Translations under genes and position numbers: made by a program
Shown here: one piece after another, positions 1 through 64,000 of the stretch
Position numbering within the stretch: position 1 is the first letter of the stretch
Layout of the letters: each line of letters begins with the position of its first letter
Assembly: GCA_002127285.1 (NCBI GenBank)
Contig: NFUW01000001.1
Location: 632,057 to 696,056, forward strand
Reading direction: 5' to 3'
DNA length: 64,000 nt
Origin: Chitinophagaceae bacterium IBVUCB1
Lineage (GTDB): Bacteria > Bacteroidota > Bacteroidia > Chitinophagales > Chitinophagaceae
The notes under the pieces: generated by a model
Databases searched by the model: none
What the model saw: only the letters and a program-made list of their open reading frames with translations
Told to the model about the DNA's origin: nothing

Positions 1-18
1 CAGCAGAATAGTCCTCAT
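1..18 (-). CDS. possible 5' end of a gene leaving the window
   Basis: The complement of the first 18 bases reads ATG followed by codons for R-T-I-L-L, a start that could begin a signal peptide. Only six codons are visible, so neither product nor reality can be established. If it is a gene, the three 12-bp repeats at 181-290 lie in its upstream region. Confidence 0.25.
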
Positions 19-180
19 CTTATAAAGTTACAAAACAGGTAGATTTATGACTAATTATATTAATCAGATAATATTTAACGTATATTTGCTATAATAAAAT
101 CCTGTAAAATGCCATTCAATCACCTATATCAAAAAACACATCAGCCATCACACAAAATCAGCACTTCACTACCCTGAACT

Positions 181-290
181 CAAAGCGAAACAATTTGCAC
201 ACCGTCAAAAAACGGCAACAAAACGAAACATTTTTAACTATTGGTTGCAAAAAACTACCCTATTCAAGTGTTTGCTACCAAAACGAAACA
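181..290. repeat. three 12-bp direct repeats, CAAAACGAAACA type
   Basis: CAAAACGAAACA occurs exactly at 219-230 and 279-290, and once with one mismatch (CAAAGCGAAACA) at 181-192. The two exact copies are 60 bp apart. The rest of 19-299 is AT-rich and holds no credible gene. A TATATTTG box on the plus strand at 81-88 has no gene to drive. The repeats may be protein-binding sites; this is inference. Confidence 0.5.
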
Positions 291-311
291 GTTTTTGTGC
301 TATCTGTTTCG
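284..311 (-). terminator. hairpin at the 3' end of truB
   Basis: CGAAACAG (284-291) and CTGTTTCG (304-311) form a perfect 8-bp stem that spans the truB stop codon. On the minus strand the stem is followed by TTTTGG, compatible with intrinsic termination. Confidence 0.5.
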
Positions 312-1007
312 GGCGGGTGGCTTTTCACTATAGCCCCAGTGTAGTTTCCACTGGTCGGGGGTGAGGGCATCTGCCACATCAAAGTCGCCTATTTTGGTAC
401 GGCGCAGCTCCTGCAGGTAGCCGCCACAACCAAGAGCAGCCCCAAAGTCGTTAGCCAGAGAGCGTATATATGTACCCGTGCTGCAAGCTACCCTAAAATG
501 TACCTCGGGCAGGGCTATATGAGTTATCTCAAAAGCGGTAATGGTTATGGGGCGTGGATGCAGTACTATCTCTTTGCCTGCCCTTGCAAGATCGTAAGCA
601 CGCTCACCCTCTTTCTTAATGGCAGAATGGATGGGTGGCACCTGCATTATCTCACCTGTAAACTGCTTTACGGTTTCGTGTATGGCGGCTTCGGTAATGT
701 GGTCGTAAGGTTGGGGGTTCTCGGGCTTGCTTTCCATATCGTAGGTAGGGGTAGTAGCGCCTAGGTGTATAATGCCCGTGTACTCTTTGGGCAAGCGTTG
801 ATAGTCGCTAATCTTTTTGGTATAAGTGCCTGTGCAGCAGATGAGCAGCCCCGTAGCCAGCGGGTCCAGCGTACCTGCATGGCCTATCTTCACCTTTACA
901 AGGCGTTTCACCATATTCACGGCGTCAAAAGACGTCCATCTGTATGGCTTGTCTATCAGCAATACGGCACCCTCTTTCAGTTGTTCTTTGGCAGGCAAGG
1001 CTAACAT
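300..1007 (-). CDS. truB: tRNA pseudouridine(55) synthase TruB
   Basis: TruB converts U55 of the tRNA T-loop to pseudouridine in the cytoplasm. The 235-residue protein has the N-terminal LLIDKPYRWTSFDAV segment and the catalytic motif GHAGTLDPLATG with the catalytic aspartate at residue 48. It is much shorter than the roughly 310-residue proteobacterial enzyme and lacks the C-terminal PUA domain, as is usual in Bacteroidota. The ATG at 1007 lies only 5 nt downstream of a perfect TATCTTTG -7 box, suggesting a leaderless or nearly leaderless mRNA. The gene is divergent from the aroF-type gene. Confidence 0.96.
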   Translation of the reverse strand: MLALPAKEQLKEGAVLLIDKPYRWTSFDAVNMVKRLVKVKIGHAGTLDPLATGLLICCTGTYTKKISDYQRLPKEYTGIIHLGATTPTYDMESKPENPQPYDHITEAAIHETVKQFTGEIMQVPPIHSAIKKEGERAYDLARAGKEIVLHPRPITITAFEITHIALPEVHFRVACSTGTYIRSLANDFGAALGCGGYLQELRRTKIGDFDVADALTPDQWKLHWGYSEKPPARNR

Positions 1008-1012
1008 GGGCG

Positions 1013-1020
1013 CAAAGATA
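1013..1020 (-). promoter_or_regulatory. -7 box of truB (TATCTTTG)
   Basis: The minus strand reads TATCTTTG, an exact match to the Bacteroidota -7 consensus TAnnTTTG. Only CGCCC separates it from the ATG, so transcription should start at or next to the start codon. Confidence 0.6.
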
Positions 1021-1030
1021 ATACCCCAAC

Positions 1031-1080
1031 CCTAAAGGGCTGTTATTTTTAAAGCCCCCTTTAGGGGGTTAGGGGGTTTA
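1031..1080. repeat. GC-rich palindromic element (CCCCTTTAGGGGG type)
   Basis: The spacer between truB and aroF carries AAGCCCCCTTTAGGGGGTTAGGGGG, a hairpin with a GGTTAGGGG tail. Related sequences occur at 17736-17757 and 23411-23453. Such dispersed elements are common in Bacteroidota intergenic DNA; the comparison outside this window is from memory. Confidence 0.55.
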
Positions 1081-1084
1081 CCTT

Positions 1085-1092
1085 TAACTTTG
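1085..1092 (+). promoter_or_regulatory. -7 box of the DAHP synthase gene (TAACTTTG)
   Basis: TAACTTTG matches TAnnTTTG exactly and ends 4 nt before the ATG at 1097. This predicts a leaderless transcript. Confidence 0.6.
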
Positions 1093-1096
1093 CCCC

Positions 1097-2176
1097 ATGT
1101 CTTTTTTCAAAACGGGCAGGCAACCGTTTATCATAGCCGGGCCGTGCAGTGCCGAAACGAGGGAGCAGGTATTGGAAGTAGCGGCAGGTATTGCCCGTCT
1201 GCCAGTTGGACTGTACCGCGCAGGTGTATGGAAGCCCCGCACACGCCCCGGCAGCTTTGAAGGCAATGGCATAGAGGCGTTGAAATGGCTGCAAGAGGTA
1301 AAGTCTGCTTATAATATACCAGTAACAGTTGAGGTAGCAGAACCTTTGCATATAGAGCAGGCACTAGCACATGGTATGGATGTATTGTGGATTGGTGCGC
1401 GTACTACGGTCAACCCGTTTCAGGTGCAGCGATTGGCAGATGCACTAAAGGGGGTGAATATACCTGTGATGGTAAAGAACCCTGTGAACCCCGATGTGGA
1501 TTTGTGGCAGGGTGCTATAGAGCGCATGATGCAGGCAGGCATTACTGATATTGCCGCTATACATAGGGGCTTTTCTACTTATCAGGCTGCATCTGTATAT
1601 CGCAATCAGCCCAACTGGCCGATACCCATTGAACTGAAACGCCGCAACCCCGAACTGCCCATCTTCTGCGACCCGAGCCATATTACCGGCAATCGCGAAC
1701 TGGTAGCTGATATAGCTCAAAAGGCAATGGATATGGGCTTTGAGGGACTGATGATAGAAACGCACCCCAAGCCACCGCAGGCATGGAGCGATGCTGCCCA
1801 GCAGGTAACACCCGCAAGGCTTGCCGAGATATTGGAGCAGCTTGTGGTGCGTCAACAGCATACTACAGATAGCAGTCGAGGGCTGACATTGGAGCACCTG
1901 CGCCAACAGATGGATAGCCTTGATGCGGAAATCATAGACCTGATAGCCCGCCGGATGGAACTGAGCGAGCGCATGGGAGGAGTAAAGAAAGCTTGCAACA
2001 TGACTGCCTACCAACCTGAACGCTGGCGAGAGATAGTGGCTACACGCGGAGCAAGGGCTGCTCAACACAATCTATCGCAGGAGTTTATTGTGTCGCTGTA
2101 CGAAAAGATACACAACGAGAGCATCAAAAAGCAACTGGAGATACTACAGGCTTTGCTGAATGATGTAAAAGGTTAA
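1097..2176 (+). CDS. bifunctional DAHP synthase / chorismate mutase
   Basis: This 359-residue protein joins a KDPG-aldolase-like DAHP synthase (residues about 1-260; motifs IAGPCSAET, GARTTVNPFQ, VKNPVNPD, FCDPSHI) to an AroQ-type chorismate mutase (about 266-359; LRQQMDSLDAEIIDLIARRM). It would condense phosphoenolpyruvate with erythrose 4-phosphate at the start of the shikimate pathway and convert chorismate to prephenate at the branch to Phe and Tyr. The fusion allows feedback control of the first step through the mutase domain, as known for related fused enzymes. aroE lies 0.8 kb downstream on the opposite strand. The symbol is left empty because naming of this fusion is inconsistent (aroF, aroG, pheB are all used). 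Confidence 0.95.
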   Translation: MSFFKTGRQPFIIAGPCSAETREQVLEVAAGIARLPVGLYRAGVWKPRTRPGSFEGNGIEALKWLQEVKSAYNIPVTVEVAEPLHIEQALAHGMDVLWIGARTTVNPFQVQRLADALKGVNIPVMVKNPVNPDVDLWQGAIERMMQAGITDIAAIHRGFSTYQAASVYRNQPNWPIPIELKRRNPELPIFCDPSHITGNRELVADIAQKAMDMGFEGLMIETHPKPPQAWSDAAQQVTPARLAEILEQLVVRQQHTTDSSRGLTLEHLRQQMDSLDAEIIDLIARRMELSERMGGVKKACNMTAYQPERWREIVATRGARAAQHNLSQEFIVSLYEKIHNESIKKQLEILQALLNDVKG

Positions 2177-2211
2177 TTTTACCCCTTTCTACAAAATACC
2201 GATACTATACA

Positions 2212-3000
2212 TTGGCGCTGAAACAACATAAAGACGACAGGGTACGCTACGAACAGCAGGTAGATAATGCACGCACCTATGTGCTGCCTTTTATAGAGCA
2301 GACCAAAGCCATAGGCAAGGGTGTGAACGTGCTGGAAATAGGCTGCGGCGAGGGTGGTGTACTGGTACCGTTTATGGATAAGGGTGCTTTTTGTGTGGGT
2401 GTTGACCTGAACCCGCTACGCATAGACCTTGCCAATGGCTTTTATGCACAAGAGGTAGCGGAAGGCAAGATTGAATTTCTGTACAAGAATGTATATGATG
2501 ATGATTTCCTGCAACGATTCAAAGGCTTTTTTGATGTCATCATCCTGAAAGATGCGATAGAACATATACCAGAGCAGGAAAAGTTTATCCCCTACCTGAA
2601 AAACTTTTTGAGAGAGGGCGGGCAGATTTTCTTTGGCTTTCCGCCGTGGTATATGCCCTTTGGCGGACACCAACAGATATGCGAGCATAAACTGGGCATG
2701 ATGCCTTGGTATCATATACTACCAAAGCCCATGTACAAAGGCATACTGAAGATGATTGGTGAGGATGAGGGCGTTATCCGAGAGTTGATGGAGATATACG
2801 ATACACGTATTACCATAGAGCGTTTTGAAAGGATAGTGCGAAAGAGTAGCATGAAGTTTTTGAACAAAACTCATTTTCTCATCAACCCAATTTATAAATA
2901 CAAATTCGGGTGGCAGCCGCGTAAGCAATTTGGCATTATCAGTGCCATACCTTTTGTCCGCAATTTTGTTACTACTTGTGTCTATTACACTATCGGTTAG
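2212..3000 (+). CDS. class I SAM-dependent methyltransferase
   Basis: The 262-residue protein has a Rossmann methyltransferase core: motif I VLEIGCGEGGV (about residues 40-50), the acidic end of strand 2 at VGVDLNPLR, and a motif IV-like segment DVIILKDAIEHIPE typical of small-molecule or lipid methyltransferases. The substrate cannot be told. No ATG is available at the right place and translation most likely starts at TTG 2212. The gene follows the DAHP synthase by 35 bp and probably shares its transcript. Its last 11 bp overlap the 3' end of the convergent aroE. Confidence 0.85.
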   Translation: MALKQHKDDRVRYEQQVDNARTYVLPFIEQTKAIGKGVNVLEIGCGEGGVLVPFMDKGAFCVGVDLNPLRIDLANGFYAQEVAEGKIEFLYKNVYDDDFLQRFKGFFDVIILKDAIEHIPEQEKFIPYLKNFLREGGQIFFGFPPWYMPFGGHQQICEHKLGMMPWYHILPKPMYKGILKMIGEDEGVIRELMEIYDTRITIERFERIVRKSSMKFLNKTHFLINPIYKYKFGWQPRKQFGIISAIPFVRNFVTTCVYYTIG

Positions 3001-3721
3001 TGTTCCAGATGCGCCACGATGCCTCTGCTTGCAGCACCAGCATTTCATAGCCGTTCTTAACGGTTGCCCCTGCCAAGATACCCTTTTGCATAAAGACTGT
3101 TTCAGCAGGGTTATATACTAAGTCGTATAGCAAATGCGATGTTGTAAGAAATTGATACGGTATATCAGGAGCGTTATCTGTATGCGGGTACATACCCAAT
3201 GGCGTAGTGTTGATGATGATGGTATGAGCTTGGATGATGCTTTCGGTGAGTTGACTGTATTGATAATTGCCCCCATTCCTTGATACGATATTGTATTGAA
3301 TACCGAGTTGTTTCAGTGCATATACTACGGCTTTAGACGAACCACCACTACCCAATACCAACGCATGTGTATGATCCGGTTGCAGTAATGGGTGTATGCT
3401 ATCTGTAAAGCCTATCCAGTCTGTATTATAGCCGGCGAGTATGCCATCCTTTATCGTTATGCAGTTGACAGCACCTATGGCTTTTGCTGCATCGTCTATG
3501 GCATCAAGGTAGGGTATTACCTCTTGCTTGTAGGGTATGGTTACATTAAGCCCTTGTAATGAGGGATTGTTATTCAATAAAGCCGTTAGCTCTTCTATAC
3601 TTGCTAAGGGATATGCTTTGTAATCGGCATCAATACCCTGCTCTGCAAACTTTTTGGCAAAGTATGGTGGTGAAAATGAATGACTAAGCGGGTAACCGAT
3701 AAGGCCATAAGATGCTGCCAT
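2990..3721 (-). CDS. aroE: shikimate dehydrogenase
   Basis: AroE reduces 3-dehydroshikimate to shikimate with NADPH. The 243-residue protein shows the substrate-binding motif YPLSHSFSP (residues 10-18), the catalytic lysine K65 in NVTIPYKQ, the aspartate D101 in NTDWIGF, and a glycine-rich NADP loop LVLGSGGSSKAV near residue 121. Length and order match the family. It is convergent with the methyltransferase and lies downstream of the phosphosulfolactate synthase-like gene, from which a terminator separates it. Confidence 0.95.
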   Translation of the reverse strand: MAASYGLIGYPLSHSFSPPYFAKKFAEQGIDADYKAYPLASIEELTALLNNNPSLQGLNVTIPYKQEVIPYLDAIDDAAKAIGAVNCITIKDGILAGYNTDWIGFTDSIHPLLQPDHTHALVLGSGGSSKAVVYALKQLGIQYNIVSRNGGNYQYSQLTESIIQAHTIIINTTPLGMYPHTDNAPDIPYQFLTTSHLLYDLVYNPAETVFMQKGILAGATVKNGYEMLVLQAEASWRIWNTNR

Positions 3722-3747
3722 ACTACTAATATACCTGTTGCTGTAAT

Positions 3748-3772
3748 GAAAAAGGCGTACTGTATGTACGCC
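3748..3772 (-). terminator. terminator of the phosphosulfolactate synthase-like gene
   Basis: GGCGTAC (3754-3760), TGTAT loop and GTACGCC (3766-3772) form a 7-bp perfect stem followed on the minus strand by TTTTTC, about 12 nt past the stop codon at 3784. Confidence 0.75.
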
Positions 3773-3783
3773 CCGTATATTGT

Positions 3784-4557
3784 TTAGTTGTTTGCATCCA
3801 CATTCAGGTACAGGTGGAAGGTATCGCCGCGCAGCCCTACGCGCATCGCTTCCAAAGGTATCACCTCGTTGGGTGCTATATTACCGAGGTTTACGTTTGC
3901 GCCCAGCAATTCCTGAAAATATACCTGCTGTGCTTTTTGCGGTGCTTCCCATATTATCTTTTCGTAGGGTATCTGCGTCAGTATCTCTTGCACCAAACCC
4001 TCGCGCACCTCGCCACTACCACGGTAGATGCCAACATTACCTGCTTCTCGTGCTTCGGCTATCACATAGGTAGAGCCTGCTTCCAACTCCGCACGCATCA
4101 GTTCTATCCACTTATAAGGGGGTATGATGTGTGCTGCGTCTTTAGAACCTACTTCAGACAGTACGGTAACATGCTTTGCCAGCTTTTCTATATAGCCGCA
4201 TTTTTCGGCATGGGGTATAGTGATGGAGCCGTCTGATACTTCTACATGCTCCAGCCCATATTCTTTAATTACATTCAGGTAGTCATCAAACTGTCCACGT
4301 ATCAAAAAGGCTTCAAACAATGTGCCGCCAAAGTAAACTGGTATGCCGTGCGCCCTGTATATATCTATCTTTTCGCGCAGGTTGTTGGTTACAAAAGCCG
4401 TACCAAAGCCGAATTTTACGATATCTACATACGGTGCGGCAACAGATAAGAAATTCTTAACCTCGTCTAGCCCCATACCCTTGTCCATCACCATCGTCAA
4501 GCCATGCTGGCGCGGCTTTTGGGTACGTTCAGGCAGGTTTTTCAAATGAAAATTCAT
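3784..4557 (-). CDS. phosphosulfolactate synthase-like protein (ComA family)
   Basis: The 257-residue TIM-barrel protein matches the ComA family, which adds sulfite to phosphoenolpyruvate to give phosphosulfolactate. Recognisable segments are HGLTMVMDKGMGLDEVKNFL near the start, VDIVKFGFGTAF, YFGGTLFEAF, HVEVSDGSI, VLSEVGSKD and VIAEAREAGNVGIYRG. In archaea the step belongs to coenzyme M synthesis; in Bacteroidota the product fate is not settled, sulfolactate or sulfonolipid precursors being possibilities. The longer reading frame starts at a TTG inside the TACATTTG promoter box, so ATG 4557 is the start. No comB- or comC-like gene is adjacent. Confidence 0.85.
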   Translation of the reverse strand: MNFHLKNLPERTQKPRQHGLTMVMDKGMGLDEVKNFLSVAAPYVDIVKFGFGTAFVTNNLREKIDIYRAHGIPVYFGGTLFEAFLIRGQFDDYLNVIKEYGLEHVEVSDGSITIPHAEKCGYIEKLAKHVTVLSEVGSKDAAHIIPPYKWIELMRAELEAGSTYVIAEAREAGNVGIYRGSGEVREGLVQEILTQIPYEKIIWEAPQKAQQVYFQELLGANVNLGNIAPNEVIPLEAMRVGLRGDTFHLYLNVDANN

Positions 4558-4584
4558 GCGTCTTCTTTTTGTCTTATTCAGCAA

Positions 4585-4592
4585 CAAATGTA
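4585..4592 (-). promoter_or_regulatory. -7 box (TACATTTG) of the ComA-like gene
   Basis: The minus strand reads TACATTTG, 27 nt upstream of ATG 4557. Its position excludes the upstream TTG start. Confidence 0.6.
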
Positions 4593-4660
4593 CATCTTTA
4601 ACGCATGTGTGTACAAAATGAATTTTTCACTTGTATATTAGCATAATATTTTTCAGGCTT

Positions 4661-4954
4661 ATGAAACGCAATGTTCCATTATTAGGTTTTGTAATAGGTG
4701 CTATACTGCCTTTGATAGGTATGTTTATCGTTTACCTGATATTATTTCAGGGTATTGCTTTAGAAGACTTCATCAAGCAATTAAGGCATACACCATCGCA
4801 AGCCACTAAAGTCATCAGCCTTGGCATACTCATCAATATTATCCCTTTTATATTTTATACCAACAAACGCCTCGACCTAACGGCAAGAGGCATCTTTATA
4901 GCAACGATGCTATATGCAGTATTCATGCTGCTTATCAAGTTTGTTTGGAACTAA
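4661..4954 (+). CDS. small DUF4199-like membrane protein
   Basis: This 97-residue protein has three or four hydrophobic segments: about residues 5-28, 52-66 and 77-95. The loop LILFQGIALEDFIKQLR resembles DUF4199-type membrane proteins, but the assignment is weak. It ends one base before the lpxB ATG, so the two are translationally coupled or at least cotranscribed. A role in the envelope is inferred only from the topology and from lpxB. Confidence 0.75.
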   Translation: MKRNVPLLGFVIGAILPLIGMFIVYLILFQGIALEDFIKQLRHTPSQATKVISLGILINIIPFIFYTNKRLDLTARGIFIATMLYAVFMLLIKFVWN

Positions 4955-4955
4955 T

Positions 4956-6053
4956 ATGCGTTACTATATTATAGCGGGCGAAGCCAGTGGCGACTTGCAT
5001 GGCAGCAACCTGATTAAAGCCATCCGCCAAAAGGATGCAGGTGCAGATGTGCGCTGCTGGGGTGGTGATAAGATGCAGGCTGCGGGTGCTACATTGGTAA
5101 AGCATTACCGCGAACTAGCATTTATGGGCTTTGTAGAAGTGCTGCTGCACCTGCGCACCATACTACGCAATATAGATTTCTGTAAAAAAGACATCGTCGC
5201 CTACAAACCTGATGTGTTGGTGCTGATAGACTACCCCGGCTTTAATATGCGCATTGCCGAATGGGCGAAAAAGCAGGGTATCAAAATCGTCTATTATATA
5301 TCTCCGCAGGTATGGGCATGGAAAGAAAGCCGTGTGCATAAGCTGAAACGTGATGTAGATAAGATGCTGGTGATACTGCCATTTGAAAAAGACTTTTATA
5401 AGAAGTGGGATTATGAAACGGACTATGTAGGACATCCGCTGATACAGGTGGTAGAAGAAGAATTGAAAACACCTGCTGATAAACTATGTGAAAAGCCTGT
5501 GATAGCACTACTGCCCGGCAGCCGCGCTCAGGAGATAAAAGTGAAACTGCCCATTATGCTGCAAGCAGTAAAGCACTACCCCGATTATCAGTTCATAGTA
5601 GCACAAGCACCATCGCAGCCCGATGTACTTTATACCAATATCATAGGCAATCAAAACGTACTACTTGCCAAAGGGCAAACCTACAACCTGCTGAAACAGG
5701 CATCGGCCGCATTGGTAACGAGCGGTACGGCTACATTGGAAACCGCTTTGTTTGGCGTACCAGAAGTGGTATGCTACAAAGGCAATCCCATATCTTACCA
5801 ACTGGCAAAACGGCTGATAAAAGTGAAATACATATCGCTGGTGAACCTGATAATGGATAAACCCGTGATAACCGAACTGATACAAGGCGACCTGAATGAA
5901 GCTATGCTAAAACAGCAACTGGACAAGCTGCTGCACAACCCCGCGCACATTGCCCAACTGAAGCAAGACTACGCGAAGCTATGGCATTTGCTGGGAGACA
6001 AGAACGCATCTGACAATGCAGCGCAGGCTATCATAGATGTATTGCATACCTAA
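4956..6053 (+). CDS. lpxB: lipid-A-disaccharide synthase
   Basis: LpxB joins UDP-2,3-diacylglucosamine and lipid X to form the lipid A disaccharide at the inner membrane. The 365-residue protein begins MRYYIIAGEASGDLHG, the diagnostic GEASGDLHG motif, followed by FMGFVEVL, DYPGFNMRIA, YYISPQVWAWK, VGHPL and LLPGSRAQEI, and ends with the UDP-sugar site LVTSGTATLET. ATG 4956 is chosen because it restores the family N-terminus; the open frame continues upstream into the preceding gene. It converges with the Rieske gene, sharing 4 bp. Confidence 0.97.
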   Translation: MRYYIIAGEASGDLHGSNLIKAIRQKDAGADVRCWGGDKMQAAGATLVKHYRELAFMGFVEVLLHLRTILRNIDFCKKDIVAYKPDVLVLIDYPGFNMRIAEWAKKQGIKIVYYISPQVWAWKESRVHKLKRDVDKMLVILPFEKDFYKKWDYETDYVGHPLIQVVEEELKTPADKLCEKPVIALLPGSRAQEIKVKLPIMLQAVKHYPDYQFIVAQAPSQPDVLYTNIIGNQNVLLAKGQTYNLLKQASAALVTSGTATLETALFGVPEVVCYKGNPISYQLAKRLIKVKYISLVNLIMDKPVITELIQGDLNEAMLKQQLDKLLHNPAHIAQLKQDYAKLWHLLGDKNASDNAAQAIIDVLHT

Positions 6054-7129
6054 GTATTCATAAACTCCGCTATCAGCGAGTGGAAGTGGTGTGTGCCTTG
6101 TTCTCGCGTTACGGAATAACGCCCATGCTTATAAAACCTTGAAAGTACACCACGCTGCACCTGCTCTACTATTTCTTCGTCTTCCATTTCTACGGTATCT
6201 AAATCGCTACCCGCGCCTGTATCCAGTTTGCTGTCATCCAACACATAGGTGATGAATTGTACTTTACATTCATCGGGGCTTTGGGGCAATACGATATTGA
6301 GCGACAAGCCCCAAGGATAGAAGTTGAACATCATATTGGGGAATACCCAGAAATAATAAGCGGCTACTTCCTTGCCATAGTCGGGCGACGAAGCAGGTAA
6401 ATCAAAACACACATCTCCTTTTTTGCCGATGCCTAATTGCAGGTTGCTGTATCGAAACAACTCAGTGGTGTACTCCCCGAAATCGAGCACCTGATTGAGC
6501 CCTGCATGTACAAAAGGTATATGAAAACCTTCGAGGTAGTTTTCGCAATACAGTGCCCAGTTTGCTTTTACTGTAAACTCCCTGCTGCGCTCCTTCACCG
6601 TACGCAGCTTATCCATCGGAAACCAGTGCATACGCTGCATCATATCTGCAAACACGGCTTGCGCGGGTATGGTGGCTTGCAAAGAAGTGAATAACAACTT
6701 GCCCCAATTGAATAATAGCAGGTTATGCAAATTATCAGCCTCGGAAGGGAAATCCTCTACTTCTTTAAACTCGGGCATTGACATAAACCCACCATCCAAG
6801 CCGAACTGCTTGCCATGATATTTGCAACGGATATTGTGCAGCTTGCAAGGCTCTGTTACCAGCAGGTTGCCGCGATGGGTGCATACATTGCTCATGCAAC
6901 GCAGAATACCTGCCTCGTCTTTTGTAAGCAACAGTGGCTCGTTCATATAACCATCGAGCAGGGTAAAGGGATGCGCATTGCCTTGCAGCATATCGGCATC
7001 GCCTATGTATTGCCATAACGGCGCAAATAGTTTTTCTTTTGCCGCACTGAAATATTGCGGCTCGCGATAGAAAGCAGTATCTAATGTATGCGCACGGGCT
7101 ATGTTTGCATCTATAAAGAAACGCTGCAT
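6050..7129 (-). CDS. Rieske non-heme iron oxygenase alpha subunit
   Basis: The 359-residue protein contains a Rieske [2Fe-2S] site (C83-x-H85 and C102-x2-H105 in CTHRGNLL and CKYHGKQF) and a mononuclear iron site with H203 and H208 in NYLEGFHIPFVH. These are the marks of ring-hydroxylating or choline/betaine-type monooxygenases. The sequence resembles the stand-alone alpha subunits common in Bacteroidota rather than two-component aromatic dioxygenases; no reductase or beta subunit is nearby, so the substrate and electron donor are unknown. Its tail overlaps lpxB. Confidence 0.9.
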   Translation of the reverse strand: MQRFFIDANIARAHTLDTAFYREPQYFSAAKEKLFAPLWQYIGDADMLQGNAHPFTLLDGYMNEPLLLTKDEAGILRCMSNVCTHRGNLLVTEPCKLHNIRCKYHGKQFGLDGGFMSMPEFKEVEDFPSEADNLHNLLLFNWGKLLFTSLQATIPAQAVFADMMQRMHWFPMDKLRTVKERSREFTVKANWALYCENYLEGFHIPFVHAGLNQVLDFGEYTTELFRYSNLQLGIGKKGDVCFDLPASSPDYGKEVAAYYFWVFPNMMFNFYPWGLSLNIVLPQSPDECKVQFITYVLDDSKLDTGAGSDLDTVEMEDEEIVEQVQRGVLSRFYKHGRYSVTREQGTHHFHSLIAEFMNT

Positions 7130-7170
7130 GGGCAGATGTTTTGCTTAAAGATAATATATGCTGCCGATGG

Positions 7171-7202
7171 CTGAAAAAGAAAAGCTGCCCGATGGGCAGC
7201 TT
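7171..7202 (-). terminator. tRNA-Ala terminator
   Basis: AAGCTGCCC (7182-7190), GAT, GGGCAGCTT (7194-7202) form a 9-bp perfect stem. The minus strand continues TTTCTTTTTC, a typical intrinsic terminator just after the tRNA. Confidence 0.85.
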
Positions 7203-7207
7203 AGTAT

Positions 7208-7284
<77 letters not shown>

Positions 7285-7360
7285 ATGCGGGTTGCAAATA
7301 TAGCTTCTTGAAACTATTTGGCAAATTTCTTGTTAACTTTAAAAACAACTCATTTGCATT

Positions 7361-7519
7361 ATGTGGCGGCAGATACTTACATATTTCTACTTGCGCAAGA
7401 AAGACCCCAATGCGCCGTCTAATACCAATATTAAATTCATGCATGGCATGAACAGGATTTCCCTGTTTGTATTCCTGATAGGTATTATCGTAATGATAGT
7501 GCGCCTGATACGCCGATAA
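7361..7519 (+). CDS. 52-residue single-helix membrane protein
   Basis: ATG 7361 opens a 52-codon frame ending TAA 7519: a basic N-terminus (MWRQILTYFYLRKKDPNAPS), a middle NTNIKFMHGMNRIS, and one hydrophobic helix (about residues 33-48) ending in RLIRR. It resembles small Chitinophagaceae proteins labelled DUF6728, from memory. A degenerate -7 box CTCATTTG ends 4 nt before the ATG. It is 35 bp upstream of the SDR gene and may be cotranscribed. Function is unknown. Confidence 0.75.
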   Translation: MWRQILTYFYLRKKDPNAPSNTNIKFMHGMNRISLFVFLIGIIVMIVRLIRR

Positions 7520-7554
7520 CACGAACCTATTTGCGGGTACGTTGTTATACCTGC

Positions 7555-8241
7555 ATGAAAAGATATTTGATTGCGGGTGCCAGTTCAGGTATCGGCTATG
7601 CATTGGCAAAGCAACTCATCAGCAACGGGCACGAGGTTATTTCTATTTCCCGCACTGCACCCGATTTACAGGTATTGCAGCATATAGCTTACGATGTAAA
7701 AGACGAAGCATTGCCCCCAGCCATAGATGGTGCATTAGATGGCTTGGTATATTGTCCCGGCAGCATCAACCTGAAACCGTTTAAGGGCCTGAAGCAAAGC
7801 GATTTTCAAAACGATATAGACATCAGCCTGCATGGGGCAGTAAAAATGATACAGCGATACCTGCCCAACTTGCAGCAATCAAATAGTGCATCTATTGTAC
7901 TGTTCAGCACCGTTGCCGTACAGACGGGTATGCCCTACCATGCATCTGTAGCAGCAGCAAAGGGCGCGGTTGAGGGACTTGGCAGGGCATTGGCCGCAGA
8001 GCTTGCACCCAACATACGGGTGAATGTAATAGCACCCTCTTTAGTAAAAACACCACTTGCCGCAAGGCTTACAGATAACGATACCAAAGTGCAGGCAGCA
8101 GCAGACAGGCATCCGTTGAAACGCATTGGCGATGCTGATGATATAGCATCTGTAGTGGCCATGCTACTGTCTGACAATGCATCATGGATTACAGGACAGG
8201 TGCTGCATATAGATGGTGGTATCTCTTCACTAAAACTGTAA
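7555..8241 (+). CDS. short-chain dehydrogenase/reductase with shifted catalytic lysine
   Basis: The 228-residue NAD(P)-dependent oxidoreductase has the GASSGIG cofactor loop (residues 8-14), an active-site serine near 118 (FSTVAVQ), a tyrosine at 128 and the C-terminal ITGQVLHIDGG motif. The classical YxxxK is not present: the sequence is YHASVAAAK, giving Y128 and K136 with valine where the lysine is expected. Related subfamilies share this layout, so the enzyme may still be active. ATG 7555 fits the family N-terminus. The next gene starts 3 bp after its stop. Substrate unknown. Confidence 0.88.
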   Translation: MKRYLIAGASSGIGYALAKQLISNGHEVISISRTAPDLQVLQHIAYDVKDEALPPAIDGALDGLVYCPGSINLKPFKGLKQSDFQNDIDISLHGAVKMIQRYLPNLQQSNSASIVLFSTVAVQTGMPYHASVAAAKGAVEGLGRALAAELAPNIRVNVIAPSLVKTPLAARLTDNDTKVQAAADRHPLKRIGDADDIASVVAMLLSDNASWITGQVLHIDGGISSLKL

Positions 8242-8244
8242 GGT

Positions 8245-8523
8245 ATGCATCCGCAACTTACCGCCGCAGATATAGACCGCATCATAGAAATGGCATGGGA
8301 AGACCGAACGCCGTTTGAAGCCATTGCTTTTCAATTCGGATTGTCTGAATCTGATGTTATATTACTTATGCGTACGCATAGCAAAGCATCCAGTTTTCGT
8401 ATGTGGCGCAAACGTATGAAAGGCAGACAAACCAAACATCAAATGCTGCGTACCACGTCTGTTACAAGGTTTAAATGCCACAGGCAAAAAGCCATTAGCA
8501 ATAATAAAATAAGCAAGCGATAA
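8245..8523 (+). CDS. TIGR03643/DUF2805 family protein
   Basis: This 92-residue basic protein begins LTAADIDRIIEMAWEDRTPFEAI, with the characteristic segment FQFGLSESDVILLMR and SSFRMWRKRM. These mark the TIGR03643 (DUF2805) family, whose helix-turn-helix-like fold suggests nucleic acid binding; its role is not known. It follows the SDR by 3 bp, so the two are probably cotranscribed. The tail after residue 65 is rich in Lys, Arg and Asn and is not conserved in the family as far as I recall. Confidence 0.88.
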   Translation: MHPQLTAADIDRIIEMAWEDRTPFEAIAFQFGLSESDVILLMRTHSKASSFRMWRKRMKGRQTKHQMLRTTSVTRFKCHRQKAISNNKISKR

Positions 8524-8527
8524 GGTC

Positions 8528-9211
8528 TTATTTCTTCTTATTGAAAAAGTCCTTCAGTTCGCGGCTCATTTCTTCGCCGCGGCGTTTCAGGTCTTGCAGT
8601 TCTTCGCCCATATTGCGTTGGATGGTTTCAAAATCCATTGGCCTGCCTGTAGTCATATATCCCAAATCTTCCAACGACCTTGCCGCAGGTATTATCATCC
8701 ATGCCAGTATATAGGCTACAAAACCAATACCCGCCGTCAGGAACAATACCACCATTACCAAACGTACTATCACAGGGTCAATATCAAAGTAATTAGCTAC
8801 GCCACTACACACACCGCCCAGTATTTTGTCGTAGGTATTTCTGTATAGCCTGCGTGGTTGCGCATAGTCATACTGTTGCTTGCTACCCTGCTGCTCTTGT
8901 CCATATACTGCAGGCAGGTAAGTAGTTTTTGCATGGTTGGCTACAGATGGCTCGTTTAGGTCTGCAGCGGCACCCAGCGTTTGGGTTACTTTTTGCACGT
9001 CGGCTTTATCTATAGCAGGCGCGCCGTTTTGCAAGCGTATAGCAAATAACTCGGCAATACGGTTTTCGATGTCTTGCAATATTTCGTCTTTGCCTTCTTC
9101 TTTGGCAAACTGTTTATCGAGCGATGCGATGTAGTTTTTCAGTAGTTGGTATGCATCTTCTTCTATGGGTATGATGCGTCCCACTATATTAATCTGGATA
9201 ATGCGTTGCAT
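8528..9211 (-). CDS. PspC-domain membrane protein
   Basis: The 227-residue protein has a cytoplasmic N-terminal region (about 1-115) of the kind found in Bacteroidota PspC fusions (VGRIIPIEEDAYQLLKNYI, DIENRIAELF), then a PspC domain (about 122-180; KILGGVCSGVANYFDIDP, with a helix ending in YILAWMIIP) and a charged C-terminal helix. PspC proteins sense or buffer envelope stress at the inner membrane. It is the second gene of a two-gene operon, 6 bp after the PadR-type regulator, which very likely controls it. Confidence 0.92.
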   Translation of the reverse strand: MQRIIQINIVGRIIPIEEDAYQLLKNYIASLDKQFAKEEGKDEILQDIENRIAELFAIRLQNGAPAIDKADVQKVTQTLGAAADLNEPSVANHAKTTYLPAVYGQEQQGSKQQYDYAQPRRLYRNTYDKILGGVCSGVANYFDIDPVIVRLVMVVLFLTAGIGFVAYILAWMIIPAARSLEDLGYMTTGRPMDFETIQRNMGEELQDLKRRGEEMSRELKDFFNKKK

Positions 9212-9217
9212 AGTCTG

Positions 9218-9550
9218 TTATTTTGAATTGGTTAAATGATTGACTGATTGGCTTAGTTCGTCCCAGCTTTGCTTTAGCTGATGGTACATTTTTTGTCCAT
9301 GTGCGGTAAGGGCATAGTATTTGCGTGGCGGCCCCGCAACCGATTCTTCCCACCTGTACGTCAACACCTCTGCATTTTTAAGCCTTGTGAGCAAGGGATA
9401 GAGCGTACCCTCAAGTACTACCAGCTTGGCAGCCTTCAATTGGTCGAGTATATCACTGGGGTATGCCTCTTTTTCTTTCTGTATAATGCCCAGAATACAT
9501 AACTCCAGCAGCCCCTTCCGCATTTGCGATTCCGTGTTCTCTATATTCAT
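9218..9550 (-). CDS. PadR-family transcriptional repressor
   Basis: The 110-residue protein is a minimal PadR winged helix: MRKGLLELCILGIIQ, YPSDILDQLK, EGTLYPLLTRLKNAEVL (recognition helix and wing) and GPPRKYYALTAHG. ATG 9550 is preferred to the GTG two codons upstream. The promoter has a TAGGTTTG -7 box at 9568-9575, and an 8-bp perfect inverted repeat at 9588-9608 covers the -33 region, so the protein probably represses its own padR-pspC operon. Confidence 0.93.
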   Translation of the reverse strand: MNIENTESQMRKGLLELCILGIIQKEKEAYPSDILDQLKAAKLVVLEGTLYPLLTRLKNAEVLTYRWEESVAGPPRKYYALTAHGQKMYHQLKQSWDELSQSVNHLTNSK

Positions 9551-9567
9551 CTTCACTGATTATGATG

Positions 9568-9608
9568 CAAACCTATGCAAAAACTTAGTACTATGCAATA
9601 CATAGTAC
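9568..9608 (-). promoter_or_regulatory. padR-pspC promoter with PadR operator palindrome
   Basis: The -7 box TAGGTTTG lies at 9568-9575 (minus strand). GTACTATG (9588-9595), CAATA, CATAGTAC (9601-9608) is a perfect inverted repeat. The TTG that would serve as -33 element is inside its centre (9596-9598), 20 nt from the -7 box. The tACTATG...CATAGTa shape resembles PadR operators of other bacteria. Confidence 0.7.
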
Positions 9609-9725
9609 CTTTTTTAGCACGAGAAATCGGTGAACAGAGGCTTTAGGTCGGTTAATTGTATAATGTTAAGGATAAAAGCGGCAAATATTATAAAGTACAG
9701 TTAACAGATGGGTAAACAAAAAGAG

Positions 9726-9733
9726 TACTTTTG
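9726..9733 (+). promoter_or_regulatory. -7 box (TACTTTTG) of the glycan-export locus
   Basis: TACTTTTG matches TAnnTTTG and is the only exact box upstream of the four-gene cluster that follows. No other promoter is evident between these genes. Confidence 0.5.
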
Positions 9734-9792
9734 TTTCAGCACCAAAGCCAACAATTATTCTGCGCAAGCGCATCCATATAAAAGTATATGTA

Positions 9793-11046
9793 TTGGTACT
9801 GATAACGGTTCTGTTATCGGCATTGTTCCTGTTGTTTGGATGGGCAGTATGGCATCAATCGAACGGGGGCAACAGGCTGGGCAAGCTGGGTAAATATGTG
9901 ATAGATATTGCTACTATACCTAATGCTTTACTGGAAAGTGCTGAGGCAAAATCGCCTGTATGGGAAACTAACAAAACAAAACAGACCACCAACTTTGTCA
10001 GCCATCAACCCGATAGCGGCTATCTGCTGATACCTGCTTACGACAAAACGCACAAGCAGTTTGTGATAAAACTATTTTCGCTGGCTGCTAAACAAACAGT
10101 ACATACGTGGATACCCGACCTGAAAGCAATAGCGAAACTGAATGAGGGAAAGGGGATTGCATTAGAAGCCGATTTGCTGCAACCTATATCATTCAAAACA
10201 CAACACCCGATACTTACCAGCGACAAAGGGCTAATCATAAAAGGTGGCTATGGTTTGATGAAACTGAATAAAGACTCCAAGATTGAATGGTTTAGTGCAG
10301 GCAATTTTCATCATGCTACCGAGCAAGACCATGAGGGCAATTACTGGACGGCAGGCATGATAAACCCTACAGCGCTTGACACAAACCTATTTCCGAAAGT
10401 AAAAGATGATGCGATTGTAAAATTCAACCCGCAGGGTGAAGTCCTTTTCAAAAAATCCATTGCAAGCATCCTGATAGAAAATGGTGCGATGTATCTGCTT
10501 GCGGGCATAGGGCTGTATGAAGAAGACATGATACATGTGAACGATGTGCAGCCTGTACTTGTAAATACTACCTATGCACAACAGGGTGATGTTTTCATCA
10601 ACATCCGAAACAGGAGTACGCTGATACTGTACAGCCCCGCAACCAACAAAATAAAATGGCTGCAAACAGGCCCATGGAGCAACGAGCACGATGTATCGCT
10701 GATAGACTCTGTACGCATAGGTGTATTGGGCAACAATGTCATCAGGCATGGCAAAAAGCGGTTTCAGTTTATACATGGGTATAATAGTTTTTATATCTAC
10801 AACTTTGCTACCAAACAGGTTGATACGCCTTACAATGCCATTATGCGCAAGTATGATATTGCCACCAAATCGGAAGGGCGGATATGCATTTTAAAAAACG
10901 GCGACCTGTTTATAGAAGAAAGCAACAATGGCAGGCTGATGCGTGTAAATGACAACCAACCCGTATGGAGCTATATGGAAATAATAGACAAGACAAACGT
11001 ATCTATACTTGGCTGGAGCAGGTATTATGAACGCCTGCCCTGGTAA
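9793..11046 (+). CDS. membrane-anchored arylsulfotransferase-like (ASST) protein
   Basis: This protein of about 417 residues has an N-terminal hydrophobic anchor (LITVLLSALFLLFGWAVW) and a beta-propeller-like body with ASST-type segments: GNYWTAG, AIVKFNPQGEVLFKKS, MIHVNDVQPV, NEHDVSLID and a final PVWSYME. ASST enzymes move sulfate from aryl sulfates to phenolic acceptors; histidines in HVND and EHDV could be catalytic, but I cannot align them. There is no ATG: TTG 9793 is the nearest standard start, while the open frame extends upstream to 9694 and includes basic LRKRIHIK before the helix, so a start near 9757-9760 is possible. It leads a cluster with a Wzm/Wzt-type exporter. Confidence 0.75.
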   Translation: MVLITVLLSALFLLFGWAVWHQSNGGNRLGKLGKYVIDIATIPNALLESAEAKSPVWETNKTKQTTNFVSHQPDSGYLLIPAYDKTHKQFVIKLFSLAAKQTVHTWIPDLKAIAKLNEGKGIALEADLLQPISFKTQHPILTSDKGLIIKGGYGLMKLNKDSKIEWFSAGNFHHATEQDHEGNYWTAGMINPTALDTNLFPKVKDDAIVKFNPQGEVLFKKSIASILIENGAMYLLAGIGLYEEDMIHVNDVQPVLVNTTYAQQGDVFINIRNRSTLILYSPATNKIKWLQTGPWSNEHDVSLIDSVRIGVLGNNVIRHGKKRFQFIHGYNSFYIYNFATKQVDTPYNAIMRKYDIATKSEGRICILKNGDLFIEESNNGRLMRVNDNQPVWSYMEIIDKTNVSILGWSRYYERLPW

Positions 11047-11093
11047 AAACTTGGAAAACTGCGCTATCTTAGCCCTTTATTATATCATGCAGC

Positions 11094-11900
11094 ATGATTG
11101 AATATCCCCGCAAAGTTTCCCTTTCACGATATATTGCCGAAATATTTCAGTACAGGCAGTTGCTGGCACTCATGTCTAAAAAATGGGTGAAAGCGAAATA
11201 TGAAGACTCCTATGTAGGTTTTATATGGATGGTACTAAGCCCTGTTATCACTACTATCATGTACACCCTGTTTTTCAGCGTTATACTTGATACAGGGCAA
11301 ACTAAAATACATTATTTCCTCTTTGTATACAGTGGCATGCTGCCATGGTTGTTTTTCAAAGATGTGTTTCTCGAGACACTCGACATTTTCCCCAAAGAAA
11401 GTTTACTGATAAAGCGTGCTAATTTTCCGCGCATTATCGTGCCACTGTCGGTGGTGTTGACTAAAATATTGCAATTCGGGTTTGGTATAGCGATACTCTT
11501 TATTGTGGCAGCGGTATCCGGCAAGGATATAAGTGAGAACTTTTTTCTGTTCCCTATACTGATGCTGCAGATTGTAATGGCCGCATTGGGCTTTGGCCTG
11601 CTTTTTATTGTGCCGTGTATTATTTACCGCGATGTGAAACACATGATACGTTTCGTTATGCCAGTAGGGCTTTATACATTACCCATATTTTACAAAATAG
11701 GTGCCGTTCCTCAGGAATGGCTGTCATATTATACCCTGAACCCGATGGTATCTTTTGTACAGTCATTTCGTTCGGTATTGTTTAAAGAAGCCATACCGTG
11801 GTATTTATTGGGCAAAGGTATGATAATAGCTTTTGTGATATTTGTAGCAGGGATTGCTATTTTCAGAACATACGAAAAACGGCTCTCCGATTTTATCTAA
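11094..11900 (+). CDS. ABC-2 type polysaccharide export permease (Wzm/TagG family)
   Basis: The 268-residue integral membrane protein has six predicted helices and family landmarks: KAKYEDSYVGFIWMVLSPV after the N-terminal amphipathic region, YFLFVYSGMLPWLFFKD, FPRIIVPLSVV, and the late segment LYTLPIFY...LNPMVSFVQSFRS. Such permeases carry lipid-linked O-antigen, teichoic acid or capsule chains over the inner membrane. Its stop codon overlaps the ATP-ase ATG (TAATG), the usual arrangement for Wzm-Wzt pairs. Confidence 0.92.
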   Translation: MIEYPRKVSLSRYIAEIFQYRQLLALMSKKWVKAKYEDSYVGFIWMVLSPVITTIMYTLFFSVILDTGQTKIHYFLFVYSGMLPWLFFKDVFLETLDIFPKESLLIKRANFPRIIVPLSVVLTKILQFGFGIAILFIVAAVSGKDISENFFLFPILMLQIVMAALGFGLLFIVPCIIYRDVKHMIRFVMPVGLYTLPIFYKIGAVPQEWLSYYTLNPMVSFVQSFRSVLFKEAIPWYLLGKGMIIAFVIFVAGIAIFRTYEKRLSDFI

Positions 11901-12664
11901 TGGTAATACTTGAAAACATAACAAAACGTTTCAAACATAAGCAGCGAAAAAACTTTAGCCGCTTTCTTGTAGTGCAAACGATAAAAACATTACTAACCCG
12001 AAACCGGATAAATAATAATACCCCCGATTACTTCAACGCACTGGACGGCTTATCGCTCAAAGTCAGCCCCGGCGAACGGGTTGGCATCCTTGGCAAGAAC
12101 AAGGCAGGGAAAACTACGCTGATGCAGGTTATCAGCGGCATCACTGTACCTACATCGGGCAGGTTGGAAGTAAGGGGGCGTGTCATACCTATCTTCGCGC
12201 AGGGGGCTGTTATTACACCAGACCAAACAGGGCGTGAATACATTTATCTGCATGCAGCGGCATTAGGTTACAGACCCAAAGAAGTAGATGCAGTTGTAGA
12301 AGACGTTATTGCTTTCAGTGGCATTACGAATATAGACAGCCTGATACGCATATACTCCACGGGTATGCGCACACGCCTTACGCTTAGTTTGGTACTGCAT
12401 CTGCAGGCAGACATATATATATTTGATGAGGCATTTTATGGCAGCGATGTTTTTTTTAAAGAAAAAGCCATTGACCGTTTTAAAGAAATAATGCAAGACC
12501 CGAGCAAAACCATGATACTGGTGAGCCATAACGAAGATATCATACGCACCTTCTGTAATAGGCTGATAATACTGGAAGATGGGAAATTGCTGGCAGATAG
12601 CGATGTGGATAGCATTTTCAAACGTTATCTTTCTACCGATGCGATGAGAATAATTACAGAATAA
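11900..12664 (+). CDS. ABC transporter ATPase for polysaccharide export (Wzt/TagH N-terminal type)
   Basis: The 254-residue ATPase energises the preceding permease. Walker A is GILGKNKAGKTT (about residues 62-73; a lysine and alanine replace the usual central residues), the signature is YSTGMRTRLTLS, typical of polysaccharide exporters, and Walker B is IYIFDEAF followed by the H-loop VSHNED. The long insertion before NALDGLSLKVSPGE is also typical of the family. It ends soon after the ATPase core, so it lacks the C-terminal carbohydrate-binding domain of O9a-type Wzt and resembles TagH-like or O12-like systems. ATG 11900 is chosen by the TAATG overlap. Confidence 0.92.
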   Translation: MVILENITKRFKHKQRKNFSRFLVVQTIKTLLTRNRINNNTPDYFNALDGLSLKVSPGERVGILGKNKAGKTTLMQVISGITVPTSGRLEVRGRVIPIFAQGAVITPDQTGREYIYLHAAALGYRPKEVDAVVEDVIAFSGITNIDSLIRIYSTGMRTRLTLSLVLHLQADIYIFDEAFYGSDVFFKEKAIDRFKEIMQDPSKTMILVSHNEDIIRTFCNRLIILEDGKLLADSDVDSIFKRYLSTDAMRIITE

Positions 12665-12678
12665 AGCGGCAAGCCCTG

Positions 12679-13839
12679 ATGAAGAAGATTCTTATCATTT
12701 CTAACAGCTATCCCAATTTTGGCGGACAGTCAACTACTGCGTATAATTTATTAAAGCTATTACAACAAGACAGCGAACTAAAAACAAGGCTGCTGTATAT
12801 TAATTATCACAAGCAGGCAGATGCCGACCCTGATAATACAGGAAAGTCGGACAAGATAGCCTTGCGTCAAAACCTGCCATACAAAATATATCAATGGTAT
12901 AAAAACCGCTTTAGCGGTAATAGCAAGCCACTCTATAAAATCATACTGATACTGAAAGACCTTTATTTTTCTACACTGCTTTTACCTCGCATTTTTTATC
13001 AAATGCTGCGTAAGCGTTATTACCCCGACCTTGTGATAACCAACATACCCGTTTACTATAATTTATTGAAGCGCGTCTTCAATCCTCAAAAAATACTGGT
13101 ACTGGCAGGCAGCAGTTCTGAAATGTATGAGCTATCAAAAACAGGTATGGATGCACAAACTGTACTTGCTGATAGTGCGAAAGCCATATCACTGCTGAAG
13201 CATTTTCAATCTGTCAATTATGCTAAAACAAATGTGATATTTAACAGTGCTCTTACAAGAGATGTGTATGCTGCATTGCAGATACCTGCAGGTAATGCAA
13301 GAGTTCAATACTTTAACTTTGTGCCGCTGATACCCGATGCGTTCATACCTTTTCAAGAGCGTAGAAATGATATAGCTTTTATAGCATCTCTGTACGACCG
13401 CAGTATAAAAAACGCAGCACTTGCTTATAATATATTTGAATCAATGCCGGATGTCAAAAAACTTGCAATCGGTAAACACAATGAACATTTTGCGAACTTA
13501 CCAAATACCGAAACAGGCAGCATTATAAAGCAAACAGAAATATTGCAAAAGCTGCGCGATACGAAGCTTCTCATCATAACGTCTTTTTTCGATTCATCTC
13601 CGGGTGTGCTTTCAGAAGCTATCATGAGTGGTTGCAATGTACTGGTATCAAAAAATGTTGGTTGGCATGAGAAACTGGATGAGCGTTGCGTGGTACAAAA
13701 CTATAACAACCTGCAAGAGTGGATAGATAAGGCGACTCACCTGTTACAGCATAAAATAGATTATTCCGTATTTATTGAAATGACCGCAAACGCAGGTAAT
13801 AATATTATTTCCGACATCAAAACACTTGCAAGGCAGTAA
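12679..13839 (+). CDS. GT-B fold glycosyltransferase (GT4-like)
   Basis: The 386-residue protein opens with ILIISNSYPNFGGQSTTAYNLL, the N-terminal Rossmann start with a glycine-rich acceptor loop found in GT4 enzymes. The donor-site motif is at SSPGVLSEAIMSGCNVLVS, the E-x7-E-like region of the C-terminal domain. Donor and acceptor are unknown. It lies 14 bp after the ABC ATPase and is likely to build the glycan that this locus exports. The sequence has more A+T than its neighbours, as often in surface-glycan genes. It converges with miaA, with only 3 bp between stops. Confidence 0.85.
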   Translation: MKKILIISNSYPNFGGQSTTAYNLLKLLQQDSELKTRLLYINYHKQADADPDNTGKSDKIALRQNLPYKIYQWYKNRFSGNSKPLYKIILILKDLYFSTLLLPRIFYQMLRKRYYPDLVITNIPVYYNLLKRVFNPQKILVLAGSSSEMYELSKTGMDAQTVLADSAKAISLLKHFQSVNYAKTNVIFNSALTRDVYAALQIPAGNARVQYFNFVPLIPDAFIPFQERRNDIAFIASLYDRSIKNAALAYNIFESMPDVKKLAIGKHNEHFANLPNTETGSIIKQTEILQKLRDTKLLIITSFFDSSPGVLSEAIMSGCNVLVSKNVGWHEKLDERCVVQNYNNLQEWIDKATHLLQHKIDYSVFIEMTANAGNNIISDIKTLARQ

Positions 13840-13842
13840 TAT

Positions 13843-14733
13843 TTATCTGTTGAGTATTGTATTTACTAACCCCTCTTCATCTGCCCTATACCACTGCATC
13901 TCTTTATCTTTTTTAAACCAAGTCATTTGTCGCTTGGCGTAGTGGCGGGTGTTTTGTTTTATTTTTTCTACAGCTTCTTCCAGCGTGTATAGCCCTTCTA
14001 TATAATCGAACAGTTCGCTGTAGCCAACTGTTTGCAGGTTTTTGAGATGGCGCAGCGGGTAGAGGTTGCGCACTTCATCCAGCAAGCCGTTTGCCATCAT
14101 ATCGTCTACACGTTGATTGATGCGATCATACAGTACCTCTCTCGGCAATTCTAACCCTATCTTGATGATATTGAAATCGCGCTGCTTTTTTTCGCCAGTT
14201 CGGTAGTTGATGATACTATCGCCCGTAGAGCGTTTGAAGATGAGGGCGCGCAGCAGGCGGGCGGGGTTTTTTATTTCTCCCTCTCTGTAAAAATCTGGGT
14301 CTTCTTCCTGCACGGCATGTTGCAGCCAGTTCAGCCCGCGTGTTTCGTATTCATTATTTACATCCTGCACTATTTCATCGTTCACGGGTGGCATGGTATC
14401 GAGCCCCTCGGATAGTGCTTTGATGTACAAACCCGTACCGCCGCATACTACGGCAACATCCTTTGTTGCAAAAATTTCTTTGAGATAACCCAGTGCCAAT
14501 GTTTCGTAATCGGCAGCATCCAGCGAATTGGTAATGGAGAACGCGTCTATAAAATAGTGCTGCACATGTGCCAGTTCTTCCTTAGTTGGCTTTGCCGTAC
14601 CAACAGACATCTCTCGGTAGCACTGCCTGCTATCTGCCGATACGACGGCCGTACCCAACTGGCGCGCCAGTTGCATGGCAATAGCCGACTTGCCTACAGC
14701 CGTAGGCCCCACTATAATGTATGCTGTTTTCAA
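13843..14733 (-). CDS. miaA: tRNA dimethylallyltransferase
   Basis: MiaA prenylates A37 of tRNAs that read UNN codons. The 296-residue protein has the P-loop GPTAVGKSA (residues 9-17), SADSRQCYREMSVGTAKP, HYFIDAF, the VVCGGTGLYIKAL motif and KQNTRHYAKRQMTWFK near the C-terminus, all diagnostic. No ATG is available: TTG 14733 gives the complete first beta-strand and is preceded by AAAGG. It follows the IS1096-TnpR-like gene by 18 bp on the same strand. Confidence 0.96.
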   Translation of the reverse strand: MKTAYIIVGPTAVGKSAIAMQLARQLGTAVVSADSRQCYREMSVGTAKPTKEELAHVQHYFIDAFSITNSLDAADYETLALGYLKEIFATKDVAVVCGGTGLYIKALSEGLDTMPPVNDEIVQDVNNEYETRGLNWLQHAVQEEDPDFYREGEIKNPARLLRALIFKRSTGDSIINYRTGEKKQRDFNIIKIGLELPREVLYDRINQRVDDMMANGLLDEVRNLYPLRHLKNLQTVGYSELFDYIEGLYTLEEAVEKIKQNTRHYAKRQMTWFKKDKEMQWYRADEEGLVNTILNR

Positions 14734-14751
14734 CCTTTAGGTATTGCGTTA

Positions 14752-15321
14752 CTATTCCTCGTAGCTTTCGTCGCCGCCGCCAGTATCCAAGCCTGCTTCC
14801 TCTGTTTCATCCTCGCCCTCGTTACCAAAGCCATCAGCCATATCGTCTGCTCCGAGGTCGTATTTTTCTTCTACTTCCAGCAGCTTATCCAGATTCACAC
14901 CCTTAACACCATATTGTGCGGGTGCAACACCTTCTTTGCGCAGTACATGGGGGTAGGTACGCTTAGCATCTTCTTCTTTACTGATGCCAATCAGTTCTAC
15001 CAAAAATGTCCATTTTTTGGCAGGGTCGTATTCATATACAAATTTATGGTCAGGTGTAGCTACCAAGGCAGATACGGGTGTGCGCATCATAGACAGGGCG
15101 GGGGCTTCTTTCTTATTCACCAATACCTCTGAATTGATTTCCCTGCCACGTCCCCATTTTTCGTTGCTATCGAAGAACGAGGCCGTATGCTTGCCATCAA
15201 ACTCGTAAGCCGTGATGATTGCCTTGTGAAACTCCAAAAACGTTTGCGTAGGGCGTATTTCTATATCCCTGTACACCAAATCATCCTCTTCCCAGTAAAC
15301 CCTGAATCTGAATAATGCCAT
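14752..15321 (-). CDS. pRiA4b ORF-3 / IS1096 TnpR-like protein
   Basis: The 189-residue protein begins MALFRFRVYWEEDD and carries the FLEFHKAIITAYEFDGKHTASF segment and DPAKKWTFLVELIG, typical of the plasmid pRiA4b ORF-3 family. The last 40 residues are acidic and glycine-rich (DDMADGFGNEGEDETEE), a common feature of the Bacteroidota members. Despite its name the family is widespread on chromosomes and there are no transposon ends here. ATG 15321 matches the family start; the longer frame begins without support. Confidence 0.87.
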   Translation of the reverse strand: MALFRFRVYWEEDDLVYRDIEIRPTQTFLEFHKAIITAYEFDGKHTASFFDSNEKWGRGREINSEVLVNKKEAPALSMMRTPVSALVATPDHKFVYEYDPAKKWTFLVELIGISKEEDAKRTYPHVLRKEGVAPAQYGVKGVNLDKLLEVEEKYDLGADDMADGFGNEGEDETEEAGLDTGGGDESYEE

Positions 15322-15458
15322 AATGTAGCGTAAAAATAGGTGAAAAGCCTCATTAGTTAAATAGCCCGTGCATAACTTAAAATTCCATAACATTACCCTG
15401 CCTGCAAAGCAATACGGAATAAAGTTTGGCTTTATTTTGTTTGATTAGTAAAAAATGC

Positions 15459-15466
15459 TACCTTTG
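15459..15466 (+). promoter_or_regulatory. rpmI-rplT promoter (TACCTTTG)
   Basis: TACCTTTG is a perfect -7 box with a TTTG -33 element at 15436-15439, 19 nt upstream. It ends 22 nt before the rpmI ATG. Confidence 0.7.
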
Positions 15467-15488
15467 CCATCCCAAAAATTTTGAGGAC

Positions 15489-15686
15489 ATGCCAAAGGTG
15501 AAGACTCACAGCCGTGCTAAAAAGACTTTCAAAGTAACAGGTACGGGCAAAATACGCAGGTATAAAGCTTTTAAAAGCCACTTGCTGACTAAAAAATCAA
15601 AAACGCGCAAACGCCACCTGCGTCAGGCTGCATTTGTACACCCTGCAAATGAGAATCTGGTAAAACGCATGTTGTGCCTGCGATAA
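15489..15686 (+). CDS. rpmI: 50S ribosomal protein L35
   Basis: The 65-residue basic protein [20 protein letters not shown]...RHLRQ is L35. It has its own promoter and is followed after 39 bp by rplT. The usual upstream infC (IF3) is absent: the preceding gene is unrelated and on the other strand. ATG 15489 gives the family N-terminus. Confidence 0.98.
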
Positions 15687-15725
15687 GATAACATTATTCT
15701 AAAACGAATTAATACAATTTAAGAT

Positions 15726-16070
15726 ATGCCACGTTCGGTAAATGCGGTTGCATCTCGCGCGAGAAGGAAGAAAATACTGAAACAAGCTAAAGGTTTCTAC
15801 GGCAAACGTAAAAACGTATATACAGTAGCTAAGAACGTCCTTGAAAAAGGTCTCGGTTACAAATATGTAGGCCGTAAGCTGAAAAAACGCGACTACCGCG
15901 CTTTGTGGATAGTACGTATCAACGCTGCGTGCCGCGAAGAAGGCCTGAGCTATTCTCAATTTATGGGTAAGCTGAGTGCTAAAGGCATAGAACTGAACCG
16001 TAAAGTATTGGCTGACTTGGCTATGAACGAGCCTGAAAGCTTTAAGAAACTGGTTGCGGAAGTAAAATAA
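15726..16070 (+). CDS. rplT: 50S ribosomal protein L20
   Basis: The 114-residue protein [20 protein letters not shown] with [17 protein letters not shown] and [17 protein letters not shown] is L20, needed early in 50S assembly and an RNA-binding translational autoregulator in several bacteria. It forms an operon with rpmI and ends at a shared terminator. Confidence 0.98.
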
Positions 16071-16092
16071 GCTGACGCTATACTATATTTTC

Positions 16093-16124
16093 AATAGCCG
16101 TTCCGATACTTCGGGACGGCTATT
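16093..16124. terminator. bidirectional terminator between rplT and ispE
   Basis: AATAGCCGTTCC (16093-16104), loop GATACTTC, GGGACGGCTATT (16113-16124) form a 12-bp stem with one G-U pair, followed by T-rich sequence on the plus side. It serves the convergent rplT and ispE. Confidence 0.85.
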
Positions 16125-16125
16125 T

Positions 16126-16938
16126 CTATTTGCAGTAATGTTCTTCGTAAGGTAATGTTGTAGCAATACTTGCTTTGCACCCCTTCTCAAACACACCATA
16201 CACCGTACTGCCACTACCACTCATGGCTGCATAGATAGCCCCTGCGTCGTATAGTTGTTGTTTGATGGCTGCCAGTTGGGGGTGTTGGGCAAAAACGGGT
16301 GCTTCAAAATCGTTGTTCACTAAGTCTTTCCATTGTGCGATAGGTATCGTTTGTAGTTGTCGCAAATCGAACGGGGCAGGTTTGGGCGTTATCATCTTAA
16401 AAGCTGCTGCGGTTGATACATGCACCTGCGGGCATATAAGCTGTATGCTGTAGGCAGATAAGTCTATTGCTATGGGCTGCATCACCTCTCCCCTGCCCGT
16501 TGCGTATTGTGGTGTGTTCTCTATAAAAAACGGGCAATCGCTGCCGAGTTGCAGGGCATAGCCAATCAATTGTTTATTATCTAACCCCAAACTGCAATAA
16601 TCGTTGAGCAGGCGCAGCATAAAAGCCCCATCGGCACTGCCACCCCCCATACCAGCACCCATCGGTATGTTTTTGAGCAGGTGAACGGAAAAGGGTGGTA
16701 TGGCGGGAAAATCCTTTTGCAGCAGCATATATGCTTTCCATACAAGATTGTCGTACACGTCTCCTGCTACTGCCTTGCCATATAGGTGCATGGCTACTGC
16801 TTCGGCAGGTACTATTTCAAGTACATCGTTAGGCTTGGCAAGCGGATAAAAAATAGTTTCCAGATTGTGGTAACCATCCGTGCGTTTTGACGTTATATAT
16901 AAGCCGATATTTATTTTACCGTTCGGAAAGCAAACCAT
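16126..16938 (-). CDS. ispE: 4-diphosphocytidyl-2-C-methyl-D-erythritol kinase
   Basis: IspE is the GHMP kinase of the MEP isoprenoid pathway. The 270-residue protein starts MVCFPNGKINIGLYI (the N-terminal PNGKINI motif), has the ATP loop IPMGAGMGGGSADGAF and C-terminal AAMSGSGSTVYGVF. ATG 16938 is chosen because upstream residues in the open frame are not family-like. A near-consensus -7 sequence TCGCTTTG ends 3 nt before this ATG, again suggesting a very short leader. It diverges from the ABC ATPase gene. Confidence 0.96.
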   Translation of the reverse strand: MVCFPNGKINIGLYITSKRTDGYHNLETIFYPLAKPNDVLEIVPAEAVAMHLYGKAVAGDVYDNLVWKAYMLLQKDFPAIPPFSVHLLKNIPMGAGMGGGSADGAFMLRLLNDYCSLGLDNKQLIGYALQLGSDCPFFIENTPQYATGRGEVMQPIAIDLSAYSIQLICPQVHVSTAAAFKMITPKPAPFDLRQLQTIPIAQWKDLVNNDFEAPVFAQHPQLAAIKQQLYDAGAIYAAMSGSGSTVYGVFEKGCKASIATTLPYEEHYCK

Positions 16939-17002
16939 ATACAAAGCGATGCGTAAAATTATCTGTATTTTTGAAATGGCACAGTGTAATATGCCCAATT
17001 AG

Positions 17003-17725
17003 ATGAAAGAAGTTATCAGCCTGCAAGACATAAAAAAGAGCTACTATCTGGGCAAACAGGAATTGCCTGTGCTAAAGGGCATCAACCTCATCATCAATAG
17101 CAACGAATATGTGGCGTTGATGGGGCCGTCAGGGTCGGGCAAGTCAACACTGATGAATATTATCGGCTGTCTTGACACTACTACATCAGGCACTTATATA
17201 CTGAATGGCAAAGACGTGAGCCGTATGGAAGACGACGAACTGGCCGATGTGCGGAATATAGAAATAGGCTTTGTATTTCAGCAATTCAACCTGCTGCCAC
17301 GCCTCACTGCTTGGGAAAATGTAGCTATGCCGCTGATATATGCGGGTACAGGAAAAAAAGAACGTGAAGAGCGCGCCCGTGCCATGCTGGATAAAGTAGG
17401 GCTGGGAGACAGGGCACACCACAAACCCAACGAACTATCGGGCGGGCAGAGCCAACGGGTAGCCATTGCACGCGCACTGATAAACAACCCGTCCATTATA
17501 CTGGCAGATGAACCAACGGGCAATCTTGATACGAAAACGTCTGTTGAGATTATGGATATCTTCAGCCAGATACATGCACAGGGCAATACGGTAGTGCTTG
17601 TAACACACGAGGAAGATATTGCTAACTATACACACCGTGTAGTGCGCATACGCGATGGTGTGGTAGAAACAGATACCCGCCGCCCGAAAGGGAATGTACA
17701 GACCAACGAAACAACGATTGCATAA
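17003..17725 (+). CDS. LolD/MacB-type ABC ATPase
   Basis: The 240-residue ATPase has Walker [10 protein letters not shown] (41-49), Q-loop [17 protein letters not shown], signature [15 protein letters not shown], Walker [12 protein letters not shown] and H-loop VTHEED. This pattern is that of LolD/MacB/FtsE-type ATPases, which drive mechanotransmission permeases for lipoprotein release, macrolide or lipid export. No permease gene is adjacent; the partner must be encoded elsewhere. It is followed by a small palindromic repeat and the cobalamin adenosyltransferase gene. Confidence 0.93.
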
Positions 17726-17735
17726 CAAATAAAAA

Positions 17736-17757
17736 AGCCCCTATAAGGGGTTTAGGG
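17736..17757. repeat. small palindromic element before the adenosyltransferase gene
   Basis: CCCCT-ATA-AGGGG (17738-17750) followed by TTTAGGGC is related to the element at 1031-1080. It ends directly before the ATG at 17759, so its AGGGG arm may also act as ribosome-binding site. Confidence 0.5.
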
Positions 17758-17758
17758 C

Positions 17759-18319
17759 ATGTCATTTAAGATATATACAAAGACCGGAGACAAGGGCAGT
17801 ACCAGCCTGATAGGTGGTGTGCGTGTACCCAAAAACCATATACGCATCGAAGCTTACGGTACAGTGGACGAACTGAACTCGTGCATAGGCATGGTGAACG
17901 ATATGGCAGCTAATGAAAAAATAAGTGGCTGGCTGCGAGAGATACAAGACAGGCTTTTTACTATCGGTTCGGTACTGGCTACCAACCCCGATAAAGAAGT
18001 AAAAATGAAACTGCCTGATGTGCACGATGAAGATGTAATATGGCTGGAACAACGCATTGACGAAATGAACGAAGTATTACCCGAGATGCGCTCCTTTATA
18101 CTGCCGGGTGGGCAGTTAGCAGCATCTACCTGCCATGTGGCGAGGTGCGTATGCCGCCGTGCAGAGCGTATATGCGTAGGTATGCAGGAGCAGCAAGAGC
18201 AAGTACCTGAATTGATTGTACGCTACCTGAACAGGTTATCAGATTTTCTGTTTGTATTAGCTCGTTATATTGCCCATATCAATGGGGTTGAAGATGTGCC
18301 ATGGAGGGCAAGGATATGA
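17759..18319 (+). CDS. PduO-type cob(I)alamin adenosyltransferase
   Basis: The 186-residue enzyme adenosylates cob(I)alamin to coenzyme B12. It shows the N-terminal YTKTGDKGSTSLIGG, EAYGTVDELNS, and the C-terminal helix CRRAERICV containing the active-site RRAER motif, with LNRLSDFLFVLARY. Its stop overlaps the ATG of the next gene (ATGA), indicating coupling. Confidence 0.95.
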   Translation: MSFKIYTKTGDKGSTSLIGGVRVPKNHIRIEAYGTVDELNSCIGMVNDMAANEKISGWLREIQDRLFTIGSVLATNPDKEVKMKLPDVHDEDVIWLEQRIDEMNEVLPEMRSFILPGGQLAASTCHVARCVCRRAERICVGMQEQQEQVPELIVRYLNRLSDFLFVLARYIAHINGVEDVPWRARI

Positions 18320-18807
18320 TACGACTGTCAATCATAACATTATGTATCATCACGATACTATCTGCCTGTTCATCAAACAATAGCGGTAATGATACCATTA
18401 CGGGAAAGAACAGTAAAGTCATCGTTCCTACATGGTTGCTTGGCAACTGGCAGATGAAAACCGACAATGGCACGGTAACAGAAAGTTGGGCTAAGGCGAA
18501 TGACAGTTTATGGATTGGCAGCAGCTATTTTATATTACCCAATGGCGATACAGCAAGTATGGAATCTATACGCCTTGCCACTATTGCCGATACGTTGTAT
18601 TATATGCCAACCGTCAGTAATCAAAACGACGGTAGAGAAATACGTTTTAAAGAAACAGAAAGGACTGACACTTCCATTGTATTTGAGAACCCCTTGCACG
18701 ATTTCCCTAAGCGCATTGTTTACATCCGCACAAGCGATAGTACCATATATGCTTATGTAGCAGGCAATGGCAAGCAGTTAGATTTCAACTACAACAAGAT
18801 GCGCTGA
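18316..18807 (+). CDS. DUF6265-like lipoprotein
   Basis: The 163-residue protein has a lipoprotein signal (ITLCIITILSACSS; lipobox LSAC) and a body with LLGNWQMKTDNGTVTESW, DSLWIGSSYFILPNGD, FENPLHDFPKRIVY, matching DUF6265 proteins of unknown function. ATG 18316 overlaps the preceding stop and is preceded by GGAGGGCAAGG; the ATG five codons upstream is also possible. Anchored in the envelope; ligand unknown. Confidence 0.85.
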   Translation: MIRLSIITLCIITILSACSSNNSGNDTITGKNSKVIVPTWLLGNWQMKTDNGTVTESWAKANDSLWIGSSYFILPNGDTASMESIRLATIADTLYYMPTVSNQNDGREIRFKETERTDTSIVFENPLHDFPKRIVYIRTSDSTIYAYVAGNGKQLDFNYNKMR

Positions 18808-18871
18808 TAGCATTGATTTGCAGTATACATTCAGGTTGCGCAATTAACTTTTTACATCTCTTAAAAATCCG

Positions 18872-18905
18872 TTCATCGGACGAAAACGGCTTTTCGTCCG
18901 ATGAA
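18872..18905. repeat. 15-bp perfect hairpin
   Basis: TTCATCGGACGAAAA (18872-18886), loop CGGC, TTTTCGTCCGATGAA (18891-18905) is a perfect 15-bp inverted repeat. A partial third copy CGCTTTTCGTC follows at about 18910-18920. There is no T-tract after it, so it is not a standard terminator. The remainder of 18808-19072 shows no gene. Confidence 0.75.
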
Positions 18906-19072
18906 ACCCGCTTTTCGTCAAATGGTTAGTGGGCTGCCCGTTTATTTATCGGTACTTTATGCTATCCTATAAACGAGCGACCTGTAATACCCAGCTGAAC
19001 ATCCGGCCCCTTTAATCCTTTTTTGGTAACTGCCCCTACAGTTACCATTTTTGTTTTCAGTATCTTACTGTT

Positions 19073-19495
19073 ATGAAACAGGTATTATTAGCTGTATTGC
19101 TATTGTTAGGTAATATAGCATACTCTCAAAACGACGAACAGACAATAAGGACTATACTAAACACACAATCTGCCGCGTGGAACAAAGGGAGCATTGATGA
19201 ATATATGCAAGCGGGGTATTGGCAGCACGATAGCCTGCTGTTTGTAGGCAAAAGCGGACCTGTATATGGGTATCGGCAAACACTGGAACGCTACAAAAAA
19301 TCGTATAGCGATACTACACAAATGGGTAAGCTGTATTTTGATATATTATCCGTTAAACCATTGAGTAAGGACTATTATCATGTGCTGGGCAAATGGCATC
19401 TCAAACGGACTATCGGCGATTTAAATGGTTGTTTCACGCTCTTATTTCGCAAAATAAAAGGCAAATGGGTAATAGTAGCCGACCATAGCAGTTAA
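19073..19495 (+). CDS. exported DUF4440/SnoaL-like protein
   Basis: The 140-residue protein has a signal peptide (MKQVLLAVLLLLGNIAYSQ) and an NTF2-like fold typical of DUF4440: TILNTQSAAWNKGSIDEYM, DSLLFVGKSGPVYGY, and C-terminal FTLLFRKIKGKWVIVADHSS. These proteins have a small cavity and may bind a ligand; no function is assigned. It stands alone. Confidence 0.88.
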   Translation: MKQVLLAVLLLLGNIAYSQNDEQTIRTILNTQSAAWNKGSIDEYMQAGYWQHDSLLFVGKSGPVYGYRQTLERYKKSYSDTTQMGKLYFDILSVKPLSKDYYHVLGKWHLKRTIGDLNGCFTLLFRKIKGKWVIVADHSS

Positions 19496-19575
19496 TAAGG
19501 CCTGAAACATACTACAAGCCTAAAATATGCCATAAGTAAAAAATCATTATTGCAGGCCCATAAAGACTAAATCCC

Positions 19576-19583
19576 TATATTTG
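19576..19583 (+). promoter_or_regulatory. promoter of the DUF4290-murA operon (TATATTTG)
   Basis: TATATTTG matches the -7 consensus exactly but lies about 160 nt before the ATG at 19744, implying a long leader. The leader includes the inverted repeat TTGACTG/CAGTCAA and GCCGAT/ATCGGC. Confidence 0.55.
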
Positions 19584-19743
19584 TATAGCACTCCGGTACT
19601 ATTGACTGCCTCTCTTATTTCAGTCAAAACGTACCAACAGATACCGTAACCATTCATCGCAGGCACTAAAACTGCATACGGGTTACAATCATCGCAAGCC
19701 GATACATCGGCTCTGTTCAATTTTACTATTTTAAAAACTTACA

Positions 19744-20451
19744 ATGGAATACAATACAATACGCAGCAAAATGCTGATGCCCGAATACGGACGGAATGTG
19801 CAACGCATGGTAGAATACCTGATGACTATCGAAGATCCTGCCAGACGGTTGCGCAATGCAGAAGCCATCGTAGAACTGATGGGTACACTAAACCCCCACC
19901 TGAAGCAGATGGAAGATTACAAACACAAATTGTGGGATCATCTGTACCAAATGACAGACTTCAAGCTGGATGTAGCCGCGCCATATCCTGCACCTACACC
20001 AGAGCAGGTATTTAAAAAACCCGAAGTAATACCCTACCCTCAAAGTGGTATCAAAAACCGCCATCTTGGCAAAAATTTTGACGGGCTAATTGCAAAAGCG
20101 CTAAAAGAAACAGACCCGGAAAAAAAACAAGGTTTTACGCAAATCATCGGCTACTACATGAAGCTGGCATACACTACTTGGCACAAAGAGCCTGTACACG
20201 ATGATATGATACGCACAGAATTGGCAGAACTTACTAATGGAGAACTGATGTACGAGCCGGGCGGCTATCGTGTATATTTTGATACCCGTACCAACTTTAA
20301 GAACAATAATAATAACAACAACCGCAACAACCGTAATAACAATAACCGCAATAATAATAACAACAACAATAATAATAACAGGGGTGGCGGGTACGGAAAT
20401 AATAACGGTTATAATAAAAACCGTAAATTCAATAAAAACAAGAATAAATAA
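19744..20451 (+). CDS. DUF4290 protein with Asn-rich tail
   Basis: The 235-residue cytoplasmic protein has a conserved DUF4290 body (residues about 1-190; MLMPEYGRNVQRMVEYL, PYPQSGIKNRHLGKNFD, YYMKLAYTTWHKEPV). It then runs into a tail of about 45 residues made mostly of Asn, Arg and Gly coded by AAC/AAT repeats (20303-20440). The family is restricted to Bacteroidota and sits next to murA, as here, which suggests a link to envelope synthesis, but no activity is known. murA follows after 12 bp. Confidence 0.9.
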   Translation: MEYNTIRSKMLMPEYGRNVQRMVEYLMTIEDPARRLRNAEAIVELMGTLNPHLKQMEDYKHKLWDHLYQMTDFKLDVAAPYPAPTPEQVFKKPEVIPYPQSGIKNRHLGKNFDGLIAKALKETDPEKKQGFTQIIGYYMKLAYTTWHKEPVHDDMIRTELAELTNGELMYEPGGYRVYFDTRTNFKNNNNNNNRNNRNNNNRNNNNNNNNNNRGGGYGNNNGYNKNRKFNKNKNK

Positions 20452-20463
20452 TTTTTGTATAAA

Positions 20464-21777
20464 ATGGGTGCTTTCGAAATACGCGGTGGCAATACCCTGA
20501 GTGGCACTATAACGCCACAGGGTGCCAAAAACGAAGCCTTACAGGTACTATGTGCAGCATTGCTTACAGACGAAGCGGTCACATTCACCAACGTGCCGGA
20601 TATATTGGATGTGAATATGCTGATAGAAGTATTGGGCGATATGGGGGTACAGGTAACTCGCCCCGCTGCCAATACCGTGATATTGCAGGCTACAGACATC
20701 AATACGGAATACTTTACAGATAAGAATTTCAAAAAGAAATCGGGCAAGCTGCGTGGCGCGGTGATGCTGGCAGGGCCTATGATAGCTCGTTTTCGCAAGG
20801 CGCATATACCACAACCGGGGGGCGACAAAATAGGTCGCCGCAGGCTCGATACCCACATACGTGGTTTTGAAAAGCTGGGCGTAGTATTTGATTACGACAA
20901 TGAGCAGAGCCTGTTCTCGCTCGATGGCAGCAATCTGCAAGGTGCGTATATACTGATGGAAGAACCATCCGTTACAGGTACTGCCAATATTGTAATGGCG
21001 GCTGTAATGGCAGAGGGCACAACCGTAATATATAATGCCGCCTGCGAACCCTACGTGCAGCAGCTATGCCATATGCTCAATAGCATGGGTGCCAATATCA
21101 GCGGTATAGGCTCTAACATGCTCACCATACAGGGCGTTACCAAACTCAGAGGCTGCACACACCGTATGCTGGCAGACATGATTGAAGTTGGTTCTTTTAT
21201 TGGTATGGCAGCCATGACACAAAGCGAGCTTACTATACGCAACTGCGATGTGGCACATCTCGGTGTGATACCCGAAATATTTCAACGCCTTGGCATAGCA
21301 TTACAGATAAACGGTAATGATATTCACGTACCTAAACAAGAGCAATACCGTATTCAAAAATTCATAGACGGTTCTATACTTACTGTGTACGACCATCCGT
21401 GGCCGGGCTTTACACCCGACTTGTTAAGCATTGTACTCGTAACGGCTACACAAGCAAAGGGAACTGTATTGCTGCATCAGAAAATGTTTGAAAGCCGATT
21501 GTTCTTTGTAGATAAACTGATAGAGATGGGTGCACAAATAGTATTGTGCGACCCGCACCGTGCCGTAGTAATAGGGCTCGACAGACAAGTACCTTTGCGT
21601 GGCATTACCATGTCATCGCCCGATATACGCGCAGGGGTAGCATTGCTGATAGCTGCCCTTTCTGCAAAAGGCAAGAGCACCATACAAAACATAGACCAGA
21701 TAGACCGTGGCTACGAACGTATAGACGAGCGATTGATAGCACTGGGTGCAGATATAAAACGTGTAAAAGTTGATTAA
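20464..21777 (+). CDS. murA: UDP-N-acetylglucosamine 1-carboxyvinyltransferase
   Basis: MurA transfers enolpyruvate to UDP-GlcNAc, the first committed step of peptidoglycan synthesis. The 437-residue protein shows GAKNEALQ (K22, N23), PDILDV, ARFRKAHIPQPGGDKIGRRRLDTH, GSFIGMA and TPDLLS, with the C-terminal RGYERIDERLIALGADI. The active-site cysteine (C115 in E. coli, in PGGCxIG) is replaced by aspartate D121 here. Cys-to-Asp enzymes are active and resist fosfomycin. ATG 20464 is chosen over the upstream TTG. Confidence 0.96.
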   Translation: MGAFEIRGGNTLSGTITPQGAKNEALQVLCAALLTDEAVTFTNVPDILDVNMLIEVLGDMGVQVTRPAANTVILQATDINTEYFTDKNFKKKSGKLRGAVMLAGPMIARFRKAHIPQPGGDKIGRRRLDTHIRGFEKLGVVFDYDNEQSLFSLDGSNLQGAYILMEEPSVTGTANIVMAAVMAEGTTVIYNAACEPYVQQLCHMLNSMGANISGIGSNMLTIQGVTKLRGCTHRMLADMIEVGSFIGMAAMTQSELTIRNCDVAHLGVIPEIFQRLGIALQINGNDIHVPKQEQYRIQKFIDGSILTVYDHPWPGFTPDLLSIVLVTATQAKGTVLLHQKMFESRLFFVDKLIEMGAQIVLCDPHRAVVIGLDRQVPLRGITMSSPDIRAGVALLIAALSAKGKSTIQNIDQIDRGYERIDERLIALGADIKRVKVD

Positions 21778-21782
21778 AACGG

Positions 21783-21805
21783 AAAGGGTGGCAATGCCAC
21801 CCTTT
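21783..21805. terminator. bidirectional terminator after murA
   Basis: AAAGGGTGGC (21783-21792), AAT, GCCACCCTTT (21796-21805) form a perfect 10-bp stem with A and T flanks, between convergent murA and the outer-membrane protein gene. Confidence 0.85.
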
Positions 21806-21830
21806 TATATTCATATCTTGATCGTTCAGT

Positions 21831-22814
21831 TTAGAACAACAGTGTTCTTTGATTGAAGAAGTACGTAAACCTCGGCATGATGGTGTACCTGCGCCATGTA
21901 CCATCGGGGCGTACATCGCGCTCAATAAATGGCAAACTACCCGTTACATCCAGTTTGAAAGAACCATACCTGCCAAAGCGCAGGAATATATTACCTACAC
22001 CACTCAGCGTAAAACCTTGCGAGCCTTTTATTTCATTCCACAAGCCCATACGGTCTTCGTACAAATCATTTTGCAGGTGATACATTGCCAGCGGTCCGGC
22101 ACTGAAACCAAAACGGTTAGTAGCAAAACGACCTTCGATGCGTGCCATCACATCACCATTTCTATGCAACTTACGGGCTATTGTGTATTCGCTGTTGTTA
22201 TACACCGGGTCATTTACATAAGACAGACGATAATAATCATTCTCATTGTAGCGAATAATAGGTTGCTGATAGCCTACCGCAAAGCTCAGGTACTCTTTCC
22301 ATGTAGCGTTCAGCCCTATCATTACATCGGTGCTACCTGCACCACTTTGGTAAGACATGGGTAAGGGACGCGCAGCACCGTCTATGCTGTTAGCCGTAGT
22401 CATACCAAACATGACACCACCAGTAGCCTGCAATGTCCACGTTTCCGGGTCTGCTTTAAAGACATGTGTGTAGGCAACCGTCAGGTCACCTGCACCCCAT
22501 TTATTACCCAGACTGCCCGATGCAGAAAGAATGGGCAGGCGCACGTCAAAGTAGCCTGTTTCCATCATGGGCAAGCGCACTTCCAGTTGCGGTATATTAA
22601 GCTTCACGTCCTTTTCGCCCATAGCAAATGTATGCCCGAGGCTAAAGTGCGCACGCTGAAATTCATATTCATCTTCGGTGATGATGGCAGCAGAGCCCCA
22701 ACGCATAGCACCAATATTGGTAAAGCCGGGGTCAGAGTCGCCTTGTGCATATACATTGGTAACAGATGCCAATGCTACTACAGCACCTAAGCAAAATGCT
22801 TGCAAATATCTCAT
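21831..22814 (-). CDS. outer-membrane beta-barrel protein, transporter-like
   Basis: The 327-residue protein has a signal peptide (MRYLQAFCLGAVVALASVTNVYAQ) and many alternating aromatic strands (HFSLGHTFAMG, LSFAVGYQQPIIRY, YTIMPRFTYFF), ending in F. The layout recalls barrels of the phenol-degradation MetA/FadL-like group, but I cannot place it firmly. ATG 22814 is supported by a TATATTTG box at 22836-22843; the longer frame would start at a TTG inside that box. Located in the outer membrane; cargo unknown. Confidence 0.82.
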   Translation of the reverse strand: MRYLQAFCLGAVVALASVTNVYAQGDSDPGFTNIGAMRWGSAAIITEDEYEFQRAHFSLGHTFAMGEKDVKLNIPQLEVRLPMMETGYFDVRLPILSASGSLGNKWGAGDLTVAYTHVFKADPETWTLQATGGVMFGMTTANSIDGAARPLPMSYQSGAGSTDVMIGLNATWKEYLSFAVGYQQPIIRYNENDYYRLSYVNDPVYNNSEYTIARKLHRNGDVMARIEGRFATNRFGFSAGPLAMYHLQNDLYEDRMGLWNEIKGSQGFTLSGVGNIFLRFGRYGSFKLDVTGSLPFIERDVRPDGTWRRYTIMPRFTYFFNQRTLLF

Positions 22815-22835
22815 AATTGTTAACGGATATGTTCT

Positions 22836-22843
22836 CAAATATA
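22836..22843 (-). promoter_or_regulatory. -7 box (TATATTTG) of the barrel gene
   Basis: The minus strand reads TATATTTG 21 nt upstream of ATG 22814. Confidence 0.6.
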
Positions 22844-22909
22844 ATTTTATAAAAGCAAAAATCTTAGCGTTTCTGCCATTTTTTTTGGCTTACTGCTGCT
22901 AAGATGCAC

Positions 22910-23356
22910 TTATCGCAACCTGTCGAGCGATTTCACCAATTTTTCATCTTTATTGATGCCCTTTATTGCCAATACAAGGAAAATAATAGCAAACACGGGT
23001 AGAAAACCGCCAAAAGCATAGGCATTGGTATGTACAGGTGGTTTATGAATAACGGTTGCGCTATCTTTCGTAACGATGTAAAGTGCTATAAATGCAATAT
23101 TCAGCACAATGCAGAAAACAGCCATCCATTTTTGCTGCTTTCTGTTTTTGAACAAGAGGATGGCAATGGCGGGCAATGCTACAGTAAAAATGGCAATAGC
23201 TATCAGCAGGTAGTTAGGATGCTCTAACAACTGGATACCTGTTTTCACTTCTTCGTTGTTCAGCACATATTTCACTGTCAATACATCAAACATAAATGTA
23301 CCTGCACTAAACAATGCTGCCAACAACAGCCATACAGATTGAATACGTTGTATCAT
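22910..23356 (-). CDS. DUF4293 membrane protein
   Basis: The 148-residue protein begins MIQRIQSVWLLLAALFSAGTF, the diagnostic DUF4293 start, and has four transmembrane helices (about 6-28, 48-68, 76-96, 118-136) with the KWMAVFCIVLN segment. The family occurs only in Bacteroidota and has no known function. It follows serS on the same strand after 88 bp that hold a palindromic element. Confidence 0.92.
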   Translation of the reverse strand: MIQRIQSVWLLLAALFSAGTFMFDVLTVKYVLNNEEVKTGIQLLEHPNYLLIAIAIFTVALPAIAILLFKNRKQQKWMAVFCIVLNIAFIALYIVTKDSATVIHKPPVHTNAYAFGGFLPVFAIIFLVLAIKGINKDEKLVKSLDRLR

Positions 23357-23410
23357 ACTAAGTCAAAATTCAAAAGTTAAAACCCATATTTCAAATTACG
23401 GTTCATTAAG

Positions 23411-23453
23411 TCCCATTTAGGGCCTGCCTGCCGCAGGCAGAGATTTAGGGGTT
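23411..23453. repeat. palindromic element after serS
   Basis: CTGCCTG (23424-23430), CCG, CAGGCAG (23434-23440) form a hairpin flanked by TTTAGGG motifs on both sides. It belongs to the same dispersed class as 1031-1080 and abuts the serS stop codon, where it may act as terminator. Confidence 0.5.
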
Positions 23454-24719
23454 AATCCACTCCGCACCAAAATACGGCTGCAATGCCTTTGGTATTTTTA
23501 TGCCATCGGGTGTTTGATGATTTTCGAGCAAACAAGCAACAATACGGGGCAATGCGAGTGAACTGCCATTCAGCGAGTGCAACAAATGCGTTTTACCATT
23601 CGTGTCTTTATACCTTGCCTTCAGCCTGTTGGTCTGGAAGCTCTCAAAGTTAGACGTAGAGCTTACTTCAAGCCAACGCTCTTGCGCTGCACTATACACT
23701 TCAAAATCGTAAGTAAGTGCCGATGTAAAGCCCATATCTCCGCCACAAAGACGCAGTATGCGGTATTCCAACTCAAGCGATTGCAGCAGTTTTTCTACAT
23801 GCAGCACCATGTCTTCCAGCACCTCGTAGCTTTTTTCAGGTTGTACCAATTGTACTATCTCTACTTTATCAAACTGATGCAGCCTGTTCAGCCCGCGCAC
23901 ATCTTTACCATAAGAACCCGCCTCTCTGCGGAAGCAGGGTGTGTAGGCTGTCATCTTTATAGGCAGGTCGCTTTCTTTTACTATTTCATCCCTGTACACA
24001 TTTGTTACCGGTACTTCTGCCGTTGGTATCAGGTAAAAGTTATCATCCCTTGCATGGTACATCTGCCCTTCTTTATCGGGTAATTGTCCTGTACCTCTTG
24101 CAGAGTCTTCATTTACCATATAGGGCGGGTAATACTCTGTATAACCCGCATCAATATTATAGTTGAGAAAATAGCTGATAAGCGCGCGCTGCAACTTCGC
24201 ACCTTTTCCTATATATACGGGGAAACCGCTACCTGTCAGCTTTGTACCCAGTTCAAAGTTGATGAGGTTATATTTTTCTGTCAGCTCCCAATGCGGTAGT
24301 TTTTGTGCGCTCAGGTCGGGCCTTGTGCCACCTTGCCTTACTACTTCATTGTCTTCCGGTGTTTTGCCATATGGTACGCTGCTATGTGGTATGTTGGGCA
24401 GGCGGATGATGAGTGCATATTGTTCTTGCTCCAGCGTTGCCAGTTTTTCCGCCAGTTGTTTGGTTTGTTCCTTATGGCTTGCTACATCAGTTTTCAGGGC
24501 TTCCGCTTCTTCTTTTTTGCCCTGCCCCATCAGTTGGCCTATGTTTTTAGATGCCACATTGATGGCAGCGGCCAGATTGTCGTTTTCTACCTGTATGCGG
24601 CGGCGCTCTTCGTCTATTGCTATTATCTGCTCTACCAGTTCGGGTTCTTTAAAGTTTCTCTTCTTCAACCCTTCCAGTACCAGTTCCTTATTTTGCCTGA
24701 ATAATTGTATCGGCAGCAT
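23445..24719 (-). CDS. serS: seryl-tRNA synthetase
   Basis: The 424-residue class II synthetase has the N-terminal coiled-coil arm (about 30-105) that contacts the tRNA-Ser variable arm, motif 2 FRREAGSYGKDVRGLNRLHQF, the TSE-like loop IPTAEVPVTN, and motif 3 GSSLALPRIVACLLENHQ. It charges tRNA-Ser. A TAGGTTTG box lies 22 nt upstream of the ATG. Confidence 0.97.
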   Translation of the reverse strand: MLPIQLFRQNKELVLEGLKKRNFKEPELVEQIIAIDEERRRIQVENDNLAAAINVASKNIGQLMGQGKKEEAEALKTDVASHKEQTKQLAEKLATLEQEQYALIIRLPNIPHSSVPYGKTPEDNEVVRQGGTRPDLSAQKLPHWELTEKYNLINFELGTKLTGSGFPVYIGKGAKLQRALISYFLNYNIDAGYTEYYPPYMVNEDSARGTGQLPDKEGQMYHARDDNFYLIPTAEVPVTNVYRDEIVKESDLPIKMTAYTPCFRREAGSYGKDVRGLNRLHQFDKVEIVQLVQPEKSYEVLEDMVLHVEKLLQSLELEYRILRLCGGDMGFTSALTYDFEVYSAAQERWLEVSSTSNFESFQTNRLKARYKDTNGKTHLLHSLNGSSLALPRIVACLLENHQTPDGIKIPKALQPYFGAEWINP

Positions 24720-24741
24720 AGTGTGTAAAATAATTGTGGCG

Positions 24742-24749
24742 CAAACCTA
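24742..24749 (-). promoter_or_regulatory. serS -7 box (TAGGTTTG)
   Basis: The minus strand reads TAGGTTTG, an exact TAnnTTTG match, a short distance upstream of the serS ATG. Confidence 0.6.
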
Positions 24750-24794
24750 CATGAAAAAACGCTGATTTCATCTGCCATGCAGGGTATAAAAAGC

Positions 24795-24825
24795 AAAAAG
24801 AGACTGTACGAAACAGTCTCTTTTT
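24795..24825. terminator. terminator of the histone-like gene
   Basis: AAAAAGAGACTGT (24795-24807), loop ACGAA, ACAGTCTCTTTTT (24813-24825): a 13-bp perfect stem with A and T ends, functional in both directions. It follows the minus-strand Lys/Ala-rich gene. Confidence 0.85.
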
Positions 24826-24845
24826 TCGATTCGCTAAGATTGTAC

Positions 24846-25073
24846 TTATTTTTTCTTAGCGGCTGCCTTTTTAGGGGCTGCGTTTTTCTTTGGAGCAGCT
24901 TTTTTAGGAGCCGCTTTTTTCGCAGCTTTCTTAGGAGCCGCTTTCTTTGCAGCTTTTTTAGGAGCCGCTTTTTTTGCAGCTTTTTTAGGAGCTGCCTTTT
25001 TGGCTGCAGCCTTCTTAGGGGCTGCTTTTTTCGCTGCAGCTTTTTTTGGAGCTGCTTTTTTTGCTGTTGCCAT
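24846..25073 (-). CDS. Lys/Ala-rich histone H1-like protein
   Basis: The 75-residue protein consists almost only of the repeated units AAPKKAAAKK and AAPKKAAKK (Lys, Ala, Pro). It resembles the C-terminal tail of histone H1 and bacterial AlgP/Hc1-like proteins that bind DNA non-specifically. The DNA is a matching array of degenerate 24-30-bp repeats. The antisense strand shows an equally long Phe/Cys/Arg-rich frame which is an artefact. ATG 25073 has no family-dependent check. Located just downstream of ribosomal genes rpmA and rplU. Confidence 0.82.
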   Translation of the reverse strand: MATAKKAAPKKAAAKKAAPKKAAAKKAAPKKAAKKAAPKKAAKKAAPKKAAKKAAPKKAAPKKNAAPKKAAAKKK

Positions 25074-25118
25074 AACTGTGAATTTAAGGGTTAAACAAAA
25101 ACCTTTATATATGGCAAA

Positions 25119-25144
25119 CAGCCGAGGGGGTTATGCCTCGGCTG
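25119..25144 (-). terminator. rpmA terminator
   Basis: CAGCCGAGG (25119-25127) pairs with CCTCGGCTG (25136-25144), overlapping the rpmA stop codon; on the minus strand it is followed by TTTGCC. Confidence 0.65.
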
Positions 25145-25400
25145 TAGCTGAAAATTCCTTAACTGATATCAATGTCTTAGTACGAGTTTTGCGGAACTCA
25201 ACGATACCATCTTTCAATGCGAAAATGGTAAAGTCTTTACCAAGACCAACGTTTGTGCCGGGGTGATACACAGTACCACGCTGGCGTACGATGATGTTAC
25301 CTGATATTGCAGGCTGGCCACCGTATATTTTAACTCCCAGTCTTTTACTCTGTGAGTCCCTGTTATTCTTTACGCTACCTTCACCTTTTTTATGTGCCAT
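25131..25400 (-). CDS. rpmA: 50S ribosomal protein L27
   Basis: The 89-residue protein [24 protein letters not shown] with [20 protein letters not shown] is L27. Its N-terminus begins MAHKK with no cleavable Firmicutes-type extension. It follows rplU by 40 bp in the usual rplU-rpmA order. Confidence 0.98.
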
Positions 25401-25440
25401 TACTTATGCTAACTATTTACGAATTTACAAAAAAAATAAA

Positions 25441-25737
25441 TTATGCAATATCTTTTATTTTTATTTTGGTAAGATATTGACGGTGGCCGTTACTTTTCTG
25501 ATATCCTTTACGGCGCTTTTTCTTGAAAACTATCACTTTATCACCTTTCAGATGATCTACAATTTCTGCTTTCACTTTTACAGAATCAGTAAATTTTATA
25601 TTACCGCTGTTTGATGTCATCAGTACTTCTGAAAACTCAACACTCTCACCTACATTGCCTGACAGGCGGTGAACAAACAATTCATCATCTTTCTTCACTT
25701 TGAATTGCTGACCTGCTATATTAACTATCGCAAACAT
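25441..25737 (-). CDS. rplU: 50S ribosomal protein L21
   Basis: The 98-residue protein with MFAIVNIAGQQFKVKKDDE, KVIVFKKKRRKGYQKSNGHRQ and the C-terminal YLTKIKIKDI is L21. A perfect TACCTTTG -7 box lies at 25760-25767. It heads the rplU-rpmA operon. Confidence 0.98.
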   Translation of the reverse strand: MFAIVNIAGQQFKVKKDDELFVHRLSGNVGESVEFSEVLMTSNSGNIKFTDSVKVKAEIVDHLKGDKVIVFKKKRRKGYQKSNGHRQYLTKIKIKDIA

Positions 25738-25759
25738 GACGCTCCTAAAATATTTCGCG

Positions 25760-25767
25760 CAAAGGTA
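25760..25767 (-). promoter_or_regulatory. rplU-rpmA promoter -7 box (TACCTTTG)
   Basis: The minus strand reads TACCTTTG 22 nt before the rplU ATG. Confidence 0.65.
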
Positions 25768-25819
25768 AGATTATTTTTCCGTTATCCACAAATATTTTTT
25801 TATAATTTGTTGTTTCCCT

Positions 25820-27165
25820 TTATAAATACTGTTTTCCTGACATACTTCTCCTTTCATAAATAGATATTATAGAGTAAATCACTACACAAGGCACTATCCA
25901 CGCAATACGGTATTGTAACCTATCTAGCACATTGGCAAATGTAGCGGTAACAAAGGCATTTATTATTATAAAAACTAATGCACTAATAATTATCATCATC
26001 ACCTCGTCTTGTCGGCGAACTATATAAATACAAACTGGAAGTAGCAATAAGCATAGCAAGAAAGTACAGGTATAAACTATTGAATAATTGTCCGTTTCAA
26101 TAGCCTTCATGTGTTGTTTACCTCTAAAATAACTTGCTGTATCCGATGGGTAGGCCCTCACAAATATTTCACGAACGTTATTATCGCCCATGGGGCATGT
26201 TACATTCCCCTTTATATTTATATAACTCATTTGTTTTACAGTAGCTTGCAGAGAGTGCTTTATAAAAGCGTTTCGATAGTACGAATTGCTAAACACCCCT
26301 TTAATGATAGCATTATATGCTGTTTTACTGCTATCCCAGCCACCTGTTTTGTAAAGTGGTCCGTCATAATCCCACAAAAACTGCCAACCCGTAGCGGGTA
26401 GGTTTTCTTTGAACTTACATAAACCACTATCATTTTGCTTGCAATTATCATTCAAATACGCTTTTAGTACCCCAGATTCAGACAACTTACCAACTATAAA
26501 AACATGCGAACCTCTTGACGGGACAAAACCAAAACCTTTAATAAAATGTATGCTGCAAATAGATACCACCGCCACGCAGGCAATGCTTGTCAATACTACG
26601 CTTTTCTTTAAAAAGAGGTTAAAGCGTTTCACTAAACAGGCAACTGCAATCATAACACTACTGCATAATAATGCAATAATAAAATGGGAATTATGTATGA
26701 GAGTTGATACATAAAACACAAATGCGTATAGTATCAATTCAGTATTTTTATTTGAAGTAAGGAATAATACTGCCGACAAATACAATACAGGTGTAAAAAT
26801 ATCGGGCATTATATGAACTGCTATCCATGGCAAACTGGTAAATGCAATTACAATAACAACAGCAGCTATCTGCATTTTGCTTTTTTTATTACCCTTACTG
26901 CAAGTTGTTGCAATAGAAGAGCAATAAGTAGTGCCTGCACAACTATTGTTACCCACAAAGAAGACCGAAGGCTGCTTATAGCGACAAATAAACTGTAAAA
27001 GGGGCTTCTATCGTTGGGCAGCTGCATATCAAATGCATATTTAATATACGAACCGCTATCTGGAGTTAGCAACGGATAGCCATTATATATTGCTATGCTG
27101 ATAATAAGCATAGCATACACAGCTATTAAAAGGGTCTGTTTTATATACAGGTATAATGCTTTCAA
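25820..27165 (-). pseudogene. GT-C-like polytopic membrane protein interrupted by a -1 frameshift
   Basis: Two overlapping frames together make one protein of about 448 residues. The first (27165-26866) encodes a start TTG, a helix, and GYPLLTPDSGSYIKYAF, the acidic first-loop pattern of GT-C or mannosyltransferase-like proteins. It ends shortly after an A7 run (minus strand of 26881-26887). The second frame continues with IAAVVIVIAFTSLPWIAVHI and about eight more helices, a periplasmic domain (about 150-290 of the second frame) and a C-terminal basic tail. At the junction the zero frame reads ATA AAA AAA G, the A AAA AAA slippery heptamer for -1 slippage. It may be a sequencing error, a true mutation, or programmed frameshifting. 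Function not known; a sugar transferase is a guess. Confidence 0.7.
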
Positions 27166-27235
27166 ATCACAATATTACTTCTTGCAATTAACGAAACAAT
27201 TACCAGTATATGCAGTTTTGCTTTATGGGATTATA

Positions 27236-27243
27236 TACCTTTG
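27236..27243 (+). promoter_or_regulatory. -7 box (TACCTTTG) of the GH3 gene
   Basis: TACCTTTG matches the consensus and lies 18 nt before ATG 27262. The TTG at 27241 falls inside it and cannot be the start. Confidence 0.65.
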
Positions 27244-27261
27244 GTTTCCAATTTATCTTGG

Positions 27262-28755
27262 ATGAAGCTGAAATCTTTCCTTGCCAGGCCTTATGCGTCT
27301 ATTATACATAGCCGTATAAAAAAGAGCATGGCCACCGCCGTTGCCGACCAGCAAAGCATATTACAACAGTTGTTGAAGGTGGGCAGCCGTACGGTATTTG
27401 GCAAAGATCATAAGCTGAAAGAGGTAAAAACTTACGACGAATTCAAAGCGGCTGTGCCTATCCGCGATTATGAAGCTTTTAAGCCTTATATAGACCAAAT
27501 AAAAGAAGGACACCAAAACGTATTGTGGAAAGGCAAGCCCATGTACTTTGCAAAAACATCGGGCACTACCAGCGGGGTTAAGTATATACCCATCAGCAAA
27601 GACTCTATACACAATCACATAGATACTGCCCGCAACGCGCTGCTTTGTTATATGGCAGAGAGTGGCAATACAGCGTTTGCAGATGGCAGGATGATTTTTT
27701 TATCAGGCTCGCCAGTGCTGGAGCGTGTAGGCGGCATACCTACCGGCAGGCTTAGCGGCATTGTCAACCACTTCATCCCCGGCTACCTGCGGGGAAATCA
27801 GCTACCCTCTTACGAAACCAATTGTATAGAAGACTGGGAAGAAAAACTGGGCAAAATAGTTGAGGAAACGTTTGATAAAAACATGAGCCTCATCAGCGGC
27901 ATACCGCCGTGGATGCAGATGTATTTTGACTGGCTGACAGAAAAAAGCGGCAAAAAAATCAAAGAACTATATCCCAACCTGCAAGTGCTGGTGCATGGCG
28001 GTGTCAACTTCGAGCCATACAAAGCCAAATTATTTGAAAGCCTCGGCGGACCAATAGATACAGTAGAAACTTTTCCCGCATCAGAAGGATTTTTCGCTTT
28101 TCAGGATACATTAGATAAAGAGGGATTATTGCTCAATACCAATTCTGGCATCTTCTTCGAGTTTATTCCTGCGGCAGAAGTGTTTAATGAAAACCCCACC
28201 CGCCTGTCGCTGGCAGATGTGAAAGTAGGCGAAAACTATGCACTCATTATCAATAGCAATGCGGGTCTTTGGGGCTACAACATAGGCGACACCGTACGTT
28301 TTGTCAGTACCGAGCCATACAGATTAGTAGTAACAGGGCGCATCAAGCATTATATATCTGCTTTCGGAGAGCATGTTATAGGCGAAGAAGTAGAACATGC
28401 CATATTACAAGCCGCTAACGAACACAATGTGCGTATTATAGAATTTACCGTTGCACCCATGATACAAACAAGCGGCGAGTTGCCATATCATGAATGGTTT
28501 GTATCGTTTGAGCACACGCCGGATAATCTTACTGCGTTCAGCAAAGCGGTAGATGACAACCTGCGTAAAAAGAATATTTATTACGACGACCTGATACGTG
28601 GTAATATATTGCAACAGCTAAAAATACGCCCCTTACATAGCCATGCTTTTATAGAATACATGAAGTCTATTGGCAAACTTGGCGGGCAAAACAAAGTACC
28701 CCGCCTAAGCAACGATCGCATCATAGCAGATGCCATGCAGCCATGGCGGCAATAA
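27262..28755 (+). CDS. GH3-family acyl-adenylating enzyme
   Basis: The 497-residue protein resembles plant GH3 acyl-acid amido synthetases and belongs to the ANL-like adenylating superfamily. The nucleotide-binding segment KTSGTTSGVKYIPIS, the central GGVNFEPYKAK and ETFPASEGFFAFQ, and RLVVTGRIKHYISAFGEHVIGEEVE are diagnostic. Bacterial homologs are common in Bacteroidota; their acid and amine substrates are unknown. It has its own promoter and stands alone between the membrane protein and the OM receptor. Confidence 0.92.
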   Translation: MKLKSFLARPYASIIHSRIKKSMATAVADQQSILQQLLKVGSRTVFGKDHKLKEVKTYDEFKAAVPIRDYEAFKPYIDQIKEGHQNVLWKGKPMYFAKTSGTTSGVKYIPISKDSIHNHIDTARNALLCYMAESGNTAFADGRMIFLSGSPVLERVGGIPTGRLSGIVNHFIPGYLRGNQLPSYETNCIEDWEEKLGKIVEETFDKNMSLISGIPPWMQMYFDWLTEKSGKKIKELYPNLQVLVHGGVNFEPYKAKLFESLGGPIDTVETFPASEGFFAFQDTLDKEGLLLNTNSGIFFEFIPAAEVFNENPTRLSLADVKVGENYALIINSNAGLWGYNIGDTVRFVSTEPYRLVVTGRIKHYISAFGEHVIGEEVEHAILQAANEHNVRIIEFTVAPMIQTSGELPYHEWFVSFEHTPDNLTAFSKAVDDNLRKKNIYYDDLIRGNILQQLKIRPLHSHAFIEYMKSIGKLGGQNKVPRLSNDRIIADAMQPWRQ

Positions 28756-28840
28756 GGTTGAACTTTACAGCATATTATTTTGTTAAAAAAGCCTGTATCT
28801 CAATAATTTCAAGCAATTTTGCGGTTTGCAATTTTTTACA

Positions 28841-31363
28841 ATGCGTTTTTCTTTCAGGGCATTAGCCACGGTTTTGTTTTTCAGTCTCGGTAGTTCATTC
28901 TCTCAGGCACAAACAGGTAAACTAACAGGTAAGATTACAGATGCCCAAAACAAGGCGCTGGAATTTGTTACCGTTACCCTGTTAAAGCAAGACTCCAGCA
29001 TAGTAAATGGCGACCTGACTAAAGAAGATGGCAGTTTTGCCATAGCGCCTACTGGTATTGGTAATTTTATACTACGCATTTCGGGGCTGGGTACACAAAC
29101 CAAATATATTGGCAATATCAGCATCACCAACGAAGCTCCTGAAAAAAATATCGGTACTATCAAAGCAGGCACCACGTCCAAAGAATTAAAAGGGGTAACC
29201 GTGAGTGGCGAAAAAGCAGCTTTTGAAATGAACATTGATAAAAAGACATTCAATGTAGATAAGAATATAACAGCGACTGGCGGTAGTGCTACCGATGTAC
29301 TGCAAAACATACCGTCCGTATCTGTAGATGTGGATGGTTCTGTATCGCTGCGTGGCAAATCAAGCATCATACTCATAGATGGCAAACCTGCAACGTTGTT
29401 TGGCGGCGATGTTACCAGTGCGTTGCAAAGCCTGCCTGCTGCCAGCATACAGAGTGTTGAAGTTATAACCAACCCATCGTCTAAATACGACGCGCAAGGT
29501 ATGGCAGGCATCATCAACATCATAACCAAGCGCGATAAAAAATTCGGGTTCAACGGCTCAGCAACAGTTGGTGTTGGCACACGCGATAAATACAATGGCA
29601 GCCTGAACCTGAACATAAAAAACGAAAAGTGGAATATATTCCTCAATAGCAGTGCAAGATTCAACCGCAATTATAATCGCACTACCAACGAGCGCACCAA
29701 CGCAGGTACAGATGATTACTTCAGAAGTTACGACGACAATATTCGTAAGTTCAATGGCATTTTCAACACCATTGGCGCAGAATACACTATTGATAAATAC
29801 AACAGTGTAACGCTGACACAAAACCTGAACCGTATGCAATGGGGTGGTACTGGCACTTCCGACTACAAAGTTTTCAGTGGCGAATTGATTGATTCCACCC
29901 AACGCCGCAGCTCTTTCAATGTGGGCGGACCACTATCATCTTCTACCTCGCTGGACTATAAGCGCAAATTCAAAAAAGAAAAACAAGAACTGACTGCCAA
30001 TGCTACTTATGCCAAAACATGGGTGGAGCGAAATCAGGAATATGAAACCGATATACTGAACGGAGATGGCAGCCAACGCCGCCGCACCATTTTTCAGAAA
30101 GCACCGGGCAGCGGCACCAATGCCAGCCTGAACGCGCAGATAGACTATACCATGCCTACCAATAAAACAGACAAGCTGGATGCAGGGCTGCGTACACAAC
30201 TAATTTGGTTTGAAAGCAAAAATAATCCTACCATTGACTCCGGCTTTGGTCAGCAATTAGACTATACATTGCTGAACATCTTTAAATACAATCAGCAAAC
30301 ACATGCTGCTTATGCCAACTACGGCGGACAACGCGGCAAATGGGGTTACCAGGCAGGATTGCGTTTAGAATATTTCAACTATACGGGCAGTACCCAAATG
30401 CTGGTGGGTAGAACATATACTACCGAATTTCTCAACCTCTTCCCAACGGCGTATGCATCGTACAAACTACCCAAAGACCAAAATATTTTTCTTAGTTATA
30501 GCCGACGCACCAACAGGCCGGGCTTTATGCAGTTGATGCCATACATAGATTTATCAAACCCGCAGGATACGAATATGGGCAACCCCAACCTGAAGCCGGA
30601 GTTTCTGAACAATATAGAACTGAACTATAGCAAACCCTTTAAAAAAGGACACAACCTGACAGCCAGCGTGTATTATCAATACACCGAAAACATGATAGAG
30701 CGCTATCGCAAATTTTACAGCGATGGCACCACTTTTACACAACCGCAAAACCTGAATACAGGCATTACTTATGGCATGGAATTGATTGGCAAAGCACAAC
30801 TGATACCGGTATGGGATGCAACGCTTAGCTTCAACTTCTTTCAAAACGAAGTAAGCGGCGCGAATATAGACCCTGTACTGAATAACAGCGGCTTTAGCTG
30901 GTTCAGCAAGCTGAATACAAATCTGAAACTGCCCAAAGGTTTTTCATTACAGATAAACGGCAACTACGAAGCACCCAAAGTAGCCGCTCAAGGCATCTTG
31001 CAACAAGTGTACTGGCTGGATATAGCCGTACGCAAAAACCTGCTGAAAAATAAAGCCACTTTGGTAGCAAACGTGTCTGACATTTTCAATACACGCAAAT
31101 ACACCACAATATTCGACTATCCGGCATATACCCAAAGCACCTACCGCGATAGGGAAACCCGTATTGGTAACATAAGTTTCACATATCGTTTTGGTGGCAA
31201 CGAGCATAGCAGCAAAGAGCCACGCGGCATGGGCGGGAACGGGCGCAGAGGCGGTAAAGAACAGAAAAACCAGCAAACCAAAGAGCGAGACAACCTGAAA
31301 ACGGACGAAGGCAGCGGCGGCGGCGAAGGCGGTGGGAGCAGCCCTGCACCATCCGGTAGTTAA
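28841..31363 (+). CDS. TonB-dependent receptor-like outer-membrane protein
   Basis: The 840-residue protein has a signal peptide, a carboxypeptidase-regulatory-like domain (about 28-110; KLTGKITDAQNKALEFVTVTLL), a plug (about 120-225; ATDVLQNIPSVSVDVDG, ILIDGKP, SSKYDAQGMAGIINIIT), and an OMP_b-brl_3-type barrel with NRPGFMQLMPYIDLSNP and GNPNLKPEF. The last barrel strand ISFTYRFGG is followed by an unusual hydrophilic Gly/Arg/Lys-rich tail of about 60 residues. No SusD partner is adjacent. ATG 28841 gives a proper signal peptide. Confidence 0.92.
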   Translation: MRFSFRALATVLFFSLGSSFSQAQTGKLTGKITDAQNKALEFVTVTLLKQDSSIVNGDLTKEDGSFAIAPTGIGNFILRISGLGTQTKYIGNISITNEAPEKNIGTIKAGTTSKELKGVTVSGEKAAFEMNIDKKTFNVDKNITATGGSATDVLQNIPSVSVDVDGSVSLRGKSSIILIDGKPATLFGGDVTSALQSLPAASIQSVEVITNPSSKYDAQGMAGIINIITKRDKKFGFNGSATVGVGTRDKYNGSLNLNIKNEKWNIFLNSSARFNRNYNRTTNERTNAGTDDYFRSYDDNIRKFNGIFNTIGAEYTIDKYNSVTLTQNLNRMQWGGTGTSDYKVFSGELIDSTQRRSSFNVGGPLSSSTSLDYKRKFKKEKQELTANATYAKTWVERNQEYETDILNGDGSQRRRTIFQKAPGSGTNASLNAQIDYTMPTNKTDKLDAGLRTQLIWFESKNNPTIDSGFGQQLDYTLLNIFKYNQQTHAAYANYGGQRGKWGYQAGLRLEYFNYTGSTQMLVGRTYTTEFLNLFPTAYASYKLPKDQNIFLSYSRRTNRPGFMQLMPYIDLSNPQDTNMGNPNLKPEFLNNIELNYSKPFKKGHNLTASVYYQYTENMIERYRKFYSDGTTFTQPQNLNTGITYGMELIGKAQLIPVWDATLSFNFFQNEVSGANIDPVLNNSGFSWFSKLNTNLKLPKGFSLQINGNYEAPKVAAQGILQQVYWLDIAVRKNLLKNKATLVANVSDIFNTRKYTTIFDYPAYTQSTYRDRETRIGNISFTYRFGGNEHSSKEPRGMGGNGRRGGKEQKNQQTKERDNLKTDEGSGGGEGGGSSPAPSGS

Positions 31364-31373
31364 TAATTGGTGT

Positions 31374-31381
31374 TATATTTG
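31374..31381 (+). promoter_or_regulatory. -7 box (TATATTTG) of the DUF4197 gene
   Basis: TATATTTG matches the consensus exactly, 30 nt upstream of ATG 31412, just after the receptor gene stop. Confidence 0.55.
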
Positions 31382-31411
31382 ATATACCTAATACAAGTAA
31401 AAAACGAAAGT

Positions 31412-32167
31412 ATGCATAAATCATTCCTGATAGGGCTGGCTGCAGTAGCTACATTATATACAAACGCGGCACAGGCACAAACATTCAAAGACCTTGTAAA
31501 CAAAGCGAATAAAACCCTCAATGGTGGTGGAAACAATTCCGGCTCACAAGGTGGCAACCTCAGCAATGGCGAGGTAGTATCTGCACTGAAGCAGGCATTG
31601 GAAATAGGCACTAAAAATGCATCGGGCAGACTCAATGTTACCAACGGCTTTTTTGGCAACCAACTGATAAAAATATTAATGCCACCCGAAGCAAGGCAGA
31701 TAGAAACTACGCTGCGCTCGCTGGGTATGGGTGCGCAGGTAGATAAAGCCATCCTATCTATGAATCGTGCTGCAGAAGATGCGTCGGGCAAAGCCGTTAA
31801 TATATTCGTCAATGCCATTACCAGCATGTCTATACAAGATGGCATCGGCATACTGCGTGGCGGGCAAGGTGCTGCTACCAACTTTTTGAAAAACAGAACT
31901 ACAGCCGCATTGACTTCAGAATTTCGCCCGGTAATACAAAACTCACTCAATAGTGTAGGAGCAACACGCTATTGGTCAGACATTGTAAATATCTACAACC
32001 GCCTGCCAACGGTACGCAACAAAGTGAACCCCGACCTTGCGGGCTATGTTACGGAACGTGCGCTGAACGGGCTTTTTGTAACCATAGCAGATGAGGAAAA
32101 TAAAATCCGTTTGGACCCCGCTGCCCGTGTTACCGATTTATTGAGAAAAGTATTTGGTTCTAACTAA
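31412..32167 (+). CDS. exported DUF4197 protein
   Basis: The 251-residue protein has a signal peptide (MHKSFLIGLAAVATLYTNAAQAQ), a glycine/asparagine-rich linker and a helical DUF4197 domain: GEVVSALKQALEIGTKNA, LMPPEARQIETTLR, ILRGGQGAATNFLKNRT, and the C-terminal RTALNG-like ERALNGLFVTIADEENKIR. The family is periplasmic and of unknown function. ATG 31412 is supported by the promoter position. Confidence 0.93.
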   Translation: MHKSFLIGLAAVATLYTNAAQAQTFKDLVNKANKTLNGGGNNSGSQGGNLSNGEVVSALKQALEIGTKNASGRLNVTNGFFGNQLIKILMPPEARQIETTLRSLGMGAQVDKAILSMNRAAEDASGKAVNIFVNAITSMSIQDGIGILRGGQGAATNFLKNRTTAALTSEFRPVIQNSLNSVGATRYWSDIVNIYNRLPTVRNKVNPDLAGYVTERALNGLFVTIADEENKIRLDPAARVTDLLRKVFGSN

Positions 32168-32218
32168 TCATACATCGTTTTCAAACTTTAGTCTTCACAC
32201 TGCTACTACATTTTTATT

Positions 32219-33829
32219 ATGGAAGAGATGATGCCACAACAGGAAGCCACTACTACACAACCCGCTATTTTAGTTTGGTGGGGAAACACCCGTTTCACTG
32301 GCAAGGAAAATTACAACCTTACGCAAGACGGACAGCTAATGCAAAATGCAATAGGCAGCCTCAAAGAAAGGGTTATCAGCACCTTGCAAGCAGACACGGC
32401 AGAGATAACACTCAAAGCCCTGAAAGATAAATTCGGCGAGGTAGAAAATAAGTTTAAAGAATTGGCTGCCGAATGGGATGCTACTGCTGACAAATTGAAA
32501 CTGGCAGGCAAGGTAGAACGCATGAAAGACTACCTGCAACATACGGCTGCTGTCGGGGCAATTCAATCTTTTGTTACATCCTTATCAGACTATGAAGATG
32601 CCATTAAAGCTTTGGTAGAAGAAAACCATAATCTGAAAGCTGCATTGGCAAAAGAAGCAGAGGCTTTCGCAACGAGCAATACATGGAAGGAAACCACACA
32701 AGCATTTAAAGACCTTGCAGATAAGTGGAAGCAAATAGGCTATGTAGACAAGCAACGTAACGACGATTTGTGGGCAAAGATTGAAACAGCCAAAAATACT
32801 TTTTACGAACGCAAACGTCAGAATCACGAGGATGTAAACAAGGAACTGCTTCAAAACCTTGACCTTAAAATGGAAATGGTAGAGAAAGCGGAAAAACTGG
32901 CTGCATCGTCTGATTGGAAAGAAACCACCGAGGCCTTTCACAACCTGATGGATGAGTGGAAGAAAACCGGCCGCACCATACACGATAAAAACGAAGAACT
33001 ATGGCACCGTTTCATCACTGCCAAAAATACGTTTTTCGATAAAAAGAAGGCCCACTTCGATAATATACAACAAGAACAGGAAACCAATTTGCTTGCCAAA
33101 ATAGCATTGGCAGAAAAAGCTGAGGCATTGAAAGACAGCACAGAGTGGACACCCACTGCGCAGGCTTTCACCGCATTGATGGACGAATGGAAGAAAATAG
33201 GCCGTGTACCGCAAGACAAGGCAGATGAAGTATGGAACAGGTTTATAGGAGCCAAAGAACATTTCTTTAATGCCAAAAAACATCATACCGAAACCCTGAA
33301 AGTAACCCTGCAAGACAACTATGCCCAAAAGCTGGCATTGGTAAAACGCGCCGAGCAGTTACAACACTCCAACCAATGGCGGGAAGCGACAGATGAAATG
33401 GTGGAACTTATGGACGAGTGGAAAAAAATAGGCCCCGTACCACGCGAACACAACGAGCCTATCTGGGAACAATTCAGCAAGGCGCGCAAAAAATTCTTTG
33501 AGCGTAAAGATGCTAACCGCGAACAACGCAAGCAAATAGCGGAAAAGAACAAAGCACAACGAATAGAGCGTGCACACAGCTTTGTAAAGCAACTGGAAGA
33601 AGAGATAAAAGACGAAAAAGAAAGGCTGGAAGATTTTAAAAACAGCATTCAGAACATAACCCCCGGCCGCAAGGCTGAAGAACTACGGCAGCATCTTGAA
33701 AAACTGATAGCGCAAACCGAAAGTAAAATACAGCACAAACTAACCAAACTGGAAGACGCTAAAAAGCAAATAGCACAAGACCCCGAAGCATTGGCAAACG
33801 ATATAAATAACGAAGTAGAAGAAGCATAA
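32219..33829 (+). CDS. DUF349 coiled-coil protein
   Basis: The 536-residue charged protein holds at least four DUF349 repeats (from about 155 to 430), each of the form W-K-x-T-x-A-F-x-x-L-M-D-E-W-K-K-I-G-x-V...W-x-R-F-x-x-A-K-x-x-F-F. A long C-terminal coiled coil (about 440-520) follows. Such proteins are common in Bacteroidota and are predicted to be cytoplasmic scaffolds; no activity is known. The first 100 residues contain a separate helical region. It ends at a strong terminator shared with the convergent thioredoxin-like gene. Confidence 0.92.
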   Translation: MEEMMPQQEATTTQPAILVWWGNTRFTGKENYNLTQDGQLMQNAIGSLKERVISTLQADTAEITLKALKDKFGEVENKFKELAAEWDATADKLKLAGKVERMKDYLQHTAAVGAIQSFVTSLSDYEDAIKALVEENHNLKAALAKEAEAFATSNTWKETTQAFKDLADKWKQIGYVDKQRNDDLWAKIETAKNTFYERKRQNHEDVNKELLQNLDLKMEMVEKAEKLAASSDWKETTEAFHNLMDEWKKTGRTIHDKNEELWHRFITAKNTFFDKKKAHFDNIQQEQETNLLAKIALAEKAEALKDSTEWTPTAQAFTALMDEWKKIGRVPQDKADEVWNRFIGAKEHFFNAKKHHTETLKVTLQDNYAQKLALVKRAEQLQHSNQWREATDEMVELMDEWKKIGPVPREHNEPIWEQFSKARKKFFERKDANREQRKQIAEKNKAQRIERAHSFVKQLEEEIKDEKERLEDFKNSIQNITPGRKAEELRQHLEKLIAQTESKIQHKLTKLEDAKKQIAQDPEALANDINNEVEEA

Positions 33830-33834
33830 AACAC

Positions 33835-33857
33835 AAGCCCCGAAAAACGGGGCTTTT
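33835..33857. terminator. bidirectional terminator
   Basis: AAGCCCCG (33835-33842), AAAAA, CGGGGCTT (33848-33855) followed by TT; stem of 8 bp between convergent DUF349 and thioredoxin-like genes. Confidence 0.85.
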
Positions 33858-33863
33858 ATCATA

Positions 33864-34373
33864 TTATTCCTTAATGGCTGCTAATAACTCTTCAATCTTA
33901 GCCCCGCCATTGAAAAGCTTAACAAATTTTTTCTTCTTATCGTAAATGGCAATGCCTGGTACAGAAGTCAGCTTATAAAAACCGGCAAAGAAAAAATCTA
34001 CGTCTTTACCGAAAGTGATATTCTTATACCTGTTCAGTTTATACTTGGCTGCAAAGTTTTTTATCTGATACAAGTCCATAAAAGAGAACATATATATCTG
34101 TACGTCCTGCATTTCTTCCATATGATTGCGCATAGAGTCGGCCATATGCTGGCAATGCTCGCAATCGGGACTAAAGAGCATCAATACGGTTTTCTTTCCT
34201 TGTTTTATATTATAGGTATTTAAAACGGTCGTGCTATCCATCATTTGCAGCCTGAATGCAGGCAATTCCGGATGCTGTAAATATGGCAGCGAGTCATTGG
34301 CAGTCTGCGCATACAGATTGACCCCAACAAAAATTGACAGTAATAACAGTATAGCTTTCAGTTTCATAAACAT
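33864..34373 (-). CDS. exported thioredoxin-like protein (TlpA/DUF5106-like)
   Basis: The 169-residue protein has a signal peptide (MKLKAILLLLSIFVGVNLYAQ) and a thioredoxin fold with the redox motif SPDCEHC (C71-x2-C74 from the first Met), an expected cis-proline at TSVPGIAIYD and C-terminal KKFVKLFNGG. It would act as a periplasmic thiol reductase or oxidase. Both ATG 34373 and ATG 34367 are possible starts; a TACATTTG promoter box lies at 34389-34396. Confidence 0.9.
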   Translation of the reverse strand: MFMKLKAILLLLSIFVGVNLYAQTANDSLPYLQHPELPAFRLQMMDSTTVLNTYNIKQGKKTVLMLFSPDCEHCQHMADSMRNHMEEMQDVQIYMFSFMDLYQIKNFAAKYKLNRYKNITFGKDVDFFFAGFYKLTSVPGIAIYDKKKKFVKLFNGGAKIEELLAAIKE

Positions 34374-34388
34374 ATTTCCGTTAGGTTA

Positions 34389-34396
34389 CAAATGTA
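34389..34396 (-). promoter_or_regulatory. -7 box (TACATTTG) of the thioredoxin-like gene
   Basis: The minus strand reads TACATTTG 15 nt upstream of the first ATG. Confidence 0.55.
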
Positions 34397-34459
34397 AGGA
34401 AGTCTTCTTTTTAAGATAGCAATAGGTTTGTTAACTTCATAGCGTAGTATCGGCAACCT

Positions 34460-37400
34460 ATGATAGTCAACGAAGAAATATTCCTGAAACGATATAATAA
34501 CCTGAACGAGCAGCAGCGGCAAGCGGTAGATAACATCTACGGACCCGTGATGGTGATAGCAGGCCCCGGCACTGGCAAAACGGAAGTATTGTCTGTGCGA
34601 ATAGCCAACCTGCTACGCAGCGATGCGCAAGTGCAGCCACAGGAAATCCTCTGCCTTACCTATACCGATGAGGCGACCAATGCCATGCGCCGCAGACTGG
34701 TACAGATAATAGGCACTGCTGCCCACAAGGTGAACATCTGCACATTCCATGCTTTTTGTAATAACGTTATTCAAAATAACAGCGAATACTTCAGCCTGCG
34801 TACACTGCAACCCATTACCGATTTGGAACGGACGGAACTACTATACGAATTACTGGATGAACTGCCAAGCGGACACATACTGCGTAAGCTAAGCGGACAA
34901 ATCTATTACGACGCAGGCAGGCTGAACCGCCTGTTCGATATGATGAAGCGCGAAAACATAACACCGCAGCAAATAGTTGATGCTGCTGATGCGCAAATAG
35001 CCGCTATGCCCGATGATGAAAAATATGTGTATAAAAGAAATGGCAAAGGCTACCAGAAAGGCGACCTGAAGCAGGCAGAGATAGATGAAGAAACCCGCAA
35101 GCTGACGCAAACAAAAGCCGCAGCCCTACTCTTTGATGTGTACACCGAAAAGATGAAACAGAAAGGTCGTTACGATTTTAACGACATGATAATATGGGTA
35201 CTTGATGCATTCAAAAATAACGAAGCGTTATTACTCAGCTATCAGGAAAGGCATCAGTTTATATTAGTAGATGAGTTTCAGGATACCAATGGCGCGCAAA
35301 GTGATTTACTGCATTTGCTTACCGATTTTTGGGAAGACCCCAACATATTTGTAGTGGGCGATGACGACCAGTCTATTTACGAATTTCAGGGTGCGCGCAT
35401 ACGCAACATACTCGATTTCTATCAGCAATACAAAGCTACCATCAAACTGATAGTATTACCGCAAAACTACCGCTCATCCCAGTTGATACTCGATAAGGCT
35501 ATGGCTACCATCAATAATAATGAGCAAAGACTCATCAGGCAGTTGGACGATGTATTATTAGACAAAAATATAGTAGCCTCGGCAGATAGGTTTCGTAATG
35601 GCAATGACACTGTAACACCTGTAGTAAAAGTGTATAATAATATTCTGCAAGAAGAGGCAGATATTGTGATGCAGATAGAAGCCTTGCAAAAAGAAGGTAT
35701 CGCCCTCAACCATGTAGCCGTGTTATATGCACAGCACAAGCAGGCAGATAATATCATCAGCCTGATGGAACGAAAAGGCATACCCTACACTGTTAAGAAA
35801 CCTGTCAATGTATTGGAACTGCCGCTGATACAGCAAATCATCAATATATTCTTCTACCTGAACGATGAGCGAAATGAACCGTTCAGCAGCGAGGCTCGTT
35901 TATTCGAGATAATGCACGCTCCGTATTACGGCATATCGCCCATAGATGTAGCTACTTTATCATTGCACATCAATAATAATAAGTCGAAAGACAAAAGCCT
36001 GAGTGTATGGCGTTTGGTTATCAATAATACACTGCTATTAGAGAGCATGAATTTGGCATCTGCCAAATTCATAACCCGACTTGGCAGAAGCCTTGATAAT
36101 TGGCTGCAAGAACAAAACAACCTGCCACTACCCCTGCTGCTTGAAAAAATAATCTACGAAAGCGGCATGATGGCTTACCTGCTAAAGCAGGCAGACCATG
36201 TGTGGCATGTACAGGTTGTCAATACGTTTTTCGATTTTGTAAAGGAGTCTTACGGCAGAGATGCCAAACTGAATGTACCCGCCCTGCTGCGTATGATAGA
36301 ACGTATGCTCGATGAAAACATAAGCATACCAATACAAAAAGTAGTACAAAACGAAAACGGTGTACGCTTCTACACCGCGCACGGTGCAAAGGGAAATGAG
36401 TTTGAATATGTTTTTCTGATAGGTTGTACCAAAAACTTTTGGGAAGCCAAAGCAGCGAACAACAACCAATACAAACTGCCCGATGGCATCACTAATACAC
36501 AAGACGATGCTGATAAATCGTACAAAACAGAAGTAGCTCGTCGCTTATTCTATGTTGCCCTTACCCGCGCTAAAAAACACTTGTACGTATCGTATGCCGC
36601 CAACGACAATAATGGCAAAGCATTGGAAAACTCCATCTTTATAGATGAGATAAGCCAAGCAGACGAACGCATCAATCAGTCGATAGCAACAGAAGATATT
36701 ATACAGCATATACAGTGGGCATTGCAACCCGTGCCTGATGTACGCATCAAGCTGGCAAACGGTCAATGGATAGACTATATGCTGCAACAGTTTATCATGA
36801 GCTATACCTCACTATCCAAATACCTGCGCTGCCCGCTTACTTTCTATTACGAAAACATATTGCGTGTACCGTTCCTGAAAAGCGATGCCTTGGCTTTTGG
36901 TAGTGCTGTGCACTATGCACTGGAACGTATGTATAAGCTGATGAAAGATAATAGCGGTAGCTTCCCCCCGCTTGATGATGTAATAGCAGCTTTCAAATCA
37001 GAAATGTATCGCGAACGCGAATCGTTTACAGATATTCAATTCGACAGGCGCATGGAGCAAGGCACTACACTGTTAGACTCTTATTACAACAAATACATTA
37101 CTACACTACCCACAAATGTTGAGATAGAATATAAAGTAGGGCGTTATGTGCTGGATGGGGTACCTGTTACAGGCAAGATAGACCTGATAGCCATAGCAGA
37201 CGATGGCTGCAAAGTAATAGATTATAAAACCGGCGACCCGGACAGGTCGTCAAATACATATACTGCACCACCCAATGACAAAGAACCCAATGGCGGAGAC
37301 TACTGGCGGCAGATGCTCTTTTACAAAATCATCCTCGAGAATCACCCCGATAGGCAATGGATTGTTAAAGAAGGCTTGTTTGACTATGTAGAAAAAGGGC

Positions 37401-37609
37401 GAAAGACCAATGAGTACAAGCGCATTACGATACCTTTTGTAGGCCAGCACGAAGACATTGTGCGCTTGCAAATGAAGAATGCCTATGCAGGTATTATGAA
37501 TCATGAATTTGACAAGGGCTGCGGTAAAGAAGAATGTAACTGGTGCAATTTTGCCAAGCGTTATGAACTGATACGTCCTGAAGAAGAAGTAGAGATTGAT
37601 GATGTGTAG
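34460..37609 (+). CDS. UvrD/Rep-family helicase with C-terminal PD-(D/E)XK nuclease domain
   Basis: The 1,049-residue protein has SF1A helicase motifs: Walker A AGPGTGKTE (34-42), VDEFQDTN (motif II), VGDDDQSIYEFQGA (III), LPQNYRSS (IV), YTAHGAKGNEFE (V) and RRLFYVALTRAK (VI). From about residue 780 it carries a RecB-like nuclease domain: YTSLSKYLRCPLTFYY, FGSAVHYALE, GKIDLIAI...KVIDYKTGD. Four cysteines (about 791, then CGKEECNWC near 1020) suggest an AddB-like [4Fe-4S] staple. A combined helicase-nuclease of this kind could process DNA ends like AddA/AdnB, but no partner is adjacent. Confidence 0.93.
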   Translation: MIVNEEIFLKRYNNLNEQQRQAVDNIYGPVMVIAGPGTGKTEVLSVRIANLLRSDAQVQPQEILCLTYTDEATNAMRRRLVQIIGTAAHKVNICTFHAFCNNVIQNNSEYFSLRTLQPITDLERTELLYELLDELPSGHILRKLSGQIYYDAGRLNRLFDMMKRENITPQQIVDAADAQIAAMPDDEKYVYKRNGKGYQKGDLKQAEIDEETRKLTQTKAAALLFDVYTEKMKQKGRYDFNDMIIWVLDAFKNNEALLLSYQERHQFILVDEFQDTNGAQSDLLHLLTDFWEDPNIFVVGDDDQSIYEFQGARIRNILDFYQQYKATIKLIVLPQNYRSSQLILDKAMATINNNEQRLIRQLDDVLLDKNIVASADRFRNGNDTVTPVVKVYNNILQEEADIVMQIEALQKEGIALNHVAVLYAQHKQADNIISLMERKGIPYTVKKPVNVLELPLIQQIINIFFYLNDERNEPFSSEARLFEIMHAPYYGISPIDVATLSLHINNNKSKDKSLSVWRLVINNTLLLESMNLASAKFITRLGRSLDNWLQEQNNLPLPLLLEKIIYESGMMAYLLKQADHVWHVQVVNTFFDFVKESYGRDAKLNVPALLRMIERMLDENISIPIQKVVQNENGVRFYTAHGAKGNEFEYVFLIGCTKNFWEAKAANNNQYKLPDGITNTQDDADKSYKTEVARRLFYVALTRAKKHLYVSYAANDNNGKALENSIFIDEISQADERINQSIATEDIIQHIQWALQPVPDVRIKLANGQWIDYMLQQFIMSYTSLSKYLRCPLTFYYENILRVPFLKSDALAFGSAVHYALERMYKLMKDNSGSFPPLDDVIAAFKSEMYRERESFTDIQFDRRMEQGTTLLDSYYNKYITTLPTNVEIEYKVGRYVLDGVPVTGKIDLIAIADDGCKVIDYKTGDPDRSSNTYTAPPNDKEPNGGDYWRQMLFYKIILENHPDRQWIVKEGLFDYVEKGRKTNEYKRITIPFVGQHEDIVRLQMKNAYAGIMNHEFDKGCGKEECNWCNFAKRYELIRPEEEVEIDDV

Positions 37610-37621
37610 TAAAAAATTATT

Positions 37622-38017
37622 ATGGTTAGATTGACTATTCTGTTGCTATTACTAACTTTCAAATGTTTTGCTCAAAAAGCAGATAGTGTTGGTGTTGATA
37701 ATAATGCTTTACTTAATTATAAAGAGGCAATTTTATTTAACAATCACTTTCAGTATCATAGGGAAGGTTTTGATTTCTCACATAAAAGAATATTATTTGT
37801 TACCGGCTCATCTGCGTCATATCTACAAACAAAAAAAGAATATTTTGCTCTGCTGAAAAAAAATAATACCCCTTCAGGTTCAGCACTTGGCAGAGTGTAT
37901 ATTTTCAGAGAAAAAGACAAAAAAATATTTCCCGAATACGATGCTGTAATATACTATTACACTAAAGTTATTTTTGGCACTAGTAACCTGAAACGAATAA
38001 AACGTCATCAAGACTAG
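37622..38017 (+). CDS. hypothetical exported protein
   Basis: The 131-residue protein starts 12 bp after the helicase stop. It has a signal peptide (MVRLTILLLLLTFKCFAQK) and a basic body with RILFVTGSSASYLQTKKEYF and GRVYIFREKDKKIFPEYDAVIYYY. The A+T content is higher than that of the helicase gene. I do not recognise a family. Confidence 0.6.
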   Translation: MVRLTILLLLLTFKCFAQKADSVGVDNNALLNYKEAILFNNHFQYHREGFDFSHKRILFVTGSSASYLQTKKEYFALLKKNNTPSGSALGRVYIFREKDKKIFPEYDAVIYYYTKVIFGTSNLKRIKRHQD

Positions 38018-38024
38018 AAGTTAA

Positions 38025-38264
38025 CTAACTATCAAACATTCCCCGCTTTTCAAAAGGCTGCTTATAGCCATCTGTCATAAACACGTACTTACCTGATGGC
38101 AATCCCTTTGTACTAACGCTATAGCTCTGCGAGCCCGGTACAAACCTGCCCTGCCTTATCAATTGCCCGTCGGGCGTTGTTATACGGTAGGTGATATGTT
38201 CATCGGTTATGCTGCTTAGTACCACACGCACTTCCTGCGTCAGTTGGCTGTACATAACTACCAT
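38025..38264 (-). CDS. small protein resembling a T9SS sorting domain fragment
   Basis: The 79-residue frame encodes a beta-rich sequence (VRVVLSSITDEHITYRI, GQLIRQGRFVPGSQSYSVS, GLPSGKYVFMTDG) similar to the type A T9SS C-terminal domain, whose usual form is Y-x-l-x-d-x-x-G-x-x-v followed by L-x-x-G-x-Y-x-l. It has no signal peptide or passenger. It may be the remnant of a larger secreted protein or a short free-standing gene. ATG 38264 or 38255. Confidence 0.55.
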   Translation of the reverse strand: MVVMYSQLTQEVRVVLSSITDEHITYRITTPDGQLIRQGRFVPGSQSYSVSTKGLPSGKYVFMTDGYKQPFEKRGMFDS

Positions 38265-38352
38265 AACATATAGAGATTAGCATAAAGCTACTACCCCAAT
38301 GTAAGGCTACCGTTATGCAACTGTTATGTATATGCTACCTTACTATTAAATG

Positions 38353-38380
38353 AAAGCGGGTGGCAAATGCCACCCGCTTT
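38353..38380 (-). terminator. terminator of the DUF5723-OmpA gene
   Basis: AAAGCGGGTGGC (38353-38364), AAAT, GCCACCCGCTTT (38369-38380): perfect 12-bp stem, followed on the minus strand by CATTTAATAG. Confidence 0.8.
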
Positions 38381-38404
38381 GTATTGTTTAATACCGGTTA
38401 AGTA

Positions 38405-40681
38405 TTAGTTCTTCAGTTTCAAATCCATCGCAACGCGGCGGTTCTTAGCACGGCCTGCAGCAGTTTTGTTGCTTGCTACCGGCTTAGTATCACCAAAGCC
38501 ATCATCGCTCAGTCTTTCTGCAGCTATACCTTTCGATACGAAGTATGCCTTAACAGATGCAGCACGGTCTTTAGACAGTTGCATGTTCTTCTCCGGCTTA
38601 CCTGTATTATCTGTATGACCTTCGATAGTCATCATATAATCAGGATAATCCTTAAGAATCTTCACAACTTCGTCCAGCAGCTTATTAGATGTCTTCTTGA
38701 TAGTTGCTTTACCCAAATCGAACTGGATAGCTGTTGCAGCAAATGCAAGGCGTTTCTTAACCTGTACACTTACTTCAGGACAACCGAAGTTGTTTACTGT
38801 ACCTGCAACTGTAGGACACTTATCCAAGTGGTCAGCTACACCGTCGTTATCCGTATCAGGGCAGCCTTCGTTAGCTATCGGGCCGGCAGCCGTAGGACAC
38901 TTATCTACGTTGTCAGCTATACCATCACCATCCGTATCAGGACAGCCTTTGTATTGTGCCAAACCAGCTAAATCAGGACAAGCGTCATCTATATCAGCTA
39001 CGCCATCTTTATCGCGGTCTGGGCAGCCTTGCATAGCTACATCACCCGCTTCGGCAGGGCAACGGTCTTCAGCATCAGCTACGCCATCCAGGTCAGCATC
39101 CGGACAACCTGCAGCAGTTTTAGAACCAGCTACGTCAGGACACTTATCATCTTTATCCAGTATGCCGTCACCATCTTTATCAGGGTTAGGGCAACCTTTC
39201 ATTTCCCAAACACCTTTTTCGTTTTTACACTTGTCTTTGCGGTTCGATACCAGGTCGCCATCGCTATCTCTTGGTTTCTTTTTGTTAAACGGAACAGACG
39301 CACCGAAGTACATGTTCATGCCATAACCATCACCAAAGAAAGAAAGCATGTCGTCGCTACCGAAGAAGAAGCCACCTACACGGATGCCGGCACCTGCTTT
39401 AATGCCTTTAGACAATGTGCTGTAAGTAATAGGCAATCCAAAGCTGAATACGCGTGTATCAAAACGAGGAGTCAATGTTATCTGGCTATACAGTGTATTG
39501 CCATAACGCAGGCGGTCAGCAATGTTAGCCATGTATGTAGCATTTACATACAAGCCACCTACAGCATGGTAATCCAAACCTACAACTAATGCTGTAGGCA
39601 GACCTACTTTCGTTGTAGTAGCCGCTTGGCTCAAAGCTAGGCCTCTTTGATTAAGATACCTTGACAATGAATCGAAATTATAAATATTGTTAGCTATACT
39701 GTCACCAAAAAGGCCAGTACCATTTCCTGTGAATTTAGATTCTTTGTTGTTTGATGAATAACTGATAGAACCAAGGTCTGTAACAGCAGCAGAGAAACGC
39801 AAAAGATATTGATTTTTGCTATTGTCGCTGATGCCGGTTTTACCATCCATATCATACTTATAGCTTTGGTATTTGGGGCGGAACTCATATACTACACCTA
39901 AATCAAAACCAAATCCACGACCGGCATTACCGAAAAAGTTGCTGGTAGCATCGTTACCACCTTCTACTGCTACGCCGCCTTGTGCATAACTCAGGTCTGT
40001 ATTTGTTACATTGAACTGGGTTTGATTATTTGGCGCACTGATAAATGTTGCGTTCAGGTTACGGCTTACAAGGCTTGCATAGCCTGCACCCATCAAATAG
40101 CGTGCAGTAAAGCCACCCTTTACCTGATGCTTTCTTTTCTGCCAGATAACACCACCATAGCTAAGACCCAGTTCAGACCACAAATGCGTGGTAAAGTTGA
40201 AATTATCAGCCCTCACATTCACACCTGCTTGCGGGTTGAAGTTTGTGTCTGTAACGTTACGATACAGGTTTTGGTTCATGTTATGAAACTGAGCCATACC
40301 GCGCAGGCGCGTTGTTATAGCCACGCCATGCTTGTTGCCAATACTGAACATGAAACCAGGACCACGCACCTCTGCTGTTGGCAGCAGTATGCTGAACTTG
40401 TCATTATTGCTGAATGTAAGTGATTTAGACAGGTTGTCGCCATCCAATACACCGCTGAATATATCGCCCGCGTTGAACTTAGCGAGGCTGTTATCAGCAC
40501 CGATGTTCATTGAAAACAGGTCAACAGTAAACTTGTGGCGAGAGTCTGCCAGATTTGCCGGGTTCAAATAAAGGCTATTGGTTCCGCTCCAGTTGCTGGT
40601 AGCTACCCCAAAGTACCTTTGCGCATCTGTAACTACCGGCAATGTAGCTGCTAATGCCAACGTGAGTGTAAACTTTCTCAT
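38405..40681 (-). CDS. DUF5723 porin with TSP3 repeats and OmpA domain
   Basis: The 758-residue protein has a signal peptide, a DUF5723-type beta barrel (about 20-455; RYFGVATSNWSGTNSLYLNPANLADSRHKF), six calcium-binding thrombospondin type 3 repeats (about 465-620; repeated DxDGDGxxDxxDxCP units) and a C-terminal OmpA domain (about 640-758; MMTIEGHTDNTG and GRAKNRRVAMDLK), which binds peptidoglycan. It should tie the outer membrane to the wall. The ATG 40681 is preferred because it starts the signal peptide; the frame reaches further upstream. The 300 bp upstream (40682-40982) hold no other gene. Confidence 0.93.
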   Translation of the reverse strand: MRKFTLTLALAATLPVVTDAQRYFGVATSNWSGTNSLYLNPANLADSRHKFTVDLFSMNIGADNSLAKFNAGDIFSGVLDGDNLSKSLTFSNNDKFSILLPTAEVRGPGFMFSIGNKHGVAITTRLRGMAQFHNMNQNLYRNVTDTNFNPQAGVNVRADNFNFTTHLWSELGLSYGGVIWQKRKHQVKGGFTARYLMGAGYASLVSRNLNATFISAPNNQTQFNVTNTDLSYAQGGVAVEGGNDATSNFFGNAGRGFGFDLGVVYEFRPKYQSYKYDMDGKTGISDNSKNQYLLRFSAAVTDLGSISYSSNNKESKFTGNGTGLFGDSIANNIYNFDSLSRYLNQRGLALSQAATTTKVGLPTALVVGLDYHAVGGLYVNATYMANIADRLRYGNTLYSQITLTPRFDTRVFSFGLPITYSTLSKGIKAGAGIRVGGFFFGSDDMLSFFGDGYGMNMYFGASVPFNKKKPRDSDGDLVSNRKDKCKNEKGVWEMKGCPNPDKDGDGILDKDDKCPDVAGSKTAAGCPDADLDGVADAEDRCPAEAGDVAMQGCPDRDKDGVADIDDACPDLAGLAQYKGCPDTDGDGIADNVDKCPTAAGPIANEGCPDTDNDGVADHLDKCPTVAGTVNNFGCPEVSVQVKKRLAFAATAIQFDLGKATIKKTSNKLLDEVVKILKDYPDYMMTIEGHTDNTGKPEKNMQLSKDRAASVKAYFVSKGIAAERLSDDGFGDTKPVASNKTAAGRAKNRRVAMDLKLKN

Positions 40682-40982
40682 ATAGTGGTGTTTGATTCTC
40701 TTGATTATTTTAACATTCTCCTTAACACATACCATGCCAACACAAAAACATTAACAAAAAAATATATTTTATTCTTTTTTGCGCTGCAAAGCAACGAAAA
40801 ACTTTCCGTACTATGAAAAGAATAATGGTTTTATTCTTTTACCAATGCGTTAAATACTGCCTTATTAAAAAAAATGATAACGCAAAAATAGAAGTTATTC
40901 TACAAAATTACTATACCGCATTAGCGGTATTTATGATGCGTATTTCTACGTTAGAAAAGAGAAAGACAGAAAACTTAGCAGA
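40682..40982. other. intergenic region upstream of the OmpA-type gene
   Basis: Apart from the expected promoter of the minus-strand OmpA-type gene, which has no exact TAnnTTTG box, the region is AT-rich and I see no gene or clear structure. A plus-strand frame here has no coding features. Confidence 0.6.
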
Positions 40983-41438
40983 TTATATCGCCATCTTATC
41001 TACACGGCGCTCGTGCCTACCACCTTCAAATGCAATACTCAAAAAAGTATCTATCATACCAAATGCAAGCTCTTGCGATACAAACCTGGCAGGTACACAT
41101 ATAATATTGGCATTATTGTGCTGGCGTGCCAGTGCGGCTATTTCTTCATTCCAGCATAGGGCTGCACGTACGCCCTTATGTTTATTGGCAGTCATGCACA
41201 CACCATTACCACTCCCGCATATCAGTATGCCTACAGATGCAGCACCTGTGCTTACCATGTCGGCTACCGGATGTGCATAGTCGGGGTAGTCAGTGCTATC
41301 AGTGCTATATGTTCCTTTGTCTTCAACAGTCCAGCCGTTTTGTTGCAGTAGTGCCTTAACAGCTTCTTTCAGTTCGTAGCCTGCATGGTCGCAACCAAGT
41401 GCCAGTGGTAATTGCTGATTGAAAACAGTAGGTAACAT
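40983..41438 (-). CDS. rpiB: ribose-5-phosphate isomerase B
   Basis: RpiB interconverts ribose 5-phosphate and ribulose 5-phosphate. The 151-residue protein shows GCDHAGYELKEAV near residue 15, DYPDYAHPVA, and the phosphate-binding CGSGNGVCMTANKHKGVRAALCW. It follows tatC with 3 bp between. Confidence 0.96.
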   Translation of the reverse strand: MLPTVFNQQLPLALGCDHAGYELKEAVKALLQQNGWTVEDKGTYSTDSTDYPDYAHPVADMVSTGAASVGILICGSGNGVCMTANKHKGVRAALCWNEEIAALARQHNNANIICVPARFVSQELAFGMIDTFLSIAFEGGRHERRVDKMAI

Positions 41439-41441
41439 AGC

Positions 41442-42293
41442 TTAATATCTTTTTAGTTCTTTTTTAGCACGTTCTTTATTCGCCCTGTCGCTGATGGATA
41501 TACCTGCTTCGTACAGTATCAGCAAGGGTATAGCTACCAACCATATACTAAACCAATCGGGCGGGGTAATGATGGCAGCCAATACAAAGATAATAAGAAT
41601 GGCATACCTGCGCTTCTCTCGCATCAGCTTAGGAGTTAACAATCCGATTTTTGACATGAAGAACACCACAACTGGCAGTTCAAACACTATACCCATACCC
41701 AGTATCAGGTCGCTCATCGTGTCGTAATAGTTCGACATGGTGATGATGTTCTTGAACGACGGGCTGAGTTGATAATTAGCAAAAAAGTTGATGGTAAACG
41801 GTGCTACTACATAGTAGGCAAACAATACACCCACAAAAAACAGTAGCGATGTCCAGAATATGATGCCGCGTGCGTTTTTCAGTTCACTCGGTTTCAAAGC
41901 CGGCTTGATGAATTTCCAGAACTCCCAAAATACAAACGGGAAAGCCACTACAAAACCTACCATAAATGAGGTAGAGAAACTAAGCATAAACTGCCCCGAT
42001 AGCTGCGTGTTCTGAAATTCCAGTTTTATATCATCAAGGCATAGTGCCTTTACGCCTATACTATTACCAAAATCACAAAGCAGTTTGTACGATATAAAGT
42101 CGGAATGCGCAGGACCGAGGATGATATTGTGCCATATCCACTCTATCCTGAAGAATGCCAGTATAGACGCAATACCCACAACTATCAGCGAACGTATGAT
42201 ATGCCAGCGCAGCTCTTCTATATGGTCTATAAAAGACATCTCCGCATTGCCGGATTTTTGCCTTTTTTTAAAGAAGTTGTCGAGAAAACCCAC
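41442..42293 (-). CDS. tatC: Sec-independent translocase TatC
   Basis: TatC is the core receptor of the twin-arginine translocase. The 283-residue protein contains the family FIDHIEELRWHIIRSLI at the first helix, five more helices, and FVFWEFWKFIKPAL-KPSELK plus the FELPVVVFFM signature. The longer frame begins at a TTG that lies inside a TAAATTTG -7 box (42318-42325), so that start is excluded; GTG 42293 is the best, and ATG 42239 is a shorter alternative. No tatA is adjacent. Confidence 0.93.
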   Translation of the reverse strand: MGFLDNFFKKRQKSGNAEMSFIDHIEELRWHIIRSLIVVGIASILAFFRIEWIWHNIILGPAHSDFISYKLLCDFGNSIGVKALCLDDIKLEFQNTQLSGQFMLSFSTSFMVGFVVAFPFVFWEFWKFIKPALKPSELKNARGIIFWTSLLFFVGVLFAYYVVAPFTINFFANYQLSPSFKNIITMSNYYDTMSDLILGMGIVFELPVVVFFMSKIGLLTPKLMREKRRYAILIIFVLAAIITPPDWFSIWLVAIPLLILYEAGISISDRANKERAKKELKRY

Positions 42294-42317
42294 TTGCTGT
42301 TCAGATACGTTAGGGCG

Positions 42318-42325
42318 CAAATTTA
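42318..42325 (-). promoter_or_regulatory. tatC-rpiB promoter -7 box (TAAATTTG)
   Basis: The minus strand reads TAAATTTG, an exact match. It decides the tatC start. Confidence 0.6.
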
Positions 42326-42370
42326 TACAAACTATGCATAGTAATAACCCGCAGGATATATATTTAAAAC

Positions 42371-42395
42371 ATATGGCGGCATTGCGCCGCCATAT
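42371..42395 (-). terminator. terminator of the sigma-protease operon
   Basis: ATATGGCGGC (42371-42380), ATTGC, GCCGCCATAT (42386-42395): perfect 10-bp stem, followed on the minus strand by GTTTTAAATAT. Confidence 0.8.
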
Positions 42396-42418
42396 CCATA
42401 CACATATCTATGTAGTTA

Positions 42419-43480
42419 TTATTTTTTATACACTTTGATGGCGCAGGTATAAAGCTGCAATCTGGCTATCTGCTGCTCTGTAGCCAAGCCTGCCAGCCTG
42501 TTGGCTTTTGGCATTTTCAGCCCCGTTTCTTTTGGCAGCGATTGCACCAGCCTGGCTACGGCCTTAGAACTTACTGCAAACGTAGTGCCGCTGCTTTCAG
42601 ACTCCTTACCGGTTATCATTGCCAGTACATTGCCCTTTGTGTCTAATATGGGCGCGCCACTCTGCCCCGGGTGTGCTGCAATTTCCAATCTGTATTGAGA
42701 CGAATCTCCCTGATAACCATTTACGGCACTTATATATCCCTCGTTATATACAATCTCATCCTGCGGAAAACCAAGGCTGTACACTTTTGTGCCCGGCATA
42801 CGCTTAGCGGGTGCAAAGCTGTATGGCACTTCTCCCTTACCAAAACGGAAGAGCTTATCTTCTACTTTCAGTATAGCAATATCTGCTTGCTGGTCGTAGC
42901 CTACGGTATATGCTTTAAAATACCTGCCCTCGCTGTTTTGTATATATACTGAGTCTGCTCCTTCGGTTACGTGATAGTTGGTTACGAGATAACCATCGTT
43001 GCTCAATGCAAAGCCTGTACCTGTATAACGAACCTCTGCTGCAGGGCGTTGCTGTTCGCTGATATTATTTATAAGCTGATTTTGCGAACGCTTGTATTTC
43101 TCCAGGTCGCGTTTCAGCAGGCTATATTGCGACGCTATTTTTTTATTGCTATGCTGTATAGCCCAGTAAGTGCTAAGCGATGTAAGCATGGCTATACCCG
43201 CAGCTATACCTGCCGTACGCAGGTAGAAGGCACGCAGGGTAATGGTGCGTGCAGCTTTGGGCTTGTTCTCTTGCGCTGCTATGCTTTGCAGCATATTACT
43301 GAAACGCCTGCCTGCGCCTGCCTGCTGCAATCCGCGTACTAAGTTTACACATTCTGCAAACTCGTTGGCAAAAACCACATCTATCGCCAGCCTGTCTTTC
43401 AGCGTATTCAGTTCTTGTGCAGACAATGAGCCTGCTACATAACGCTCTGCCGTTTCCATCATCATTTGCTCGGTCATCAT
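42419..43480 (-). CDS. anti-sigma-like membrane protein with periplasmic trypsin-like protease domain
   Basis: The 353-residue protein has three parts. Residues 1-75 match the short N-terminal anti-sigma-like segment of Bacteroidota (ETAERYVAGSLSAQELNTLKDRL...FANEF). A helix at about 86-107 crosses the inner membrane after a basic stretch, placing the N-terminus inside. After a coiled-coil (110-142) a chymotrypsin-fold protease (about 150-315) follows with H170 (TNYHVTEG), D200 (QQADIAIL) and S274 (HPGQSGAP), all three triad residues present. It starts 11 bp after the ECF sigma gene and very likely controls that factor. A periplasmic protease fused to a regulator is unusual; it could sense or degrade envelope targets. 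Confidence 0.85.
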   Translation of the reverse strand: MMTEQMMMETAERYVAGSLSAQELNTLKDRLAIDVVFANEFAECVNLVRGLQQAGAGRRFSNMLQSIAAQENKPKAARTITLRAFYLRTAGIAAGIAMLTSLSTYWAIQHSNKKIASQYSLLKRDLEKYKRSQNQLINNISEQQRPAAEVRYTGTGFALSNDGYLVTNYHVTEGADSVYIQNSEGRYFKAYTVGYDQQADIAILKVEDKLFRFGKGEVPYSFAPAKRMPGTKVYSLGFPQDEIVYNEGYISAVNGYQGDSSQYRLEIAAHPGQSGAPILDTKGNVLAMITGKESESSGTTFAVSSKAVARLVQSLPKETGLKMPKANRLAGLATEQQIARLQLYTCAIKVYKK

Positions 43481-43491
43481 ATCACTATCAC

Positions 43492-44061
43492 TTATTGTTT
43501 CACCTGCGCCGCGTAGAAGATTTTTCTAAGCCGTGCAAGGCATTTGTATTTTTGCGTTTTGGCATTGTCGGTATTGGTATATCCAAATCCCGTTGCTATT
43601 TCCTGCATTGTTTTATCCTGATGATAAAACGCTTTTAACAGCGATTGGCAAGGTTCGCCTATCTGTTCCAACGCGGCATTCAGTTGTGCATAATACTGCT
43701 CCCGTTCTTTGTGTGCGCTGATGTCGTCTTCGTACGCCCACTCTTGCCTGTCTTCATCGGGCAGCGATATGGGGCCCTGCTGCATTTTGTTGGCTTTCTT
43801 GTACCATAAATGTTTGCTGATGGCAAACAGGTAAGTACCAATCCTGCAACTAAGCCTGAACGCTTCGTCCTGCGATTTTTCATACAGTATTACGATGGCT
43901 TCCTGATATATATCCGCCGCGTCTGCATCCGTGCCCCCGTTATGCATTATCCATTTGGTAATGGTAGGATAATGCTGCTTATATACCTGCTCAGTAGCTT
44001 CTCGCCCGCCTGTTGCCAGTTGAGCCAACAATAATTCTTCTGTATGATTAGAACCTTGCAC
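43492..44061 (-). CDS. ECF-type sigma-70 factor
   Basis: The 189-residue protein has sigma region 2 (about 30-95: YPTITKWIMHNGGTDADAADIYQEAIVILYEK) and region 4 (about 130-180: LLKAFYHQDKTMQEIATGFGYTNTDNAKTQKYKCLARLR). It is a group IV sigma that would direct RNA polymerase to a small regulon. The start is GTG 44061 with AGGA upstream. It forms an operon with the anti-sigma-like protease. Confidence 0.92.
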   Translation of the reverse strand: MQGSNHTEELLLAQLATGGREATEQVYKQHYPTITKWIMHNGGTDADAADIYQEAIVILYEKSQDEAFRLSCRIGTYLFAISKHLWYKKANKMQQGPISLPDEDRQEWAYEDDISAHKEREQYYAQLNAALEQIGEPCQSLLKAFYHQDKTMQEIATGFGYTNTDNAKTQKYKCLARLRKIFYAAQVKQ

Positions 44062-44338
44062 TTATTAATCCTGCTTTTGATAAAAAGTAACCCTGCTGCG
44101 GGCAGAAAATTTGGTATTAAAACTTTGCTGTTATTTGTTTTATAAAGATAAACACCAAAATGTTAGGGGAATAATAATAATCTTTATTTGCTATAAGTAT
44201 TTGACAATCAATAGAATAAACGACAATTCAGCGCTTAAATACAAATTAAACAAAAAAATCTTTAAAAATTTCATTGTTTCTTGGGTTACCTTTTTCTGTT
44301 TTGGGTATAAATGTGAAACATCTTAAAATTTTAAGTTT

Positions 44339-44548
44339 ATGAAATTCGTTAAATTAAGCATTTTCGCTCTGACAATGGGTCTTTTCATCGCTTCTTGCGG
44401 TGGTAACACTGAAGCTGAAGCTCCAGCTGAAGATACAGCTGCTATGGCTGCTCCAGTTGAGCCTACTCCTGCTCCAGTTGCTGATACAGCTACTGCTGCT
44501 CCTGCAACTGACAGCGCTGCTGCAGCTGCTGCTCCTGCTGCTCACTAA
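44339..44548 (+). CDS. small Ala/Pro/Thr-rich lipoprotein
   Basis: The 69-residue protein has a lipoprotein signal ending IASCGGN (lipobox) and then a low-complexity tail of Ala, Pro, Thr, Asp and Glu (AEAPAEDTAAMAAPVEP...). It resembles the abundant short surface lipoproteins of Bacteroidota. The tail is probably disordered; no function is known. A strong terminator follows 23 bp after the stop. The 277 bp upstream (44062-44338) are AT-rich without another gene. Confidence 0.8.
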   Translation: MKFVKLSIFALTMGLFIASCGGNTEAEAPAEDTAAMAAPVEPTPAPVADTATAAPATDSAAAAAAPAAH

Positions 44549-44570
44549 TATTGTCAGTAGTTCAAATTAT

Positions 44571-44600
44571 AAAAGCCCCGTTTTTCGGGGCTTTTGTTTT
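44571..44600 (+). terminator. lipoprotein gene terminator
   Basis: AAAAGCCCCG (44571-44580), TTTTT, CGGGGCTTTT (44586-44595) and more T: 10-bp stem with a T-tail. Confidence 0.88.
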
Positions 44601-44631
44601 TTATGTTTACCCGCTAAAATTCACAAAACAA

Positions 44632-44661
44632 ACAGCCCCGCGAAGTTTTTCGCGGGGCTGT
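44632..44661 (-). terminator. terminator of the first GEVED protein gene
   Basis: ACAGCCCCGCGAA (44632-44644), GTTT, TTCGCGGGGCTGT (44649-44661): perfect 13-bp stem, T-rich on the minus strand. The same hairpin is copied after the second gene. Confidence 0.85.
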
Positions 44662-46299
44662 AATATATTCAGGATATATACCAGTTATTCCAGTACCAGT
44701 TTCTGCATAGCCTTCTGCCCGTCTGCTGCTACCTCTACATAGTACACGCCACGGCTCAGCTTAGCTACATTCACCTCTTGGGTAAAGTTGCCGCCATCGT
44801 GCTTGTACATCTGCTGGTACACTTTCTGACCTGTTACGCTCGTGATGCTTACACTCACTTCTTTCGCGTCCTTAGCTCCGCTGAACTGTACTTTGCATAC
44901 GTCCTTTGCAGGGTTAGGGAACACCCCCAGGTTGCTGATGCCACCTACTATGCCTACGCCCGCAGCAAAGCGTTTGTTGAACTGTACCATCAGGTCTTCT
45001 GTTTCGCCGGATGTGTATGGACCGCAGGCTTCGTCTGACGGTATGCTCGGGCCTATATCGTTATTCAGTATGATGCGCATACCGGTAGGCACACCGGTTA
45101 TTACCGTGCTCGGTATCGTTACTTTATCTACTACCGTAAAGTTGCCAACATTCGTATAGCCTGTATATACACGCTCGTACGGTGCATCGTATTCTTTATC
45201 ATTGTTAAAGTCCATAAACACCGTAATCTTGGCATCGCCATGTACTGCCGTACGTTGTGTGTGGTACACCGTAAGCCCGTAGGTGCTGTCTACGTCCAGT
45301 TGCATCGGGCTCAGGTCGGTATGGTCGGTACGTTTCTCTTGTGCGCCCATATTCAGCAGGTGTGCGCCGCCTGTATTCGTATTGAACGTATGGAAGACGA
45401 TGCCGCCTATATCGCTGCTGTCTTTCGGATTGCTCGAGTTCTTGGGGTTGCCGCCAACTGCCTGACTGAAGCAGTAGCATTTATAGCCTTCACGTGCATC
45501 TATCTTCAGCGCGCTGGTATAGGTAGTATCTTTCGTTCGGGGGCATACCATACGTACTTTGTAATACAATGGCTGACCGCTGAATACGCGCATCAGTGTG
45601 TCTTTATTGCTCGTATTGCTGATCGTTGTCCAGAAGATATTATCACCCGATACTTGCCATACTTTTTGTAGTTCCGATTTTGTCGTCTCATAGCCTGCAT
45701 TCTCTGTTATATAGTCGTAACCGGGGCATAGCTTCGTTGATGTAGATGCCAATGTGCCTGCATTGCCGGGACCATTACATGGCTCATACCTCATATCTAC
45801 CAGATAGTCTTCTACTTCGCCCTGTGCCATACCAAAGCCGCATGAGTCTATATTGCCGCTGCTCAGTATCACACGCATTCCCGTCAGACCTATCTGCGCC
45901 GTCATCGGTATACGGTAGGTGTCAAACTCTGTATTCGGTATCTGTGAGCCACCGTTGATGTTGCGGGTAAGAACACGCTCGCCGGGGTCGAATATGCCAT
46001 TACGATCCAAATCTATAAACACGGCAACATTGCTCGGCGTAAACGTGGCAGCTGAATTGATTTGGGATATCAGAAAACGATAAACTGTATCGCGATACAT
46101 GATCACTTCTTTATTCGGCGGATATTGGAAATTCGTATAGGCTCTGTTGGCGGTAGTGTTATTTTGCGGCGGAGTGGAATTACCATTATTCAACATCGTA
46201 TCTCCACTGTTCATATTTATCACTTTCACATTACCTATATCCAACCCGGCAGTTGATGCAGCACCATTATCGCAATAACAATAATAAAACGGTGCAATC
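44632..46299. repeat. 1,668-bp direct repeat, copy 1
   Basis: This segment and 47267-48934 show no difference at the places I compared by eye; the offset is 2,635 bp throughout. It runs from the terminator hairpin through codons for the last 537 residues of the GEVED protein. The sequences diverge abruptly at both ends. Confidence 0.9.
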
Positions 46300-47096
46300 C
46301 TCACTTCCCATGGAGTGGTAGTAAATGTAAACGAGTTGTTCAAACATCTTACAGTGCAACGATACCAACGTGGTGCATTGATAGCATCTTGAATAGCTGC
46401 ACTGAAAGCACCTACAGTAGCAGGGTGTGGTTGCCACGTAGAGCCGCCATTATCTGAGTACTCCCAACTGTAGCTGGCATCTGCATAAAACCTGTCTATA
46501 TCAACAGTAAAGAGTTTGCCCGGGCATACCAGCGACGGAGCTTTTATATCTGTAGTAGGTGTTTGCGTACATGGATAACCATAAAAGAATTCTACTGTCA
46601 GTGTAACGGTTGGGTTACCACAATCTGGAAAACCCCATGCACCATTGTTATTGAAACATGTAGCACAACCACCTCGTACAGACCTGCCCGGATTCGTGCA
46701 GGCGCATATATTTTGGTTCATGCTCAGCTCAGGTCCAGATGTTGCAGTAGCACCGCAATTGCCCACGCGCCATGTACGGGTGCCATCTACCCAAGTATAT
46801 GTGGGGCTGGCACTTGTGAATGTACGCAAGCGCATGGCTATGTCCTGTACAATAACAGGGTCCATACATGAATCGCTGTTTGTAACACTGCCCGTTACAC
46901 CGGTTACTTTCATCTTGCTATATGGCAGTGGCAACAACGATGCCCTGAAAGTATTCCAGTTAGTTAACTGTGTTGCCGTAAGATTGCCTTGCGTAGAAGT
47001 ATATGTATCTGTAAATATTATTTGTGCACTTGCAGATTGCAAAAACATACAGAATACAATCACTATCCCCAATGAAGTGAAGTACAGTTTTTTCAT
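44685..47096 (-). CDS. T9SS-exported GEVED-domain protein, paralog 1
   Basis: The 803-residue protein has a signal peptide, a head (about 25-170; cysteine-rich, ACTNPGRSVRGGCATC), an Ig-like region (CPGKLFTVDIDRFY...SWEYSDNGG), then GEVED domains (VFIDLDRNGIFDPGERV...GEVEDYLV and VFMDFNNDKEYD...GETEDLMV) and a type A T9SS sorting domain (LGVFPNPAKDVCKV...LSRGVYYVEV). It would be secreted and attached to the cell surface. Residues 267-803 are in the repeat shared with paralog 2. Role unknown; adhesin or surface enzyme carrier. Confidence 0.9.
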   Translation of the reverse strand: MKKLYFTSLGIVIVFCMFLQSASAQIIFTDTYTSTQGNLTATQLTNWNTFRASLLPLPYSKMKVTGVTGSVTNSDSCMDPVIVQDIAMRLRTFTSASPTYTWVDGTRTWRVGNCGATATSGPELSMNQNICACTNPGRSVRGGCATCFNNNGAWGFPDCGNPTVTLTVEFFYGYPCTQTPTTDIKAPSLVCPGKLFTVDIDRFYADASYSWEYSDNGGSTWQPHPATVGAFSAAIQDAINAPRWYRCTVRCLNNSFTFTTTPWEVRIAPFYYCYCDNGAASTAGLDIGNVKVINMNSGDTMLNNGNSTPPQNNTTANRAYTNFQYPPNKEVIMYRDTVYRFLISQINSAATFTPSNVAVFIDLDRNGIFDPGERVLTRNINGGSQIPNTEFDTYRIPMTAQIGLTGMRVILSSGNIDSCGFGMAQGEVEDYLVDMRYEPCNGPGNAGTLASTSTKLCPGYDYITENAGYETTKSELQKVWQVSGDNIFWTTISNTSNKDTLMRVFSGQPLYYKVRMVCPRTKDTTYTSALKIDAREGYKCYCFSQAVGGNPKNSSNPKDSSDIGGIVFHTFNTNTGGAHLLNMGAQEKRTDHTDLSPMQLDVDSTYGLTVYHTQRTAVHGDAKITVFMDFNNDKEYDAPYERVYTGYTNVGNFTVVDKVTIPSTVITGVPTGMRIILNNDIGPSIPSDEACGPYTSGETEDLMVQFNKRFAAGVGIVGGISNLGVFPNPAKDVCKVQFSGAKDAKEVSVSITSVTGQKVYQQMYKHDGGNFTQEVNVAKLSRGVYYVEVAADGQKAMQKLVLE

Positions 47097-47266
47097 ATGC
47101 TTAACTAATATTTTATTATTAGACCTGTGTTAAGGTAAATATAAATAACTGGAATTACAAAATTTCTATATGGTTTTAGTGGTTTTTATATCAATATAAT
47201 CAACATAAATATAAATATCCTCATATGTTTAATGCTACTATTTGGTGTTCACCATTTTTAAATATT

Positions 47267-47296
47267 ACAGCCCCGCGAAGTTTTTCGCGGGGCTGT
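47267..47296 (-). terminator. terminator of the second GEVED protein gene
   Basis: Same perfect 13-bp stem as copy 1 (ACAGCCCCGCGAA...TTCGCGGGGCTGT), but on the minus strand the flank is AATATTTA instead of a T-run, so termination may be weaker. Confidence 0.7.
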
Positions 47297-48934
47297 AATA
47301 TATTCAGGATATATACCAGTTATTCCAGTACCAGTTTCTGCATAGCCTTCTGCCCGTCTGCTGCTACCTCTACATAGTACACGCCACGGCTCAGCTTAGC
47401 TACATTCACCTCTTGGGTAAAGTTGCCGCCATCGTGCTTGTACATCTGCTGGTACACTTTCTGACCTGTTACGCTCGTGATGCTTACACTCACTTCTTTC
47501 GCGTCCTTAGCTCCGCTGAACTGTACTTTGCATACGTCCTTTGCAGGGTTAGGGAACACCCCCAGGTTGCTGATGCCACCTACTATGCCTACGCCCGCAG
47601 CAAAGCGTTTGTTGAACTGTACCATCAGGTCTTCTGTTTCGCCGGATGTGTATGGACCGCAGGCTTCGTCTGACGGTATGCTCGGGCCTATATCGTTATT
47701 CAGTATGATGCGCATACCGGTAGGCACACCGGTTATTACCGTGCTCGGTATCGTTACTTTATCTACTACCGTAAAGTTGCCAACATTCGTATAGCCTGTA
47801 TATACACGCTCGTACGGTGCATCGTATTCTTTATCATTGTTAAAGTCCATAAACACCGTAATCTTGGCATCGCCATGTACTGCCGTACGTTGTGTGTGGT
47901 ACACCGTAAGCCCGTAGGTGCTGTCTACGTCCAGTTGCATCGGGCTCAGGTCGGTATGGTCGGTACGTTTCTCTTGTGCGCCCATATTCAGCAGGTGTGC
48001 GCCGCCTGTATTCGTATTGAACGTATGGAAGACGATGCCGCCTATATCGCTGCTGTCTTTCGGATTGCTCGAGTTCTTGGGGTTGCCGCCAACTGCCTGA
48101 CTGAAGCAGTAGCATTTATAGCCTTCACGTGCATCTATCTTCAGCGCGCTGGTATAGGTAGTATCTTTCGTTCGGGGGCATACCATACGTACTTTGTAAT
48201 ACAATGGCTGACCGCTGAATACGCGCATCAGTGTGTCTTTATTGCTCGTATTGCTGATCGTTGTCCAGAAGATATTATCACCCGATACTTGCCATACTTT
48301 TTGTAGTTCCGATTTTGTCGTCTCATAGCCTGCATTCTCTGTTATATAGTCGTAACCGGGGCATAGCTTCGTTGATGTAGATGCCAATGTGCCTGCATTG
48401 CCGGGACCATTACATGGCTCATACCTCATATCTACCAGATAGTCTTCTACTTCGCCCTGTGCCATACCAAAGCCGCATGAGTCTATATTGCCGCTGCTCA
48501 GTATCACACGCATTCCCGTCAGACCTATCTGCGCCGTCATCGGTATACGGTAGGTGTCAAACTCTGTATTCGGTATCTGTGAGCCACCGTTGATGTTGCG
48601 GGTAAGAACACGCTCGCCGGGGTCGAATATGCCATTACGATCCAAATCTATAAACACGGCAACATTGCTCGGCGTAAACGTGGCAGCTGAATTGATTTGG
48701 GATATCAGAAAACGATAAACTGTATCGCGATACATGATCACTTCTTTATTCGGCGGATATTGGAAATTCGTATAGGCTCTGTTGGCGGTAGTGTTATTTT
48801 GCGGCGGAGTGGAATTACCATTATTCAACATCGTATCTCCACTGTTCATATTTATCACTTTCACATTACCTATATCCAACCCGGCAGTTGATGCAGCACC
48901 ATTATCGCAATAACAATAATAAAACGGTGCAATC
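47267..48934. repeat. 1,668-bp direct repeat, copy 2
   Basis: This is the second copy of 44632-46299. It includes the terminator hairpin at 47267-47296 and coding DNA for the last 537 residues of paralog 2. Confidence 0.9.
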
Positions 48935-49824
48935 TTAACTTCTTTTATATTAGTCTTGAATGTGAATGTGCTATTGTTTTTGCAAGTAATGGTTAAACGG
49001 TATGAACGTGCTATATTGATAGCATCTTTTATTTCGCCCAGCAAGCCTACGGTAGAAGGATGTGGAAACCAAGTAGCACCACTGTTATCAGAATACTCCC
49101 AAGCATAGGTGGCGTCTGCATAATAAGTTGTTGGCGATAACGTAAACTGTTTGCCCGGGCATACAATATCCGGCCCTGCGATTTGTGACTCAGGTACTTT
49201 GTTGCAAGGAAACCCTAAGAAAAAGTCGAAACCAAACTGATATGAATAACGCCTGGCTGTACCTGTGGGATTACTTGTAAGGCCATATGTTTGTGTGCTA
49301 CCTGTGTATATAGGATTGATGGGTACACCACCTGCATATAGGATATAACCACCTATGCCGCCCACTTTGCCTGTTTGGCTTACATCTATCACCAATGGTT
49401 GAGACATATCTACATATACCGGTGTTGGCAGGTCTATGGGTATCCATGAGTTAGCGGTAGCTGCCGGCAATGTTACTGTACTGGCTGGTATGCTGCTGGT
49501 AAGGCCTGTAACATATGTTCCTGTAAGTGATGTACTTGTCGTATTGCCAATATCTACTTTAAAGTTGTTATACGTTGTTGATACAGAGTTTTGCCATGCC
49601 CGGAAATATATCCTTGTAATAAACCCTACACCACTGATAGCTGGTGCAAAATCGCCCGGCAGATACAAAAACTGCGAACGGTAATTATCCCATGTGGCAC
49701 CATCGCCAAGTGGTATGTAGTTACCTCCAGTTGCGGCAGTATATGTGTACTGCGGCGTTTGCGCTTGCAGATTGGCGGTAAACATCATTACTGCCATCAC
49801 AAACATTGATAAAACTTTGTTCAT
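47320..49824 (-). CDS. T9SS-exported GEVED-domain protein, paralog 2
   Basis: The 834-residue protein has a signal peptide (MNKVLSMFVMAVMMFTANLQAQ), an N-terminal region unlike paralog 1 (about 25-215; TGGNYIPLGDGATWDNYRS...YNNFKVDIGNTTSTSLTG, a beta-sandwich-like fold), an Ig-like region related but divergent (CPGKQFTLSPTTYYADATYAWEYS), and from residue 298 the GEVED domains and T9SS sorting domain matching paralog 1. It reads upstream of paralog 1 on the same strand. The pair probably arose by duplication followed by gene conversion of the C-terminal part. Confidence 0.9.
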   Translation of the reverse strand: MNKVLSMFVMAVMMFTANLQAQTPQYTYTAATGGNYIPLGDGATWDNYRSQFLYLPGDFAPAISGVGFITRIYFRAWQNSVSTTYNNFKVDIGNTTSTSLTGTYVTGLTSSIPASTVTLPAATANSWIPIDLPTPVYVDMSQPLVIDVSQTGKVGGIGGYILYAGGVPINPIYTGSTQTYGLTSNPTGTARRYSYQFGFDFFLGFPCNKVPESQIAGPDIVCPGKQFTLSPTTYYADATYAWEYSDNSGATWFPHPSTVGLLGEIKDAINIARSYRLTITCKNNSTFTFKTNIKEVKIAPFYYCYCDNGAASTAGLDIGNVKVINMNSGDTMLNNGNSTPPQNNTTANRAYTNFQYPPNKEVIMYRDTVYRFLISQINSAATFTPSNVAVFIDLDRNGIFDPGERVLTRNINGGSQIPNTEFDTYRIPMTAQIGLTGMRVILSSGNIDSCGFGMAQGEVEDYLVDMRYEPCNGPGNAGTLASTSTKLCPGYDYITENAGYETTKSELQKVWQVSGDNIFWTTISNTSNKDTLMRVFSGQPLYYKVRMVCPRTKDTTYTSALKIDAREGYKCYCFSQAVGGNPKNSSNPKDSSDIGGIVFHTFNTNTGGAHLLNMGAQEKRTDHTDLSPMQLDVDSTYGLTVYHTQRTAVHGDAKITVFMDFNNDKEYDAPYERVYTGYTNVGNFTVVDKVTIPSTVITGVPTGMRIILNNDIGPSIPSDEACGPYTSGETEDLMVQFNKRFAAGVGIVGGISNLGVFPNPAKDVCKVQFSGAKDAKEVSVSITSVTGQKVYQQMYKHDGGNFTQEVNVAKLSRGVYYVEVAADGQKAMQKLVLE

Positions 49825-50052
49825 CGCTTAAAGTATTTAAGAGTTTATAATTTAGCTTTACAATAGATTTTTGCATCCTATTGTTCTAAAGGATGCAAGT
49901 ATCACAATATTAGACGGTTAAAAATAACTAATGGTTAAGTTTTATAGCATTAAAATAGCCTAAAAATCTGCGTGAAAAAGGGGGATTTTTAGGTTGGGCA
50001 TCCACAAATAGCACAAAGAATTACACAACAACAAAATACACATTAAATAAGT

Positions 50053-51345
50053 ATGAAATATTTGCCAATTCCATCCAAAATCTTTACACAAAACAGGGAG
50101 CGTTTTATAAAAAAGATGAAACCCAACAGCATTGCCATCTTCCCCGGCAATCCTGTATTGCCTACCAATGGCGATGCCGTTTATACTTATCGCCCCAATG
50201 CCGATGTGATATGGCTATCGGGCGTGGTACAGGAAAAATCGATGGTAATCCTCTACCCCGATAACCCCGATAAAAACGCACGAGAGGTATTGGTATTGCT
50301 GCGCCCAAACGAGCATCTTGAAAAATGGGAAGGACATAAACTACGCAAAGACGAAGCGACTGCCATATCGGGTATCAAAAACGTGCAATGGCTGGATGGT
50401 GCAGATACCATGCTGCAGGTAATGATGCACCATGCCGAAAGCGTGTACCTGAATACCAACGAAAACGACAGGCTGGATACTTCTCTCTTCCGCCCCGACT
50501 TGTTGTTTGTACACCAGTTTATGAAGCGATACCCCGTGCACAAATACGAGCGCAGCGCACCCATCATCAAAGAACTACGTGCCATCAAAACAAAAGAAGA
50601 AATAGCCGTAACGCAACAGGCAGTAGATATCACACACAAAGCATTCAGCAGGGTGATGCAGTTTATACGCCCCGGCGTGTACGAGCATGAAATAGAAGCT
50701 GAGATAACACACGAGTTTCTGCGCAACCGCGCATCTCGCCATGCCTACGATTGCATCATCGCATCAGGAGACAGGGCGCGTGTACTGCACTATGTTGAAA
50801 ACAACAGTGAGTGTAAAGACGGCGAACTGATACTGATGGACTTTGGCGCAGAGTATGGTAATTATTGTGCCGACCTGACGCGCACCATACCCGTAAACGG
50901 CAAGTTTACCAAAAGGCAGAAAGAAGTATATAATGCGGTACTGGATGTACACAACTTTGCCAAGAAGATTTTGAAACCCGGCATCTCGATAGTGGACTAT
51001 ACAGCCAAAGTATGCGCCGAAATGGAAAAGCAATTACTCAAAATAGGGCTAATAACAAAGACAGACATCAAAAACCAAGACCCTGACAACCCTGCTTACC
51101 GCAAGTATTTTTATCATGGCGTTACACACCATTTGGGTATAGACGTACACGATGTTGGTACACGCGTGCTGCCTGTAAAAGAGGGTATGCTCTTTACTAT
51201 AGAACCCGGTATATATATTGAAGAAGAGCAAATGGGCATACGCATAGAAAACAATGTATGGCTCACCAAAACAGGCAGTATAGACTTATTTAAAAACATA
51301 CCCATAACGGTAGAAGAAATAGAAGCCGCAATGAAGCGGAAATAG
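50053..51345 (+). CDS. pepP: Xaa-Pro aminopeptidase (M24B)
   Basis: The 430-residue enzyme removes N-terminal residues before proline. The creatinase-like N-domain covers about 1-165. The pita-bread catalytic domain has the metal ligands in DFGAEYGNYCADLTR (two Asp), HGVTHHLGIDVHD (His), FTIEPGIYI (Glu) and GIRIENNVWL (Glu). Cytoplasmic, cofactor two Mn2+ or similar. It stands alone; the 228 bp upstream is AT-rich. Confidence 0.95.
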   Translation: MKYLPIPSKIFTQNRERFIKKMKPNSIAIFPGNPVLPTNGDAVYTYRPNADVIWLSGVVQEKSMVILYPDNPDKNAREVLVLLRPNEHLEKWEGHKLRKDEATAISGIKNVQWLDGADTMLQVMMHHAESVYLNTNENDRLDTSLFRPDLLFVHQFMKRYPVHKYERSAPIIKELRAIKTKEEIAVTQQAVDITHKAFSRVMQFIRPGVYEHEIEAEITHEFLRNRASRHAYDCIIASGDRARVLHYVENNSECKDGELILMDFGAEYGNYCADLTRTIPVNGKFTKRQKEVYNAVLDVHNFAKKILKPGISIVDYTAKVCAEMEKQLLKIGLITKTDIKNQDPDNPAYRKYFYHGVTHHLGIDVHDVGTRVLPVKEGMLFTIEPGIYIEEEQMGIRIENNVWLTKTGSIDLFKNIPITVEEIEAAMKRK

Positions 51346-51527
51346 AGCATCCGACGCAATCTGTTTCTCTATGCAGTTTGTTATAACTATGCTCATAAGC
51401 TAAGTAATTTTTATGACTTCTGTCTTGCAGATTGCTTTGTGTCTATGCGTTTAAAAAATTATGTTTGCTTTTAAAGATTTGCAGCTGTTACATTCATATA
51501 AAACCATTAACTCGTAAAAAATAAAAA

Positions 51528-52382
51528 ATGTATAGTAAACTGACGCTATTAACCACCTTTGTACTATTTGCATATGCTAATCTCTATGCTCAAAACAAAG
51601 TCAAAAAAGCATCTGAAAACAACTATGGATATATCCGCATGGGGGCGGGTTATAACATGCCTGTTTCAGGGCAAAGTACAGGATACTCAGACGTACCATA
51701 CAGCGGCACAATAACCTATGGTCTTAGCGGGCCATTAGCTTTTAATGTACAGAGAGCTTCTTTCACTGCGGGTACCGTTGGCAATATAGCAGTGGGCGCA
51801 GTTTTCAAAAAAAATATAGGTTTCGAGGTAAATACCATTTTCAACATAAGCGGAACAAAATATACCGGCAATCTGGAAAGAAACGGCAATGGATATACTT
51901 CTAAAGAACGTTACCATTACAAGAAAAATAACAACCTTTTTATTAACCCTAATATTATTCTTGAAACTGGCAATAACGTCAAAGCCTATCTCAGAACAGG
52001 TGTAGTGTTGCCGGTGTTAAGCAGAATGGAAAATGATTTTTATTACGACGAGATTGATAGTGGTATCCAGAGAATAATATATGGTTCAGAAAAAATAAGG
52101 CATAGTTTCAATATAGGCTTTGCAGGTGCTGCCGGATTAAAAATAAAACTCACAAAAGAGGTAATGTTTTTATTAGAGGCAAATTATACTTCATTATCAT
52201 TAAACACTAAATCTGTAGAATTAACCAGTTTGTTTTATAACAATCGGAATGTTTTTTCATATGTCTCAAATACTTCGCAGAGATACAGCTCAAACAGCAA
52301 AAATTCCGGCAACTCATACCCTGCTGCTACACATCCTTACAGTTCGGTAGGGCTTCATGTAGGATTAGAATTCTCATTCTGA
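51528..52382 (+). CDS. outer-membrane beta-barrel protein, hypothetical
   Basis: The 284-residue protein has a signal peptide (MYSKLTLLTTFVLFAYANLYAQ) and amphipathic strands typical of an 8-12 stranded barrel (YGYIRMGAGYNMPV, GFEVNTIFNISG, AYLRTGVVLPVLSR, VMFLLEANYTSLSL), ending VGLHVGLEFSF with terminal Phe. The A+T content is high relative to the neighbours. It is followed by a palindrome mosaic. Function unknown. Confidence 0.8.
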   Translation: MYSKLTLLTTFVLFAYANLYAQNKVKKASENNYGYIRMGAGYNMPVSGQSTGYSDVPYSGTITYGLSGPLAFNVQRASFTAGTVGNIAVGAVFKKNIGFEVNTIFNISGTKYTGNLERNGNGYTSKERYHYKKNNNLFINPNIILETGNNVKAYLRTGVVLPVLSRMENDFYYDEIDSGIQRIIYGSEKIRHSFNIGFAGAAGLKIKLTKEVMFLLEANYTSLSLNTKSVELTSLFYNNRNVFSYVSNTSQRYSSNSKNSGNSYPAATHPYSSVGLHVGLEFSF

Positions 52383-52888
52383 TGCTGCATTATACTTAGC
52401 GCTACACTTGTATTTTCATCTTTACTGATTGCATGTGAAGAACAACTGCAATGACGAAAAATTCCTCCTTTGAAGGAGGTGTCCCACAGGGACGAAGGAT
52501 GTACAATCGTGCCGTGCTGCTTTATACAGGTTCACATCCCTCTGATGCTGCTATACGAAGCATAGTCTCCCTTGTAAGGGAGAATTTTCTTACCTCCAGT
52601 TAAGCGTCTTCGCTTGAAGATGTGCTGCTCCGTAGGAGCAATAGCTTTGTAGCAATACAGTATTACAAATAATACATTGTCCCATCAGGACAAAACATTC
52701 TGGCTTGTGCTGTACCGCGCCCTACGGGGCGGTGTGGTTGGTTGTGCATGGTGGCTACAAAGCTTGCACCCCTACGGGGTATATGCGGTTTGCAATAGGT
52801 ATAATAGTATGTTGTTCATGATGTACTACTAGGCATCTTGAACATGTTGTATAAAGCTGTTCTCTGAACAGAATTTTAAATCCTTGAG
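52383..52888. repeat. mosaic of short palindromes (REP/MITE-like)
   Basis: This 500-bp gap has no gene. It is packed with short hairpins: CCTCCTT/AAGGAGG (52464-52479), GTCCC/GGGAC (52481-52493), TCTCCCTT/AAGGGAGA (52566-52583), TGCTCC/GGAGCA (52626-52640), GTCC/GGAC (52679-52691), ACCGCGCCC/GGGGCGGT (52714-52733) and ACCCC/GGGGT (52768-52780). AGCTTTGTAGC at 52643-52653 has its exact inverse GCTACAAAGCT at 52754-52764, enclosing the centre. Many loops read GTA or TAC. Such units resemble dispersed Bacteroidota repeats. CTGTTC-TCT-GAACAG near 52858-52872 may end the next minus-strand gene. Confidence 0.7.
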
Positions 52889-53194
52889 TTATCCAAATAT
52901 CATGGTAACAACGGCAGTTAAATTCCTATCATAGCTACCCATCTCAAAAATCACTCTACATTTTTCACCTTTTGAATATAATTGTACACTTTTAGTATAA
53001 AAAATCGCATGACCTGCTATCATACCTAATTCTTCATTGTATTCAGTAATCCAAGCAGAAACAACTTGAGTACCAGTAGGCAATCCTGTGATATTTAGAA
53101 TATTTGTACCAGGTTTAGCAGTAAATTTTAAAACTGCTGTGTTCAGTTGTCTTACAACGCTTTTTATTTCTGTTACTTCAATTATGTTATCCAT
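52889..53194 (-). CDS. hypothetical beta-rich protein
   Basis: The 101-residue protein has no signal peptide. It shows LNTAVLKFTAKPGTNILNITGL, TQVVSAWITEYNEELGMIAGHAIFYT and KCRVIFEMGSYDRNLTAVVTM, consistent with a small beta-sandwich. I do not recognise a family. The codon use is A+T-rich and it lies in a gene-poor, repeat-rich stretch. Confidence 0.5.
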   Translation of the reverse strand: MDNIIEVTEIKSVVRQLNTAVLKFTAKPGTNILNITGLPTGTQVVSAWITEYNEELGMIAGHAIFYTKSVQLYSKGEKCRVIFEMGSYDRNLTAVVTMIFG

Positions 53195-53302
53195 AGTATT
53201 TTATATTAGCATACTAAAAATAGTAACCATTAAAAAAAATCTTTATAAATTTTTTCATTCTGTCAGGAGTTAACTACCTACAGTAATATTCCTAAAAGCG
53301 AA

Positions 53303-53326
53303 CTGTCAGGAACTAATTCCTGACAG
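53303..53326. repeat. 10-bp perfect hairpin
   Basis: CTGTCAGGAA (53303-53312), CTAA, TTCCTGACAG (53317-53326). A half copy (CTGTCAGGAGTTAACT) is 43 bp upstream. It may terminate the small membrane protein gene, without a T-run. Confidence 0.55.
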
Positions 53327-53340
53327 CACAATAATAATTA

Positions 53341-53589
53341 CTATTTTCTTTTACCAATCAAGCCAAAAAAAATAAGCAAAATAAAAAATGCAATAAAAAA
53401 AGTGAGGACAATGAAATAAATTTTTATGAATAACACCAATACTTCGAAACTATTTTCTGCTATAAGGCCATTGGTATATGCACGAATACAGTAGATAATA
53501 CTTATAAAAGCACATGCTAAAAAAAGTTGTATTAATGACTTTCTTTCTTCAAGTAGCCCATATTTAATTGATTTTAATAATCTTTTCAA
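53341..53589 (-). CDS. small two-helix membrane protein
   Basis: The 82-residue protein has a basic N-terminus and two hydrophobic helices (about 20-38 and 50-76), ending GLIGKRK. The start codon would be TTG 53589, with no ATG available; this lowers confidence. Function unknown. Confidence 0.45.
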   Translation of the reverse strand: MKRLLKSIKYGLLEERKSLIQLFLACAFISIIYCIRAYTNGLIAENSFEVLVLFIKIYFIVLTFFIAFFILLIFFGLIGKRK

Positions 53590-53672
53590 AGGATACTATT
53601 ATTTGTTTCGCACCTTGAACCCCATAAAGTCTCTTTTCACTAACGTTAGCACTATTCACCAACAGCTAAAAG

Positions 53673-55073
53673 TTAAGACACTTTCGCGCCCTCTACTATC
53701 GGTACACCTTTTACGTCTTTTATCTTGCCAAAGCCGCCCAGTACATTGCGCAGGTTGTGGTAGCCCTGCCTTTTCAGCAGCGATGCAGCTATTACAGAAC
53801 GGTAGCCGCCCGCGCAGTGTACATACAAGTTATTGTCAGTATCTATCATCGCCACGTTCATCGGGTCTGTCAGCGTATCGAGCGGTGCATTGTGCGCGCC
53901 TTTTACGTGCGCGGTATCAAACTCCGGTGGCTTGCGCACATCTATCACTTCCAGTTTGCTATCGTGCGGCATATCCATCGCCAGTTCTTCGGGCTCTATG
54001 TCTATCACCATGTCTATGTGTTCGCCTGCTGCCTTCCATGCTTCAAAGCCGCCCTGCAGGTAGCCCTGCACATTGTCTATACCCACGCGCGACAGGCGGA
54101 TGGCACTCTCTTTTTCTTTACCTGCTTCCGTTACCAATACCAATGGCTGGTCGAAGGGTAAAAGGCTGCCTGCCCACTCTGCAAAACGCCCTTCCAGCCC
54201 TATGCTGATGGCATCGGGTATAAACCCTTGTGTAAAGGTGGTAGCAGGGCGCGTATCCAATATCCACGCACCGTCTTTTGTTTTTTGTTTAAAGTCTGCG
54301 ACAGACAATGCCGTCATGGCGGTATCCATTACAGCATCCAGACTATCGTAGCCTTCTTTGTTTATCCGCGCGTTGATGGGGAAGTAAGCAGGCGGTGTAC
54401 TCAATCCGTCCGTTACTACTTTTACAAATTCTTCCTTGCTCATATCCTGCAAGGCATAGTTATTATCCAGCTGCTCGCCGATGGTACTGAAAGTTTGCGG
54501 CCCCAGATTTTTGCCGCAAGAGCTGCCCGGCCCGTGTGCAGGATATACAATCACATCTTCGTTTAGTGTTTTGATTTTGTTTTGCAGCGAGTCGTACATA
54601 AAGCCTGCCAGTTCTTCTTTACTCAGGTTGCCGCTGAACAAATCGGGGCGGCCTACATCACCAACAAACAGCGTGTCGCCCGTAAAGACGCAATACTGCT
54701 GGCCCGCTTCGTTGTGCAGCAGGTAGCAGGTACTTTCTAATGTATGCCCGGGCGTGTGCAGCACTTTCAGCTTCAGCTTACCAATAGTAAACTCCTCGCC
54801 ATCCGTTGCTTTATGAAAATCAAACTTCGCATTTGTCTGCGGGCCATATACAATCGGCGCGCCTGTTTTTTTAGATAGCTCCAAGTGCCCGCTCACAAAG
54901 TCGGCATGAAAATGCGTTTCAAAAATGTATTTGATTTTTACACCCAGCGCGTTCGCTTTCTCTATATATACATCCACATCGCGCAGCGGGTCCACTATCG
55001 CTGCTTCGCCATCGCTGGCTATAAAATAGGCAGCCTCGCTAAGGCAACCCGTGTATAATTGTTCTACTATCAT
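53673..55073 (-). CDS. MBL-fold hydrolase with two rhodanese domains
   Basis: The 466-residue protein has an ETHE1-like metallo-beta-lactamase domain (1-~245; ETHFHADFVSGHLEL, TPGHTLESTCYLL, FTGDTLFVGDVGRPDLF) and two rhodanese domains. The first (about 255-350) reads LVTEAGKEKESA where the catalytic loop is expected and lacks its cysteine; the second (about 365-460) has YVHCAGGYRSVIA with the active cysteine. Such proteins are persulfide dioxygenases or sulfur-transfer enzymes in sulfide detoxification. It follows the metallopeptidase gene on the same strand. Confidence 0.92.
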   Translation of the reverse strand: MIVEQLYTGCLSEAAYFIASDGEAAIVDPLRDVDVYIEKANALGVKIKYIFETHFHADFVSGHLELSKKTGAPIVYGPQTNAKFDFHKATDGEEFTIGKLKLKVLHTPGHTLESTCYLLHNEAGQQYCVFTGDTLFVGDVGRPDLFSGNLSKEELAGFMYDSLQNKIKTLNEDVIVYPAHGPGSSCGKNLGPQTFSTIGEQLDNNYALQDMSKEEFVKVVTDGLSTPPAYFPINARINKEGYDSLDAVMDTAMTALSVADFKQKTKDGAWILDTRPATTFTQGFIPDAISIGLEGRFAEWAGSLLPFDQPLVLVTEAGKEKESAIRLSRVGIDNVQGYLQGGFEAWKAAGEHIDMVIDIEPEELAMDMPHDSKLEVIDVRKPPEFDTAHVKGAHNAPLDTLTDPMNVAMIDTDNNLYVHCAGGYRSVIAASLLKRQGYHNLRNVLGGFGKIKDVKGVPIVEGAKVS

Positions 55074-55106
55074 GTTTGCGTATTACAGTCTTACAAGATA
55101 CGGTTA

Positions 55107-55799
55107 TTAATCGTCCCTGCGGTTTAAGAAAATCAGGATAAAATATATGAGGTTGGCTACCGATGCTACTGCCGCTACCACATAGGTACGGGCAGCCCAT
55201 TTCAGCGCATCGCTCGCCTGGTCGTGCTCGCTGCGGGTAGTTACGTTGGTGCTTTCCAGCCACTTCAATGCGCGTGCACTGGCATCGTATTCTACAGGCA
55301 GTGTTATTACCGAAAACAGCGTAGATACCGCAAACAAAGCTATACCTATCAGCAGGATGGTTTGGTTGCCACCGCCAATGCCCATAAAGCCCACACCTGC
55401 AGCTATCACCCATTGCGATAGCGTAGTGCTTATCTGCACCATCGGCACCAGCTTGCTGCGCAGTTGCAGCATACTGTATGCGGTAGCATGCTGCACCGCG
55501 TGGCCACATTCGTGCGCCGCTACTGCCGCCGCGGCTATGCTGCGCCCTGCATATACATCGGGGCTCAGGTTCACGGTCTTATCGGCAGGGTTGTAGTGGT
55601 CTGACAGGAAGCCGGGGGTAGATATTACCTGCACATCGTAGATGCCGTTTTCCTGCAGCATACGTTCCGCCACTTCTTTACCACTCATGCCATTCTCCAG
55701 CGGCACTTCCGAATACTCCTTAAACTTACTCTTCAACCTGTTGCTCACTATCATGCCTACTACAAACATGATACCTGCAATTAAATAATATCCTAACAT
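55107..55799 (-). CDS. neutral zinc metallopeptidase (YugP/DUF2 family)
   Basis: The 230-residue membrane protein begins with a helix and carries HECGH (96-100) in AVAAHECGHAVQHATAYSML, the zinc motif of this family. Three more helices follow. The family member YugP has no clear substrate. It lies 33 bp upstream of the MBL-rhodanese gene on the same strand. Confidence 0.93.
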   Translation of the reverse strand: MLGYYLIAGIMFVVGMIVSNRLKSKFKEYSEVPLENGMSGKEVAERMLQENGIYDVQVISTPGFLSDHYNPADKTVNLSPDVYAGRSIAAAAVAAHECGHAVQHATAYSMLQLRSKLVPMVQISTTLSQWVIAAGVGFMGIGGGNQTILLIGIALFAVSTLFSVITLPVEYDASARALKWLESTNVTTRSEHDQASDALKWAARTYVVAAVASVANLIYFILIFLNRRDD

Positions 55800-55938
55800 A
55801 CTAGCTCTGATTAAAATGATTACTATGATAATGTTTGTATCAAATAACTTACCATTTCAGCACTTCGGCAATTTTGACATGTAAAATTAGGCTTTTATCT
55901 GTCAAATGGGCTTTGGCGCTATCTATATCGCTATAGAC

Positions 55939-55970
55939 ATAAATCGCAGGGCTAATGCCCTGCGATTTAT
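55939..55970 (-). terminator. TonB receptor terminator
   Basis: ATAAATCGCAGGGC (55939-55952), TAAT, GCCCTGCGATTTAT (55957-55970): perfect 14-bp stem about 20 bp after the receptor stop codon. Confidence 0.8.
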
Positions 55971-55990
55971 GATGCCTGTATAAGAAATTG

Positions 55991-58204
55991 TTAAAACCTG
56001 AGTGTAAGGCTTGTAAGGAAATTGATGCCTGCTTGCGGAAAGAAGCGGTTATCTACCACGTTCTGTCCACCTGTTTGATAGACATACCATACATAGCCGT
56101 TGCTTGCATACCTGCGGTCGAAGATATTGTTGACTGCAATGGTAGCCAGCACTTCTTTAAATGGCTTCATCTTAATGCCGTATCGCAATCGTACATCACA
56201 GAGATTGTATGCCTGTAAACTGCGCTTCTCATCACCCGAATTATCGAGGTATTGTTTGCCCACGTGCTTGCCCAGTATATCCAGTTCCAGTGTCTGGTCG
56301 TGCTTCATATACCTGAATGGCGATAGCGTGATGCCACCACCCGCGATGGTTGCAGGCGAAAACGCAATGGGTGTATTATTGTGTACCACTGCTACCTGTG
56401 CAAAGTTGGGGTCGTCCCAATTATCTATGTACTCGGTATATTGTTTGATGCGGTTGTCGCTCAATGTAAGATTGGCATTTAGCTTCAGCCAATAGCTGGC
56501 AATGTATGCTCCCTGCAATTCTATACCCATACGGTAGCTTTCGGGTACATTGGTGCGGCTATATGCACCTACATCGTTTATCTGTCCTGTAAACACAAGC
56601 TGGTCGCGGTACATCATGTAGTAAAAATTGGCTGCTGCACTCCATTTCCTTTTATTGATTTCGTAGCCTGCTTCTACATCATACAATCGCTCAGCAACGG
56701 GTTGTTTCAGTGGAGATGCTTCAAAATCATCTCTGTTTGGTTCTTTGTTGGCAACGGCAACAGATGCGTAGAGCTTTTGTTGCTGGATTGTTGTTTTGCG
56801 CAGCAAATACGTAACACCTGCTTTGGGGTTGAAGAAGCTGAAATCTGCATTAGGTCGCAAAGTAGGGTTTCTGCGGAAGCCATTGATGGTGTAGGCTACA
56901 TTGCGGTACTGCATATCGCCAAAGAGTATCCATTTTTCACCAACAGTTTGCTGTGCTTTTACATACAGGTTCATGTCGTTCTTTTGCGCATCCAGCATAT
57001 ACCAACGGTAGTTATCAGCTACGTTCAGTTGCGCCCATGTTATATATCCGTAATGGTCTCCCAAGTATTGTGTCCATCCACCACCAAATGATATTTGGGT
57101 TTGCTTCTTCTCGTACATCAGCGAGAAAACAGAGCCGTAATAATAATTGTCTAACCACAACTGGCGTATCAGGTCAGTACTGGTTACTGTGTCATTACCC
57201 GATGGCGATATATAATCTTTCAAGCCATAGCTGCTAAACGATTCACCTGCTTTGTATTCCTCATAATACCCTCGCCCGCGTGTCATAAACAATGCCATGT
57301 GGCCAGTGAGGTATTTGCCAAACTTATGGTCTGCAAAAAACTGGTAGTAGTCTTGTTGATAGTTATCGGTTTGGTTGTTGTAAAAACTGCCATCAGTCTT
57401 TCTTCCCAGTTCATTAAATGTACGGTTCGTCTTTAGAGAATCTTGTGGCACACCGTTCCATGCCTGCCCTGTTTTTTCCTTACCCGTCATCAGCATAAAG
57501 CGCAGCGATGTGCGTTTACTCAGCTTCCATCCGCCTATCAGTTGTATGGCTTCCAAGTCGCTGGCAGAGCGGTCTATAAACCCGTCAGACGAAATCTTTG
57601 ATAACCTTGCATCAAACTGAAAGCCGTTTTTCATCATGCCTGTACCGCCTTTTACGGTATGCTTCCATGTATTGAAAGAGCCATAACTGTTACTGATTTC
57701 AGCACCCGCTCTGTCCATCTGCATCATATTGCTGATGCTCATCGTAGCACCAAATGCGCCTGCACCGTTGGTAGATGTACCCACACCGCGCTGCAACTGT
57801 ATAGAGCCTGTTGACGAGGCAAGGTCCGGAAAGTTGACAAAGAATGTACCCTGCGACTCTGCATCGTTTACGGGTATGCCATTCAGCGTTACGTTCATAC
57901 GCACACCGTCTGTACCACGCACCCGCACACCCGTGTAGCCTATACCTGTACCCGCATCGCTGGTAACTACGGCCGATGGTGTGTATTGCAACAGGTAGGG
58001 CAGGTCTTGCCCCAGATTGGCTTTCTCAATGTCTTTGGCATTGACCTCTGTAGTAACGAAAGGAGCGAGGCTGCCCGCCCGCAGCGAGCGTACCTCTACG
58101 GGTTGCAATGCTTTTTGCGCTTTGGTTGTGTCTTCCTGCGCTGTGGCTTGTGCGGCTGCTATGAGTGCAGCCATTGTAGCGATTAGTTTGTTGAAATGCT
58201 GCAT
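55991..58204 (-). CDS. TonB-dependent receptor under TPP control, putative thiamine transporter
   Basis: The 737-residue protein has a signal peptide, a possible TonB box near LQPVEVRS, a plug domain (about 40-160; DLPYLLQYTPSAVVTSDAG, VRVRGTDGVRMNVTLNGIPVND, STGSIQLQRGVGTSTNGAGAFG) and a C-terminal barrel ending INFLTSLTLRF with terminal Phe. A TPP riboswitch with its own promoter lies upstream, so it most likely imports thiamine or a precursor over the outer membrane when TPP is low. Such riboswitch-linked receptors are known in Bacteroidota. No inner-membrane partner (pnuT) is adjacent. Confidence 0.93.
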   Translation of the reverse strand: MQHFNKLIATMAALIAAAQATAQEDTTKAQKALQPVEVRSLRAGSLAPFVTTEVNAKDIEKANLGQDLPYLLQYTPSAVVTSDAGTGIGYTGVRVRGTDGVRMNVTLNGIPVNDAESQGTFFVNFPDLASSTGSIQLQRGVGTSTNGAGAFGATMSISNMMQMDRAGAEISNSYGSFNTWKHTVKGGTGMMKNGFQFDARLSKISSDGFIDRSASDLEAIQLIGGWKLSKRTSLRFMLMTGKEKTGQAWNGVPQDSLKTNRTFNELGRKTDGSFYNNQTDNYQQDYYQFFADHKFGKYLTGHMALFMTRGRGYYEEYKAGESFSSYGLKDYISPSGNDTVTSTDLIRQLWLDNYYYGSVFSLMYEKKQTQISFGGGWTQYLGDHYGYITWAQLNVADNYRWYMLDAQKNDMNLYVKAQQTVGEKWILFGDMQYRNVAYTINGFRRNPTLRPNADFSFFNPKAGVTYLLRKTTIQQQKLYASVAVANKEPNRDDFEASPLKQPVAERLYDVEAGYEINKRKWSAAANFYYMMYRDQLVFTGQINDVGAYSRTNVPESYRMGIELQGAYIASYWLKLNANLTLSDNRIKQYTEYIDNWDDPNFAQVAVVHNNTPIAFSPATIAGGGITLSPFRYMKHDQTLELDILGKHVGKQYLDNSGDEKRSLQAYNLCDVRLRYGIKMKPFKEVLATIAVNNIFDRRYASNGYVWYVYQTGGQNVVDNRFFPQAGINFLTSLTLRF

Positions 58205-58349
58205 GGCATCATCTGTTTAATTGTTTACAAATGAAGGGGTACCATGCTAATGTCTTTATTTCGCAGCACCCATCTGCAACATACACGCACGGCCGTAACG
58301 CATATTGATAAGCAGACGGCTTGCAACAAAATATGGTAGCTGAATTTGC

Positions 58350-58428
58350 TATTCCCTAACCGGCATTACCCTGTCGAGGTTCAGCGGGTATAATCTCAGC
58401 CCTTGTATTAAGGCACCCCGTGTTGTGT
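58350..58428 (-). ncRNA. TPP riboswitch
   Basis: On the minus strand the conserved THI elements occur in order: ACGGGGTGCC, GGGCTGAGATTATACCC, CCGCTGAACC, and CAGGGTAATGCCGGTTAGGGAAT. This is the thiamine pyrophosphate aptamer (THI box). It lies about 145 nt before the receptor ATG, leaving room for an expression platform. The GCTGAGA and GGGTAATGCCGG segments make the TPP pocket. Confidence 0.93.
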
Positions 58429-58442
58429 TCATCACAACGATG

Positions 58443-58450
58443 CAAAGGTA
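58443..58450 (-). promoter_or_regulatory. -7 box (TACCTTTG) of the TPP-regulated transcript
   Basis: The minus strand reads TACCTTTG 17 nt before the aptamer. Confidence 0.7.
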
Positions 58451-58852
58451 TTATATAATTCACCAATTATGCAAGGGGCAGCTTATTTGTTGCGTTTACA
58501 ACAAAACCGTGTTTTTCTAAACGATTGATTTGCAACTGTATAACTTCCAAATTGTTGCGTTTTGTTGCGTTTTTGAAAGATGTGACTGAATTGCAACAAA
58601 CGGGCAATATTGCTTTTCAAAGAACTGATTTACAATAGCAAATATACATTATTAATTACTAATAAACAAGTAATAATTTTTCACTACAAAGGCGCGTAGT
58701 TGGGTATTGGCTGATTGGAATAAACTACTGAAACAAGAAAAAGGCATTGGCGTCAGAGGCAAGACGCATGGTTTAATTGTATATGCATTATATAGAATAG
58801 TGATTGTGTAAAAGGAATAACGTAAATTAGTGAATTACAATACTTCATAAAT
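58451..58852. other. intergenic region with three TGTTGCGTTT repeats
   Basis: TGTTGCGTTT occurs at 58488-58497, 58553-58562 and 58563-58572; the last two begin 10 bp apart. Related TGTTTCGTTTTG copies are at 181-290 (complement). The repeats lie between the TPP-regulated promoter and the T9SS gene at 58853. The rest of the region is AT-rich and shows no gene. Confidence 0.55.
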
Positions 58853-60787
58853 ATGAGAAAATTATTCGCCTTAGTGGGGATTGCCCTAATTGGCACTGTT
58901 AGCAGCGATGCGCAAACAATATTACTGGAAGACTTTGAATCTGCGTCTGCACCTGCGTTGCCGGGTGGATGGTCGAAAATGACGAAGGCGGCAACTGCGT
59001 GGAAAACAGCCACCGGCAATCTGGATTTCACAAACGGGTGGAGGGTAAAAGAACATACTAAATACGCGGTGGTTGACGACTGGAACAATAACGAAACCAA
59101 CGACTCTTCCATGCTCGTGTCTCCTTCATTCACCCTGATGGGTGCTACAAACCCGTATGTAGCTATGGATTATTATTTTGCAGGGGCTGCATACAGCGGG
59201 GGCTCTCCCAAAGAAACCGCATACTTGCGTATATCTACAGATGGCGGTAATGTATGGAGCAATATTGACACATTGGACGCGGATGGTGATGACTGGCAAT
59301 ATACTTTCAAAAGCCTCGCAGCATACATTGGCCAGCCCAATGTAAGGCTCGCAGTATATTATCATGATGGCGGCGATGCTACCAAAAAACTGATAGGCCT
59401 GGCTGTAGATTATATTAAAGTATATACCCCTGCTGCTAACGATATTCGTTTGATTTCAATGACTCCTGAAAAGGGTTCTCCCAAAAACTTCGGTATTGCC
59501 AGTGGCAACATTACAGTAGGCGGCATGATAATTAATTACGGTTCTTCGCCTATTACAAGTTTTGATGCTACTTACAAAACATCTGGAGGCACTCTTGCAA
59601 CTTCTACAATGGGCAGTATCAATGTGGCTTCGTTTGCGGCTCACGATTTTACATGTTCCAATCCATTGGCATTACCAGCCACGCTGGGTAGCTACAATGT
59701 AGATATGTGGGTGACATTGCCCGGAGATATGGATGCAAGCAATGACTCTGCTAAAACGGATGTAACAATTGCCAATTTTATGCCGAAGAAGAAAATACTG
59801 GCAGAAGAAGGTACGGGTACATGGTGTGGTTTTTGTCCGCGTGGTGCTGTATATATGGACTCTATCGGCAAGACACACCCAGACAACTTCAGCCTGATAG
59901 CTGTGCATAATGGCGACCCGATGGTAGTACCTGCCTACGATACTTATATAGGTACTAAAATAGGCGGATACCCCAGTATGGTGATAGACCGCAGGGATGA
60001 GCGCGACCCGAGCGATTTATTTGACATTTACGATGAACAAAAAGATTATTTCGGTTATGCAGACATAACGCTTACAGATGTGCCTGCTCCGTCTTTCAAC
60101 TATGCTTTAAAAGCGAGTGTAAAACCTGCCATAGACCTGAGCGGAGATTACAGATTGGCTTTGGCACTGGTAGAAGATGGCGTAACGGGTACTGCCAGCG
60201 GATATGACCAGAGCAACTACTACGCAGGTGGTGGCTATGGACCAATGGGCGGGTATGAAAACAAGCCAAGCAAAGTACCTGCATCTGAAATGGTGTATAA
60301 CCACGTAGCACGTATGATAGTGCCAAGCCCTACCGGCGCGGCAGGCAGCCTGCCTGCTACCATGACTGCAGGCAATACCTACGATTATACTTTTAACACC
60401 GTGATACCACAGCCATATAAGAGGCCTAAAATGCACGCCGTGGTAATGCTGATACGCAACAGCGATGGTGTGGTGCTGAACAGTAATAATATTAAAGTAC
60501 CACTTGGCATCAGCAATGTAGCGGCAGGTATTACCGCTACTACGGTATATCCAAATCCTGCTGCCGAAAAAGCGACACTTCGCTTTACGCTGGCAGAGCA
60601 TGGCAATGTACAGGTGCTGGTATATGATATGACAGGGCGTATAGTGCATAATACAGGCAGCAAAGCCTGCGATACGGGTGCTAACAGCATAGACATTAAT
60701 ACGGCAGCTTTACCTGCCGGTGTATATACCATTAAGATGCAGGCAGATGGTGGCAACATAACGCTGCCGCTGAGCATTGCTAAATAA
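58853..60787 (+). CDS. T9SS-exported Omp28-related protein
   Basis: The 644-residue protein has a signal peptide, an N-terminal jelly-roll or choice-of-anchor-like domain (about 20-200; LLEDFESASAPALPGGWSKM), an Ig-like linker (about 205-300), and an Omp28/thioredoxin-like domain with GTGTWCGFCPRG near residue 325 (CxxC). A type A T9SS domain ends it (TTVYPNPAAEKATLRF...LPAGVYTIKM). It is predicted to be secreted through T9SS to the surface. The function of the CxxC is unknown. Confidence 0.92.
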   Translation: MRKLFALVGIALIGTVSSDAQTILLEDFESASAPALPGGWSKMTKAATAWKTATGNLDFTNGWRVKEHTKYAVVDDWNNNETNDSSMLVSPSFTLMGATNPYVAMDYYFAGAAYSGGSPKETAYLRISTDGGNVWSNIDTLDADGDDWQYTFKSLAAYIGQPNVRLAVYYHDGGDATKKLIGLAVDYIKVYTPAANDIRLISMTPEKGSPKNFGIASGNITVGGMIINYGSSPITSFDATYKTSGGTLATSTMGSINVASFAAHDFTCSNPLALPATLGSYNVDMWVTLPGDMDASNDSAKTDVTIANFMPKKKILAEEGTGTWCGFCPRGAVYMDSIGKTHPDNFSLIAVHNGDPMVVPAYDTYIGTKIGGYPSMVIDRRDERDPSDLFDIYDEQKDYFGYADITLTDVPAPSFNYALKASVKPAIDLSGDYRLALALVEDGVTGTASGYDQSNYYAGGGYGPMGGYENKPSKVPASEMVYNHVARMIVPSPTGAAGSLPATMTAGNTYDYTFNTVIPQPYKRPKMHAVVMLIRNSDGVVLNSNNIKVPLGISNVAAGITATTVYPNPAAEKATLRFTLAEHGNVQVLVYDMTGRIVHNTGSKACDTGANSIDINTAALPAGVYTIKMQADGGNITLPLSIAK

Positions 60788-60810
60788 TTGGCAGTATATA
60801 TTAGTTTGTA

Positions 60811-60847
60811 AAAGAGCCACTCTGTAATACAGGGTGGCTCTTTTTTA
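60811..60847 (+). terminator. Omp28-gene terminator
   Basis: AGAGCCACTCTGT (60813-60825) pairs with ACAGGGTGGCTCT (60829-60841, one G-T pair), followed by six T. Confidence 0.9.
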
Positions 60848-60848
60848 T

Positions 60849-60988
60849 GCTGTCATTTTGAATGATAGCGAAAAATCTGGCGGGCTTGGGCTCTACGCGA
60901 GTTAACCACCCTGATTGGCTTACGACAAGCTACGCATGTCTGCGCCAATATCCCCTCCTAAAAACAGGAGGGGAGCTAGAGGACGGTT
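60849..60988. repeat. dispersed-repeat remnant
   Basis: TGTCATTTTGAATGATAGCGAAAAATCT (with short spacer) resembles the widespread Bacteroidota repeat TGTCATTTCGAxCGAAGCGAGAAATCT. It is followed by CCCCTCC/GGAGGGG at about 60955-60974. No gene. Confidence 0.5.
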
Positions 60989-61318
60989 TTACCCCTCAAA
61001 ATATTCAATAATACACTCTTTCAGTATGCGCTCTTGGGTTTGCAGGCCGTTTGCGGTTATAGGTTGTAGCTGGTCGTAGTGAGGCCAGCCGTCTCCATCG
61101 CGGCCTTTGTATTCGTAATAGCCCCGGCGGCTCAGCAGGCTGCACACGGCTATGTGCATCAGGTCTTGCTTCTGTTCTTTAGAGTATTTTTTGGCGGGTA
61201 GTTTATCCAGTTCGTTTACCCCTATCAAAAAGAGGATGCTTTCCATATCGGGTGTTTTGCCAAAGCGTTCGTGCAGCAAAAATTCTACCTGTATCCAGCG
61301 TTCTTCAAAGTTTTCCAT
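60989..61318 (-). CDS. conserved hypothetical protein
   Basis: The 109-residue cytoplasmic protein contains ERWIQVEFLLHERFGKTPD, ILFLIGVNELDKLP, SKEQKQDLMHIAVCSLL and YYEYKGRDGDGWPHYD. The pattern is one that I associate with a Bacteroidota-only hypothetical family, but without a name. It diverges from moxR. Confidence 0.75.
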   Translation of the reverse strand: MENFEERWIQVEFLLHERFGKTPDMESILFLIGVNELDKLPAKKYSKEQKQDLMHIAVCSLLSRRGYYEYKGRDGDGWPHYDQLQPITANGLQTQERILKECIIEYFEG

Positions 61319-61330
61319 GAGGGGGCAAAA

Positions 61331-61430
61331 TTAGTTGATTAGTTGATTGGTTGATTAGTTATCAGGGGTGTGTCTATAGCACAAAACATAAACTCTATCA
61401 CACAAATCAACAAGTCAACTAATCAACTAA
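61331..61430. repeat. 25-bp interrupted palindrome of TTAGTTGA units
   Basis: TTAGTTGATTAGTTGATTGG plus TTGAT (61331-61355) is inverted at 61406-61430 with 23 of 25 matches, separated by 50 nt. Each arm is built of eight-base TTAGTTGA-like units. It lies between two divergent genes. Confidence 0.7.
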
Positions 61431-61536
61431 GTTCCCCACAGGGGGATTCAGGCTTTGTTTAACGCAGTTTTAACACCCACAAAATAACCCGCTTAATATT
61501 TTTGAGATGTAATATCTTTCCAATCATTATCGGAAT

Positions 61537-62544
<1,008 letters not shown>

Positions 62545-62697
62545 TAATGGCTGAATGGCTTGATGGCGCAATGGCTCAATGATAGTCGTAAGTCGTTAGT
62601 AGAGAGTAGAAAGTTATTGAACCATAAATGAGTTATATAATACTAAACGTCATTACTGCTATTAAGCCGCAATCATTTAAAAGAATTATTTACTGTT

Positions 62698-62726
62698 AAC
62701 CCGCCGATGGCGGGTTTTGTTTTTTA
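62698..62726 (+). terminator. terminator downstream of moxR
   Basis: AACCCGCC (62698-62705), GAT, GGCGGGTT (62709-62716) followed by TTGTTTTTT. Confidence 0.88.
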
Positions 62727-62842
62727 CATAATGTGTTGTTAAATACCCTGTTGCGGTTATGAATTTGCGTGGTTTTTGCATCTTATATGCAAAAGGGGCA
62801 ATAATAATCAGCTATGGCTGATGGATGGATTAAATATTAAAC

Positions 62843-62850
62843 TAATTTTG
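62843..62850 (+). promoter_or_regulatory. -7 box (TAATTTTG) of the final operon
   Basis: TAATTTTG matches TAnnTTTG and lies 22 nt before ATG 62873. Confidence 0.6.
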
Positions 62851-62872
62851 CACCTCAATTTTTCGGATAGAC

Positions 62873-63112
62873 ATGAGCATCGAAGAAAGAAATAACAAAC
62901 CAACAGGCTACGACAAGCTGAAGGCTTACCGCCACATCGTAATGGGCATCATGTACCTCTGCTTTGCGGTGGTAATGTTTTACCTCAAGCAGTTTGGTGC
63001 TATTGAACTATCGGCGGCTGTAGCATACAGCCTAGGTGGCTTGCTGGTGGTGTATGGTGTGTTCCGTATATGGCGCGGCATAGCCGATGCCAAAGCCATG
63101 AGCGGCAAATAG
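62873..63112 (+). CDS. small two-helix membrane protein
   Basis: The 79-residue protein has a charged N-terminus (MSIEERNNKPTGYDKLKAYRH) and two helices (about 22-40 and 47-66), then IWRGIADAKAMSG. It precedes the PstS-like gene by 95 bp, an order that I recall from TonB/ExbBD-linked clusters of Bacteroidota. Function unknown. Confidence 0.7.
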   Translation: MSIEERNNKPTGYDKLKAYRHIVMGIMYLCFAVVMFYLKQFGAIELSAAVAYSLGGLLVVYGVFRIWRGIADAKAMSGK

Positions 63113-63207
63113 CAGATTTTACACCGCGCTGACACGCTGTTAAATTAATGTTACAACATAAAGAGTTTTCATACGTTTTTTTAGAATATTGGTTAAAATT
63201 GCACTCC

Positions 63208-64000
63208 GTGAAAAAAGGTTTCTTACATATCACAATCTGCGCCGCGCTGCTGGCTGTTGCTGCCTCTTGCGGCAATGAGCCTGCTGCCAATAAACCAACC
63301 GACAATTTAGTAAGCGGCACGATAGACATCAGTGCAGATGAAACCTACAGACCTATTATAGAGCAGCAAAAACAGGTGTTCGATAGCAGCTTCCCCGATG
63401 CGCATGTCAATATTCACTACAAATCGGAAACAGAGTGTATCAAAGATTTCCTGAACGATAAGGCGAGGCTGATACTCGTAACCCGCGAACTGAGCAAGGA
63501 TGAGAAAGCCATGCTGGAGGGTAAGAAAATAGTAGCTACATCGCTGGCAGTGGCAAAAGATGCAGTGGCAGTAGTAGTGAACAAAGCCGCTACCGATACG
63601 GTACTAAGCCGCAGCCAGTTGCAGGGCATTGTAGCAGGTACATACAACAAAAAGTACACGGTGGTGTTTGATAATCAGGGCTCGAGCACGGTGCGCTATG
63701 TAACCGACTCGCTGATGGCGGGTGGTAAGCTGGGCAGCAATGTATTTGCAGCGAAGGGCAACGACAGCGTGATACACTACGTAGCAAATAACCCCAATGC
63801 CATAGGCTTTGTGGGTGTAAGCTACATCAGCGATTATAACGACCCCGAAGGGCTGGCTTTTATTAAAGATGTGCGCGTGTTGGCTATCGTCAACGACAGC
63901 ACCAAAAAAGAGTTTCAACCCTATCAGGCATATATAGCACCCAACTGGTATCCCCTTACCCGCAAGCTCTACTACATACACCGCGAAACGTACCAAGGCT
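63208..64000 (+). CDS. PstS-family phosphate-binding-like lipoprotein (partial)
   Basis: The frame is open to the right edge of the window (264 codons, then one base). GTG 63208 begins a lipoprotein signal (ICAALLAVAASC, lipobox AASC). The body has PstS-like segments: SGTIDISADETYRPIIE, AVAVVVNKAATDTVLSRSQLQGI, GSSTVRYVTDSL and NPNAIGFVGVSYISD. It would bind phosphate or a related anion in the periplasm or at the outer membrane. A TTG three codons upstream is an alternative start. The gene is cut by the window end. Confidence 0.88.
   Translation, partial: MKKGFLHITICAALLAVAASCGNEPAANKPTDNLVSGTIDISADETYRPIIEQQKQVFDSSFPDAHVNIHYKSETECIKDFLNDKARLILVTRELSKDEKAMLEGKKIVATSLAVAKDAVAVVVNKAATDTVLSRSQLQGIVAGTYNKKYTVVFDNQGSSTVRYVTDSLMAGGKLGSNVFAAKGNDSVIHYVANNPNAIGFVGVSYISDYNDPEGLAFIKDVRVLAIVNDSTKKEFQPYQAYIAPNWYPLTRKLYYIHRETYQG

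Follow-up and report, generated by a model that had tools for sequence, protein, structure and literature searches.

A conserved Bacteroidota locus pairs an ECF sigma factor gene with a gene for a membrane-anchored, DegS-like protease carrying an anti-sigma-like head, beside a divergent small lipoprotein gene

The window analysed here is a stretch of 64,000 nucleotides from Chitinophagaceae bacterium IBVUCB1 (contig NFUW01000001.1, positions 632,057 to 696,056), in which a first-pass annotation had marked an ECF sigma factor gene followed by a gene for an anti-sigma-like protein with a trypsin-fold protease. Both open reading frames of this pair were recovered on the minus strand, separated by a gap of 11 nt (Table 1). 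The sigma protein P0002 scores 60 bits with the ECF model TIGR02937 (cut-off 42.9) and falls just below the cut-off of Pfam Sigma70_r2 (23.6 vs 24). Its region 4 reads FGYTNxDNAKTQKYKCLxRLKKIF in an alignment of 28 rows. Seventeen genes of the 3.41-Mb genome, P0002 among them, exceed the ECF cut-off.

Table 1. Features of the sigma/protease/lipoprotein locus, in positions of the window; residue numbers are those of the encoded proteins.
Feature	Coordinates	Strand	Description
ECF-type sigma factor gene (P0002)	43492..44061	-	189 aa, GTG start; TIGR02937 match
Second gene (P0001)	42419..43480	-	353 aa; anti-sigma-like head, membrane helix, coiled coil and HtrA/DegS-like protease
Cytoplasmic three-helix head, anti-sigma-like	43256..43480	-	residues 1-75; near-invariant E12 and Y14
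Membrane helix	43157..43216	-	residues 89-108; invariant A93-A94, forming an xAA motif at 43199-43207
Coiled-coil stalk	43055..43132	-	residues 117-142; sequence and length variable
S1C (HtrA/DegS-like) protease domain	42533..43033	-	residues 150-316; triad H170-D200-S274; without PDZ domain
C-terminal helix-strand tail	42422..42493	-	residues 330-353; conserved (Q337, V348); sits in PDZ position
Promoter-like motif 5' of sigma gene	44065..44093	-	GGGTTACTTTTTATCAAAAGCAGGATTAA; ends ~3 nt before start codon
Promoter-like motif 5' of lipoprotein gene	44283..44311	+	GGGTTACCTTTTTCTGTTTTGGGTATAAA
Small lipoprotein gene	44339..44548	+	69 aa; lipobox IASC at C20; low-complexity Ala/Thr/Asp/Pro tail, final His

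The AlphaFold model of P0001, built from 69 homologues (mean pLDDT 87), displays the layout that the annotation had claimed, namely a short anti-sigma-like head (helices 4-16, 21-33, and 35-72), one membrane helix (82-110), a coiled-coil helix (117-142), and then a trypsin fold. About 38 residues remain after the protease fold and contain a helix (334-342) and a strand (345-351). Residues 170, 200, and 274 are indeed His, Asp, and Ser, and the trypsin assignment is borne out by a Pfam Trypsin_2 match over residues 154-288 (E 3e-22). The predicted protease domain superposes on HtrA1 (Z 20.9, 1.9 Å, 162 residues) and on DegS-deltaPDZ (Z 20.4, 2.2 Å, 164 residues), with a Foldseek match at E 5e-12; P0001 scores 58 bits with the DegS model, the cut-off of which is 423. 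The Pfam scan of P0001 gave no match to a PDZ or FecR domain, nor, up to E 5, to the RsgI N-terminal or NTF2 domain, and no curated family spanning the whole protein was found among the Pfam and NCBIfam models. Because the triad is invariant in 37/37 homologues and throughout the 69-sequence alignment, catalysis appears to be under selection. The analysis supports P0001 as a membrane-anchored protease of DegS-like type, intact and probably facing outward. No conserved cleavage site was found in the stalk in the alignment of 37 homologues.

The N-terminal segment, which the annotation had described as anti-sigma-like, is recognized more readily by its surroundings and its fold than by sequence models. 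Scans of 26 heads against Pfam and NCBIfam reached only zf-HC2, RskA_N, and NF052375, weakly (E 0.006-0.03), and a head sequence profile run against PDB chains returned chance matches only (nuclear receptors, E 0.1). A profile of residues 1-80 recovers other open reading frames in relatives, mostly of 230-290 aa, and an ECF sigma gene lies directly upstream in 20/20 of those fetched, one of them by a weak match (L181, E 0.08). In a 3.41-Mb genome with 17 genes above the ECF cut-off, a gene picked at random would seldom lie beside one of them. Modelled by themselves, residues 1-80 give a fold with 14 PDB matches, six of which are chains of the anti-sigma factors RskA, RslA, and ChrR, with RskA ranking first (E 1.7, Z 6.1). 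These six matches are individually weak (E 1.7-9.2), but the enrichment of anti-sigma chains in the list is not, and the neighbourhood supports the head as an anti-sigma-like module, to which the modelled fold may also point. Only 6% of Bacteroidota ECF sigma factors have a recognised class I anti-sigma nearby (PMC7406223). Helix 1 of the head has a near-invariant E12, and the last helix of the sigma factor has an R177 that does not vary in the 28-row alignment; this couple recalls the D11-R178 contact of RseA-RpoE (PMC7406223), a putative equivalence.

Most of the open reading frames found with the head profile combine the head with a membrane helix and TPR-like repeats, and two (L181 and L182) resemble FecR proteins, L182 being confirmed as such by Pfam (1.8e-17). 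P0001 shares with the FecR-type anti-sigmas of Bacteroidota both the second place in an ECF gene pair and a related head of helices at the N-terminus, but it has a protease where they have the FecR domain. Bacteroidota FecR anti-sigmas are normally coupled to TonB receptors. The TPR-type second genes (L163-L180) share the head and the position directly downstream of an ECF sigma gene, and their membrane helix mostly contains AA; they differ in having a TPR-like ectodomain and no protease. As a separate observation, these loci comprise ECF sigma genes in related families, each followed by an uncharacterised protein of this build, and are probably a large set of sigma/anti-sigma pairs.

The membrane helix of P0001 carries an xAA motif, mostly IAA or VAA, which is present in 116/116 homologues. 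A93 and A94 sit near the start of the helix, are both invariant in the 69-row alignment, and are the sole invariant residues before the protease domain in the family alignment. The membrane helix of RsgI anti-sigmas is a site of RseP cleavage, and ends of xAA type are recognised by ClpXP (PMC12203970). An RseP homologue (M50 protease) is encoded in the genome (G000:C1:559059-560336), so P0001 shows the features of a substrate of regulated intramembrane proteolysis, namely a single-pass chain with xAA in its membrane helix and a genome that also encodes RseP. The conserved xAA suggests release by intramembrane proteolysis.

The annotation had raised the question of whether sigma and protease always stand together. 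The sigma gene lies directly upstream of the protease gene in 36/36 family genomes, with a gap between -49 and +49 nt for the longest open reading frames. Every sampled genus of the family has a full-length orthologue of P0001, as a single copy per genome, and those with an adjacent sigma gene span 22 genera. A second set of 80 loci was taken from named genomes (Chitinophaga, Niastella, Sediminibacterium, Pedobacter, Mucilaginibacter, Olivibacter, Hymenobacter, Spirosoma, Larkinella, and others), a few of which also belong to the family sample; the sigma gene is adjacent in 79, and the 80th locus ends at a contig edge. The pairing is far beyond chance. Neither a head without similarity to sigma-binding domains nor a protease usually found without a sigma gene, two of the outcomes that the first-pass annotation had itself set against its proposal, was found.

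In an even sample of the phylum, the long form occurs in 21/296 genomes from four families, and six more genomes have the protease clade only. The five of these six that were retrieved (L225-L229), together with L039, have other N-termini with export- or lipoprotein-signal-like starts and no upstream sigma gene. The same protease clade, including the C-terminal tail, is thereby seen to occur sigma-less in other Bacteroidota families. The clade looks like an exported type that, in the window's lineage, is fused to an anti-sigma-like head, and the exported look of the sigma-less relatives fits a periplasmic location of the protease domain in P0001.

A small lipoprotein gene diverges from the sigma gene in 109/112 loci, at a distance of ~50-480 nt, and encodes ~45-105 aa. 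When whole genomes are searched with the lipoprotein profile, the copy beside the sigma gene scores highest in nearly every family genome. The mature protein has ~50 residues and is rich in Ala, Thr, Asp, Lys, Ser, and Val; aromatic residues are absent in 106/109, and 94/109 end in either Lys (66) or His (28). The remaining 16 ECF loci, examined as a control, hold no true divergent lipoprotein, the one match to the lipoprotein pattern being a 46-residue open reading frame without the characteristic tail. Ala is encoded by GCT in 91% of cases in the lipoprotein gene, and there are no C- or G-ending codons for Ala, Thr, Pro, or Gly; this codon usage is suggestive of high expression, although the ribosomal protein genes here are no clean yardstick. 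In two genomes of the genus, the gene is duplicated in tandem (G009:C23:279242-279690 and G014:C6:555577-556028).

In being small and of low complexity, the window lipoprotein resembles the PG1828-family lipoproteins and Lpp. It differs from them in its final His and in its score of 19 bits with NF050142, where a relative reaches 44.6 and the cut-off is 50, and membership of the PG1828 family was rejected. A weak alanine-zipper (Lpp/OprI) match was seen in just one relative. Ten PG1828-type loci were checked; no sigma gene was found near them, and the promoter-like motif described below was present only at that of G060, a genome with the sigma/protease pair.

The motif, GGGTTACYTTT-N11-GKATWAA, faces both the sigma and the lipoprotein gene, its two copies lying at opposite ends of the intergenic region and each being directed at a start codon. 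Its -35 half resembles those of ECF promoters. Judging from the end of the motif so close to the start codon, the sigma mRNA may be leaderless. With up to two mismatches, the motif is present on the lipoprotein side in 101/109 regions and on the sigma side in 84/109, compared with 0.4% of shuffled intergenic regions. The whole 3.41-Mb genome has only two matches, both at this locus, and 15 genomes of the genus each have exactly two sites with at most one mismatch, again all at this locus. Where the two genes have come apart, each keeps its own motif, as in G019, in which the lipoprotein gene is on a separate contig from the sigma gene, and in G060, in which it lies 1.9 Mb away. In contrast, the motif was not found at small lipoproteins of this kind where a genome has no sigma/protease pair. 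A second small lipoprotein gene of G018, far from the locus, also carries the motif. In two genera (G018, G021; L193, L198), the motif precedes a gene for a 96-aa AMPK1_CBM (glycogen-binding-like) protein, and in some genera it stands before a methylglyoxal-synthase-like gene and a VWA-type lipoprotein gene (named by eye). The regulon can thus grow and does not everywhere consist of one gene.

Starting from what the sequences themselves display, that is, the domains, the intact triad, the obligate linkage, the common and nearly unique motif, and the xAA motif, we propose an autoregulated ECF sigma/anti-sigma circuit for one small envelope lipoprotein, with sensing via a built-in DegS-like protease, and we give this reading about an even chance. 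The sigma factor would use the two motif copies to transcribe the divergent lipoprotein gene as well as its own operon, and the three-helix head would bind and inhibit the factor, holding it at the inner membrane. The DegS-like domain, displayed in the periplasm and presumably active there, would serve as the sensor and would be the most likely site-1 protease, which, once triggered, may cut its own stalk or that of a neighbour. RseP would next cleave the helix within the membrane, at xAA, after which ClpXP would degrade the head and set the sigma factor free. The signal would probably be the level or traffic of the lipoprotein itself, or envelope damage; the lipoprotein is suggested here because the predicted regulon is tiny. 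The least secure step is the first cut by the protease of P0001, because the stalk has no conserved site. The lipoprotein gene and the common motif, neither of them mentioned in the first-pass annotation, favour a circuit dedicated to the lipoprotein over a general stress regulon. A bolder version would make P0001 an RseA-DegS-like one-protein fusion acting as the thermostat for a single abundant lipoprotein, the protease domain reading the low-complexity tail and releasing or withholding a sigma factor whose sole other target is the lipoprotein; in so specific a form, we consider the idea unlikely.

The protease could instead act mainly as an effector, trimming or degrading proteins of the envelope, perhaps the lipoprotein among them, while the head tethers or assists the sigma factor in the manner of FecR. 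This is unlikely in our view, though it has several points to recommend it: heads of FecR type (L181, L182) are among the relatives of the P0001 head, the N-terminus of E. coli FecR is required for sigma activity (PMC7406223), and the tail of the lipoprotein, of low complexity (rich in A/T/D/S/V, without aromatics in 106/109), could be a substrate. However, the best fold matches of the head are inhibitory class I heads (RskA and RslA), and the xAA conserved in the membrane helix is suggestive of release through intramembrane proteolysis, both of which speak against this alternative.

The circuit might also run as proposed with a protease domain that only binds, sensing a peptide, the lipoprotein tail, or a polysaccharide, while another periplasmic protease makes the first cut. 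A precedent is the S1C domain of RsgI9 from C. thermocellum, described as a protease-like, polysaccharide-binding domain (PMC12203970), and a separate DegP/HtrA-type protein in the genome could supply the cut. Yet a triad that is invariant in 37 and in 69 sequences, and that is kept even in the sigma-less relatives, would be needless for pure binding, and we consider this possibility rather slight. Slimmer still is the prospect that the motif copies belong to another regulator, as its operators or promoters, and that the lipoprotein is no target of the sigma factor. The motif is a predicted promoter only and its -10-like half is AT-rich, but two elements with fixed spacing point at both start codons, the -35 half is like those of ECF promoters, the motif stays with the sigma and lipoprotein genes even when these are far apart, and similar lipoproteins in genomes without the pair do not have it. 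The notion of an ordinary HtrA-type protease lying beside the sigma gene by chance, with no anti-sigma function, was dropped as extremely improbable in view of the adjacency counts (36/36 and 79/80), the obligate synteny across several families, and the anti-sigma-like head, even though the protease domain is the one part that sequence searches identify clearly by themselves.

The proposed circuit resembles that of RseA and DegS in E. coli, with its membrane-anchored anti-sigma, periplasmic DegS-type protease, and RseP step. It differs in that P0001 joins head and protease in one chain, without a PDZ domain, and in that the predicted regulon consists of one lipoprotein and the operon itself. 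Another parallel in build is RsgI9 of Clostridium thermocellum, a single-pass anti-sigma with an S1C-NTF2 ectodomain and an xAA in the membrane helix (PMC12203970), the structure of which (PDB 7sjy) stands at rank 45 among the structure matches of the protease domain. Like RsgI9, P0001 is a single-pass chain with an S1C protease fold, probably outside the cytoplasm, and an xAA in the membrane helix. In contrast to P0001, RsgI9 has an RsgI head for SigI-type sigma factors, is an orphan without a sigma partner, and comes from a Firmicute; it also carries an NTF2 domain and a separate periplasmic domain that cleaves itself, and a role in polysaccharide binding has been reported for it. Its S1C domain has been described as a binding, protease-like domain and not as a shown protease (PMC12203970). 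The first-pass annotation had spoken of a candidate for an undescribed system; this goes too far for the idea of the fusion, as RsgI9 already has an S1C domain on an anti-sigma (PMC12203970). Of the pair itself, no description was found in the papers searched.

The pair is thus of interest as a single-copy, deeply conserved arrangement with the proposed sensor, site-1 protease candidate, and putative anti-sigma in one chain. The predicted promoter and minimal regulon make the monitoring of lipoproteins or the envelope in Bacteroidota directly testable, and the circuit may serve as a dedicated thermostat for one envelope component. Beyond the lipoprotein gene, the window contains two genes for large secreted proteins of 803 and 834 aa on the minus strand (44685-47096 and 47320-49824). 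Their C-terminal parts are identical, letter for letter, over several hundred residues, and several identical open reading frames are also present on the opposite strand. This identity reflects a recent duplication, gene conversion, or an assembly effect.
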